Positions 1-39,100 are shown, numbered from the stretch's first letter. The stretch is DNA of 39,100 bases from a virus (IMGVR_UViG_3300044697_000046:1-39100); one strand, 5' to 3'. Made by a program: numbers and translations. The notes: generated by a model from the sequence alone, not told the origin.

Positions 1-127
1 CCATTGATGAGAAAGGTAAATTTTTTGCTGAAGGATTATGCGATTTTCAAGTCTTATCTGTCTCAGAAAAGAGGTCGCAAGCAGGTAATGATATGCTTGA
101 GATTGGTATGATGGTTTGGGATAAAGA
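1..127. repeat. Terminal direct repeat, copy 1 (circular assembly overlap)
   Basis: Bases 1-127 are identical to bases 38974-39100. An exact repeat at the two contig ends means the molecule was assembled as a circle. A length of 127 is a common assembler k-mer size, so I infer an assembly overlap rather than a biological terminal repeat. This fits a circularly permuted headful-packaged P22-like genome. The repeat lies inside the SSB gene, which reads through the join without interruption. Confidence 0.97.
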
Positions 128-416
128 AGGAAAAGAAGGAACAGCAAAAGAATTTCTGCTTGATGGTGACCAATTTGAATGGAAACTCCATGATTTCTTG
201 GATTCTATTGGATTATCAGATATGTATCTTGAAGGCGGTAATTTTGACATTAACCGAATGCTCAACAAATCTGGGCAATTTACCCTTAAATACAAGAATG
301 ATAAAAAAACCGGTGAATTACGACAAAATAGAACATATCAAGTTCCATTTGTTGGTGATGAAGAAAAGACTCCTCCTGCCAAATCATCTCAGCCTAACGA
401 TGATATACCCTGGTAG
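1..416 (+). CDS. Single-stranded DNA-binding protein (3' part; gene crosses the circle join)
   Basis: This is the C-terminal part of a 152-residue protein whose start is at 38931; the reading frame here begins at base 3. The chain ends in an acidic tip, NDDIPW, like the DDIPF tip by which bacterial SSBs recruit partner proteins. The protein follows a Sak4-like recombinase, a pairing common in phages (DUF669-type or other phage SSBs). I infer that it coats single-stranded DNA during phage recombination and replication. The N-terminal fold is assigned from context rather than from a motif I recognise. The ATG at 93 is internal, not the true start. Confidence 0.75.
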   Translation, partial: IDEKGKFFAEGLCDFQVLSVSEKRSQAGNDMLEIGMMVWDKEGKEGTAKEFLLDGDQFEWKLHDFLDSIGLSDMYLEGGNFDINRMLNKSGQFTLKYKNDKKTGELRQNRTYQVPFVGDEEKTPPAKSSQPNDDIPW

Positions 417-442
417 GTGGCATTAAACTTTAAGGATTTAAA

Positions 443-643
443 ATGAACGAATTTTTATGTAAAAAAATGGACAGTTTAACAGCATGGATAGGAACTATAG
501 GAATATTTTTAGCTCTATTCCGATGGGAAACTGGATTGCTAATTCTCTTTGTCCTTCTGATATTTTTACCTGAATCAAAATTTAGTGATTTTTTTAAAAA
601 GGTATCTGGAGAGATTAAAGAAAAAGCAAGTCATAATCATTAA
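443..643 (+). CDS. Small membrane protein
   Basis: A 66-residue protein with AAGGA just upstream. Residues about 14-42 are hydrophobic and hold one or two membrane segments (WIGTIGIFLALF and GLLILFVLLIFL), followed by a charged, lysine-rich tail. It sits between the SSB and vWA genes, 26 bases after the SSB stop, so it is probably co-transcribed with the recombination genes. I do not recognise a family. Confidence 0.6.
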   Translation: MNEFLCKKMDSLTAWIGTIGIFLALFRWETGLLILFVLLIFLPESKFSDFFKKVSGEIKEKASHNH

Positions 644-655
644 TAGGAGATTTAA

Positions 656-1255
656 ATGACTGACCATAGTACGTTAGAGCTGCACGAAGATGATAATTTT
701 ATCTTTGCATTAGATGTTTCAGGTAGCATGCAACAAAATGATACGCCAGGTAATCTGTCACGATTTGATTACGCGCTGGAAAAGATGAAATTATTTTGTC
801 ATGAAGCTGCAAAATTTGAAAATGAAGGTATTTGTATTTTCAGATTCGGTCATAAAGTAGAAAAGTTTGACCATATTTCAGAAGATAAAATTGATAGCAT
901 TATTGGTGCCGCGCAACCAAATGAAATGGCAACCCGAACCGATTTAGTTATCTGGGAAGCCTATCAAGAACATAAAGAAGATGATCACGAAGATACATTT
1001 TTATTTTTAGTCACAGATGGTGAGCCGACCAATAAACAAGCCGTTATTGATACTATTGGTAAAGTAAATGGTGATTTAAAAGCTGGCACAGAATTTAAGA
1101 TTGTCTTTTTAATTGTTGGCAATGCATCGCCTGATTTAAAAAACTTCTTCCAGTCATTAAGTAGTGCTTTTGATAATGTTGATGTTCTAGAGCTAGAAAA
1201 AGTTAGTTTTATGTCCTCTATTAGTCAAGCGCTAGGAGCTACTACAGCTCTGTAA
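656..1255 (+). CDS. von Willebrand factor A (vWA) domain protein
   Basis: A 199-residue protein that is essentially one vWA domain. The metal-ion-dependent adhesion site is complete: D20-V-S22-G-S24, a threonine at 93 or 95 (ATRTD) and D121 in LVTDGE. This resembles stand-alone cytoplasmic vWA proteins such as the TerY group. No signal peptide or membrane segment is visible. The start has a strong AGGAG site and the gene is 12 bases after the small membrane gene, in the Sak4-SSB operon. vWA domains bind partners through a bound metal ion; the phage partner is unknown. Family assignment is firm and function is not known. Confidence 0.8.
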   Translation: MTDHSTLELHEDDNFIFALDVSGSMQQNDTPGNLSRFDYALEKMKLFCHEAAKFENEGICIFRFGHKVEKFDHISEDKIDSIIGAAQPNEMATRTDLVIWEAYQEHKEDDHEDTFLFLVTDGEPTNKQAVIDTIGKVNGDLKAGTEFKIVFLIVGNASPDLKNFFQSLSSAFDNVDVLELEKVSFMSSISQALGATTAL

Positions 1256-1331
1256 AGTAGAATGTTTCCGGTTCTGTTACATAAACCGGCGTATAAAGCG
1301 GCGATACTATTTATGCTTGACCGCGCCGAGA

Positions 1332-1380
1332 GTGGCGCACTAATTTAACGGTAATGATGGTTCGATTCCATCTCGCTCAC
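1332..1380 (+). ncRNA. tRNA-like acceptor/T-arm remnant A
   Basis: A perfect T-arm-like hairpin, GATGG-TTCGATT-CCATC, at 1356-1372 is followed by CGCTCAC (1374-1380), which can pair with GTGGCG at 1332-1337 with one bulge. There is no room for D and anticodon arms between them. I read it as a tRNA relic or minihelix-like RNA. No anticodon can be assigned. Confidence 0.35.
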
Positions 1381-1384
1381 CGAG

Positions 1385-1427
1385 ATTAGGTAAGAGAAAA
1401 AGGGTTCAAATCCCTTCTTGTCCTAAT
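1385..1427 (+). ncRNA. tRNA-like minihelix B
   Basis: T-arm hairpin AAGGG-TTCAAAT-CCCTT at 1400-1416, enclosed by ATTAGG at 1385-1390 and CCTAAT at 1422-1427. The D and anticodon arms are absent, leaving a compact acceptor/T-like helix of about 43 bases. It may be a degenerate tRNA or a deliberate mimic; the sequence alone does not decide. Confidence 0.35.
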
Positions 1428-1504
1428 GGTTCAGGGGGTGTGACAGCTCGGAAAGACGGCGCTAATTTAAAGAATCCTCGCGATTGGGCGAGAGAGCTAA
1501 GGTT

Positions 1505-1551
1505 TGATGATTCCTTGATTGAATAGTCTTCATTCGCAAAAATCATCATAA
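1505..1551 (+). other. Long hairpin in the RNA cluster
   Basis: TGATGATT near 1505 can pair with AATCATCA near 1544, enclosing about 30 bases that contain a shorter GAAT/ATTC pairing. There is no T tract, so it is not an obvious terminator. The preceding stretch 1441-1500 contains a copy of the 5' part of the 1562 element (GGCGCTAATTTAAAG) and a CTCGC/GCGAG hairpin. Confidence 0.3.
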
Positions 1552-1561
1552 ATTAGTTTAT

Positions 1562-1643
1562 GGCGTTAATAGCTTAAAGTGTCGCGAGAGGTAAAGCGCT
1601 TTTGCATTAGAGATGCTGGTTCAAATCCAGCTTAACGCCACCA
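1562..1643 (+). tRNA. tRNA-like gene, non-canonical, anticodon unresolved
   Basis: The ends are tRNA-like: GGCGTTAA (1562-1569) pairs with TTAACGCC (1632-1639), then discriminator A and encoded CCA (1641-1643). The T arm GCTGG-TTCAAAT-CCAGC (1615-1631) is perfect. The acceptor stem is 8 bp, giving a 13-bp acceptor/T stack instead of 12. The D arm (GCTT/AAGC) has an 18-base loop, as if GTCGCGAGA were inserted before GGTA. I cannot fold a normal 5-bp anticodon stem. Possibly a degenerating or specialised tRNA. Confidence 0.5.
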
Positions 1644-1651
1644 GTTTATAT

Positions 1652-1726
1652 TTCCTCGTAGCTCAGCGGCAGAGCTGCAAGCTGTTAACTTGCCGGTCGT
1701 AGGTTCGAGTCCTACCGAGGAAGCCA
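1652..1726 (+). tRNA. tRNA-Asn (GTT)
   Basis: A full cloverleaf. The acceptor is TTCCTCG/CGAGGAA with encoded CCA (1724-1726). The D stem is GCTC/GAGC, the anticodon stem GCAAG/CTTGC with loop CTGTTAA (anticodon GTT at 1684-1686), and the T arm GTAGG-TTCGAGT-CCTAC. At 75 bases with all conserved positions present, it is the only unambiguously normal tRNA of the cluster and reads AAC and AAU codons. Confidence 0.95.
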
Positions 1727-1731
1727 ATTTA

Positions 1732-1885
1732 TGACATTATCGATGTGGACAGTGACACATAGCAACGTGGGGTGGGTTGCTTGAAAGCCGCAGAATTTGA
1801 GACCTAGCAATAGGTGAATGGGCAGTATGCGGTTGCTCGTGTAGAGAGAGTAAAACAACGGTGCAATTCCGACATAATGTCACCA
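1732..1885 (+). ncRNA. Large (154-base) tRNA-like RNA with CCA end
   Basis: TGACATTAT (1732-1740) pairs perfectly over 9 bp with ATAATGTCA (1874-1882), followed directly by CCA (1883-1885). Inside, in tRNA order, are hairpin ATGTG/CACAT (1743-1760), hairpin AGCAAC/GTTGCT (1761-1781, 9-base loop), an enlarged domain closed by CCGCA/TGCGG (1788-1832) with an inner ACCT/AGGT hairpin, and a short T-arm-like CGG-TGCAATT-CCG. It is too short for tmRNA and I see no tag reading frame or intron core. Function is unknown; the structure is inferred from pairing only. Confidence 0.5.
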
Positions 1886-1890
1886 AATAA

Positions 1891-1979
1891 GGGTAAGGTA
1901 GCTCAGGTGGTAGAGCATTTGTGGACATCTTTATGATGCTAAGCACTGCGGTAGGGTTCAAGTCCCAACTTACCCACCA
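1891..1979 (+). tRNA. tRNA-like gene, non-canonical, anticodon unresolved
   Basis: The acceptor is GGGTAAG/CTTACCC with discriminator A and encoded CCA (1977-1979). The D arm GCTC-AGGTGGTA-GAGC is normal and the T arm (1952-1968) has the TTCAAGT loop with one A-A mismatch. There is one extra base between acceptor and D stem. The stretch between D and T arms (1917-1951) is about 35 bases and does not give a proper anticodon stem. The best local pairing is CATC/GATG around TTTAT. Total length 89 would suit a long-variable-arm tRNA (Leu/Ser/Tyr), but the fold does not confirm this. Confidence 0.5.
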
Positions 1980-2033
1980 ATATAGTATTATATGATAATT
2001 GATGATATCAATAAAAAATTAATTAATCCTTTC

Positions 2034-2063
2034 CAATGTAATCCATTCATGAGGATTGCATTG
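2034..2063. repeat. 11-bp inverted repeat in the gap after the RNA cluster
   Basis: CAATGTAATCC and GGATTGCATTG pair over 11 positions with one G-U, around an 8-base loop. No T tract follows on either strand, so it does not look like a terminator. It lies in the gene-free stretch 1980-2161, which otherwise holds only AT-rich sequence and a partial ATTTTATGTT match at 2111. Confidence 0.5.
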
Positions 2064-2161
2064 TGTAGATAAGTAAAATGGCCCTTGCTCAGCAGTAAAT
2101 ACAAGAAATGATTTTATGTTAATATAAATAGGTCTTTTTTTATGCCTTTTTCTTAATTTCA

Positions 2162-2521
2162 TTAATTATAAATCCCTATCGTTCCATAAATGATGATGGC
2201 AAAAATAGATATCGATAAAAGTATGACGGCGGAGGATAGGACGGCATTTAATATTAAGCTTATGTTGAGCATTTTTTCTGTTTTCATTTGTTTTTTGGCT
2301 TCTTCTAGTTTAGCTTCTTCAATTAGCTTCATTCTTTGGTCTTTTGCAGTTTCTTTTTTGCAATCCTTAAGACCAACTGTATAACTGCCGTCATGCTTAA
2401 ACTCGAGTTCAGCATTATTAAAATGCTTGTACCAATCTCTTGTGCTCGTAGTCGTGTCGTGAAATCTTAAGGCGTTTAACCCATTCATTTCCACTATATA
2501 TTGATTGCATTCTTTATTCAC
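2162..2521 (-). CDS. Tail-anchored membrane protein, possible lysis accessory
   Basis: 119 residues; the start is GTG at 2521, overlapping the endolysin stop as GTGA, so it is translationally coupled to the endolysin. Residues about 55-85 are charged and probably helical (EEAKLEEAKKQMK), followed by a single hydrophobic segment of about 30 residues near the C-terminus. A soluble N-terminal part with a C-terminal anchor is the reverse of a usual inner-membrane spanin. Its place after the endolysin suggests a lysis role; no family is recognised. Confidence 0.6.
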   Translation of the reverse strand: MNKECNQYIVEMNGLNALRFHDTTTSTRDWYKHFNNAELEFKHDGSYTVGLKDCKKETAKDQRMKLIEEAKLEEAKKQMKTEKMLNISLILNAVLSSAVILLSISIFAIIIYGTIGIYN

Positions 2522-2970
2522 GATAAAAACAACTCCTTTTCTGCTTGCCTTCGTCGAATTAATCCATTTACCACTTTACCTGCCGACCATTTCCAGCGTT
2601 CAAATTCATTTGCTGCGCCTTCAATGTCACTGTCATCTATTTTCTTTTTCATTGTTGAGAATATAAAGTTACCCATGCCGATATTATAATTTAAGCTAAT
2701 TAACGCGGCTAATTGATTTTCATTGAGAGATTTATTTTTCAGATTAGCAAATAGAAAATTATCTATAGTTATAATACTTCGCATTAGCATCTGCTCAGCT
2801 TCTAGTTGCGTGATACATTCGCCTATCTTTATCTTATCGCCATTAACATGATGAGTGTTTCCATAGCCAATTGTAGGAATATCAGCTATGTCTAAATAAG
2901 CTTCTAACCTTAATCCTTCAAACTTTTTAATGATTTCTTCAGCTAATTTGTATCTATGCGTAATATCCAT
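2518..2970 (-). CDS. Endolysin, GH24 lysozyme (T4/P22 type)
   Basis: This 150-residue muramidase should cut the beta-1,4 bond between MurNAc and GlcNAc in the host wall. The GH24 catalytic pattern E-8aa-D/C-5aa-T is exact: E18 (KFEG), D27 and T33 (PTIGYGNT). No signal peptide or N-terminal anchor is present, so release should need a holin. The C-terminal part (W-x-W near residues 126-128, then RRRQAE) fits the family. The start has AGGTT upstream and the promoter region is shared with the divergent NAD operon at 2979-3014. Confidence 0.93.
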   Translation of the reverse strand: MDITHRYKLAEEIIKKFEGLRLEAYLDIADIPTIGYGNTHHVNGDKIKIGECITQLEAEQMLMRSIITIDNFLFANLKNKSLNENQLAALISLNYNIGMGNFIFSTMKKKIDDSDIEGAANEFERWKWSAGKVVNGLIRRRQAEKELFLS

Positions 2971-2978
2971 ACTAACCT

Positions 2979-3014
2979 ATTTTATGTTGACATTATGTTA
3001 AAATGAATTATACT
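2979..3014 (+). promoter_or_regulatory. Promoter with conserved 28-bp operator (copy 1), upstream of the NAD operon
   Basis: The -35 TTGACA (2987-2992) and -10 TATACT (3009-3014) are 16 bases apart. Bases 2979-3006 match two other sites (37215-37242 and 37752-37779): ATTTTATGTTGAYATT, four variable bases, then TAAAATGA. The ends ATTTTA/TAAAAT are inverted. It overlaps the -35 and spacer, the usual place for repressor binding. A minus-strand TATAAT overlaps the -10, so the site may also control the endolysin. Confidence 0.8.
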
Positions 3015-3043
3015 GCTTTTAGATTGAATAAGGAAGGAAAATA

Positions 3044-3832
3044 ATGATAGAAAATGATAAAATATCAAGCTTTAAGTTTCCTGCTGGAGAGGTGCAGGTA
3101 AAGTACAATATATCAATTTTAGACGATCATGCATTAACAACGTTTAAAATTAGAGATTCAGATGATATTATCTGCTTAATTCAATTTTTAGATTTTTATA
3201 AATATTCAAGAGAAAAATATTGTCCTAAAATATTAATTCCTTATCTTCCATTTTCTAGAATGGATAGAAAAATAAGTAATTATGCATTTTCGCTAAGGGC
3301 TTTTGCTGATTTATTAAATAACTATGATGCTGAAATATATACGGTGGATGTTCATTCAAATGCCGCTAGTTTTTTAATTAAAACCTTTATCAATATCGAC
3401 CCTATTAATTATCAAAATAGCTTTCTAGGTTATTGTGATGCTAGAACATTAATAATTCCTGATTTAGGTGCGTATAAGCGATATCCAGAATTATTAAAGT
3501 TAAATGAATTTAATAATTCCATTGTGCAGTGTAATAAAATAAGAGATTCATCAGGAAATATTACAAAAACAGAAGTATATGGAAATGTAAAAGATAAAAA
3601 TTGCATTATTTTTGACGATATTTGCGATGGAGGAGCAACCTTTATTGAATTGGCTAAAAAGCTAAAAGAGCAAGAGGCAGGTAAATTATTCTTATTTGTC
3701 ACGCATGGCATATTTTCTAAAGGATTGGATGAGCTGTTTAATTATTACGATATTATAGGATGTACAGATTCATTAGCGCCTTATGAATTTGCCAGTAAAT
3801 ATTTACATAACTTTAAGGTAATATCATTATGA
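3044..3832 (+). CDS. PRPP-synthetase-like enzyme; probable ADP-ribose pyrophosphate synthetase (Adps-like)
   Basis: 262 residues, shorter than cellular Prs (about 315). Family landmarks in order: FPAGE (12-16), IPYLPFSRMDRK (65-76), DVH (102-104), CNKIRD (163-168, flexible-loop lysine region), the phosphoribosyl-binding loop DDICDGGAT (191-199) and VTHGIFS (219-225). Canonical Prs makes PRPP from ribose-5-phosphate and ATP. In NARP1 phages the related enzyme Adps makes ADP-ribose-pyrophosphate from ADP-ribose. The overlap with the NAMPT-like gene (ATGA at 3829) makes the NARP1 role likely, but substrate choice cannot be read from sequence. Start: AAGGAAGG site. Confidence 0.85.
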   Translation: MIENDKISSFKFPAGEVQVKYNISILDDHALTTFKIRDSDDIICLIQFLDFYKYSREKYCPKILIPYLPFSRMDRKISNYAFSLRAFADLLNNYDAEIYTVDVHSNAASFLIKTFINIDPINYQNSFLGYCDARTLIIPDLGAYKRYPELLKLNEFNNSIVQCNKIRDSSGNITKTEVYGNVKDKNCIIFDDICDGGATFIELAKKLKEQEAGKLFLFVTHGIFSKGLDELFNYYDIIGCTDSLAPYEFASKYLHNFKVISL

Positions 3833-5289
3833 TTTTAAGACCAGAACTGTTAATCGATGGCTATAAACTTGATCATAAAAGACAATATCCTGATAATACA
3901 ACACTAATTTTTTCTAATTTTACGGCAAGAAAATCCAGAAGAGATTTAGATAATATCGTATTTTTCGGCCTACAATATTTCATTAAAGAATATCTTATCA
4001 ATGGTTGGGGTGAATTTTTCAAACAAGATTTTAACTCTGTTGCTGATAAGTTTAGTAGAGAAATAGATTCATATCTTGGCCCCAATCAAGTGGGGATTCA
4101 TCATTTATTTTCGTTGCATAATTTAGGTTATTTACCTATTAAAATTATGGCATTACCGGAAGGTTCGATTGTGCCCATTAAAGTGCCACCATTAGTTATT
4201 TATAATACTCACCCTGACTTTTCATGGTTAGTCAATTATTTAGAAACATTATTAAGCGCAACATTGTGGGGCGCATGCACAAGCGCTACCACTGCATTTG
4301 AATATAAAAAGCTTTTAACTAAGTATGCAAAAGAAACAGACCATCTTAATGTCGGATTTGTTGATTTTCAAGCTCATGATTTTTCAATGCGAGGTATGTT
4401 TGGATTAGAAGCAGCGATGATAAGTGGAGCTGCTCATTTAACTTCTTTTAAAGGTTCTGATACATTACCTGCTATTGATTTTATAAAAGAATACTATCAT
4501 GGTGAGCTAGCTGCTGATGTTATAGCTATGAGCGTTCCGGCCACTGAGCATAGCGTGATGTGTGCTGGCGGAAAAGATACAGAACTCGATACAATCCATA
4601 GATTAATAACGAAAGTATATCCTTCTGGGATTGTATCTATAGTAAGTGATACATGGGATTTTTGGCATACATTAACTTTTACATCTAATGTTTTAAAAAC
4701 AGAAATTATGGCGCGTGATGGTAAAGTTGTATTCCGTCCCGATAGCGGAGACCCTGTTAAGATTATTTGTGGTGATTCTGACGCTGATCTGTCATGCGCC
4801 AATAAAGGTGCTATTGAATGCCTATGGGACATATTTGGCGGCACTGTTAATAGCCAGGGCTATAAAGTATTAGACTCGCATATTGGTTTAATCTATGGCG
4901 ACAGCATTACACTGGAACGAGCCAAGCAAATATGTGAAGGGTTAAAGCGCAAAGGCTTTGCTAGCACCAATATTGTGTTAGGTATTGGTTCATATACATA
5001 CCAACACGTTACACGTGATACTGATGGTTGGGCAATGAAAGCTACTTACGCCGAAATTGATGGCAAGCCAGTTGAAATATTCAAAGACCCATTAACAGAT
5101 AGTGGCATTAAAAAATCAGCCAAAGGACTTCTTGCAGTATATGAAAATAATGAAACTTATGAGCTTAAAGAACAAGCCTCATGGGCTGAAGTTAACAAAT
5201 GCGCCTTCCGGGTTATATTTGAAAATGGTGAGATTAATAGCGACCAATCATTAGGATTCATAAGAGAGAGATTAAATGACAGAACATAA
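3829..5289 (+). CDS. nadV: Nicotinamide phosphoribosyltransferase-like enzyme (NAMPT/NadV; probable Namat of NARP1)
   Basis: 486 residues, full length for the NAMPT family. Landmarks: DGYKLDHKRQYP (10-21), R188 near the nicotinamide site, D211 (GSDT), the catalytic histidine H241 (ATEHS), and R303-PDSGDP with D305, matching human D219, H247, R311 and D313. YGDSI is at 356-360. NAMPT joins nicotinamide to PRPP to give NMN. In NARP1 the homologue Namat joins nicotinamide to ADP-ribose-pyrophosphate to give NAD+ directly. Its coupling to the Prs-like gene favours the latter. It would rebuild NAD+ in host cytoplasm after NADase defence. Confidence 0.88.
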   Translation: MILRPELLIDGYKLDHKRQYPDNTTLIFSNFTARKSRRDLDNIVFFGLQYFIKEYLINGWGEFFKQDFNSVADKFSREIDSYLGPNQVGIHHLFSLHNLGYLPIKIMALPEGSIVPIKVPPLVIYNTHPDFSWLVNYLETLLSATLWGACTSATTAFEYKKLLTKYAKETDHLNVGFVDFQAHDFSMRGMFGLEAAMISGAAHLTSFKGSDTLPAIDFIKEYYHGELAADVIAMSVPATEHSVMCAGGKDTELDTIHRLITKVYPSGIVSIVSDTWDFWHTLTFTSNVLKTEIMARDGKVVFRPDSGDPVKIICGDSDADLSCANKGAIECLWDIFGGTVNSQGYKVLDSHIGLIYGDSITLERAKQICEGLKRKGFASTNIVLGIGSYTYQHVTRDTDGWAMKATYAEIDGKPVEIFKDPLTDSGIKKSAKGLLAVYENNETYELKEQASWAEVNKCAFRVIFENGEINSDQSLGFIRERLNDRT

Positions 5290-6451
5290 TCTAACATGGG
5301 AAGAAGCCAAAGAGGCGATGAAGCGTGGGGCTATTTGCAAGGGTAATATTCATAATAAATATAGATGGAATAACTCTTGTTTTGAAGTTTTTGCTGAACT
5401 TGAAAATAGATGGGTTACTCATCCGCTTCTTACGCTTGGTTGTCATATGGATAAATGGCTCATCGTTGAATTGACGGATTGTGAAATAATTAATAAACAT
5501 TTTACGTTAGATTGCACCACGCATGGCGGTTATGCTTTTAAATTTATGGATGAGTATAGCCCAGAACTTAAAAGGCACTGCATCCAAAAATTCACAGAAC
5601 AGCTTAAGCAAGATATGGATAATAGTTGCAAAATTATGATTCATAAATCATTAGAATTACAACCACGATGCATAGTTCATGGATTTGAATTTAATAATCT
5701 ATCTACTGTAGAAGAAACTCATCAACATTGCTTAGAGCAATGTAATTTATTGCAAAAATCACACTCAGCGGAGCTTAAGGCTTGCCAAGACTATTATTAC
5801 AAATTAGAGGAACAAAAAATGCAAGAACCAGTCAAAACATACTCTTTTGAAGAGGCGATTGCCGGGATGAAGGCTGGAAAGTTTTACCAAGCCATGATGC
5901 ATGATGCTTTTTCAATTTGCGTTTACAGAATATTTAATAATAGATTTCAATATTTTTCAAATGATAGGAATTGGGAAATTGCTAAAGTAAAATTAGATGA
6001 TATGTTATGCCAAGATTTTATCGAAGTCGAAAACCCAGAGAAGAAAGAGATTGAGAAAAAAGGTAACGAACTTAAATTGTCACTTAATGATATATCATTA
6101 GATTCATGTGGTAATGGAATTGAAGTTGGCGCAGGTGGTGATGATGTATTAATGACTTATGCTAAAAATAGAGAAATTGCCATTAACTGGGATAAAGCGT
6201 TGGCAACTTTCATGCGCTTAAAAGCCCATCCTTTGGCAAAAAGGATTGAGTATAAAATGGAACAATTTATTATTTCAGTTTCTCAAGATATTGAAAGATG
6301 CCTCATAATTGATTGTTATGATAAAGAAACAAAATCAACTCTTTTATCGCCATGTTTTAAATCAGAAAAAGATGCACGTCAATCAATTAAAGACATCGGC
6401 GAAGATAATATTATCGAAATGTTTAAAACGTTTTCTGGGCTGTATGAATAG
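5276..6451 (+). CDS. Two-repeat DUF2829/Tad2-like protein (weak resemblance)
   Basis: 391 residues with two similar domains, 7-65 (TWEEAKEAMKRG ... DKWLIVE) and 190-252 (SFEEAIAGMKAGK ... DFIEVE). The opening EEA--MK-G helix and closing hydrophobic strand resemble DUF2829, the family of the Thoeris antidefence protein Tad2, but similarity is weak by eye. The middle (about 90-185) is helical and rich in H, C and Q; the C-terminal third is unassigned. It overlaps the NAMPT gene by 14 bases, so it is the third gene of the NAD operon. A role in binding a nucleotide signal is only a hypothesis. Confidence 0.5.
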   Translation: MTEHNLTWEEAKEAMKRGAICKGNIHNKYRWNNSCFEVFAELENRWVTHPLLTLGCHMDKWLIVELTDCEIINKHFTLDCTTHGGYAFKFMDEYSPELKRHCIQKFTEQLKQDMDNSCKIMIHKSLELQPRCIVHGFEFNNLSTVEETHQHCLEQCNLLQKSHSAELKACQDYYYKLEEQKMQEPVKTYSFEEAIAGMKAGKFYQAMMHDAFSICVYRIFNNRFQYFSNDRNWEIAKVKLDDMLCQDFIEVENPEKKEIEKKGNELKLSLNDISLDSCGNGIEVGAGGDDVLMTYAKNREIAINWDKALATFMRLKAHPLAKRIEYKMEQFIISVSQDIERCLIIDCYDKETKSTLLSPCFKSEKDARQSIKDIGEDNIIEMFKTFSGLYE

Positions 6452-6589
6452 TTATTTCTTTTTCTTCTTGCTTTTTCCAGCAACAGAAAGAGCTATTGCT
6501 ATAGCTTGATCGCGTTTCTTACCATGAGCAATTTCAGTCTTAATATTTTCAGATACGTCTTTACGTGATGAGCCTTTTTTCAATGGCAT
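6452..6589 (-). CDS. Small basic phage protein, DUF6496-like
   Basis: 45 residues: [15 protein letters not shown] near the start, [16 protein letters not shown] in the middle, and a lysine-only tail. The K-G-S-S--- EN-----HGK---QA-AIAL pattern is that of DUF6496-type proteins common near phage structural genes. RBS AGGAGT. The stop lies directly against the stop of the plus-strand gene ending at 6451. Confidence 0.75.
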
Positions 6590-6600
6590 AATAAACTCCT

Positions 6601-6650
6601 AAAAAGCCGTGAAGGTTGCGCACTATTAGTAGTGCTTCACGGCTATTTTT
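6601..6650. terminator. Bidirectional Rho-independent terminator
   Basis: AGCCGTGAAG (6605-6614) pairs over 10 bp with CTTCACGGCT (6635-6644); the loop can form an inner GCACT/AGTGC stem. An A tract precedes it and a T tract follows, so it can act on both strands. It is beyond the convergent end of the NAD operon and inside the minus-strand small-gene run, so the 45-residue gene may depend on readthrough. Confidence 0.8.
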
Positions 6651-6652
6651 AT

Positions 6653-6727
6653 CTACTTTCCGCAGTGCTTACACTTGCCATCTTTTTTCATTGGCAGTTC
6701 TTTCTTCATTGGTTCTTTCTTTTTCAT
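6653..6727 (-). CDS. Very small Cys-motif protein
   Basis: 24 residues, lysine-rich with two similar repeats (KKKEPM, KKELPM, KKDG) and a C-terminal CKHCGK knuckle. RBS GGAG about 9 bases upstream. It lies between the terminator and the 69-residue gene in the same orientation. The small size limits certainty. Confidence 0.45.
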   Translation of the reverse strand: MKKKEPMKKELPMKKDGKCKHCGK

Positions 6728-6741
6728 TTCATTAACTCCGG

Positions 6742-6951
6742 TTATTTTTTCTTTCGTAACACTTTATTTGCTTTTCGCTCTATCCTCTCCTCTTCAGCTT
6801 CAGAAAGTTTACCTTTCTTTACCATCTGAGTAGCACGCGCTTTGGCATTTGCAGCATGAGCACGGTCAGGCATGGGGTATTTTCTTTCTTCTGGTAACCC
6901 AAATTCACTAGACTTTATTTTCTTGCGTGCTTTCGCTGTTAGCTTCGCCAT
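6742..6951 (-). CDS. Small phage protein, DUF6582-like
   Basis: 69 residues. SSEFGLPEERKYPMPDR at 14-30 followed by AHAANAKARA is the typical pattern of DUF6582 proteins (FALP--R-YP--D--HA--A-AR), often found with phage structural or protease genes. The MAKLTAKARKK start is also usual in this family, which supports the chosen start although it overlaps the upstream gene by 44 bases. Confidence 0.7.
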   Translation of the reverse strand: MAKLTAKARKKIKSSEFGLPEERKYPMPDRAHAANAKARATQMVKKGKLSEAEEERIERKANKVLRKKK

Positions 6952-7132
6952 CTTTGACCTCTGTTAGTTTCTTGATGTTTGCTTCATTTTCTGCATGCGC
7001 ACCACGCAATTCATGCTGAATGCCAATTAGCTGCTCAATTGCTTTCTGATGATTCTTGATATCATTCACCGTTGCATCAAATCTTTCAGTTAATTCTTTC
7101 TTTCTTGCCTCAAAATGCGATAAATCAAACAT
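6908..7132 (-). CDS. Small coiled-coil protein
   Basis: 74 residues with heptad-like, charged sequence through residues 5-55 (FEARKKELTERFDATVNDIKN), and an acidic tail. RBS GGAG. It is the first gene of the small minus-strand group after the fibre terminator. No family is recognised. Confidence 0.6.
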   Translation of the reverse strand: MFDLSHFEARKKELTERFDATVNDIKNHQKAIEQLIGIQHELRGAHAENEANIKKLTEVKDGEANSESTQENKV

Positions 7133-7161
7133 AATTACTCCATATGTAAATAAAAATTAAC

Positions 7162-7197
7162 TAACCGTTTACATCTTATGATAAATGTAAACGGTTA
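7162..7197 (-). terminator. Terminator of the fibre/late operon
   Basis: A 13-bp perfect stem, TAACCGTTTACAT/ATGTAAACGGTTA, with a 10-base loop. On the minus strand it follows the 333-residue fibre gene (stop at 7204) and leads into a T-rich stretch, as for Rho-independent termination. Confidence 0.8.
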
Positions 7198-7203
7198 TCA
7201 ATA

Positions 7204-8205
7204 TTAAGATAAAATTGTAGCGCAAGGTATTTGATATTGAACGCCACCAATCTCAATAAAAAGAGAAGCAAATAAACCGCTTGGAGTAAGGCCGCTAGGT
7301 GTGCCTACCATGGGGCTTGAAGCAACGGTATTAAGGAAATTGCCAGCCTTTCCTTGATAATTAATTAAGCATCCTAATGAACCTGTAGCAGGCCCTTTAG
7401 ATGAAATTAAGGCATACTGATCAGTTGCTCCCGTTACCGCAGAACTTGCGTTAAATACTGCATTAAATGCAGCTAAAACAGCCCCGCTTGTCATAGTCAT
7501 TCCGCTTACATTTAAAATTGATTCGTGCCCTGAAGTCACTGAGGTAGCACCAAGCGCACCTGTTCCTGTAATCGTGCTAGAACTACCCGCTAAGTCGCCT
7601 CCTGCATTTGCAGTAAAGGATACAAAAGAATTGCTGCCATAAGCATAACCACTTGTAATAGAAGGCGCAGTCAGATTAAGACCCATTTGCATAGGGATAT
7701 TGCTAGGAGTAGCCGTTATGGGGGAATTTATCTGTGTTGCTGGAACACCTATCCCGGGGCCTGAGCTACCAAAAGCATCGTAAGCGACTAATATATTACC
7801 CGGAGTATAAGAACCAGCGTGCCCCATTGTAACTTGTGTTAATGATGAACTGCTTGGAACAAATCCATTATCACCAATCATTCCTGTAGTACCTTGGAAA
7901 TTTGCAAAGTGACCACTAACAACAGGTAATTTAACTGAACCTGTTCCGCTTTCTGGCTCTAAAGTAATAACGCCATTTGTATAAACAGCACGAAATATAC
8001 CGAAGTTTGCTTGTGGATTGGCTGTTACATTGTAATTATAATTGATAAATAAGATATCTAATGGGTTAACATAAATAGGTGCAATGTTAGCCGGAACAAG
8101 CCAACCTGCTGTGGTAATAACATCATAGCTATCTGATGTTGTAATTTTAACAATATTCGGATTAACATCCGTTTGGCCGGCATAACTTACACTAATATCA
8201 AACAT
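7204..8205 (-). CDS. Tail fibre / receptor-binding structural protein
   Basis: 333 residues, rich in G, S, T, N and beta-prone, with few charged residues, as in fibre proteins. It has alternating small-residue stretches (AGGDLAGSSSTITGTGA) and ends in FIEIGGVQYQIPCATI. No catalytic motif or chaperone tail is seen. It overlaps the membrane-protein gene by 8 bases and is the last gene before the late terminator. The fibre role is inferred from composition and position. Confidence 0.65.
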   Translation of the reverse strand: MFDISVSYAGQTDVNPNIVKITTSDSYDVITTAGWLVPANIAPIYVNPLDILFINYNYNVTANPQANFGIFRAVYTNGVITLEPESGTGSVKLPVVSGHFANFQGTTGMIGDNGFVPSSSSLTQVTMGHAGSYTPGNILVAYDAFGSSGPGIGVPATQINSPITATPSNIPMQMGLNLTAPSITSGYAYGSNSFVSFTANAGGDLAGSSSTITGTGALGATSVTSGHESILNVSGMTMTSGAVLAAFNAVFNASSAVTGATDQYALISSKGPATGSLGCLINYQGKAGNFLNTVASSPMVGTPSGLTPSGLFASLFIEIGGVQYQIPCATILS

Positions 8206-8464
8206 TTTTCTCTTCCTCCGCTAGTGGATTGCTTTTATCAAGCTTTCCGTTGTTTAAAAATGATTTAACTAAACTTGAACCAAAATAATATCCAAGAATC
8301 GCAGTGCACCAAAAAATAGTCGTATCTTGTAAAACTGATAATCCTACTTTTCCAACATCACTTAATCTTGAGCCGGTAAAAGCAGGAACAAGGAATGACA
8401 TGATTAAAACAAGAAATACAAATAAAGATAATATTTGCTTAAATTTTCTCTCTTTGTTTTCCAT
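8198..8464 (-). CDS. Two-segment membrane protein, candidate holin
   Basis: 88 residues with two hydrophobic segments, about 11-30 (ILSLFVFLVLIMSFLVPAF) and 46-68 (LQDTTIFWCTAILGYYFGSS), joined by a short loop, with charged ends. Two membrane spans, a small size and a charged C-terminus suit a class II holin. It lies among fibre genes, far from the endolysin, so the call is tentative. Confidence 0.55.
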   Translation of the reverse strand: MENKERKFKQILSLFVFLVLIMSFLVPAFTGSRLSDVGKVGLSVLQDTTIFWCTAILGYYFGSSLVKSFLNNGKLDKSNPLAEEEKNV

Positions 8465-8484
8465 GATTAACTTTTCCTCTATTA

Positions 8485-9843
8485 CTAACTTAAAATATAT
8501 TCAATGATATAACATGCACCCACGCCGCCTGTTATTCCCGCTTGGTCTACTGTATCGGTGATGGCGCCAGCGCCTCCAGCTCCAAGGGTTGAGTTTGGGG
8601 CTAAAGAAATGGTACCTCCTCCCAATATTGGAGATGGCGCACCAGCGCCTTGAATTGATGTAGAAATAGAACCGGTTGATATAGAGAAGCCGCCATCATT
8701 GCCAATGATATTAATCGCTCCGGGATGTGCATTTGGAAATCCTATAGAGCCACCGGACATGATTTGAAACGATGCGCTATTAGGGCAACCTGAGCCGCCT
8801 GTTCCGCCTATTACACTTAGCATTGTTCCGCCAAATGTCGTGTTGCCGCCATTTCCGCCATCATTATTACCAGCCGCCCCCGCTGCGCCAGCAGCTCCTA
8901 CTACAACAGTTTTGGATGCGCCAATGGTTGCAGCAGAAAACCAAGAAATGCCACAGCCGCCACTTGCTCCACCGCTTCCCGCTGCACTACCAGTTACGCC
9001 ACCTTGTGCGCCCCCACCCCCACCACCGCCAGCAATCGCCATTACTTGACAATATTTCATGTTTGTAGATGGCGTATAGGTATGGGAACCTGCCGTATTA
9101 AAAGTAACAACATTAATTGAAAAATTAGAAAAAGCGGAGCTTGTTAATGTAGTGCCTGAAAAAGATAATGGGCCAGCTAATGTAATTTCACTTGGAGCAG
9201 CAGGTGACGCCGTTGGATTGCCTAATAAAGAAGATACAGCCACATTCTGAACTTTAGCGTAAGTTACAGCAGCATTATTTATTTTTAATGTTGTCACGGC
9301 GTTATTCGAAATTGTTGTAGCAAAACTACTCGTTCCGCTGCCTGTCACATCGCCTGTTAATGTGATAGTTTGGAGAGGTGTAGCGTTATAAGTCATCTTT
9401 CCGGTAACGGCATCATAAAAAACAGAGTTTGATGTCGAAGCCGATTTTAAACCTTCAACGATTAAATCACCTGAAACCCCTGTTAAGTCCAAATGAATAT
9501 TGGAATTTGATTGAATAGCAACATCAGTCTCGCCAAATATCTGGGCCGCGGCTGAGCTTGATATCAATCTGGCATCTCCACTTCCCGCTGTTATACCAGC
9601 GCCTACAGCTGAATTAATTTGAACGCCTGAAACAGAGTCGCAATTAACCGTTTCCGTTTCTCCAGCATCTCCTATTCTATAAATAATATTACTTGCAGGG
9701 ATTCCTGTGTCGGCAATTTGATAAAGAATGGGCGTGGGATTTCCTGCTAGCCCATCAACATAAGTTTTATTTGTCAAATCATTTCCAGATGATGGAGCTG
9801 TTGGACATTGAAAGATATCAGAATTATATGTTATTCCAGCCAT
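8485..9843 (-). CDS. Tail fibre with glycine-rich tip domain
   Basis: 452 residues from the ATG at 9843, which has AAGGGG upstream; the longer frame to 9897 lacks a site and overlaps the previous gene. The N-terminal NDLTNKTYVDG is the NKxYVD motif of tail-fibre proteins. The C-terminal part (about 246-452) starts with VTFNTAGSHTYTPS and contains runs such as GGGGGGG and GAAGAAGAAG. It resembles the glycine-rich domains of phage fibres and adhesins whose loops bind receptors. Likely receptor binding. Confidence 0.75.
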   Translation of the reverse strand: MAGITYNSDIFQCPTAPSSGNDLTNKTYVDGLAGNPTPILYQIADTGIPASNIIYRIGDAGETETVNCDSVSGVQINSAVGAGITAGSGDARLISSSAAAQIFGETDVAIQSNSNIHLDLTGVSGDLIVEGLKSASTSNSVFYDAVTGKMTYNATPLQTITLTGDVTGSGTSSFATTISNNAVTTLKINNAAVTYAKVQNVAVSSLLGNPTASPAAPSEITLAGPLSFSGTTLTSSAFSNFSINVVTFNTAGSHTYTPSTNMKYCQVMAIAGGGGGGGAQGGVTGSAAGSGGASGGCGISWFSAATIGASKTVVVGAAGAAGAAGNNDGGNGGNTTFGGTMLSVIGGTGGSGCPNSASFQIMSGGSIGFPNAHPGAINIIGNDGGFSISTGSISTSIQGAGAPSPILGGGTISLAPNSTLGAGGAGAITDTVDQAGITGGVGACYIIEYILS

Positions 9844-9853
9844 CAGATACCCC

Positions 9854-11176
9854 TTAAAATATTTTATATGAAAATGAAGAATTGGTACCATTATCAATTA
9901 ATGTATCATCAGTAATACAGTTATTAATTTGAACGCTATCCGCAGTTGCGGGAATGGTAAATGTTGCTCCGCTTCCGGGGCTGGCAAGATTTCCGGCTGT
10001 ACAGTTAGTCCACTTTGAAAATGACAACATAGAATTAAAGCCAGAATCACAACTGCAGTTTACAAAGTTATAATTAGTAACCCCGTTTGTTGCTGCAAAA
10101 GCAGGCATTGAGGAAAACATAATATTCGTAAAATTAAAAATTCCACTTGTCACAGCGCTATCATCAAACCCTATTAATTGACAATTATTAACTGAAGAGC
10201 TGATATCGGTTAATATTAGATTTATATTGGTTGAATTATTCAATGTGGCTCGAGGAGATGTAGAATCAGACCCATCTAATGTGATTGATAGGCCAAAACT
10301 GCCACCGTCTGCTGAAGTAATCACCGAATCTTTAGCATAAATAGAAGAATTAGCGTCACCTACTACGTTGCTTATTTTATTAATCGTTGTACTTGTTTGA
10401 AATGTGGCAATATAAGTACTGATATCGAAAGCTCCGGTAAAGTACAAATATTCAATAAAACCACCACGTTGCACATTAAGTGCTTGAGCCGCAATGCCAC
10501 CACCTACAATTACGAATAAACCATTAAATGCAATATTATCAATATCAAAGTAACTTCCCGTATTGGGAGGCTCTACATAAACGACAGTTCCATCAAAGTA
10601 AAATAACTGGTCAAATCCAGCTCTTGACGAGACTGGTTTTACATTGTATGCAGGGTTGCTATTTCCCTGAATTAAGTAATTTCCTACCATTCTAGAAGGG
10701 GGTGATGCTGTAATAGCATCTAAATTAACAATTGAGCCATCACCGGCATTGTAATTTAGAACCCATTGGCAATTACCTTCAGAAATTAAGGTTAAAATTG
10801 CGGAGGCTGCTTGACAAGTAAATGGTGTCGCATCACTAAAGGTAACGCTAACACTATCGGCAAATATAACCGTTAATGAACCTGCAAACGTAATAGGAAC
10901 TGTTTCCGTTATACTAGTAGCTATGTATAATTTTTGATGGCCAGCAGCGATAGCTAATTGCATAGTTGCATAATCGTATTGGGGTCCTGTGCCAACTGTT
11001 GTGATACCTAATATATTATTGAAAATACTATCGACATAATTTTTATTAGCCAAGTCGATTCCAGCGACGGGCTCATTTATCGACTGTAATGTATTATTTG
11101 TATCATTAAAATAAACATAGCCATCGGTTGTTGAGTAGATTGGAGGGTCTTGTATTTGCCAAAAATATTGAGTCAT
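9854..11176 (-). CDS. Tail fibre protein, NKxYVD type
   Basis: 440 residues. An N-terminal module (residues about 1-50, ending DLANKNYVDS) matches that of the neighbouring fibre. The rest is N/S/T-rich repetitive beta sequence, probably a beta-helix (for example STTINKISNVVGDANSS). RBS AAGGT. It is co-linear with the other fibre genes. The exact attachment role is unknown. Confidence 0.65.
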   Translation of the reverse strand: MTQYFWQIQDPPIYSTTDGYVYFNDTNNTLQSINEPVAGIDLANKNYVDSIFNNILGITTVGTGPQYDYATMQLAIAAGHQKLYIATSITETVPITFAGSLTVIFADSVSVTFSDATPFTCQAASAILTLISEGNCQWVLNYNAGDGSIVNLDAITASPPSRMVGNYLIQGNSNPAYNVKPVSSRAGFDQLFYFDGTVVYVEPPNTGSYFDIDNIAFNGLFVIVGGGIAAQALNVQRGGFIEYLYFTGAFDISTYIATFQTSTTINKISNVVGDANSSIYAKDSVITSADGGSFGLSITLDGSDSTSPRATLNNSTNINLILTDISSSVNNCQLIGFDDSAVTSGIFNFTNIMFSSMPAFAATNGVTNYNFVNCSCDSGFNSMLSFSKWTNCTAGNLASPGSGATFTIPATADSVQINNCITDDTLIDNGTNSSFSYKIF

Positions 11177-11186
11177 GTTATTTACC

Positions 11187-11882
11187 TTATATAATGCCTG
11201 CTAAAGTGCTCGAGTTTATTTGCATAGTTAACGACGTTGAAGGTGATGTTATAATTGATGCCACGCTAAAGCTATCTGCTCCAATTACGAAAGGTTTAGT
11301 AGCAAATTGCGTATCGGAGTAATTTGGGTTTAAATAACCAGGTATATTTGATAAATATATTTTATACTCCAAAAGGACGTTCCCATTTTGAAAGGTAAAT
11401 AGCGTATCAATATAACCAATCGTACAGTTTCCACCTGATGTAACTGTAAAATTAGCAATGGGCAACGTATAAGTAGTCGCATTAATCATATATTGAAGCT
11501 GATAGCTTCCGACGACGGAAGGCGCTGATATTAAAGGAACTGAATATTTTGCATTATATTCATAAACTGCCCCTGATAATATTTCATTTGCAGCAACAGA
11601 ATAGCTATGGACAGTGGCCGTTGCATTATTAACAGATGCTAAGGTGCCATTGGTTTGATTATAAACATTAGCTAACGCAGCAACCTGAGCTGTTGTGAAA
11701 TTAGTATTAACTCCTGAATCTAAACCCGTTACTAGCTCGGTTCCTGCTAATCTGCCTACAGCTGTTGGAAAACTTGATATTTTTACATCTGTCATCAGCA
11801 ATTCATCGACAAGCACTAAACTTGGATCGCCAGTCTTTATTTGTCTAGCTCTTGGAAATGGCATTTTATTTGATGCTGTCAT
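11187..11882 (-). CDS. Tail/fibre structural protein
   Basis: 231 residues, beta-rich. The C-terminal part contains NYSDTQFATKPFVIGADS, an alternative form of the fibre connecting motif. The N-terminus (MPFPRARQIKTGDPSL) is basic. RBS GAGGA. Ten bases separate it from the next fibre gene, suggesting a fibre adapter or baseplate-like role. Confidence 0.55.
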   Translation of the reverse strand: MTASNKMPFPRARQIKTGDPSLVLVDELLMTDVKISSFPTAVGRLAGTELVTGLDSGVNTNFTTAQVAALANVYNQTNGTLASVNNATATVHSYSVAANEILSGAVYEYNAKYSVPLISAPSVVGSYQLQYMINATTYTLPIANFTVTSGGNCTIGYIDTLFTFQNGNVLLEYKIYLSNIPGYLNPNYSDTQFATKPFVIGADSFSVASIITSPSTSLTMQINSSTLAGII

Positions 11883-11884
11883 GA

Positions 11885-12028
11885 TTATTCCTCAATAATA
11901 TTATTGCCATTTTCAGTAATAATAGGATTATTACCAACTTCAGTAATGATAAAAGCTGGAGTTGAAGGCGGCTCTGCATCATAGTAATTGGCATCTTGCC
12001 AAATTGAGGGGAATATATAATTAATCAT
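11885..12028 (-). CDS. Small late protein
   Basis: 47 residues from the ATG at 12028, whose ATGA overlaps the stop of the previous gene; the longer frame to 12097 would lie inside that gene. The C-terminus repeats a short unit (ITEVGNNPIITENGNNIIEE), possibly a structural cap. No family is recognised. Confidence 0.55.
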   Translation of the reverse strand: MINYIFPSIWQDANYYDAEPPSTPAFIITEVGNNPIITENGNNIIEE

Positions 12029-12351
12029 CGACCCCACTCCAACGTCAGGACGCCTGCACCCGCTGTAAAAATTCCCCAGCAATGCAAAGGAAACCAACCA
12101 TTATGCGTCAAAGTAAGAGTCAACGTCTCGCCGTTCTGTGATAAATAAGTGATGGTTGTATCTTGCGTTAAATCAACAATAGCATTGATTATCCTGCTTG
12201 CTACCTGAATTGGCGCCCCCACTTGCTGTGGGTTATTGATATAAAAATTTGAATCTAATACCACCGGATAAGTGTAATGTATGCACTCAATTGATGATTG
12301 GTCAGGGATAAAACGTAAATTATGTTGGTCAACAGGTCTTGAAATTGGCAT
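12025..12351 (-). CDS. Small late structural protein
   Basis: 108 residues, compact and beta-prone, with no hydrophobic membrane segment. It is coupled to the next gene by ATGA. RBS TAGGAG. Its place between the large tail protein and the fibre genes suggests a virion component. Function is not recognised. Confidence 0.55.
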   Translation of the reverse strand: MPISRPVDQHNLRFIPDQSSIECIHYTYPVVLDSNFYINNPQQVGAPIQVASRIINAIVDLTQDTTITYLSQNGETLTLTLTHNGWFPLHCWGIFTAGAGVLTLEWGR

Positions 12352-12354
12352 TTA

Positions 12355-14553
12355 TCAAACTCCTAAAGTTGCATCGGCAATGTAATGAAAATAGACAATG
12401 GGATATGAGTTGAATGTTCCTCCAGCTACACCAGCTGTGTATTGAACATCGGTGTAAGTTGTTAAGATATTAAACCCTGTTTCGCTAGAGCCATTTTCAA
12501 CCATCGGAACGTTTAAGGTAGGGCCTACTAGCGTCATATTTGTTTCAGAAATATATGCACTTCCAAATCCTGATGCACCTGTTACTGGCTCATAAATAGA
12601 AACGGTAGGAGCTCTGTACATTGTTTCGATGAATGGAACCCATCCATTGTATTGTGAGAAAACGACATTAGCTGTAAAAGTTGGTGTAATAGAAATGGGG
12701 AATATGGAGCCGCTGTTACCTACGGAATCAACCATGGATGGAATAGAAATCGCATTTTGTCCATTGCCCGTAATAGCCCCTGCCGCTTGCTCAGTTTGCC
12801 AATCATATGTTCGATAATAATAGCGCTGACATTGCAGTAAAACGGTGCCGAAATCATTACTGTTATTTAATTTTGCAACTAATCCCGCCGTCAGGCTGGC
12901 TGATTCAAAATTAACTTGCGTTGTTGCTGGCAAATCAGCTGAATCATTCCAAACTAAAACAGCATAGGTAACATATCCGCTCGGAATTTGATTGTTCAGC
13001 GTGGCATATGTTGATGCAGTATCGACCGTGAATATTTGCACAGAAGACGCATAGTTCCAATTTGTCGCCAATGAAGGGTTAGTTCCTGCTGCATTCCACG
13101 CTGCAACACAACTTTTTGTCTCCATTCCTTCCACGCCAGACCATCCTAAAATAGCCATTTTGAAGGTGGCTGAGCCTGATGAAAGATTTAATAATGCACC
13201 AAGCGACATATTTGAACCGTTTATCACTTTTGATGATGGGCCTTCTATTATTTGAAAGAATCCAAATTTTGTATTTGCGATTAGCACTTCAACTGTTAGC
13301 GCTTGCGAGATAAAGCTATCTTTTGAAACTACACCATTACCATCGCTGACTAAAATGGTCTGGTCTGCAATATACTGCGCATTATTAACGGATGAAATCA
13401 CAGCGCCAAATTGATTAGGATTAAGTGGAAATTGCCATCCAATCAAAAACTCAGTTGTATTTGACAATTCAGATAAGGTACTTAAATATTCAGTCAAGGT
13501 TTCATTTGGCATAGGTGGGTTGAGCAATGAACCAACTCCTATAATATCTGTTCCTGTTGCTGGCTCATTTCCAAGCAAAATATCAGGTAAAATTTTAACG
13601 TATTGTTCATTTTCAGAAATATAAGGATAAGCCGTGCCTGAACCCGTACCAGATTGAAACGCAATATCGCCAATGACAATATTTTGAATAACATCGGTAT
13701 CGGGTTGAATAATGAATTGAATATTGCTGCCGGTTCCAATGGTATTGCCGCCAATATCGGGTAATGTAAATGTACTGCTAAATTGCGTTGCTGTATCTGT
13801 CACTGTGTAAGTATCAATTACCGTCACAATAGGCGAGCTGCCACCTGTTCCAAAATTTTGAATAAGTATTAAATTAAGAGGCGCAGAACCGCCTACATTG
13901 GTTGTCATTGCATAAAATGAAAAAGTAGCTACTTGATTTGTTAATGTCTGAACTGATTCATAAAATTGTGAAATATAAGATGTAGAATCAGGAGCAGAAA
14001 TAGTCACAATAAATTGTAACGCTGATGTTGGAGAAAATGGGAAAAGATTAGCGCCAGCTGCAAAATTATATTGTTGAATAGTAATGGTTGCGTCTGTATT
14101 TGAACGCGTATAATACCAATCATCCGCTATTTGCGTCGTGCCAATTGGCAATGTTGTATTATCAAAACTTGTTCCAAAATTCCAGAATGCAAATTGTTCA
14201 TTTCTAGCATAATTAACGACATTATTATTAACAATAATATCTCCACCTCCTGATGTTTCATCAGGATAATTTGGGATGGAGTAAAGTAAATTACCATTTG
14301 CATCAAGAATATCTAGAGTGTATAAATCCTCTCCAGTAGTAACCTGAAAATAAATCGGTGTTTCAGTGATGCCGTTTAATCCTAATGGAACTGGATTTGG
14401 CGCCGGAAATTGTCCAGCTTGGTCAACATAAACAGCCTTTGGAGCGCCTGTTACGGTATCTAATGTCCTAAAGAAACCGCCCGCATTGGGTTGCCCATAT
14501 TGATTTGGCACGTAAATATACGGTGGATTTCCGAGGACATATACGGTTGACAT
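12355..14553 (-). CDS. Large tail protein with P22-tailspike-like head-binding region
   Basis: 732 residues. The N-terminal 110 residues (YIYVPNQYGQP, AVYVDQAGQFPAPNP, LDANGNLLY) have the strand/turn pattern of the head-binding domain of P22-type tailspikes, where repeated -D-G- turns separate strands. The body is beta-rich and N/T-rich with no tailspike catalytic motif that I recognise. It is the first gene after the second late promoter/operator (14588-14605). I infer the trunk of the adsorption apparatus. Confidence 0.6.
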   Translation of the reverse strand: MSTVYVLGNPPYIYVPNQYGQPNAGGFFRTLDTVTGAPKAVYVDQAGQFPAPNPVPLGLNGITETPIYFQVTTGEDLYTLDILDANGNLLYSIPNYPDETSGGGDIIVNNNVVNYARNEQFAFWNFGTSFDNTTLPIGTTQIADDWYYTRSNTDATITIQQYNFAAGANLFPFSPTSALQFIVTISAPDSTSYISQFYESVQTLTNQVATFSFYAMTTNVGGSAPLNLILIQNFGTGGSSPIVTVIDTYTVTDTATQFSSTFTLPDIGGNTIGTGSNIQFIIQPDTDVIQNIVIGDIAFQSGTGSGTAYPYISENEQYVKILPDILLGNEPATGTDIIGVGSLLNPPMPNETLTEYLSTLSELSNTTEFLIGWQFPLNPNQFGAVISSVNNAQYIADQTILVSDGNGVVSKDSFISQALTVEVLIANTKFGFFQIIEGPSSKVINGSNMSLGALLNLSSGSATFKMAILGWSGVEGMETKSCVAAWNAAGTNPSLATNWNYASSVQIFTVDTASTYATLNNQIPSGYVTYAVLVWNDSADLPATTQVNFESASLTAGLVAKLNNSNDFGTVLLQCQRYYYRTYDWQTEQAAGAITGNGQNAISIPSMVDSVGNSGSIFPISITPTFTANVVFSQYNGWVPFIETMYRAPTVSIYEPVTGASGFGSAYISETNMTLVGPTLNVPMVENGSSETGFNILTTYTDVQYTAGVAGGTFNSYPIVYFHYIADATLGV

Positions 14554-14587
14554 AACATAAACTCCTACAACAAATCAAGTTTATCAC

Positions 14588-14605
14588 TGTAAGAAATCTC
14601 TTACA
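14588..14605 (-). promoter_or_regulatory. Inverted-repeat operator at the tail-fibre promoter (copy 1)
   Basis: TGTAAGA, 4-base spacer, TCTTACA: a perfect 7-bp inverted repeat, matched by only one other site in the window (28210-28227). On the minus strand it overlaps a plausible promoter (TTGTAA, 17 bases, TAAACT) for the 732-residue tail gene. It probably binds a regulator of late genes. Confidence 0.7.
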
Positions 14606-14625
14606 ATAAATAAAGACATTTCTTA

Positions 14626-14654
14626 TTTACTTACACTAACATTAACTATATACT
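14626..14654 (+). promoter_or_regulatory. Promoter for the 33-residue membrane protein
   Basis: The -35-like TTTACT (14626-14631) and -10 TATACT (14649-14654) are 17 bases apart. The spacer carries ACACTAAC (14633-14640), a motif also present in the promoter at 28283. Confidence 0.55.
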
Positions 14655-14681
14655 TTTTCATTTAAATCAAGGAAAAATATC

Positions 14682-14783
14682 ATGTGGTTAACTATATGGC
14701 ACATTGTCTCAGATATATTTTATTACGTTTCTCTAATTGGTGGATTCTTCGCATTTTTTGCCTTATTTGATGGTAAACTTTAA
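14682..14783 (+). CDS. 33-residue membrane peptide, antisense within the late operon
   Basis: Single hydrophobic segment (YYVSLIGGFFAFFALF), short charged end DGKL. RBS AAGGA at good spacing and its own promoter. The stop overlaps the stop of the minus-strand 682-residue gene by four bases. It is the only plus-strand gene within the late block, separated from the fibre promoter by the operator at 14588. Possibly a small toxin-like or holin-like peptide; unproven. Confidence 0.6.
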   Translation: MWLTIWHIVSDIFYYVSLIGGFFAFFALFDGKL

Positions 14784-16828
14784 GATTGCTGCTCATTAAT
14801 GGCTTGGGTTAATGCTTGAGAAAATGTTACGCCGCCCGCTGAGAGGAGTTGTCCCGCACGATATATTGTTCCCGTTGGTACTTTTTGACCCGTTTTAATA
14901 AATATAATTTTCTGCAATAACTGAGGGTCATTTACAGCCCTAAATTTTGCTAAATTAGATGAAGCAACAATGGCTTTTGATGCTGCGTTCTTTATATCTC
15001 CTTTTACCAAAGAACTTAACATTTCATCAGCCATCTTCATGGTCGCATATAGATTGGTATTAGCAACGTTTGCATAACCCGTTTTTGGATTAAACATCAT
15101 TTGCATTGCCTCGCTGCCATTCTTCATATTATTTCTAAATTGTTTAATTAAATTTAATACATTAGGGTCTTTTATTAAAATTTTTAATCTATCATCACCA
15201 ATATTATTTAAAATAGTTAATAATTTATCTGGATTAGTGTAATTTTTTCCTAAAGAATTTTGCTCTATAGCACCGGACAATCTATCTACCATCAATAATT
15301 TTTCACTATTTGGTGCATTTTTGATGAATTTTTTTAATAAATTTAATCTTCCTTTTCCACTTAAAGGTAAATATGTATTAGTAATGGTATCTGGGTCTTT
15401 TTTTCCGGTTACAATACCAGCAATATCCTTTTCCTTTAGTGGGACAATATTTTCTTTATAAAAACTCTCCGCATGGTTGTAGAGTTCTTTTAAGTCATCA
15501 TTTCCACTTTTATCAATTGAATCTTGAATAGATTGCCTTAGTGACTGCTGAAGTTTCAAATATCTTCTGGCTGCTTTTCTATCACCAGAATGAACGGATT
15601 TATAATAATCATCTCCCCAGTCAGATTTACTTAAATTCGCTGATTGTAAATCTGTGAAATCAGGTGCAGTTTCATAAATTGAGCGCATTTCTTCCATTAA
15701 TTGTGAATTTCTATTTACCCCAGATGAAGTGCTTAATTTAGATAATTCATTATAAAGCTGTTTTGCTTGTTTTTTATATTGTCTTTGATCTACCTGAAAT
15801 CCAGAAGAATTAGCTTCTTTATTAGCTTTTCTGTAATTATTAACACTGTCACCTTCCAATTTATCAACATGATTAACCGTTAAATTCTGCAACTCATCTG
15901 AAATGGTCTCTTTATCCATATCATTTGCCAATATTCCCATTAATTGATTGGCATCATTAACTAGTCCTGAACCAGTATTTACTAATTTTTCTACCGCTTT
16001 TTTCCTAAATCCAGCTGTAGTTGGCAACGTATTTGTTTCAAGTTTATTCACTTCTGGATTGTTTATAACATTTCCAACTAACTGGCTTGATGGCTCTTGT
16101 GCTCCAGCTCTTGTCAAATCCTTAAGAGCCTGCTTTAGCTCCTCAATACTTGTATTAGTTGCATCAGCCATTTTTTTAATAGCATTAAATTTTGTTAATC
16201 CTTTTAATCCTGCGCCTGCCGCTGAAAATAAAGACGATCCAACAGGATTAGCTATAGCACCAATAGTTGCACCTTCCTTTAATGATTCATCAGGACTAGC
16301 GGTTACTGCCCCAAATGCTGTACCGGAAGGAATAGTTTTTGCTGTTTTAGCAGCAAACTTTGTTGCAGCATTTTTTTGTACAATTTGAGCAAGTTTTTTT
16401 GCTGCTTCTGGCGATACCTTTGCTAGTTTTCCAAAAATTTTAATCAAAGCCGCTTCTGCTCCTGCTTCGCCTCCACCTGTAGCTATCGCAGCAGTTCCAT
16501 AATGTGTTGCGCCTTCTAATGCTTGTTCAGCTAAATTTGGATTTGTTTGCTCGAATTGTTGTTGGGATTTGTTGGATGCCCCTTGAATGGCTTCATTAAT
16601 CCCTTGTATATTTCCTTTAAGTAACCAATCTGGAAAACCAAATTCATTCGCAATACGCCCTATTCCTGACAATGTCTCTTCAGCTCCAGCCTTTATGGCT
16701 AAACCCGATTTTTCCCATGCGCTAGGGCTGTTGCTATTTATTTTTTTAATAGCGTTTAGTTCATCAGGCGTTAAACCGCCTTGATTAATTCCTTGTATGG
16801 CCTTTATTTCTTCAGGACTTAATGCCAT
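14780..16828 (-). CDS. Large ejection (internal virion) protein
   Basis: 682 residues, mostly helical and rich in A, K, N and Q. A glycine/alanine hydrophobic stretch (IATGGGEAGAEAA ... GAFGAV-like) near 105-205 could insert into membranes. The length and position (last of three genes after gp10) correspond to the P22 ejection proteins gp20/gp16, which form the DNA transfer conduit. No transglycosylase motif is seen. The start ATG overlaps the upstream stop (TAATG). Confidence 0.65.
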   Translation of the reverse strand: MALSPEEIKAIQGINQGGLTPDELNAIKKINSNSPSAWEKSGLAIKAGAEETLSGIGRIANEFGFPDWLLKGNIQGINEAIQGASNKSQQQFEQTNPNLAEQALEGATHYGTAAIATGGGEAGAEAALIKIFGKLAKVSPEAAKKLAQIVQKNAATKFAAKTAKTIPSGTAFGAVTASPDESLKEGATIGAIANPVGSSLFSAAGAGLKGLTKFNAIKKMADATNTSIEELKQALKDLTRAGAQEPSSQLVGNVINNPEVNKLETNTLPTTAGFRKKAVEKLVNTGSGLVNDANQLMGILANDMDKETISDELQNLTVNHVDKLEGDSVNNYRKANKEANSSGFQVDQRQYKKQAKQLYNELSKLSTSSGVNRNSQLMEEMRSIYETAPDFTDLQSANLSKSDWGDDYYKSVHSGDRKAARRYLKLQQSLRQSIQDSIDKSGNDDLKELYNHAESFYKENIVPLKEKDIAGIVTGKKDPDTITNTYLPLSGKGRLNLLKKFIKNAPNSEKLLMVDRLSGAIEQNSLGKNYTNPDKLLTILNNIGDDRLKILIKDPNVLNLIKQFRNNMKNGSEAMQMMFNPKTGYANVANTNLYATMKMADEMLSSLVKGDIKNAASKAIVASSNLAKFRAVNDPQLLQKIIFIKTGQKVPTGTIYRAGQLLSAGGVTFSQALTQAINEQQS

Positions 16829-17856
16829 TATTTTCCACTCCGCATTTTAACAAGCAGGGCTATTATTTGGTCTCTCGTCGCGCTTGGATTCGCTTGCATA
16901 GCTGCTTGAATATCAGCTTCGGTTATTCCGGTTGGAAGCGCGCTAACTGTTGCGTTATTAGTTACTGGGGCAGTGTTGGCTACATTGGACTTGACAAAAT
17001 TATTCATATCTTCTAATGCGGCATTAGAGTTAGGCACTTCACCTCCAACAGCCTTTAAGGGAATTCCTTGCAATTGATACTGCGCCATCCAATAACGCTC
17101 ATTAAAATTGTTCTTAATCGTATTCATTCGTGCTAAATAAGATTGCGCTGTGTCACCTTTTCTTGGCATAAATAAATCAAATGCCTGCCTCATCCCTTCA
17201 TTTGTTTTTGCTATATTCATTACGCGTTGGGCGGTTTCGGCGGCTTGTATTAAAGCATCTAAGGATATGCCCGACTTTTCTAAAAGCTTTTCTTGTTTGG
17301 GGCTGGCGTCACCTGCCATGTAAGCAATCATGGCAGTTGAGTATTTTTGAACATCTCCAGGGAAATTTGTTTGCATGTAACTAGTTCCTTGGCCGATTTG
17401 GTCAATAGCTGTTGAAAGCTGAGGATAAGCATCAATTACTTTTTCAAGACTGCTGGCTTCGTTTCCAGTTGGCATTCTAAATAAGCCTTGGTCACCATTT
17501 GCAGTTTGACGCACAAATGGTAAACCTTGCATCTGAAGTTTCAGCTGCCTATTTTGCTGAATATTCGCTCCGCCTAATTGATTTTTTTGATTAGCATCAA
17601 ATTCCCGCTTTCTTTCAGCCAAATTAGCCCAGCCCAACGCCTGCTGCCCACCCATGAGTTTATTTTTTTGATACATATTATTAGTCAACGCTTGAATGCG
17701 TTTAATCTGAGCCTGAACAAGCTGCATACGCTGGCTATTCATGTTATCCATGTCAGCCTGCCGTTGCTGCTGCAACGCTGTACGCTCTTTCTCTTGCTCT
17801 ATACGCTCACCTTGTTCAAAGGGTTCCATAAATGAGTTACCATGGTTATATGCCAT
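16828..17856 (-). CDS. Ejection-type protein, coiled coil
   Basis: 342 residues. Residues about 15-80 form a charged coiled coil (GERIEQEKERTALQQQRQAD), followed by Q/N-rich helical sequence. Both ends overlap the neighbours by one base or so, tying it to the 247- and 682-residue genes. Position fits the P22 ejection gene group (7, 20, 16); direct similarity is not visible by eye. Confidence 0.6.
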   Translation of the reverse strand: MAYNHGNSFMEPFEQGERIEQEKERTALQQQRQADMDNMNSQRMQLVQAQIKRIQALTNNMYQKNKLMGGQQALGWANLAERKREFDANQKNQLGGANIQQNRQLKLQMQGLPFVRQTANGDQGLFRMPTGNEASSLEKVIDAYPQLSTAIDQIGQGTSYMQTNFPGDVQKYSTAMIAYMAGDASPKQEKLLEKSGISLDALIQAAETAQRVMNIAKTNEGMRQAFDLFMPRKGDTAQSYLARMNTIKNNFNERYWMAQYQLQGIPLKAVGGEVPNSNAALEDMNNFVKSNVANTAPVTNNATVSALPTGITEADIQAAMQANPSATRDQIIALLVKMRSGK

Positions 17857-18599
17857 TATAAAAACCCCGCTGCAGCTTTAGTTGCACCACCAATTACTTT
17901 ACCCGCTGCATCTGTAGCTGGTGAGAATATCTTGTCAAGCTCCCATATATCACCAGGGATTTTTAATAAGTCATTCCACATATTAGATTGTCTATACCGT
18001 TCATTTTCGCCTTCACGCTCATAAGCTTGTGACTCTTGCTGACCTTCTTTCATTGCATTATTAGACATCTGATTCGATGCACCAAATTCACGGCTTAACA
18101 TGTCCTGGAACAAGCCCCCAATGTCTTGTGCTTCTTTGTTGTATTGATGCAATATGCTTTCTTGGGTGTCAAATGATTTCATAATATCGCTTAAGTAACG
18201 CTGAATGTCTTGACCACCAAGTACGTTACCAATTTCAGCGTCTAGCAATGCATTTTCGCTTGACCCACCCATGCCCTGGGAAATCAATTGATTGTTAGCA
18301 GAAGATTCCGCGTATTTCATTTCATCTGCCATGAAAGGACTTTCAGAATAGCCGCTCAATGCCTGATTGAATAACTGTTCTGGACTCATGCTTAAGTATT
18401 TGTAAAAATTCTGATTGTAATTGGGCTGGCTACCAAATTTTCTAGCGCCAGTGTAGAGAGCGTTTCTAGCATTGTTAAAATCTGTACCTGCATTTTGAGT
18501 GTAAGGCGATAAATATTGTGCTGATTGACCGTACGCCTGCTGCTCAGCATTAATCGCATCATTTGTATAGTCTGCCGAATTGTTACCAAATAAATCCAT
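17856..18599 (-). CDS. Ejection protein, P22 gp7-like by position
   Basis: 247 residues, Q/N/S-rich, starting MDLFGNNSADY and with repeated YGQSAQYLSPYTQNA-like polar helices. Similar proteins precede the large ejection proteins in many P22-like phages. Ends in a small glycine/alanine stretch (GGATKAAAGFL). RBS AGGAG. Confidence 0.6.
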   Translation of the reverse strand: MDLFGNNSADYTNDAINAEQQAYGQSAQYLSPYTQNAGTDFNNARNALYTGARKFGSQPNYNQNFYKYLSMSPEQLFNQALSGYSESPFMADEMKYAESSANNQLISQGMGGSSENALLDAEIGNVLGGQDIQRYLSDIMKSFDTQESILHQYNKEAQDIGGLFQDMLSREFGASNQMSNNAMKEGQQESQAYEREGENERYRQSNMWNDLLKIPGDIWELDKIFSPATDAAGKVIGGATKAAAGFL

Positions 18600-18608
18600 G
18601 AACTGCTC

Positions 18609-19391
18609 CTAAACCAGGTTTTGGCAGACAAGCTGCTCTAGTATATGATTAACCACTAATGGCGTAGCGCTATCAGATAACTCCGTTTTAAAGTAATAGA
18701 TATCAAAGTTAAGATTCTCATTATTTGCTGCGTTAATCGCCACTTGAAACTGAGTGTAGGGATTGCTGCCAAAATCTTGCGTATTAAATTGCGGTATCTG
18801 AAGCGTTGTGCGTATGTAATTAAGATTTGGCTGCAAATAAAAGGTATTTCCAGCAATCGTGCCAATATTGCTTAAATACGCCTGAAATTGAAGCTCAGGT
18901 GCATGCGATTGACTTACATTATTATTGTTAATGACTGTCGAAAATGTCAGCGTTTGACCGGTATAAGTATCGCCCCTAAATTGACCCGTTGTAGAATAAT
19001 TTTTGTTAATAAGGGTAATGGGGGTGTTTAGCGTAGTTACCTGCGCATTAATGTAATTATTAGAACCGCTAATAGGTCTTTGTGAATCCGTATAGGCTAC
19101 TGGCATAATACTAAACACATTTCCCGTACCATTATCTATCATCCAGTTACTAACAATCGCTGTTAAATTTGCACTTGAATTGGTTACAGGATTGTAACCG
19201 TTTGCCGACAAAATATTAAAATCTGGATTAACTGTTAAATATGGCTGTGCATTGTTAATAAGCACAGATATGTTAGATTGAGTAGCATTAAAAAATCGCT
19301 CGTAGTCAATTGATGCAACCCCTTGCTTATTTGAAACCTGAGACCAAATAGGCGGTGCAGACATATGTTGAACAAGTGTATTATTACTCAT
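18609..19391 (-). CDS. Tail structural protein at the tail-needle position
   Basis: 260 residues, beta-rich, low in charge. In P22 the gene after gp10 encodes the coiled-coil needle gp26, but this protein shows no long coiled coil. It may be a different plug or tail component. ATGA overlap with the gp10-like gene. Confidence 0.55.
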   Translation of the reverse strand: MSNNTLVQHMSAPPIWSQVSNKQGVASIDYERFFNATQSNISVLINNAQPYLTVNPDFNILSANGYNPVTNSSANLTAIVSNWMIDNGTGNVFSIMPVAYTDSQRPISGSNNYINAQVTTLNTPITLINKNYSTTGQFRGDTYTGQTLTFSTVINNNNVSQSHAPELQFQAYLSNIGTIAGNTFYLQPNLNYIRTTLQIPQFNTQDFGSNPYTQFQVAINAANNENLNFDIYYFKTELSDSATPLVVNHILEQLVCQNLV

Positions 19392-20920
19392 TTTGATGTC
19401 TCCGTAATATTAACACGCAAATAAGCATCTATGATGTAAATAGGGATGGGTTGGCGTATTTCTATTTTGAAACACCAGTCCCACGCTGTGCCTAAATTCT
19501 CAAAACGTGTAAAATAATCACGCTCACCAATGCGGCCTAATCTACGTTCCATAGGCTCTAAAAATGTTCTACCGCCATCAAAAGAGATATACAAATAAAT
19601 AAATGGGTCAGAGCCAAATACATAATTAGGAGCGCCAAGAACCGGAACGCCTTCTAGAGCGTCACCTTGTTCGAAATAGATATCAAGATAACGCGCAGTT
19701 GCTTTTCGATATTGTGAAAAGCGAATGTTGGGTGTCACGCGAATATAAGGAATAGCGCTACCACTATCAGTAACGAAATTTTCACCAAGTTGATATAAAT
19801 AATTATCTAGATAGGACAATGCAAGCTGATAACCATTAAAAAATCCAAAGGCTTCTACAAAGTAGCGATTTTTATTGCCTGATTGTAAATCAATCCATCT
19901 GTCGTTGGTTACATTGTAGGCAAGCGTAAGATTATCTGTTGTAAAACTACACACCCAAAATGTTTGGCCATTCTCTGTCCATACATATGCATCAGCATCA
20001 TAGGGGTTGGTTAGTTGATTAAGTCTATAGTCAACGCTTGGCGTGCTAACAACTTCTGGTGGATTGCCTGATGTCATCATTACTTTCGTTGTGCCATCTG
20101 GCGTAATGCTGATAAATATCACAAATTCTGGCTGCTGTTGGCCTTGAGCACCCCCAACCCCTTGCGCGGTCGATTGGTCGTTAATAGCACCATACCCAAA
20201 TATCAAGTTTTGGTCGGGCGTGAACGTAAAGCCCGCATTGCCTGTGTTTTCTAAAACCTCTATAAATCCTGTAGTAAAGCAAAATATACGTCCATTGACA
20301 GAACGCATAGAAATAAGAGGATAAGCGCTAGAAGCAGAGCGATAGTTAATTTCGATAGCATTTAATACATTCCATTGGGTAGGGTCATAGGGAGCGGATT
20401 GGAAAAGTTGCTGCGTTCCACTGTTGTTTACTAAAAAAAAACCTTCTTGCTCAACTACGCAAGTAGGGGAGACGGGAAATCCAGTCGAATTAGGAAAATT
20501 AATGGTATTAATTTGCAAAAATTCGCCAGTACTAATTTGGTAAAGCCAGCCGCCAGTTCCGTCAACGATTAAGATATAATCGCCACCAGATGCCATGCTA
20601 ACAGGCCCAGAGCTTGTACCAATTGTTCCAATTTCTTCGCTGGTTAATGCGGTATTTAGCGTAAAAACTTGATTGCCTAGCACGCATAATGCAAGCGTAT
20701 CAAGTTTGATAAATCCACCGGGCCGACCCACAAACATATCAGATGATGTGGCAAACTGTGATAATCTATTACTGCCAGAATAGCGAGTCTGTATCCACAT
20801 ATCTTTCACTGTGTCGTGAAATGGATAGCAATTTATAGCTTGTTGGCTGTCAAATTGGCGTGATTGCTGGATGTTCGAGCCACCCACCACGCCAACTGGA
20901 ACAGATGTTAAATCAGCCAT
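19388..20920 (-). CDS. P22 gp10-like tail accessory (packaged DNA stabilisation) protein
   Basis: 510 residues, close to P22 gp10 (about 470). Begins PVGVVGGSNIQQSRQFDSQ with AINCYP and continues as repeated beta blades (GGDYILIVDGTGGWLYQ, ending in ENLGTAWDWCFKIEIR), the family pattern. gp10 joins gp4 below the portal and closes the channel. Overlaps the gp4-like gene by 8 bases. Confidence 0.8.
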   Translation of the reverse strand: MADLTSVPVGVVGGSNIQQSRQFDSQQAINCYPFHDTVKDMWIQTRYSGSNRLSQFATSSDMFVGRPGGFIKLDTLALCVLGNQVFTLNTALTSEEIGTIGTSSGPVSMASGGDYILIVDGTGGWLYQISTGEFLQINTINFPNSTGFPVSPTCVVEQEGFFLVNNSGTQQLFQSAPYDPTQWNVLNAIEINYRSASSAYPLISMRSVNGRIFCFTTGFIEVLENTGNAGFTFTPDQNLIFGYGAINDQSTAQGVGGAQGQQQPEFVIFISITPDGTTKVMMTSGNPPEVVSTPSVDYRLNQLTNPYDADAYVWTENGQTFWVCSFTTDNLTLAYNVTNDRWIDLQSGNKNRYFVEAFGFFNGYQLALSYLDNYLYQLGENFVTDSGSAIPYIRVTPNIRFSQYRKATARYLDIYFEQGDALEGVPVLGAPNYVFGSDPFIYLYISFDGGRTFLEPMERRLGRIGERDYFTRFENLGTAWDWCFKIEIRQPIPIYIIDAYLRVNITETSK

Positions 20921-21674
20921 AGAATGACCTCGTGTTGCCGCCGAATGGCAAGTATTGCAAGAAAGGTTGCTCTGTTTCTATCTCAAAGTCATTCTTGTTA
21001 TTATTAGATAGCGTCGTCATATAGCCAGTTAATTTACTATTAAAGTTAGCCGCTGGCTCCCAGCCATAAATATCGCTGAATAATGACGCAAGAGAATACA
21101 TTAGCGCATTATTTGCATATCTTGGAAAATTGGTTAACGTATCAAACGTATTAAAATTGGTAAATCTCTGTTTGCCCACGATTTTTAAGTAAAACCCCTC
21201 AGGCAATCGCGGGAATGTTCTAAATATCGTGTACTCGTTATAAACTTCATAAGTAAACACATAAGCGAATGTCGTGATATTTTTAAGCGAAATGGCATCA
21301 AAACGTTTTCTAGTGATAGGTTTCGTTGTGTAAGTGATATCGCCCTGGTTATAGGTAAACCAATTAATCATATTAAACGGATTGGTATTGATATCAAATT
21401 CAGGACTATTGCCAATAAAATAATCTAACTTTGGCGTGGTCGTAATGAATTCTAGCGTATTTAGAAAAAACACATAAATGCCACTCTCGCCCCATTCGGC
21501 AAGAATATTATTGAGAAGGAACAGCCCGGTATTGAGCTGCTCCCCCGTCAAAGGTTGATTGTCAGACCTACCGCCAGCAATGCGAGCGGCATTCGTCATA
21601 AGCTGAGCAACAGTCAGGTTATAATTTAATGACGATGTCGGGTCGTCTGGTGGCATAATAATAGGTATTGACAT
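20913..21674 (-). CDS. P22 gp4-like head-tail connector
   Basis: 253 residues. The first 70 residues (VAQLMTNAARIAGG, then GLFLLNNILAEWGESGIYV) match the helical start of gp4-type connectors, which ring the portal. It is longer than P22 gp4 (166). It lies between coat and gp10-like genes as in P22. I see no clear lysozyme residues for the murein activity described for gp4. Confidence 0.78.
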   Translation of the reverse strand: MSIPIIMPPDDPTSSLNYNLTVAQLMTNAARIAGGRSDNQPLTGEQLNTGLFLLNNILAEWGESGIYVFFLNTLEFITTTPKLDYFIGNSPEFDINTNPFNMINWFTYNQGDITYTTKPITRKRFDAISLKNITTFAYVFTYEVYNEYTIFRTFPRLPEGFYLKIVGKQRFTNFNTFDTLTNFPRYANNALMYSLASLFSDIYGWEPAANFNSKLTGYMTTLSNNNKNDFEIETEQPFLQYLPFGGNTRSFYG

Positions 21675-21683
21675 TCTATTTTC

Positions 21684-23057
21684 CTAAGCTGCCATAGCAA
21701 CCGTCATGCCATAGCCGTTGTAAGGCAACGTACCAGCATACGTACGCGGTACGAACTGGTTAGTAAAGTTGCCCAAGTCACCCTGCGCTGTAATATTCAT
21801 TGAAATACGCAAGCCTGTTTCAGGAACGGTAAACTCCCTGATAATTTCAGTTGGGAATGCGCTATAACGGCTGTTTGGTGGCGTATTTGGGTTTGGATAA
21901 GTACTTAAGGTTGGGTTGGCAAACTTAAATGCTTTTCTATCAAACGCAAAGCCTTTACGCCATACAGTATTAGCGCCGCCAAATAAGAAGACGCCTGAAC
22001 CAGCAACAACTTGCTCTGATACATTAAAGAATGCACTAGCTTGGTTAGCCACGATTGGAGCATATACAGCAATCGTAACGTTGCCAGAACTGTCAGCAAC
22101 GATTGGATTAACAATAGCGCCGCCAGAGAATTGGCCCATTACATAAAACTTCTTGGCGTTGTTGTATGGCTGGTATGACAATGGGTTAACGCTATTGATT
22201 GGATTGCCAGAAGGATCATAGAAATATATCAAATCACCCTTATTTAAGACCCCTGATGCATTGGGCGTAAAGCCGCTTAAGCTAACAGTGGTATAGGCAT
22301 CGTTAATGGTGGTAGTTAAGGGAACCGTAGTTGCCACTGTAATTTCGCTTGATGTAGCAAATGTACCATTTGTGTGTAATGGCATTTGAATATCTTCATA
22401 AATATTCATACCGTACAAGAATGGTGTCCGACCCATGTGCATAATAGGCGTACTAGTGCGCTCATTATAGTAGTTTGGATAAGCTAATTGTAACGAGTTA
22501 ACAGAACTTGGGTGCAAGCCTAAATACCTGTCTTTACCACCATTAATCAAGTTTAATCCCATATTTGCATATTGGGTATCAACCTGCGCTAAAGATGCTT
22601 GGCCGCTGAATGGTGTTTGCGGGTCACCAATTGCATCAGACCAATACATTTCGCACATTTCCAATACTTGCTTATTAACAGTGTAACCCATTGCCAAGCC
22701 AGCAGAATCCATGTAGTAACTGTCGAATTCCGCATTGTCAGCAGTGAAACTGAAGAAATCCATTTGAATAGTTGAGAAACCAAATGGCGCCGACGCTTCA
22801 ATATTTAAATTCAAGAATGCATAGCGAATTTCAATATTGTTGTTTTGAGTGGTCAAATCAGGCGTGATGGTCTCAAAGCCTTGCAAACGTTCCGGATATC
22901 TTAAGCGTACGCTTGTACCCAAGGTCGGGTTACCATTAAACATGTTGTAAGGAGAAGCCAAGGCGGTCGTGCCCAACGCATTCGCGTAATCTGGGATAAG
23001 GAACTTGTCGACTAACTCGGTAACTTGAAAGCTATTATTATTGACTGAATATACCAT
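21684..23057 (-). CDS. Major capsid protein, P22 coat-like
   Basis: 457 residues (P22 coat is 430), following the scaffold gene. Sequence is of HK97-fold coat type: long early helix region (FQVTELVDKFLIPDYANAL), polar insertions and a beta-rich C-terminus (ETGLRISMNITAQGDLGN). RBS AGGTG. The identification rests on gene order, length and general likeness. Confidence 0.8.
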   Translation of the reverse strand: MVYSVNNNSFQVTELVDKFLIPDYANALGTTALASPYNMFNGNPTLGTSVRLRYPERLQGFETITPDLTTQNNNIEIRYAFLNLNIEASAPFGFSTIQMDFFSFTADNAEFDSYYMDSAGLAMGYTVNKQVLEMCEMYWSDAIGDPQTPFSGQASLAQVDTQYANMGLNLINGGKDRYLGLHPSSVNSLQLAYPNYYNERTSTPIMHMGRTPFLYGMNIYEDIQMPLHTNGTFATSSEITVATTVPLTTTINDAYTTVSLSGFTPNASGVLNKGDLIYFYDPSGNPINSVNPLSYQPYNNAKKFYVMGQFSGGAIVNPIVADSSGNVTIAVYAPIVANQASAFFNVSEQVVAGSGVFLFGGANTVWRKGFAFDRKAFKFANPTLSTYPNPNTPPNSRYSAFPTEIIREFTVPETGLRISMNITAQGDLGNFTNQFVPRTYAGTLPYNGYGMTVAMAA

Positions 23058-23114
23058 TTTAACACCTATACATAAATCATATTATTAATAATCTGATAAT
23101 GTATAGGTGGCAGT

Positions 23115-23996
23115 TTAGCCGCGTCTTGCGTTAGCTTTTTGCTTACGCAGCGCCCAAACTTCTTCAGCCGTCATCTCACCAATGGTTTTCTTTTTACCCG
23201 TTGATGAATTATTGCCTCTCGGTAACGCTATACCTTTATCAGATGCCGTTTGTTTGTTACGTTTAGCGACAATATCAGTGTGTAATTTATGTAACGCACC
23301 TATCTTGTCTGCCGTACTTAAGTTTGCAAACTGTGCTGATTTATTGACGGTATAGAGCGCTTCTGCTGCATATTCCAAATTGCCCGCTACTTCTAGTAGT
23401 AACTTCTTATCTGGATTGCTCCCGAGGTCGCCTGTATATTTACCGAACCAATCACTAAACTGCTTAGACTTTTGAGGGTCTTTTGCCAGTTGCTTTTGCA
23501 TTCGCTGTAATTGCGGTTGCCATTTTGAACCGATTCTATCAAATTCTCGGCTCTTCTCTGCCCGTTCACTTAATTTCTTTAACAATCTCTCTTCGATTTC
23601 ATCCGCGCTGAGATTGTTGGCTGGTTGCTGAGCTGGTGAAGCTTGCTGCTGTTGTTGAGCATCAATTGGCGACATGAGTTGCGCCCACATCTTTTCTTGC
23701 TGTTCAACTCTAGCGCGTAAAGCGGTTGCTTCACGCCTTGCCTCTTCTGCCGCCTTCTCTGCGTCAAGCTTAGCTTGAGTTAGATATTGCTGCTTTCTTT
23801 TCCACCTGCTCGGCTTCTTCTGCTGCTGGACGTTTTGCGATTCATTCTGAGTTTCGTTATCTTCATCCGAAGAATCGTCATCATCAGTTGACAAATCGCT
23901 TAAAATATCGTCAATTTCATCTGAGTTATCGGTAGAATCATCTGTCTCTGAGCCAACCTCTAAATCATCTAAAATGTCTTGGATATCATCTTGCAT
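23115..23996 (-). CDS. Scaffolding protein
   Basis: 293 residues. Very acidic N-terminus (DDIQDILDDLE and further D/E/S runs to about 50), a coiled-coil middle (AEKAAEEARREATALRARVE near 85) and a basic C-terminus ending ALRKQKANARRG. A basic C-terminal segment is how P22 scaffold binds coat. It lies between portal and coat, as in P22. Confidence 0.8.
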   Translation of the reverse strand: MQDDIQDILDDLEVGSETDDSTDNSDEIDDILSDLSTDDDDSSDEDNETQNESQNVQQQKKPSRWKRKQQYLTQAKLDAEKAAEEARREATALRARVEQQEKMWAQLMSPIDAQQQQQASPAQQPANNLSADEIEERLLKKLSERAEKSREFDRIGSKWQPQLQRMQKQLAKDPQKSKQFSDWFGKYTGDLGSNPDKKLLLEVAGNLEYAAEALYTVNKSAQFANLSTADKIGALHKLHTDIVAKRNKQTASDKGIALPRGNNSSTGKKKTIGEMTAEEVWALRKQKANARRG

Positions 23997-24011
23997 ACAT
24001 TTCCCCTATTA

Positions 24012-26240
24012 CTATCCTATTTTTAACGCACTGTCAATAAGCTTGCTCTCAGCTTCAACGCTCGATAACAATACTTTCGCATCACGCTCTGCTTGCTTAT
24101 CTTTAGCTTCAATCGCAGCCTCTGCCACGCCTGCTAAACTTTCTACTTTGGCTTTTTCAAGCTCTAAGTAACTTTCTGCCACTTCTGCCTTAATCTTTTC
24201 TCGCTCTAACTTTAGCTCAGCCGCTTGGTTCAATGCTTTAAATTTAGCGTCTTCCGCGCTTGTTTTAGCATTCATCATGTCAGCCATGGCTTTTAATAAG
24301 TCAGCCTTTTGCTTAATCATTAACGCTTGCTGCTCTGGCGTTGGTTGAGGAGGTTTTGGCCTCTTTCCTTCTTCCATTTCTATTACTTGTGGTGGCGTGA
24401 CTGTTTCTTGTATGCGCTTAACAAGTGAGTAGGAATCTATGATTGGGAATAGCTCGGCAATGTAATCATACGTGAGCGGGCCAAGCTTTTCTAAGTCCAT
24501 GCGCGCAAATTGAGATAACAAATTGATTACTGACAAACGTTGAGACATAAAACTAGAGCCGCCTTTTACTTCGACGTCAAACTTGCCCTTTGCTAATTCA
24601 TTCTCTAACCTCATGCCGCCTTTTTCGTCTAACTCATAAGCAGGGGAGTTAATGTTAACAAACTCGCTTTCGCCGCCGCGCCCGCGTATTTGTATTGTAC
24701 GCTCCGTATCGTATGTGTAAGGTATGCGCTCAAACATAACACGCGCCAGCTCACCGATTGCTTTTATTAAGTTGTCATTGTATGGGCCAACTGATAAATC
24801 ACCAGCAAACTGTCTATAGCCTATAGCTATGCCTGACTGCGCATTGCTTTGTTGGCCTAAATTTTCGTCGTTTCGACCAAGCAACATGCGTACATCATTT
24901 TGGAATTGCTGATACAAAGTAAGTAACGTATTGTCAACTTGTGGCATTGCTAAAACGCCGGGAACGGCGCTTGGGTTGGCTGGGTCGATATTGTAGATAA
25001 ACGTTTGCGAAATATCGGGGTCATTCATGATATGTGGATTATTCGCCACCATTGCAGGTGTTGCCATAATCTTTGGCGTAAACGTTTTATTTAAACTATT
25101 CATCATTTCACTAAAACAATAATTTACGCCAGATTGCGCAGTCTGCGCTACTGCAGCAAATGGCATCGGTAGCACTTTACCGTCTATCGTCTTAACTTCA
25201 CCCGGCGAATAAACTAAAGGTAATTTCTGTACTTTTTCATTTTCCGTGCTTTGCTCTAAGATATGATGGCGTGTCAATAAGTAGTGATGTATGCGACTTT
25301 TAACGACTTTCTGTTGCTTTTTAACTTTGGGCATTTTCTTGCCAGAAAACTTAGGCAACATTTCCTCAGGAGCGCCTTGAGCAATAATTTTCTTGATAAA
25401 TTCATCAAACTTTACCTTACCGTCAAAGTTCTCAAGCTCCATATCTTTTTCTTTTTGATTATACTCCTTTCTGTCCATTTCTGTGCCGTTTTCTAACATG
25501 ACACGTTTTATGTTGTAATATTCTCGACACCAGATATTTAATAGCATGATGTCATCTTTGCCCATATTTGAGCTAGCGTAACCGTTCATGCCTTCGGGTA
25601 CGCTTTCCGACATAAATTCAGCTTCTAAATCAGGGTATAATCGACAGAATTCTTTGCGACTCATGATTGTGTAGATAAAGCAAAAGTCTCCATCTGTCTT
25701 GTATGGGCTTTGAGCAGCAGGGTCCCACCCGCAGCGCATAATATCTTGGATATAAGGTATAGATAATTTGTTATGTAGCGAACCGTCTTCTTCTTGCATG
25801 ACATCGCACAATAATGCACCCGCGCCTGTATCTAGCATGTCTTCGTAACATTTTGAATAGATTATCTCAGTATCTGACTCGTAGCTTACTTGCCTATAAA
25901 TGCCTTCGTAAATTTTTGATAAAGTTGGTGGTACTTCGTTAGATTTCGGAATCGTTACGATATCTGGCTGCGCTTGACGCTGTTCTGCTACCAATTTTCT
26001 TTGAATTGGTAAAATAAAATTATTTTGATAGCTTGGTTTATTCGCTGCATTACGCCTTCCGCGTGATGTAGCGTCCCACTGGTCTTTGTACACAAAATTA
26101 AGGTTTTGTATGCCTGCTTTTTGTGCTAGCTCGTAGTATTGCTCCCACCTGCTTACGCACTGAAAAGCGTATTGACAGATTTCCTCTTCTGACATCTTGC
26201 TTGGTTCGTACACTAAATAATCACTACTTGTTGTCATCAT
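24012..26240 (-). CDS. Portal protein, P22 gp1-like
   Basis: About 742 residues (P22 gp1 is 725). Begins with a helical region then FVYKDQWDATSRGRRNAANKP, the conserved start of P22-like portals. The C-terminal part is a long helical barrel-like region (residues about 660-740, AEDAKFKALNQAAELKLERE). I chose the ATG at 26240, which overlaps the terminase stop as ATGA after AGGTGG; a GTG at 26246 is possible but lies in that ribosome site. Confidence 0.9.
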   Translation of the reverse strand: MMTTSSDYLVYEPSKMSEEEICQYAFQCVSRWEQYYELAQKAGIQNLNFVYKDQWDATSRGRRNAANKPSYQNNFILPIQRKLVAEQRQAQPDIVTIPKSNEVPPTLSKIYEGIYRQVSYESDTEIIYSKCYEDMLDTGAGALLCDVMQEEDGSLHNKLSIPYIQDIMRCGWDPAAQSPYKTDGDFCFIYTIMSRKEFCRLYPDLEAEFMSESVPEGMNGYASSNMGKDDIMLLNIWCREYYNIKRVMLENGTEMDRKEYNQKEKDMELENFDGKVKFDEFIKKIIAQGAPEEMLPKFSGKKMPKVKKQQKVVKSRIHHYLLTRHHILEQSTENEKVQKLPLVYSPGEVKTIDGKVLPMPFAAVAQTAQSGVNYCFSEMMNSLNKTFTPKIMATPAMVANNPHIMNDPDISQTFIYNIDPANPSAVPGVLAMPQVDNTLLTLYQQFQNDVRMLLGRNDENLGQQSNAQSGIAIGYRQFAGDLSVGPYNDNLIKAIGELARVMFERIPYTYDTERTIQIRGRGGESEFVNINSPAYELDEKGGMRLENELAKGKFDVEVKGGSSFMSQRLSVINLLSQFARMDLEKLGPLTYDYIAELFPIIDSYSLVKRIQETVTPPQVIEMEEGKRPKPPQPTPEQQALMIKQKADLLKAMADMMNAKTSAEDAKFKALNQAAELKLEREKIKAEVAESYLELEKAKVESLAGVAEAAIEAKDKQAERDAKVLLSSVEAESKLIDSALKIG

Positions 26241-27733
26241 TGCCACCTATAATTGTATGTGCCATCTGGATTTCTGCCTACTGGATTCAGTGTTAAATCT
26301 GGTTTTTTAAGCTCATTAAGCAAAGGCATAACACCATATTCTCCCGCTTCCGCGCTGTGTGAATATTCGTTCTTGTCTGCAACATCATGATATTTAGTGG
26401 TTCCAGAGCTGAATATATTAATCTTTTTATACATAAAGCCACCTGCGTAAGCCTCATTTATAAAATCACAATGCTGGCTTATTTGCACTGCTGGCTGACC
26501 CATTATCATGCGCGTTAGCCATTGCGTTAACGCTGCTCGTCTTGTGACGGGGTCGTTAGTATGCGCAGGATTAGTTTTAATACCCTTGCTATTGAGCGTC
26601 CTAATTTCATGCGAGACGATATTATTGCCAGCTGGGTCTGCTGTAGATACATAATTACCCCCATTCCACTGTTTATATTTTGTTTGCCATATTGGCAAAA
26701 CAATCGCGTCTAAAAACGTCTCTAAATCTGACCATTCTGCTTGCCAGTTGTCTAATAATAGCAATCTACCATTTACCAATTGCCAGATTACACAAGCTGG
26801 CGTAGCTCCAAAATCCCAACCCAAATACAAGGGGCATCCAGGCTCTGGGTTGAGAATAAGCCTGGAGTAGTGTAACGATGAGTTGTACTCAGGATGTACG
26901 GGCTTGCCTTCAAAACTACTACCATATTCGCTTAAAACATAAACTTTAAACGTCTCATCATCTAAAGACTTAGCCATCTTTATAATAGCTGAGCCTGTTG
27001 AGCCTTTTAAATTCTCACGCTCGGGATTTAATACCCAACGGCCAAGACCGTTAACTACGTCGGGAGCGGAATCAGATGAGCATGCAATCATAGCTGGAGG
27101 TTGATTGTAGATAACCCAGCCCTCTGGCGTATTGTCTTCTACATTTTTTAGCCAGTGCCTGATGTTTGGGGCATTGGTGTCAGCTAACAGGCACTGATAA
27201 TACAGCTCACCTTGGTAATCTTCGGGCAGTCCTAGCATAACTTTACTTGGATATCTGCCGCTTAATCGCGTTAAAAGCCCTACGATTACAGTGTACGGGA
27301 CTTCTCGACACTCGTTGACGTAAAATACCGTAAGCTCTAAAGACAATACCTTCTTTAAATCATCTGGACGATTCATCGAGACAAAATACACATCAAATTC
27401 ACATCTGATGCCCTCGTCATCATAAAACCGCATAGCATGGTGCAATGGAGGCTTACGATACATTCGCCCGAAAACGTCTTCCGGAAACCATTGTAACCAC
27501 GTTGCTATCGTTGTTAGCTCTAAATCTGAGTAAGTATTTCTTATCGCCAAACCCTTTGCGCGTCTAATTCCATCTGCGCAAACAGGCACGCTCATCATCA
27601 CGTCAAAAAACTCTTGACAACACATTGTAGACTTACCACCCCCAACATGCCCCTTAACAATTTTTACAAAACTTGATTTGTCATTATGTAATTTTATAGC
27701 TGTTTTTTCGGGATAATATTCAATGTCTGTCAT
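26237..27733 (-). CDS. Terminase large subunit, P22 gp2-like
   Basis: 498 residues (P22 gp2 is 499). Walker A motif GHVGGGKST (28-36) powers packaging; the Walker B-like strand is LELTVFYVNECRE. The nuclease half starts YLGWDFGATPA, then TADPAGNN and YHDVADKNE, the RNase H-like acidic positions. ATGA coupling to the small subunit; no clear ribosome site of its own. It cuts DNA and drives headful packaging. Confidence 0.93.
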   Translation of the reverse strand: MTDIEYYPEKTAIKLHNDKSSFVKIVKGHVGGGKSTMCCQEFFDVMMSVPVCADGIRRAKGLAIRNTYSDLELTTIATWLQWFPEDVFGRMYRKPPLHHAMRFYDDEGIRCEFDVYFVSMNRPDDLKKVLSLELTVFYVNECREVPYTVIVGLLTRLSGRYPSKVMLGLPEDYQGELYYQCLLADTNAPNIRHWLKNVEDNTPEGWVIYNQPPAMIACSSDSAPDVVNGLGRWVLNPERENLKGSTGSAIIKMAKSLDDETFKVYVLSEYGSSFEGKPVHPEYNSSLHYSRLILNPEPGCPLYLGWDFGATPACVIWQLVNGRLLLLDNWQAEWSDLETFLDAIVLPIWQTKYKQWNGGNYVSTADPAGNNIVSHEIRTLNSKGIKTNPAHTNDPVTRRAALTQWLTRMIMGQPAVQISQHCDFINEAYAGGFMYKKINIFSSGTTKYHDVADKNEYSHSAEAGEYGVMPLLNELKKPDLTLNPVGRNPDGTYNYRWQ

Positions 27734-28176
27734 TTTTGCATGATAACTTTATTGATTGTGACTGAGCGTTTGACTTCTTGCGAGTCGTCAGCTTTTTCAT
27801 CACCATATTTTTTAGCTTTTAACTTTCCTGCATACCATTTTATGCTATCGATTTTTAATCTTGCAAAATTAACAGCGCCAGTATCAAGCCTCTTATTCCC
27901 CTCTTTGTCTATGTAAGAATATTTATCGCTCTCTTCTAATTCTGCAAGCATTTCTTCAACGTAAGTTTCAACCTGGCTGTCTTTCGCGCGCGTAAACTTC
28001 TCACGAAAGTCGGGATGCTTTTCAAACCATCTATAAATAGCATAAGGAGGCGGGAATTCTGGGAAAAGGCGACATATCTTCTTTAAGCTATAAGGATTCA
28101 CGGCCACAGCATCACATATTTCATCAGCAATAGCCTGGTTAAATTCGTATTTTAAATTATTTCCCCCGCTTGGCAT
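27730..28176 (-). CDS. Terminase small subunit, Sf6 gp1-like
   Basis: 148 residues from the ATG at 28176 (GGAGACGGC upstream). The HTH-like start (IADEICDAVAVNPYSLKKIC), IYRWFEKHPDFREKFTRAKDSQ and the end region INSIKWY/KKYGDE-like follow Sf6 gp1 closely (ADDICSLLSS, VFRWLAKHEDFRDKYAKA). It recognises the pac site, which in this group lies in or near this gene. The longer reading frame to 28248 has no ribosome site. Confidence 0.9.
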   Translation of the reverse strand: MPSGGNNLKYEFNQAIADEICDAVAVNPYSLKKICRLFPEFPPPYAIYRWFEKHPDFREKFTRAKDSQVETYVEEMLAELEESDKYSYIDKEGNKRLDTGAVNFARLKIDSIKWYAGKLKAKKYGDEKADDSQEVKRSVTINKVIMQK

Positions 28177-28209
28177 GCCGTCTCCGTTGATAACATTAAC
28201 TATCAACAA

Positions 28210-28227
28210 TGTAAGATATCTCTTACA
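28210..28227 (-). promoter_or_regulatory. Inverted-repeat operator at the late promoter (copy 2)
   Basis: TGTAAGA-TATC-TCTTACA. On the minus strand it covers the spacer and -10 of a promoter for the terminase operon (TTGATA at 28236-28231, 17 bases, TACATT at 28213-28208), about 34 bases before the small terminase start. It shares the 7-bp arms with the site at 14588. Confidence 0.75.
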
Positions 28228-28282
28228 AAATATCAAGAAATATCTCAAATAAAAATAATTTAAAAAAATTTACATATAACAC

Positions 28283-28311
28283 TTGCATTAACACTAACTA
28301 TCACTTATACT
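28283..28311 (+). promoter_or_regulatory. Early promoter for the accessory gene array
   Basis: -35 TTGCAT (28283-28288), 17-base spacer, -10 TATACT (28306-28311). The spacer holds ACACTAACTAT (28291-28301), also at 37168-37178. It is divergent from the terminase promoter and about 50 bases ahead of the first gene. Confidence 0.7.
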
Positions 28312-28362
28312 GACATCATAAGTTGATAACAACTTAAAGTATCAAAAAAAAGGAAGCGAGCA

Positions 28363-28581
28363 ATGACTAAAGCAATCACATTAAAAGCAGACACAATCAA
28401 CGGCGTTCAAGAAATAGATATTTTTGACGAAGAAGACTGCGAAAACATTCACATCATGAAAGCCAATGATTTTTACAATTCATTAAGCAACTTAGATAAT
28501 GACGATGTAATTTACACACAGATAGACGATAACGAAAAAGAAATACTTGATGCAATTAAGGAAGGGTACGATATTCACTAA
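28363..28581 (+). CDS. Small acidic early protein
   Basis: 72 residues, strongly acidic (IDIFDEEDCENIH, NLDNDDVIYTQIDDNEKE). First gene behind the early promoter, with GGAAGCGAG upstream. Small acidic proteins expressed first often mimic DNA or block host enzymes; here that is only inference. Confidence 0.65.
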   Translation: MTKAITLKADTINGVQEIDIFDEEDCENIHIMKANDFYNSLSNLDNDDVIYTQIDDNEKEILDAIKEGYDIH

Positions 28582-28631
28582 ATACATTAGCTGCCGAATG
28601 GGCGGCTTCAACTAAATAAGGAAAAAAAATC

Positions 28632-28871
28632 ATGCAATTAACAAAACAAGATGCAATAAGATACATAAACGAACAAAAAGAAAACAACCTTGCTTATATT
28701 AAGGTGGGGCTGATGGTTGGGTCTGACAAGGATTTTCTAAAAGAAGTGGTAGAAAGTGATTTTTTATCACACAATGACATTTGTGATAGAGAAATTGAAC
28801 GCGAATTTTACGAAGAAATTTCAGAACTAAGAGCTAACGCACTGCAAGATTGCTTAGATTTACTTGGATAA
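28632..28871 (+). CDS. Hypothetical early protein
   Basis: 79 residues, helical and acidic, with AAGGA upstream. No recognised family. Member of the plus-strand early array. Confidence 0.55.
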   Translation: MQLTKQDAIRYINEQKENNLAYIKVGLMVGSDKDFLKEVVESDFLSHNDICDREIEREFYEEISELRANALQDCLDLLG

Positions 28872-28886
28872 AAAGGAGTTTTAAAA

Positions 28887-29144
28887 ATGAAGCTAAGCGA
28901 AATGATTGATTACTTGAAAATAATTCAAGAAAGAGAGGACGATATAGACCCAGAATTTATAGTCATAATAGGCAACAAGCCTTTAGAAATGAAAAGAATA
29001 TTTTCTGGCAAGTGCGAAGGCGAACTCTATTGCGCACTAGAAGTAGACGTCCCCCATGAATTTAAATCAATAGCTAAAGTAATGGATAAGTTAATCACAG
29101 AAACAGTAGAGGAAATGACAGAAAAAGATAAGACCAAGCATTAA
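28887..29144 (+). CDS. Hypothetical early protein
   Basis: 85 residues, strong AAAGGAG site. Pattern MKLSEMIDYLKIIQE, then a D-P-E-F-IVIIGNKP strand, resembles small phage proteins of unknown function that begin MTVSELI--L. Acidic C-terminus. Confidence 0.6.
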   Translation: MKLSEMIDYLKIIQEREDDIDPEFIVIIGNKPLEMKRIFSGKCEGELYCALEVDVPHEFKSIAKVMDKLITETVEEMTEKDKTKH

Positions 29145-29177
29145 AGCATGCTTTTTAATATTTAAAAGGAGTTAATC

Positions 29178-29396
29178 ATGAGCGTATCAGATAGCTGGGT
29201 AATGGTAATATCACTAATGGGCTTAGCAGTCATCATCACGGACATAGCGAACAAAATATACATATGCCACGTCTTTAAAAAATTTTATGGAGGAGTAAAA
29301 AATGGAAGAATCAAAAATCAGGCAACAATTATCAATGATAGCGAGCTTAAGCGAAAGTCTCAGAATCGTTTCAAACGGTCTTTCTTTGCTAGCTAG
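29178..29396 (+). CDS. Small membrane protein overlapping the next gene
   Basis: 72 residues with one membrane segment (WVMVISLMGLAVIITDIA) and a basic tail. Strong AAAGGAG site. The last 95 bases overlap the start of the next gene in another frame, which makes the tail composition unusual (RKSQNRFKRSFF). Confidence 0.5.
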   Translation: MSVSDSWVMVISLMGLAVIITDIANKIYICHVFKKFYGGVKNGRIKNQATIINDSELKRKSQNRFKRSFFAS

Positions 29397-29457
29397 CGAA
29401 ATAGGATTCATACATAGCGAAATTGAGGGACTAATCAGGGATAAAGACAATGATTAG
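29302..29457 (+). CDS. Small helical protein
   Basis: 51 residues (MEESKIRQQL ... IRDKDND), amphipathic helical, behind a strong GGAGGAG site. It overlaps the previous gene's 3' end and its stop overlaps the next start (ATGATTAG). No family recognised. Confidence 0.55.
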   Translation: MEESKIRQQLSMIASLSESLRIVSNGLSLLASEIGFIHSEIEGLIRDKDND

Positions 29458-29602
29458 AAATGAAATAGTTGAACTAGCTGTAATAGCTGGAAAAGCGCTA
29501 AAAATACACAGATTACTTATGGCGCTGATGCAAGATATAGAAAGGCTAAGGACAGAAATTGAAGAAGGAACTTCAGATGGGCGACTGGATGGCGAGAAAT
29601 AA
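29450..29602 (+). CDS. Small helical protein
   Basis: 50 residues (MIRNEIVELAVIAGKALKI, then helical to DGEK). Start overlaps the previous stop, suggesting coupled translation. It may pair with the preceding helical protein; unproven. Confidence 0.5.
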   Translation: MIRNEIVELAVIAGKALKIHRLLMALMQDIERLRTEIEEGTSDGRLDGEK

Positions 29603-29735
29603 CGCACAAGACGAAAACGTAATGTGCGTCAACTGCTGCATAAGAAATCATTACTCAAAAATGCATTGGATTGAAAAATGGTTTGATTATTTATGTGAGC
29701 TATGCTTTTTAGATGAGGAGTCAAGCAATGATTAA
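29577..29735 (+). CDS. Small zinc-finger-like protein
   Basis: 52 residues with CVNCC near 17 and CELC near 40, a probable four-cysteine zinc site. Overlaps both neighbours (26 bases and 8 bases). Part of a run of small Cys-rich proteins. Confidence 0.55.
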   Translation: MGDWMARNNAQDENVMCVNCCIRNHYSKMHWIEKWFDYLCELCFLDEESSND

Positions 29736-29892
29736 AGAGCTTAAAAATTGTCCATTTTGCGGCCACCCCCCAGATATTTTAAAAGCAAACGATGATGAGG
29801 CAATCATCAAATGCTTAACGTGCATTATATCTCCCCAAACATGCCTAACTTTTTTAGACGACGCAATAAACATATGGAATGAAAGAAGATGA
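29728..29892 (+). CDS. Lar-like small zinc protein 1
   Basis: 54 residues with NCPFCG at the N-terminus, CLTC in the middle and a closing AINIWNER. This is the pattern of Lar-type restriction alleviation proteins (CPFCG ... C--C ... A---WN-R). Lar of Rac prophage eases type I restriction. Family likeness is good; the function in this phage is inferred. Confidence 0.65.
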   Translation: MIKELKNCPFCGHPPDILKANDDEAIIKCLTCIISPQTCLTFLDDAINIWNERR

Positions 29893-30095
29893 ACAAAAAA
29901 TTAAAATCATGCCCTTTTTGCAATAACGAAATAAAATTCTCACGTTTAAAAACTCTTGAGGAGAAAAATATCATTCAAGAAGATGGGGGGTTTTATTGGG
30001 TGAGATGCAAAAAATGTGACGCAAGAGGGCCATCATCTCTAGAATTTGATATCGTAAACGCAATAACCGCATGGAACACACGTCATGAATCATGA
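29889..30095 (+). CDS. Lar-like small zinc protein 2
   Basis: 68 residues: SCPFCNNEI, WVRCKKCDARGP and AITAWNTRHES. A paralogue of the preceding gene, overlapping it by four bases (ATGA). Two tandem copies suggest recent duplication or two targets. Probable anti-restriction role by family. Confidence 0.72.
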   Translation: MNKKLKSCPFCNNEIKFSRLKTLEEKNIIQEDGGFYWVRCKKCDARGPSSLEFDIVNAITAWNTRHES

Positions 30096-30297
30096 GCACT
30101 ACGATGGAAAATGCTGCCAAGGCAAAGACCTGCTGCTGGAGCATGTCACACAAGAAACAATGAAATACAATCAAAAAATATTTTGTAAATATCTAGAATA
30201 TAAAAACGCATATCAAAAGTTAAGCAAAAGTTTAATATTTAGATTGTTAGTTACGTTCAAATTATTTCCAAAAATAAAAGATGATTACCTTTATTAG
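30085..30297 (+). CDS. Hypothetical early protein
   Basis: 70 residues, basic and aromatic C-terminal half (LIFRLLVTFKLFPKIKDDYLY). Starts 11 bases inside the Lar-like gene. No family recognised. Confidence 0.45.
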   Translation: MNHEHYDGKCCQGKDLLLEHVTQETMKYNQKIFCKYLEYKNAYQKLSKSLIFRLLVTFKLFPKIKDDYLY

Positions 30298-30308
30298 GGA
30301 GATAAACA

Positions 30309-30524
30309 ATGGACAATTTTTTAGATAAAATCCTGGATATTTTTTGCGATAAAATTTTACCATACTTAATAATAGTATTATTCATATTGCTAATCATAGG
30401 AGTGGTATGCGTAATTATAAATCCTCACCCGCAAATTTGTATAAATAATGTCACATATATAGAATCGGTAAGGGGGAATCTGACGGTTGCATATCTACCA
30501 AGCGGAGAAATTAAACCATGCTAA
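30309..30524 (+). CDS. Small membrane protein
   Basis: 71 residues with one strong membrane segment (about 17-37, LPYLIIVLFILLIIGVVCVII) and a polar C-terminal part with two cysteines (NPHPQICINN ... KPC). The C-terminal side may lie in the periplasm. RBS GGGAG. Confidence 0.6.
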   Translation: MDNFLDKILDIFCDKILPYLIIVLFILLIIGVVCVIINPHPQICINNVTYIESVRGNLTVAYLPSGEIKPC

Positions 30525-30718
30525 AAATAATATGCTTAATAAAACATAACTTTAAATTTGTATCTCGATGCTGGTTTCATTATACAATTTTAAAATGCTT
30601 TCGATGTAATCGAGTCTTTATAGAAACACCGTCGCCCGATTGGAGGTGGGGGCGATATGTAAATAGGACTGAATTAGATAGTGAATATGCACGGGAGTTT
30701 TTTAAATGCGAAAAATAA
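30518..30718 (+). CDS. Small Cys-motif protein
   Basis: 66 residues, basic, with KCFRCNRVF (about 27-35), a single CxxC knuckle typical of short phage zinc proteins. Overlaps the previous gene by 7 bases. Confidence 0.5.
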   Translation: MLKIICLIKHNFKFVSRCWFHYTILKCFRCNRVFIETPSPDWRWGRYVNRTELDSEYAREFFKCEK

Positions 30719-30894
30719 TTAATTATCAAATATTATCAGAACCACAAGATTTGCTATCAGATAAGAAGCTATGTATTGAAATAAAGGCATACATCAAGAA
30801 AGGATGGCAACCATACGGCAATTTATTAATCGCTGATTATTGGATTTACCAAGCCATGGTCAAATACGAGGAATCAACAGATGACGCATTATGA
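30706..30894 (+). CDS. DUF1737-like protein
   Basis: 62 residues. KKGWQPYGNLLI at about 31-42 followed by YQAMVKY matches the DUF1737 core (GWQP-GG ... YQAM). Overlaps both neighbours. Function of the family is unknown. Confidence 0.65.
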   Translation: MRKIINYQILSEPQDLLSDKKLCIEIKAYIKKGWQPYGNLLIADYWIYQAMVKYEESTDDAL

Positions 30895-31162
30895 TTGCAG
30901 CCATTTGTGCTCTTTTTGCAATGTAGAAACATACGAGTATAAGTGCCCTTTATGCCTAAAAGAAAACATCATCGACGATGACGAAATGCAAGGAATAGAC
31001 GGCGACGAAGAGGGAAAGGCAATAAGATGTGCAAATTGTAAAGAAATTTTTTATATATTTTGGTCTTATCAATTGGTATTTGAGCCACATTCATTGGTTG
31101 ACGTTTTTGACGAAGATGAGGCAAAAGTGGTTATTGAAAAACTAAGCGAGGAAGAAAAATAA
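30881..31162 (+). CDS. Zinc-ribbon-like protein
   Basis: 93 residues with three Cys pairs: C10/C13 (LCSFCN), CPLC at about 21-24 and CANC at about 51-54, separated by an acidic stretch. The C-terminus is acidic. Probably a metal-binding host-interaction protein. Confidence 0.6.
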   Translation: MTHYDCSHLCSFCNVETYEYKCPLCLKENIIDDDEMQGIDGDEEGKAIRCANCKEIFYIFWSYQLVFEPHSLVDVFDEDEAKVVIEKLSEEEK

Positions 31163-31365
31163 TGCCATATATTACACTAAATCTTGACATCTATTGCGCA
31201 CAATGTGGAGATGGAATATGTAATCATGCTGATTTTAATAAACACAAAGGTGCCTTAGAGGTTAGGCCGTGTGATTACTGCATGAACGAAAAGCAGCAAG
31301 AAATAGACGACCTTAGCGACGAAATAGACAGGCTCAACGAATTACTGGATGAGGCAAGAGTATAA
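31162..31365 (+). CDS. Zinc-finger/coiled-coil protein
   Basis: 67 residues: CAQCGDGIC near 12-20, CDYC near 38-41, then a coiled coil (EIDDLSDEIDRLNELLDEAR). This could dimerise around a zinc site. Start overlaps the previous stop (TAATG). Confidence 0.6.
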   Translation: MPYITLNLDIYCAQCGDGICNHADFNKHKGALEVRPCDYCMNEKQQEIDDLSDEIDRLNELLDEARV

Positions 31366-31448
31366 TGTCAAAACATCAAGGCATCCTATTCTTCCTAGCA
31401 ATATGCATCCTAAGCATCATGATAGCGGCAATAATGATTTCAATATAA
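31365..31448 (+). CDS. 27-residue membrane peptide
   Basis: MSKHQG followed by one continuous hydrophobic segment to the end (LFFLAICILSIMIAAIM). Starts on the last base of the previous stop (TAATG). Short, so the call rests on coupling and the clean membrane segment. Confidence 0.45.
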   Translation: MSKHQGILFFLAICILSIMIAAIMISI

Positions 31449-31458
31449 GGATTCGATA

Positions 31459-31824
31459 ATGAGAAAACATGTAATGAGCGATTTAATAGGTAAAAAAATA
31501 ATTGATATATCTCATGATGAGAGCCATTTAAAAATAACCACAGAAAATAATATATATGTATATGAGGCTGAAGGTGACTGCTGCTCACAAAGTTGGATAG
31601 AGCATATAGATGATAAAGAAGACATCATTGGTCAAGTCGTAGCAGAAATAATTGATAGCGAAGGCGTGGCAAAAGAAGGCGAAGACTTAAGCGAGTTTGA
31701 TTGCTTACAAGTATACAAAACAACATTAAAAACAGATAAAACAACATTCGATATTGAATATAGAAATAATAGCAATGGATATTACGGCGGTTATTTGGTT
31801 TTATATGGAGCTTATGATAGATGA
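31459..31824 (+). CDS. DUF7448-like protein
   Basis: 121 residues. Pattern LIGKKIIDI ... YEAEGDCCSQSWIEHI, with the double cysteine and W, is that of phage DUF7448 proteins. Cytoplasmic, function unknown. Confidence 0.65.
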   Translation: MRKHVMSDLIGKKIIDISHDESHLKITTENNIYVYEAEGDCCSQSWIEHIDDKEDIIGQVVAEIIDSEGVAKEGEDLSEFDCLQVYKTTLKTDKTTFDIEYRNNSNGYYGGYLVLYGAYDR

Positions 31825-32201
31825 TACTCAAATACCGCGCCTACATAGATGGCGAGTTTTATTATTTTGATTTATTGGAATTAATTGAAATGGCTGAAGT
31901 TGACGCAGTTGCTTGCACGTTAGGAAAAAATCAGCCTAATAAAAAAATATTAAAATGGCTTAACAAAGGCAATCAGCCGGATGTTTTTACAGGGTACAAA
32001 GATAAAAAAGGAAAGGATGTTTATACAAATGATATTCACAACGGTTATTTCAAACCACAGGCTGTTTCTTTCAAAAATGAAGAAGGATTTATTTCTAACT
32101 ATGATTGGATTGGGTTCAAGAAATTATTAATTGAACTGCCAAAAGAATTTAAAATAATCGGCAACCTCCACCAAAATAAGGATTTGTTAAATGATAATTA
32201 A
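31821..32201 (+). CDS. YopX-like protein, diverged
   Basis: 126 residues. Begins KYRAYIDGEF, contains FTGYKDKKGKDVYTNDI (the YopX core, GLKDKNGKEIYEGDI) and ends KIIGNLHQNKDLL. The first copy of two in this array; see 33354. YopX function is not established. ATGA overlap with the previous gene. Confidence 0.65.
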   Translation: MILKYRAYIDGEFYYFDLLELIEMAEVDAVACTLGKNQPNKKILKWLNKGNQPDVFTGYKDKKGKDVYTNDIHNGYFKPQAVSFKNEEGFISNYDWIGFKKLLIELPKEFKIIGNLHQNKDLLNDN

Positions 32202-32412
32202 CTTTGGGCAATACGAAGACTTTCTTATACAGAAAAAATTAGCAAATAACCAAATAAATATTTTTAATCAATGCATTGAAGCTGAAAAGCAACCTTCAGC
32301 ATTCATGATTCAACAAAAATTAGAATCTGAAGAATTTTTACGAATAATGGAAACGGCCATTTTTCAACATCACAACCAAACGGTTTTAATTAACGAAAAG
32401 GAGATTTGTTAA
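32191..32412 (+). CDS. Hypothetical early protein
   Basis: 73 residues, helical, glutamine-rich. Overlaps the previous gene by 11 bases. No family recognised. Confidence 0.5.
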   Translation: MIINFGQYEDFLIQKKLANNQINIFNQCIEAEKQPSAFMIQQKLESEEFLRIMETAIFQHHNQTVLINEKEIC

Positions 32413-32413
32413 A

Positions 32414-32539
32414 ATGATTTTTGATGCAAAAGATTTAATAAATTGGAAACTGATATATGCAATTTCAGCATTTATTTTTATATGTGGAATATCAATTGGA
32501 TTCTGCATTTTTACCTTGATTGGAGATTTGCTAAAATGA
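32414..32539 (+). CDS. 41-residue membrane peptide
   Basis: One membrane segment (AISAFIFICGISIGFCIF) between a polar N-terminus (MIFDAKDLINWK) and a short tail. Start one base after the preceding stop; its stop overlaps the next start as ATGA, so it lies in the coupled run. Confidence 0.5.
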   Translation: MIFDAKDLINWKLIYAISAFIFICGISIGFCIFTLIGDLLK

Positions 32540-32712
32540 ATGACCACATAAAATCAATCTTAAGCTCTATAGCTTGCGAGCTTGACAACTTAGGGCATTA
32601 TATTTACACAGAATATAAAAATCAAAACGTCCCATTCGATGATGAAATAATGGATATATCAGGGGCAATAGAAGACATATCAAATTCAATAAGGAAGTAT
32701 GTCAATGATTGA
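32536..32712 (+). CDS. Small acidic helical protein
   Basis: 58 residues from the ATG at 32536 (MNDHIKSILSS), coupled to the previous gene; a longer frame starting at 32443 would read through that gene out of frame and is not chosen. Acidic, no family. Confidence 0.55.
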   Translation: MNDHIKSILSSIACELDNLGHYIYTEYKNQNVPFDDEIMDISGAIEDISNSIRKYVND

Positions 32713-33142
32713 AGATTTAAAAGATTTAACATATTTTGACATATTTACAGATAAAATGAAAAATGAATTTTATATTTACTGTAAAAGAATAATTATTCAA
32801 GGATTTATGAATAGAGCACTTTACGACCCTCATGACACCAATACTCTTGCAATATTTCAAATAATCAACAAAGAAAATCCTGAGCATGAAGCATGGGTGG
32901 AATTTAGAACATTTCCGTCTGATATTTTTTCAGGTTATGACATATCTCCAATAACCTTGGCCGAAATAATAAAAACATTAATGAGTATTTTATTTTATGA
33001 AAACCATAATATAGGCGAATGTACACAAGAAGAGTTTGAAAAAAAACTTCATCAGCACTACGAAAATTACAATAAAATATTTCATGAATATATTGATGAA
33101 AAAAAATGGAAGGAATTAAAAAATGACACACATAGCAATTAA
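32705..33142 (+). CDS. Hypothetical early protein
   Basis: 145 residues from the ATG at 32705; the ATG at 32699 lies too close to the AAGGA site. Helical with aromatic patches and PLEV-like HEAWVEFRTFPSDIFSGYDISP. No family recognised. Confidence 0.6.
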   Translation: MIEDLKDLTYFDIFTDKMKNEFYIYCKRIIIQGFMNRALYDPHDTNTLAIFQIINKENPEHEAWVEFRTFPSDIFSGYDISPITLAEIIKTLMSILFYENHNIGECTQEEFEKKLHQHYENYNKIFHEYIDEKKWKELKNDTHSN

Positions 33143-33353
33143 TGAGATTAAATTAGTTAAATTTTTTATGGAAACTCAAGATATGTTAAATAAACAAATT
33201 AAGGGTTGTGACGATATTGTTATGTTGCAAAAAATATCTTCTTTCCAGGATGGTATGGAGCATGTTAAAAAATTTATACAAAATAACGCCGAACCTGTTG
33301 TCACTAAAAGCGTGCCATTTCATAATTACGGCTTTACAATAAGGAACGATTAA
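33123..33353 (+). CDS. Hypothetical early protein
   Basis: 76 residues, mostly helical (IKLVKFFMETQDMLNKQIKG), with AAGGA upstream. Directly abuts the YopX-like gene. No family recognised. Confidence 0.55.
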   Translation: MTHIAINEIKLVKFFMETQDMLNKQIKGCDDIVMLQKISSFQDGMEHVKKFIQNNAEPVVTKSVPFHNYGFTIRND

Positions 33354-33731
33354 ATGACACGACCAATTAAATTTAGAGTCTATTATAAAGAAACACAAGA
33401 AATGATAAAATTCAGTCAATTTGAAATTATGAACAATTTATTTTCATTTAGAGAGCTAGTTAAAAATAAAAATAACTTAGATTGGATGCAATTCACCGGC
33501 CTTCACGATAAAAATGGCGTTGAAATTTACGAGGGTGATATATTGAAATACACTTTCATTTTCATGGAAGAAGAGCCAGTTATTTCACTGGGTGAGGTAA
33601 AATGTGAAGATGGATGTTTTTTGATGGATGATGAAGGTCTATGCAATTTTTCTATATCACCCAACAGTTGGATTGATGCAATAGAAGTAATCGGCAATAA
33701 ATTCGAAAACCCCGAACTTTTGGAGAAATAA
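33354..33731 (+). CDS. YopX family protein
   Basis: 125 residues with the typical order: IKFRVYYKETQEM, MQFTGLHDKNGVEIYEGDI (about 52-70), a beta-rich middle, and VIGNKFENPELLE at the end. A clear YopX member; the biochemical role is unknown. AAGGA upstream. Confidence 0.85.
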   Translation: MTRPIKFRVYYKETQEMIKFSQFEIMNNLFSFRELVKNKNNLDWMQFTGLHDKNGVEIYEGDILKYTFIFMEEEPVISLGEVKCEDGCFLMDDEGLCNFSISPNSWIDAIEVIGNKFENPELLEK

Positions 33732-33732
33732 A

Positions 33733-34071
33733 ATGTCTAATAAAAATCAACTATCAAGAATAATAGATGCGTTAGATACACATAACAATATATTAAATAA
33801 CATATGTAATATATTAATGGAGGAAAAGAAAAAGCCTATTTTAAAATGCATAATGGTGCAAGTTGACTATTTAGGGAGAGATATGATGAGGGTTCATAAA
33901 TGCATAACTCACGCCATGTCAGTAACATCATTTCCCCATTCAAGAAACGGCTATCAAGAAATAGTGCATACCTTTAATCACAGCGGATGTTGCGTAGACG
34001 TAGAAGATGTCTATACTGCAAAAAAAATTACCGAAGACAAAGACAAGGAGGAATTCTGGTGGATAAAATAA
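33733..34071 (+). CDS. Hypothetical early protein
   Basis: 112 residues, helical N-terminus then a short basic region (HKCITHAM) with several H and C. Stop overlaps the next gene. No family recognised. Confidence 0.55.
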   Translation: MSNKNQLSRIIDALDTHNNILNNICNILMEEKKKPILKCIMVQVDYLGRDMMRVHKCITHAMSVTSFPHSRNGYQEIVHTFNHSGCCVDVEDVYTAKKITEDKDKEEFWWIK

Positions 34072-34295
34072 TAACAGACCAAGACCTAATAGCCAAACAG
34101 GCTGCGATTATACAAGCGCAAGAAATTTTAATAAATTCATTAAAATATGAGTCTAATAATATAGAAAATAGCAACAAGGAATTGCAGCAAGAAATATCCA
34201 TTGTAAATGTTTTATTAAATATGAAGCAAGAATATATTTTAAAGCTCAAAAAACGCCCAAAATTCATCATGATAATTAACAGGAGAAAGAAGTAA
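34059..34295 (+). CDS. Small coiled-coil protein (GTG start)
   Basis: 78 residues from the GTG at 34059, preceded by AAGGAGG; the upstream frame to 33987 (arginine-rich) lies inside the previous gene and lacks a site. Coiled coil at about 10-60 ([20 protein letters not shown]), basic end. Confidence 0.6.
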
Positions 34296-34720
34296 TGGCT
34301 ACTTTTCTAGAAGCAATGCAAGCATTAAAAGAAGGTTACACCATTTTAGCAAGATGTCCTCATCATACTTTTGCTATGAAAAATGGAATAATTGATTTTA
34401 AAAATCCAGAATTAGTAAAAAAATACTATCCAGATGCTAAGCCATCTTTTGAGCAAGAGGAGATAGATGGAGAGTGGGATATTATGGAAAACAATAAATA
34501 TCTAGAGGAAAAAATAGAGCATGGTGATTTTACTATAAGAACTCAAAATTGCTTATTACAACTTGGGATTTCCACTATTTCTGATTTAATTAAATTTACT
34601 GAAGCTGAGCTATATAAAACCCCTAATTTAGGAAAAAAATCATTAAGAGAAATAAAAGAAACTTTAGCAGAGAAAGGCCTTAAGCTTAAAGAATACGAAA
34701 ACATAAGGAAAGATAAATAA
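34295..34720 (+). CDS. DUF2829-like domain fused to an RNA polymerase alpha C-terminal domain
   Basis: 141 residues. Residues 1-64 ([11 protein letters not shown] ... GEWDIM) resemble the DUF2829-like repeats at 5276. Residues 72-134 align without gaps with the alpha CTD of RNA polymerase (TIRTQNCL ... [13 protein letters not shown]). R82, N85, C86, G113, K115, S116 and E119 correspond to E. coli R265, N268, C269, G296, K298, S299 and E302, the DNA-binding determinants for UP elements. It could bind promoter DNA or host transcription factors, or compete with host alpha. The alpha assignment is firm; the N-terminal call is weak. TAATG coupling upstream. Confidence 0.85.
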
Positions 34721-34902
34721 TGTATGGCGCAATAAAATACTCAAATTACTGCAAATATTGTAAAAAACACATGGGATATGGCCAAGCATATAGCACATAT
34801 ATGTTCCCTGATGAGCAATATATTATCTGTGCAAAATGCGAAGATGAGAAAGAGCAGGAAAGAATAAAACAACAAACGGAATCTTTAATGCGGGAAAATT
34901 AA
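34720..34902 (+). CDS. Small zinc-finger protein
   Basis: 60 residues: CKYCKKH (11-17) and CAKCEDEKEQ (37-46), a four-cysteine site with a charged helical tail. Coupled to the alpha-CTD fusion gene (TAATG), so possibly a partner. Confidence 0.6.
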   Translation: MYGAIKYSNYCKYCKKHMGYGQAYSTYMFPDEQYIICAKCEDEKEQERIKQQTESLMREN

Positions 34903-34937
34903 TGCTATAATCACTCCGTCAACCAACGGAGTGAATT
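34883..34937 (+). promoter_or_regulatory. Promoter and RBS-sequestering hairpin
   Basis: -10 TATAAT at 34906-34911 with a weak -35 (CTTTAA/TTTAAT, near 34883). Just after it CACTCCGT (34912-34919) pairs perfectly over 8 bp with ACGGAGTG (34926-34933). The 3' arm contains the GGAG ribosome site of the next gene. This could be a translational switch or a DNA operator. Confidence 0.6.
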
Positions 34938-35174
34938 ATGCAAGACTTACTAGACGTATCAACCAGCAAACACCTAAACCGCGCCAGAGATAACAAAGAA
35001 ATCGAAAAGACATTCAATCGTATCGATGAACTGATAGCCGCTGCAAAGGTAACCCGCATCACGCTATCAGGAAAAATGTACAGCGAGATAACCTCCCATT
35101 TCCCAACCGATATGCGCATGCATATGCTAGATGGTTTTCAGTACAAAGATTCAACAATCATCCCGCTAAAATAA
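34938..35174 (+). CDS. Hypothetical protein behind its own promoter
   Basis: 78 residues, helical start (LDVSTSKHLNRARDNKEIEK) and mixed end. Its ribosome site is within the upstream hairpin. If it binds its own leader it would be self-regulated, but this is unproven. No family recognised. Confidence 0.6.
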   Translation: MQDLLDVSTSKHLNRARDNKEIEKTFNRIDELIAAAKVTRITLSGKMYSEITSHFPTDMRMHMLDGFQYKDSTIIPLK

Positions 35175-35178
35175 CAAT

Positions 35179-35577
35179 ATGACGTCCGCTAAAGTAACTG
35201 AATCCCAAGTCCAAAAAGCCGTTTGCGATTACATTCGGCTACAATATCCAAATATTTTATTCATCTCAGATACAAGTGGCCTAAAAACGTCTATAGGCGT
35301 TGCTAAGCAGCTTAAATCACTACGAAGCTGTAGAGGCATCCCCGACCTCATCATCTTGCAGCCTAACGCTATTTACCACGGTTTATGCATCGAAATTAAG
35401 CGCTCAAAAGACGAAGTTTTTACAAAAAGCGGTGAGCTTCGAAATTCCATGCACATTAAGGAGCAATTTGGAATTCTAGCCCACCTCTCATCATTGGGTT
35501 ATTTTTGCTCATTCGGATGCGGTTTAGATGACTGCATCCGAATAATTGATAAATATATGTTGACTAGCCAGTTTTAA
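35179..35577 (+). CDS. VRR-NUC domain nuclease
   Basis: 132 residues, the length of a stand-alone VRR-NUC (PD-(D/E)XK) domain. Catalytic residues: D56 in GIPDLII and E72/K74 in CIEIKR, with an N-terminal TESQVQKAV helix (E8) and C-terminal EQFGILAHLSSLGY. These phage nucleases are Holliday-junction/flap-type. It probably processes recombination intermediates or replication forks with Sak4 and SSB. Four bases after the previous stop. Confidence 0.88.
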   Translation: MTSAKVTESQVQKAVCDYIRLQYPNILFISDTSGLKTSIGVAKQLKSLRSCRGIPDLIILQPNAIYHGLCIEIKRSKDEVFTKSGELRNSMHIKEQFGILAHLSSLGYFCSFGCGLDDCIRIIDKYMLTSQF

Positions 35578-35587
35578 TGGCATTAAT

Positions 35588-35607
35588 AATTCGTACAAAT
35601 TCGTACA
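35588..35607. repeat. Tandem 10-base direct repeat
   Basis: AATTCGTACA occurs twice without a gap, just after the VRR-NUC stop and before the convergent zinc-protein gene. Each unit has GTAC. It may be a binding site; there is no terminator hairpin. Confidence 0.5.
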
Positions 35608-35658
35608 TTATTCAATAACCATATAACTAATGAGTATGTACCAGTAATAAATTAAAAC

Positions 35659-36063
35659 TCAAGGAATGTAGTGAGATTTGCAAAACCATGATTCGCTGCC
35701 AAGATGAGCGAATGTTCCAATTTTTGTACAATTTCCACCCTCAGGGTCAAAGCCTCGGCAGCCAAGGTGGTTTGGAATTTTCGACGCTTCATTCAATTTC
35801 GTACCGCATTTTTTTTTGGATTCTTGCAGAGAACTTTGAGCAAGAGAAAGAAGGCTTGTAGCATAATCTCTGATAATTTTTGAGGGGGTGGATTCGATGA
35901 TATCTAGCAATCTGTGTATCTGAGATTGCCAGCCGTTGAGCTCTTGTTGACGTTTGTGAAGCCATTCTTCCTGTGGTGAATATTGTTTCTTTTTCGTCTC
36001 GCCATAACCACAATCACAGCTATGACCTTGGTAAAACCCTTGACATTCTTTGCACTTTTTCAT
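35659..36063 (-). CDS. Zinc-binding protein with helical middle
   Basis: 134 residues. The N-terminus has C4, C7, C16 and C18 (KKCKECQGFYQGHSCDCG), then a helix and a C-terminal C-x11-C-like segment (LGCRGFDPEGGNCTK ... WFCKSH). The pattern suggests two zinc sites. It lies after the rep gene on the minus strand, with AGGAG. Function not recognised. Confidence 0.65.
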   Translation of the reverse strand: MKKCKECQGFYQGHSCDCGYGETKKKQYSPQEEWLHKRQQELNGWQSQIHRLLDIIESTPSKIIRDYATSLLSLAQSSLQESKKKCGTKLNEASKIPNHLGCRGFDPEGGNCTKIGTFAHLGSESWFCKSHYIP

Positions 36064-36119
36064 CGCTTAAACTCCTGTTTTTCCATGCGATATTTAGTAG
36101 AATCAATATGTTACATAAT

Positions 36120-36935
36120 TTATTCTTCTTTTGCAACCTCCCTTTTAAAATTTAATTCGCCGTAGTACTGCTCGCAATTTGTTTTGTTAAATAATGTTTT
36201 TGGCCGCAAATATTTTTTCATCGTTATATCATCGTTCCATTCCCTGCATTTCTTTGCAATGATGGCTCGTAGGTTTTGCATTGTTATCCCGCTTTGCAAT
36301 CTAGCGATGATTAAATCCAGGTTTGAATCTTCAGCTCGATAAAAACGTCCGGTCTTTTCGTTCAAAAAATTCAAAACTTCAATTGCATCATTTTTAAACA
36401 AGCTGCGTGATGTCGACTGCGAAGTCGACAAAGCACGTAGTGCTAAATTACTGTTACTGTTACTGTTACTGTTACTGGTTTGGCATACCGTTTCGATACG
36501 GTCTTGAAACGGTTTCAAAATTTGTACAGTTTCGGGGTTGTTGGCATGTTTGCAGAATTCAATGATGGCGCGGGCTAGCTTGCCTTTTACGATACTTTTG
36601 TCCGGTATCTGATTGAATAATTTTAATGCAGCCTTGACGGTATTGGGGTTTTCTAGCTGATTGTGTTTTAGGAAGTTATTTATCAACACTATCGAGTACC
36701 CTTCGCAAACCGTTATGAAACCGTTTCGAAACAGTTCCTTATACCCTTTCGATACCCTTTCCAAGCCCCATTTCATGTCGCTTGCAGCGTATTCTATTGG
36801 AAGTTCAAAACATCCGAGCATGTTTCCATGTTTGCAGGTTAAAATATAAACAAATAACATCTTTGCATCATCGCTTAATGCTTTAAATTTTGGATTCCCC
36901 CAGATGGAGCGTTCAATTTTTGCATAGATTCCCAT
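36120..36935 (-). CDS. Replication protein with Phg_2220_C domain
   Basis: 271 residues. The N-terminal about 120 (FKALSDDAKMLFVYIL, GFITV) is a winged-helix-like region as in lambda O or DnaD-type initiators. A linker with (SN)5 near 156-166 follows. The C-terminal part, VLNFLNEKTGRFYR through EWNDDITMKKYLRPKTLFN, is the conserved phage C-terminal domain of replication proteins (Phg_2220_C, PF09524). The linker codons carry repeats that may be the origin. TAATG coupling upstream. Confidence 0.85.
   Translation of the reverse strand: MGIYAKIERSIWGNPKFKALSDDAKMLFVYILTCKHGNMLGCFELPIEYAASDMKWGLERVSKGYKELFRNGFITVCEGYSIVLINNFLKHNQLENPNTVKAALKLFNQIPDKSIVKGKLARAIIEFCKHANNPETVQILKPFQDRIETVCQTSNSNSNSNSNLALRALSTSQSTSRSLFKNDAIEVLNFLNEKTGRFYRAEDSNLDLIIARLQSGITMQNLRAIIAKKCREWNDDITMKKYLRPKTLFNKTNCEQYYGELNFKREVAKEE
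36411..36477. other. Candidate replication origin: hairpins plus five iterons inside the rep gene
   Basis: An 8-bp perfect hairpin (TGTCGACT-GCGA-AGTCGACA, 36411-36430) is next to AGCAC-GTA-GTGCT (36432-36444) and five tandem copies of TTACTG (36448-36477). The repeats encode the SN linker between the two domains of the replication protein. In lambda the origin iterons lie in the O gene at the same kind of linker. Inference only. Confidence 0.5.
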
Positions 36936-37144
36936 TATATCTCCCTGCTCCTATCTTCGGCTTCTTTTCTACGGTTCATTATTTTTTGCCTATAATTCGC
37001 CATTAGTTTTCGGTGGCATTCCTTGCAAACATTGCTAACTGTATAACGTTGGTCAATATGACCGTATTTGCAAGGTTTCCCAGTAAAGTAAAGCTTTAGG
37101 CCATCATGAATGGCTTGCTGCCTCGGTACAATTTCATGTTGCAT
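36935..37144 (-). CDS. Small Cys/His protein (HNH-like first half)
   Basis: 69 residues from the ATG at 37144, which has AGGAG; the frame to 37171 does not. GKPCKYGHIDQRYTVSNVCKECHR matches the metal-binding front part of phage HNH-type proteins (C---GH ... C--CH), but the HNH catalytic section is missing. Leads the three-gene minus operon. Confidence 0.6.
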   Translation of the reverse strand: MQHEIVPRQQAIHDGLKLYFTGKPCKYGHIDQRYTVSNVCKECHRKLMANYRQKIMNRRKEAEDRSREI

Positions 37145-37214
37145 AATTATCTCCTCTGTAACCTTGCACACTAACTATATTTGAATGAAATAGCAAGTCG
37201 TTTTTATAATTTTG

Positions 37215-37251
37215 ATTTTATGTTGATATTCACATAAAATGATTTTGGAAT
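37215..37251 (+). promoter_or_regulatory. Conserved 28-bp operator, copy 2, before the HTH gene
   Basis: Bases 37215-37242 share the motif ATTTTATGTTGAYATT ... TAAAATGA. Here the inverted repeat is strongest (ATTTTATGT/ACATAAAAT, 9 bp). TTGATA (37223-37228) serves as -35 with a weak -10 (TGGAAT near 37246). It is immediately upstream of the HTH regulator, as for autoregulation. Confidence 0.75.
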
Positions 37252-37265
37252 AATTGGGGTTCAAT

Positions 37266-37763
37266 ATGAAAAATTTAAAAAGTAAAGGCAGGCCCTCTAA
37301 GGCTGAGATGTCGCCAGTTGCATTAGATGAAATTAAAAAATTTTTTGATGGCTATGCAAGCTTAAGAGCGGCTGCAAAAGTATTGGGCGTTTCTAGCACG
37401 GCGGCTTGGTCTTGGCGCCATGGGAAATTTAGACCGAAAGAAAAATATGTTAATAAAATGATTAAGCTTTCAAAAGGAGCCGTATCGAAAGATAAACTCA
37501 TGCATCAATTACCTAATAAACAACAGCAATATAATTCATTCTTAGACTATATGATGATTGTTCATATTAAACCAAAAGCAGATATCATGGGCTTAAAAGA
37601 TGTTGATTATTATAATAACTATACGCATCCTAAGGTTAAAAAGATTATTGAAAAGTATTCACTAAGTGAAATTGATATTCCTTTACTGCATGCTTTTTAC
37701 GGCGAGAGCTTAGATTATTGGATTAACATTGTTAAAAATTTTAATTTTACAATTTTATGTTGA
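37266..37763 (+). CDS. HTH transcription regulator (candidate repressor)
   Basis: 165 residues. RPSKAEMSPVALDEIKKFF then the helix-turn-helix SLRAAAKVLGVSSTAAWSWRHGKFRP (about 34-59), a Cro/YdaS-like pattern. The C-terminal part (LSEIDIPLLHAFYGESLDYW) is probably for oligomerisation. Start at the ATG at 37266; TTG at 37254 would be too close to the likely transcript start. It is the best candidate to bind the 28-bp operators, one of which is its own. Confidence 0.75.
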   Translation: MKNLKSKGRPSKAEMSPVALDEIKKFFDGYASLRAAAKVLGVSSTAAWSWRHGKFRPKEKYVNKMIKLSKGAVSKDKLMHQLPNKQQQYNSFLDYMMIVHIKPKADIMGLKDVDYYNNYTHPKVKKIIEKYSLSEIDIPLLHAFYGESLDYWINIVKNFNFTILC

Positions 37764-37787
37764 CATTAACTTAAAATGAGTTATCAT
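37752..37787 (+). promoter_or_regulatory. Promoter with conserved 28-bp operator (copy 3), for the recombination operon
   Basis: -35 TTGACA (37760-37765) and -10 TATCAT (37782-37787), 16 bases apart, as in the NAD promoter. The 28-bp block is 37752-37779, beginning over the last codons of the HTH gene. The likely transcript start (about 37794) falls at the 5' arm of the first leader hairpin. Confidence 0.8.
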
Positions 37788-37792
37788 AACAA

Positions 37793-38040
37793 TGACGGCG
37801 TAAATATTAACGATGTTTGTCTAATAGAAAACATTTTAATTACAGCTTACACTAACCACGCCGTCAATAATTTATGTTGAGAGGTGCGCGGCCGTTTATT
37901 CCTTGGCGGTGATACTCCAATTTGCCAGTATTGGGCGCTAAACTGGCTTTTAATATTACTGGGAAATCTTTTGCTAGGGTCGCATTCTATCACCTTCGGT
38001 AATAAGCAAGAGATTTCCTTCTAGTATTAACTCACAAAAA
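37793..38040 (+). ncRNA. Structured 5' leader / possible riboregulator of the Sak4 operon
   Basis: The 250-base gene-free leader contains a 9-bp helix closing TGACGGCGT (37793-37801) to ACGCCGTCA (37858-37866). Two mutually exclusive hairpins follow: CCAAT/ATTGG (37917-37934) and GCCAGT/ACTGGC (37924-37947), the latter followed by TTTT. A 14-bp helix with one G-U joins GGAAATCTTTTGCT (37962-37975) to AGCAAGAGATTTCC (38005-38018), 32 bases ahead of the start codon. This looks like an attenuator or a small RNA; I do not recognise a known riboswitch. Confidence 0.55.
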
Positions 38041-38050
38041 GGAATGTTGT

Positions 38051-38938
38051 ATGAAAAAGTTAAAAGGAGCTAAAGCTTCTGACTTATCCGTTAAAGACCC
38101 ACGTTTAACTATGCTATTATTTGGTGACCCGAAAGTTGGTAAATCAACATGCGGTCTAAGTTTTCCCAATGCATTTATATTTGACGTAGAGCGCATAACT
38201 AAAGTAAGCGCTGAGCATTTATCGCTTGCTCAAGAAAATAATAGCTGGATTAGTTATCCTGATTCAATAGATGAAATTCTTGAAGATATCAAAGAACTCA
38301 TGAGCAGCAAGCATGAATATAAAACTATCGTAATTGACTCATTAAGTGCAATTTATAGTGATTTGCTTTTGCAAAAAGAAAAGCTTGTAGGTTCTGAATT
38401 TGGCCGTCATATTGCAGAAGCAAATAAAGATATAAAACGTTTAATGTCGCTTCTATTTAAAATAGACATGAATGTTATTATTATCTGCCATTCGAAAACA
38501 AAATACGCTAAAGGTGGCGGAATGGTCGTAGAGGGCATGACATTTGATGTTTACGAAAAGCTTGGGTATGCTGTCGGTACAATATTAGAAATTCAGGCTA
38601 GAGGCTCTAAACGTGTGGCTTTAGTAAAGGGTTCTTGGTATAAAAATTCATTCTTGATGGGTGATAGTTTCGATTTTTCATACGATGAAATAAAGAAAAG
38701 ATTCAATTCTAATCGTTTAGAGTTAGAATCTGAACAAATAGAATTGGCTGATGATATTCTATTGAAAGAGCTTAATTCATTAATGGAATTATTCAGCATC
38801 ACAGCCGATATACAAGAAAAATGGCTAGATAAATTTAAGGTTGATAGATTTGAAGATATGGCGAAGGTTGATATGGAAACAATTATTAAATCAATAAACG
38901 ATAAATTTAACAGAATCAAGGAGGTTTCAAATGTTTAG
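38051..38938 (+). CDS. Sak4-like RecA-fold ATPase (single-strand annealing recombination)
   Basis: 295 residues, single domain. Walker A GDPKVGKST (25-33), Walker B strand TIVIDSLSAI (D96), and a sensor-like IIICHSK (about 141-147). This pattern (AAA_24, PF13479) is that of phage Sak4 annealases, which work with an SSB to repair and recombine phage DNA. The SSB gene follows with an 8-base overlap. RBS AAAAAGGA. Some PF13479 members have other roles; the SSB neighbour supports this one. Confidence 0.85.
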   Translation: MKKLKGAKASDLSVKDPRLTMLLFGDPKVGKSTCGLSFPNAFIFDVERITKVSAEHLSLAQENNSWISYPDSIDEILEDIKELMSSKHEYKTIVIDSLSAIYSDLLLQKEKLVGSEFGRHIAEANKDIKRLMSLLFKIDMNVIIICHSKTKYAKGGGMVVEGMTFDVYEKLGYAVGTILEIQARGSKRVALVKGSWYKNSFLMGDSFDFSYDEIKKRFNSNRLELESEQIELADDILLKELNSLMELFSITADIQEKWLDKFKVDRFEDMAKVDMETIIKSINDKFNRIKEVSNV

Positions 38939-39100
38939 ACCACGACAAATTAGTCAACAAGAACGACAGAAGGCCATTGATGAGAAAGGTAAATTTTTTG
39001 CTGAAGGATTATGCGATTTTCAAGTCTTATCTGTCTCAGAAAAGAGGTCGCAAGCAGGTAATGATATGCTTGAGATTGGTATGATGGTTTGGGATAAAGA
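38931..39100 (+). CDS. Single-stranded DNA-binding protein (5' part; continues at base 1)
   Basis: Starts at the ATG at 38931, overlapping the end of the Sak4 gene by 8 bases, with AAGGAGG upstream. The reading frame runs to the contig end and continues in frame at base 3 of the window. The complete product is 152 residues beginning MFRPRQISQQERQK. The 127-base overlap (38974-39100) is the same DNA as 1-127 and must be counted once. Confidence 0.8.
   Translation, partial: MFRPRQISQQERQKAIDEKGKFFAEGLCDFQVLSVSEKRSQAGNDMLEIGMMVWDK
38974..39100. repeat. Terminal direct repeat, copy 2
   Basis: Exact copy of bases 1-127. See copy 1: it marks the circular join of the assembly. Confidence 0.97.

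Follow-up and report, generated by a model that had tools for sequence, protein, structure and literature searches.

A candidate NARP1 cassette for NAD+ reconstitution with an orphan third gene in a podovirus-like phage genome

NARP1 systems of phages counter NADase defenses in two steps, in which Adps (ADP-ribose pyrophosphate synthetase) turns ADP-ribose (ADPR) into ADPR-PP and Namat (nicotinamide ADP-ribose transferase) uses nicotinamide to produce NAD+ (PMC12774641). In IMG/VR, a small uncultivated phage is represented by a virus record of 39,100 bases (the window, meaning the whole stretch of DNA analysed) that contains three overlapping genes, raising the question of whether the first two constitute such a pair and what the third contributes. 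The preliminary description had proposed that a single operon might combine capture of an immune signal with NAD+ repair. The locus is very probably a repressor-controlled NARP1 cassette of a podovirus-like phage, with an orphan third gene outside the Tad2 family. Close relatives of the phage, sought by terminase, were not found.

Layout and control of the cassette

Three open reading frames lie on the + strand with the boundaries and overlaps originally described; genes 1 and 2 overlap by ATGA and genes 2 and 3 by 14 nt.

2979..3014, + strand: operator ATTTTATGTTGACATTATGTTAAAAT overlapping a sigma-70-like promoter, predicted by consensus match
3044..3832, + strand: gene 1, Adps-like protein of 262 aa (phrog_619, 2e-63; TIGR01251, 112 bits; tree, 100/99 versus Prs)
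3829..5289, + strand: gene 2, Namat-like protein of 486 aa (PDB 9w5x/9w5w, 2.6e-160; clamp; tree, 95/99)
5276..6451, + strand: gene 3, co-transcribed orphan of 391 aa, with codon usage as in a real gene
6605..6644, + strand: terminator-like hairpin with ATTTTTAT (-20 kcal/mol, z -4.0)

The codon usage of all three genes matches that of clear phage genes, which is not the case for the alternative frames of gene 3. The hairpin is strong, its stability being unmatched among 200 shuffles, and is followed by the T-run ATTTTTAT, and a small convergent gene (6452-6589) sits between gene 3 and the hairpin. The cassette is flanked on one side by a lysozyme gene on the - strand (2518-2970; phage_lysozyme, 8.5e-37) and on the other by - strand genes running into the structural module, its orientation being opposite to both flanks. 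The promoter, the hairpin with its T-run and the codon usage of the three genes suggest that the region 2979-6451 is one accessory cassette.

The promoter-like sequence TTGACA-16-TATACT at 2987-3014 agrees with the consensus at 11 of 12 positions, and the promoter is thus predicted to be strong. Copies of the 16-mer ATTTTATGTTGAYATT are present without mismatches at 2979, 37215 and 37752, and operator sites with up to three mismatches number 14 in the window, compared with 3.7 +/- 1.9 in its shuffles. The two distant exact copies lie among the following elements.

37215..37240, + strand: operator copy with a perfect 9-bp inverted repeat (ATTTTATGT-N8-ACATAAAAT), preceding the HTH-like gene
37266..37763, + strand: HTH-like protein of 165 aa (weak HTH_50 match, 0.0022, below cut-off)
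37752..37785, + strand: operator/promoter copy upstream of a Sak4-type recombination gene (27/30 nt identical to the operon upstream region, compared at 37750)
38051..38938, + strand: Sak4-like ssDNA-annealing/AAA protein (phrog_124, 7.8e-25; AAA_24, 2.4e-17)

Because exact copies precede the operon, the HTH-like gene and the Sak4-like gene, the earlier claim that the operon shares its operator with the recombination genes is right. Judging from its position, the HTH-like protein is a candidate repressor of these operators. The shared operator suggests that the operon would be expressed early or on derepression, and, as one operator serves NARP1, the recombination region and the gene of the candidate repressor, NAD+ repair may begin when the early program is turned on.

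The Adps- and Namat-like pair

Family searches bear out the proposal that gene 2 is NAMPT-like (phrog_448, 2e-190; Pfam NAPRTase, 1.3e-47). Its top PDB matches, 9w5x and 9w5w (2.6e-160), agree in numbering and sequence with the Namat of Bacillus phage SPbetaL1 (compared with OQ921341), which has been crystallised and biochemically proven (PMC12774641) and to which gene 2 is about 54% identical. All residues of the Nampt-like catalytic core (Phe189, Arg192, Asp215, the catalytic His, Arg306 and Asp308) are aligned and identical in gene 2, and the NAM- and ribose-binding residues are retained.

The adenine-binding selectivity clamp of Namat consists of Arg40 in one loop and the motif GSX-Phi-X-Phi-X-Phi-TRD, in which residues 3 and 7 are aromatic (PMC12774641). 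Gene 2 fits this signature: Arg37 takes the place of Arg40 in the alignment, and the motif reads GSYTYQHVTRD, with Tyr at position 3 and His at position 7. At this motif, Nampt has GSGGGLLQKLTRD in human and GMGGGLLQEVTRD in phage phT4A. The canonical clamp is present in 76 of 80 related viral proteins. The second stacking position of the gene 2 clamp is thus His, not Tyr or Phe, which counts against the NARP1 reading; His at this position is recurrent among relatives (6/80 viral and 6/80 bacterial).

In a maximum-likelihood tree with long outgroup branches, gene 2 is located inside the Namat side, split from four phage Nampts at 95/99. Its nearest neighbors include proteins of Shewanella, Rheinheimera and Collimonas, a hint that the host of the phage might belong to Pseudomonadota. 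From all published sequence features, we infer that gene 2 encodes a Namat.

Gene 1 is Prs-like, as first described (phrog_619, 2e-63; PDB Prs entries down to 1.8e-16). Its characterization as shortened is valid relative to E. coli Prs (315 aa), but not within its own branch, where its length is ordinary because phage Adps proteins are 250-297 aa long. With the Prs model TIGR01251, gene 1 scores 112 bits, just under the cut-off of 113 bits, compared with 106 bits for the proven SPbetaL1 Adps and 423 bits for E. coli Prs. A tree including five added housekeeping Prs proteins places gene 1 on the Adps side (100/99), where it is divergent, with a best identity of 39%, a long branch and no settled place inside that side. 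The gene 1 loop DDICDGGATF is of the type seen beside Namat in viral loci, whereas Prs has DDMIDTGGT or DDMVDTAGT. Five bacterial genomes each contain a housekeeping Prs plus a separate Adps-type gene. ADPR-binding determinants of Adps are not described in the NARP1 literature found. These features suggest that gene 1 is Adps-like.

The reading of genes 1 and 2 as NARP1 is supported by the clamp signature, the catalytic residues, the trees and the operon linkage. In 58 of 80 viral loci, some of which are on contigs that end early, Adps is located within 400 nt of Namat. An ordinary PRPP salvage pair (Prs and Nampt) would instead make NMN, and a host adenylyltransferase would complete NAD+; Namat does accept PRPP too in vitro (PMC12774641), and family tools label genes 1 and 2 as Prs and nicotinate/nicotinamide phosphoribosyltransferase. 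However, this explanation is very unlikely, as the clamp residues, the clade placement and the Adps-type loop fit the proven NARP1 enzymes, not Prs and Nampt. No Nmnat was noticed in a non-exhaustive check of the genes scanned.

As a NARP1 cassette, the locus would be an accessory 'moron' of a podovirus-like phage under repressor control. The Adps-like enzyme would pyrophosphorylate ADP-ribose left by NADase defenses to ADPR-PP, and the Namat-like enzyme would then convert ADPR-PP and nicotinamide to NAD+, thereby completing a two-step restoration. Gene 3, on the same message as genes 1 and 2, would provide an orphan early phage protein with a small domain of the phrog_3474 type and probably also a second, degenerate copy of this domain.

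The orphan third gene

Gene 3 has no match in Pfam, NCBIfam, PDB, PADLOC or tblastn searches, and no full-length relatives were found in viral contigs, bacterial genomes or phage records; comparison with 17,564 ORFs of the loci retrieved gave chance-level matches only. Two domains (D1 and D2) can be delineated.

5276..5485, + strand: domain 1 of gene 3 (aa 1-70), phrog_3474-like
5822..6049, + strand: domain 2 of gene 3 (aa 183-258), weak internal repeat of domain 1, with a weak match to phrog_5587 (E 0.001)

As D1 and D2 are weakly alike (local score 43 versus 22.9 +/- 4.4 for shuffles; shuffle P about 0.0025), an internal repeat in gene 3 is plausible. In Citrobacter, Klebsiella and Enterobacter phages, D1 has weak tblastn matches to proteins or domains of 62-65 aa, which are included in phrog_3474. 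With an 11-sequence profile of this family, for which a held-out true member scores 60 bits, D1 only is matched, at 24.5 bits (0/1000 shuffles as high); HHalign gives a probability of 93% over 15 columns, and the PHROG E-value is 0.003. tblastn with one member of phrog_3474 matches 445 phage records. The E20-1/EK010 matches of domain 1 were set aside, being embedded in an unrelated-looking 300-aa protein. Members of phrog_5587 and phrog_2709 numbered 0 in 398 Pseudomonadota genomes, for which the controls were silent too. Single-sequence AlphaFold2, with no relatives to align, resulted in low-confidence models, with pLDDT values of 38.7 for whole gene 3 and 48.0 for domain 2.

The likeliest guess for gene 3 is an accessory role of its own in host takeover or counter-defense, and it is probably not required for NARP1. 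No conserved third gene is present across 80 viral NARP1 loci, and the downstream gene varies, including those for RNA ligase, capsid protein, DnaB helicase, phosphoesterase, SpoU methylase and proteins with no assigned function. The 14-nt overlap of gene 3 leaves a functional link with NARP1 possible.

Genes related to ADPR handling are located near NARP1 in a few records. In one locus (L024), Namat is followed after about 300 nt by a RyR-domain gene, and macro-domain genes are located, by coordinates, between Adps and Namat in another (G037) and upstream of Adps in a third (G016). Pseudomonas phage Kat has a macro-domain gene about 300 nt downstream, with a match below the family cut-off, and phage Adele also has one downstream (PMC12846349). 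An ADPR-related role of gene 3 is therefore conceivable at low probability: it might encode a new partner, such as a glycosidase, a binder or an ADPR delivery factor for Adps, with a fold unlike those of Tad2 and RyR. Its presence in the same operon with an overlapping start is consistent with this role, as is the presence of ADPR-handling partners near NARP1 in other phages (PMC12846349, PMC13232231). Such a partner is nevertheless unlikely, given that gene 3 has no detectable catalytic motif or relative, that downstream genes are unrelated in most NARP1 operons, and that phrog_3474, the domain family nearest to it, occurs widely in phages and has no known connection with NAD+. RyR-domain identity was rejected, as there is no PF02026 match in the third protein or the window.

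Tad2 is a trap for the Thoeris signal. Residues 7-65 and 190-252 of gene 3 had been suggested to resemble its family, DUF2829 (PF11195), weakly. Both stretches start with an alike helix (TWEEAKEAMKRG and SFEEAIAGMKAG), and the resemblance is limited to about 14 residues of this one helix. PF11195 has no match at E<=10 for D1 or D2 and none at E<=1 for the whole protein or the record. With a profile of 13 Tad2 sequences, some from solved structures and some from databases, the HHalign probability is 0.6% for D1, 2.7% for D2 and 4.8% for both together, over 13-14 columns only. HMMER --max gives 1.7 bits for D1 and 3.0 bits for D2, values reached by 12% and 3% of shuffles, respectively, whereas the positive control, a genuine but divergent Tad2-like domain that had been left out when the profile was built, scores 29 bits. 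The pocket motif RxGWNGxG is present in neither domain, and the motif W..(S/T)..DxLAxDW is missing from D1, with D2 having a partial DDMLCQDF only. On the basis of these profile comparisons (Pfam, HMMER --max and HHalign), the motifs and the positive control, Tad2 membership of gene 3 was rejected, and D1 is nearer to phrog_3474.

In light of these scores, it is quite improbable that gene 3 is a Tad2-type Thoeris-signal sponge, or belongs remotely to this fold, in an operon that joins the capture of cADPR signals to the repair of NAD+. In favor of this reading, gene 3 is translationally coupled to NARP1, contains two copies of a Tad2-like N-terminal F/WxxA..MK.G helix, and belongs to a setting in which some viral NARP1 loci have the ADPR-handling neighbors described above and one (G040) has a true Tad2-like gene about 6 kb upstream of Namat; also, the NARP1 operon of mycobacteriophage DyoEdafos holds a RyR-domain signal enzyme (PMC13232231). 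The helix is the only part common to the phrog_3474 and Tad2 profiles (HHalign 61%, 19 columns), so that a remote common origin of the two families is possible. As the Tad2-like reading of gene 3 is unsupported, the idea of one operon for signal capture and NAD+ repair is left with no positive sequence evidence in this operon; as a concept, it was published for DyoEdafos in May 2026 (PMC13232231). It would be a long shot that gene 3 founds a new family of two-domain proteins that act alongside NARP1 by binding or cleaving immune signals of the cyclic ADP-ribose type, with a possible helix link to phrog_3474 and Tad2. If both this role and this link held, the widespread phage family phrog_3474 would prove to be signal binders.

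Significance and comparison with known systems

NARP1 is known already, as is its association with a Thoeris-signal enzyme (RyDEP, PMC13232231); the window adds a member whose third gene is an orphan and whose operator is shared. A predicted but well-supported NARP1 is now placed in a small podovirus-like genome. Gene 3 is a candidate accessory to NAD+ repair, in a setting where the signal-degrading RyDEP was just found, and phrog_3474, with its 445 matched phage records, is flagged as a family of interest.

The start of domain 1, HNLTWEEAKEAMKRG, matches NLTWEQAKQAMREG of phrog_3474/phrog_22208, and similarity extends to about residue 62. Unlike gene 3, those proteins mostly stand alone (62-65 aa) in enterobacterial phages, and the NARP1 operons examined contained none. 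Gene 3 shares with Tad2 the short F/WxxA..MK.G helix motif, present twice, but has neither a profile match nor the ligand-pocket motifs, and is a multidomain protein of 391 aa, compared with roughly 90-100 aa for Tad2.

The RyDEP-NARP1 operon of DyoEdafos, published in May 2026, combines NARP1 with a Thoeris-signal enzyme and, like the window, represents a NARP1 operon plus an added gene (PMC13232231). In DyoEdafos, the added gene lies inside the operon, and its product gp78, unrelated to the gene 3 protein, is a glycosidase with a RyR domain (PF02026), whereas gene 3 has no PF02026 match. In the Manatee Spring podovirus ctKR88 (MW202524), as in the window, overlapping genes for a short Adps (250 aa) and Namat adjoin a repressor-like gene, and exonuclease and AAA genes come after. 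ctKR88 has no comparable third gene, and its next genes encode YHS-domain and C2H2 zinc-finger proteins.

The SPbetaL1 NARP1 and the cassette have the same Adps-Namat order with overlapping ends. Their Namat proteins are about 54% identical and share catalytic and clamp residues, and their Adps proteins lie on one side of the tree with similar Prs-model scores. Differences are found in the second clamp aromatic, which is His in the window, and in the PRPP-type loop of Adps, which is DDICDGGATF in the window and DDLSSFGGTF in SPbetaL1. In addition, the window has a third overlapping gene and an operator common to the HTH-like gene and the Sak4 region.

ADP-ribose-handling domains and Tad2-like genes near NARP1

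Macro-domain genes adjoin Adps or Namat, or are located between the two, in three of the 50 NARP1 phages:

G016 (phage record), 134002-134343, macro-domain gene near NARP1
G037 (phage record), 45771-46172, macro-domain gene near NARP1
Pseudomonas phage Kat, 47495-47857, macro-domain gene near NARP1 (match under the family cut-off)

This suggests that ADP-ribose-handling domains are recurrently paired with NARP1.

On a single 22.8-kb viral contig (loci L095, 1381-1761, and L059; IMGVR_UViG_3300007516_000169), a clear Tad2-like gene (4.3e-28) lies about 6 kb 5' of an Adps–Namat pair, and Listeria phage WIL-1 (NC_025440) contains both DUF2829 and a Namat relative. Tad2-like domains are also found in multidomain proteins of the record G342 and in a 314-residue protein of a bacterial genome (L178, 1450-2394, minus strand), in which the domain is C-terminal and fused to a longer N-terminal part.

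Bacterial relatives of Namat and other genes of the window

On bacterial genome contigs (L098-L177), the 80 top-ranked relatives of the window Namat come mostly from Bacteroidota, with some from Shewanella, Rheinheimera and Burkholderiales; all 80 carry the Namat clamp, and in 58 cases the same stretch also encodes an Adps-type protein.

Three further window genes were noted:

656-1255, VWA-domain protein, 199 aa (PF13519, 2.3e-8; phrog_5359, 1.5e-10)
6452-6589, minus strand, small basic protein of 45 residues, abutting the third gene in convergent orientation
34295-34720, 141-aa phage protein containing the C-terminal domain of bacterial RNA polymerase alpha (PF03118, 1.2e-19)

The PF03118 protein might be a transcription take-over factor.

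A RyR-domain gene beside NARP1

In IMGVR_UViG_3300037584_004880 (L024), Adps is immediately 5' of Namat, and a RyR-domain gene (PF02026; 6795-7829) follows about 300 nt 3' of Namat. This locus is apparently a NARP1 operon of the RyDEP type, as in mycobacteriophage DyoEdafos, in an uncultivated virus.
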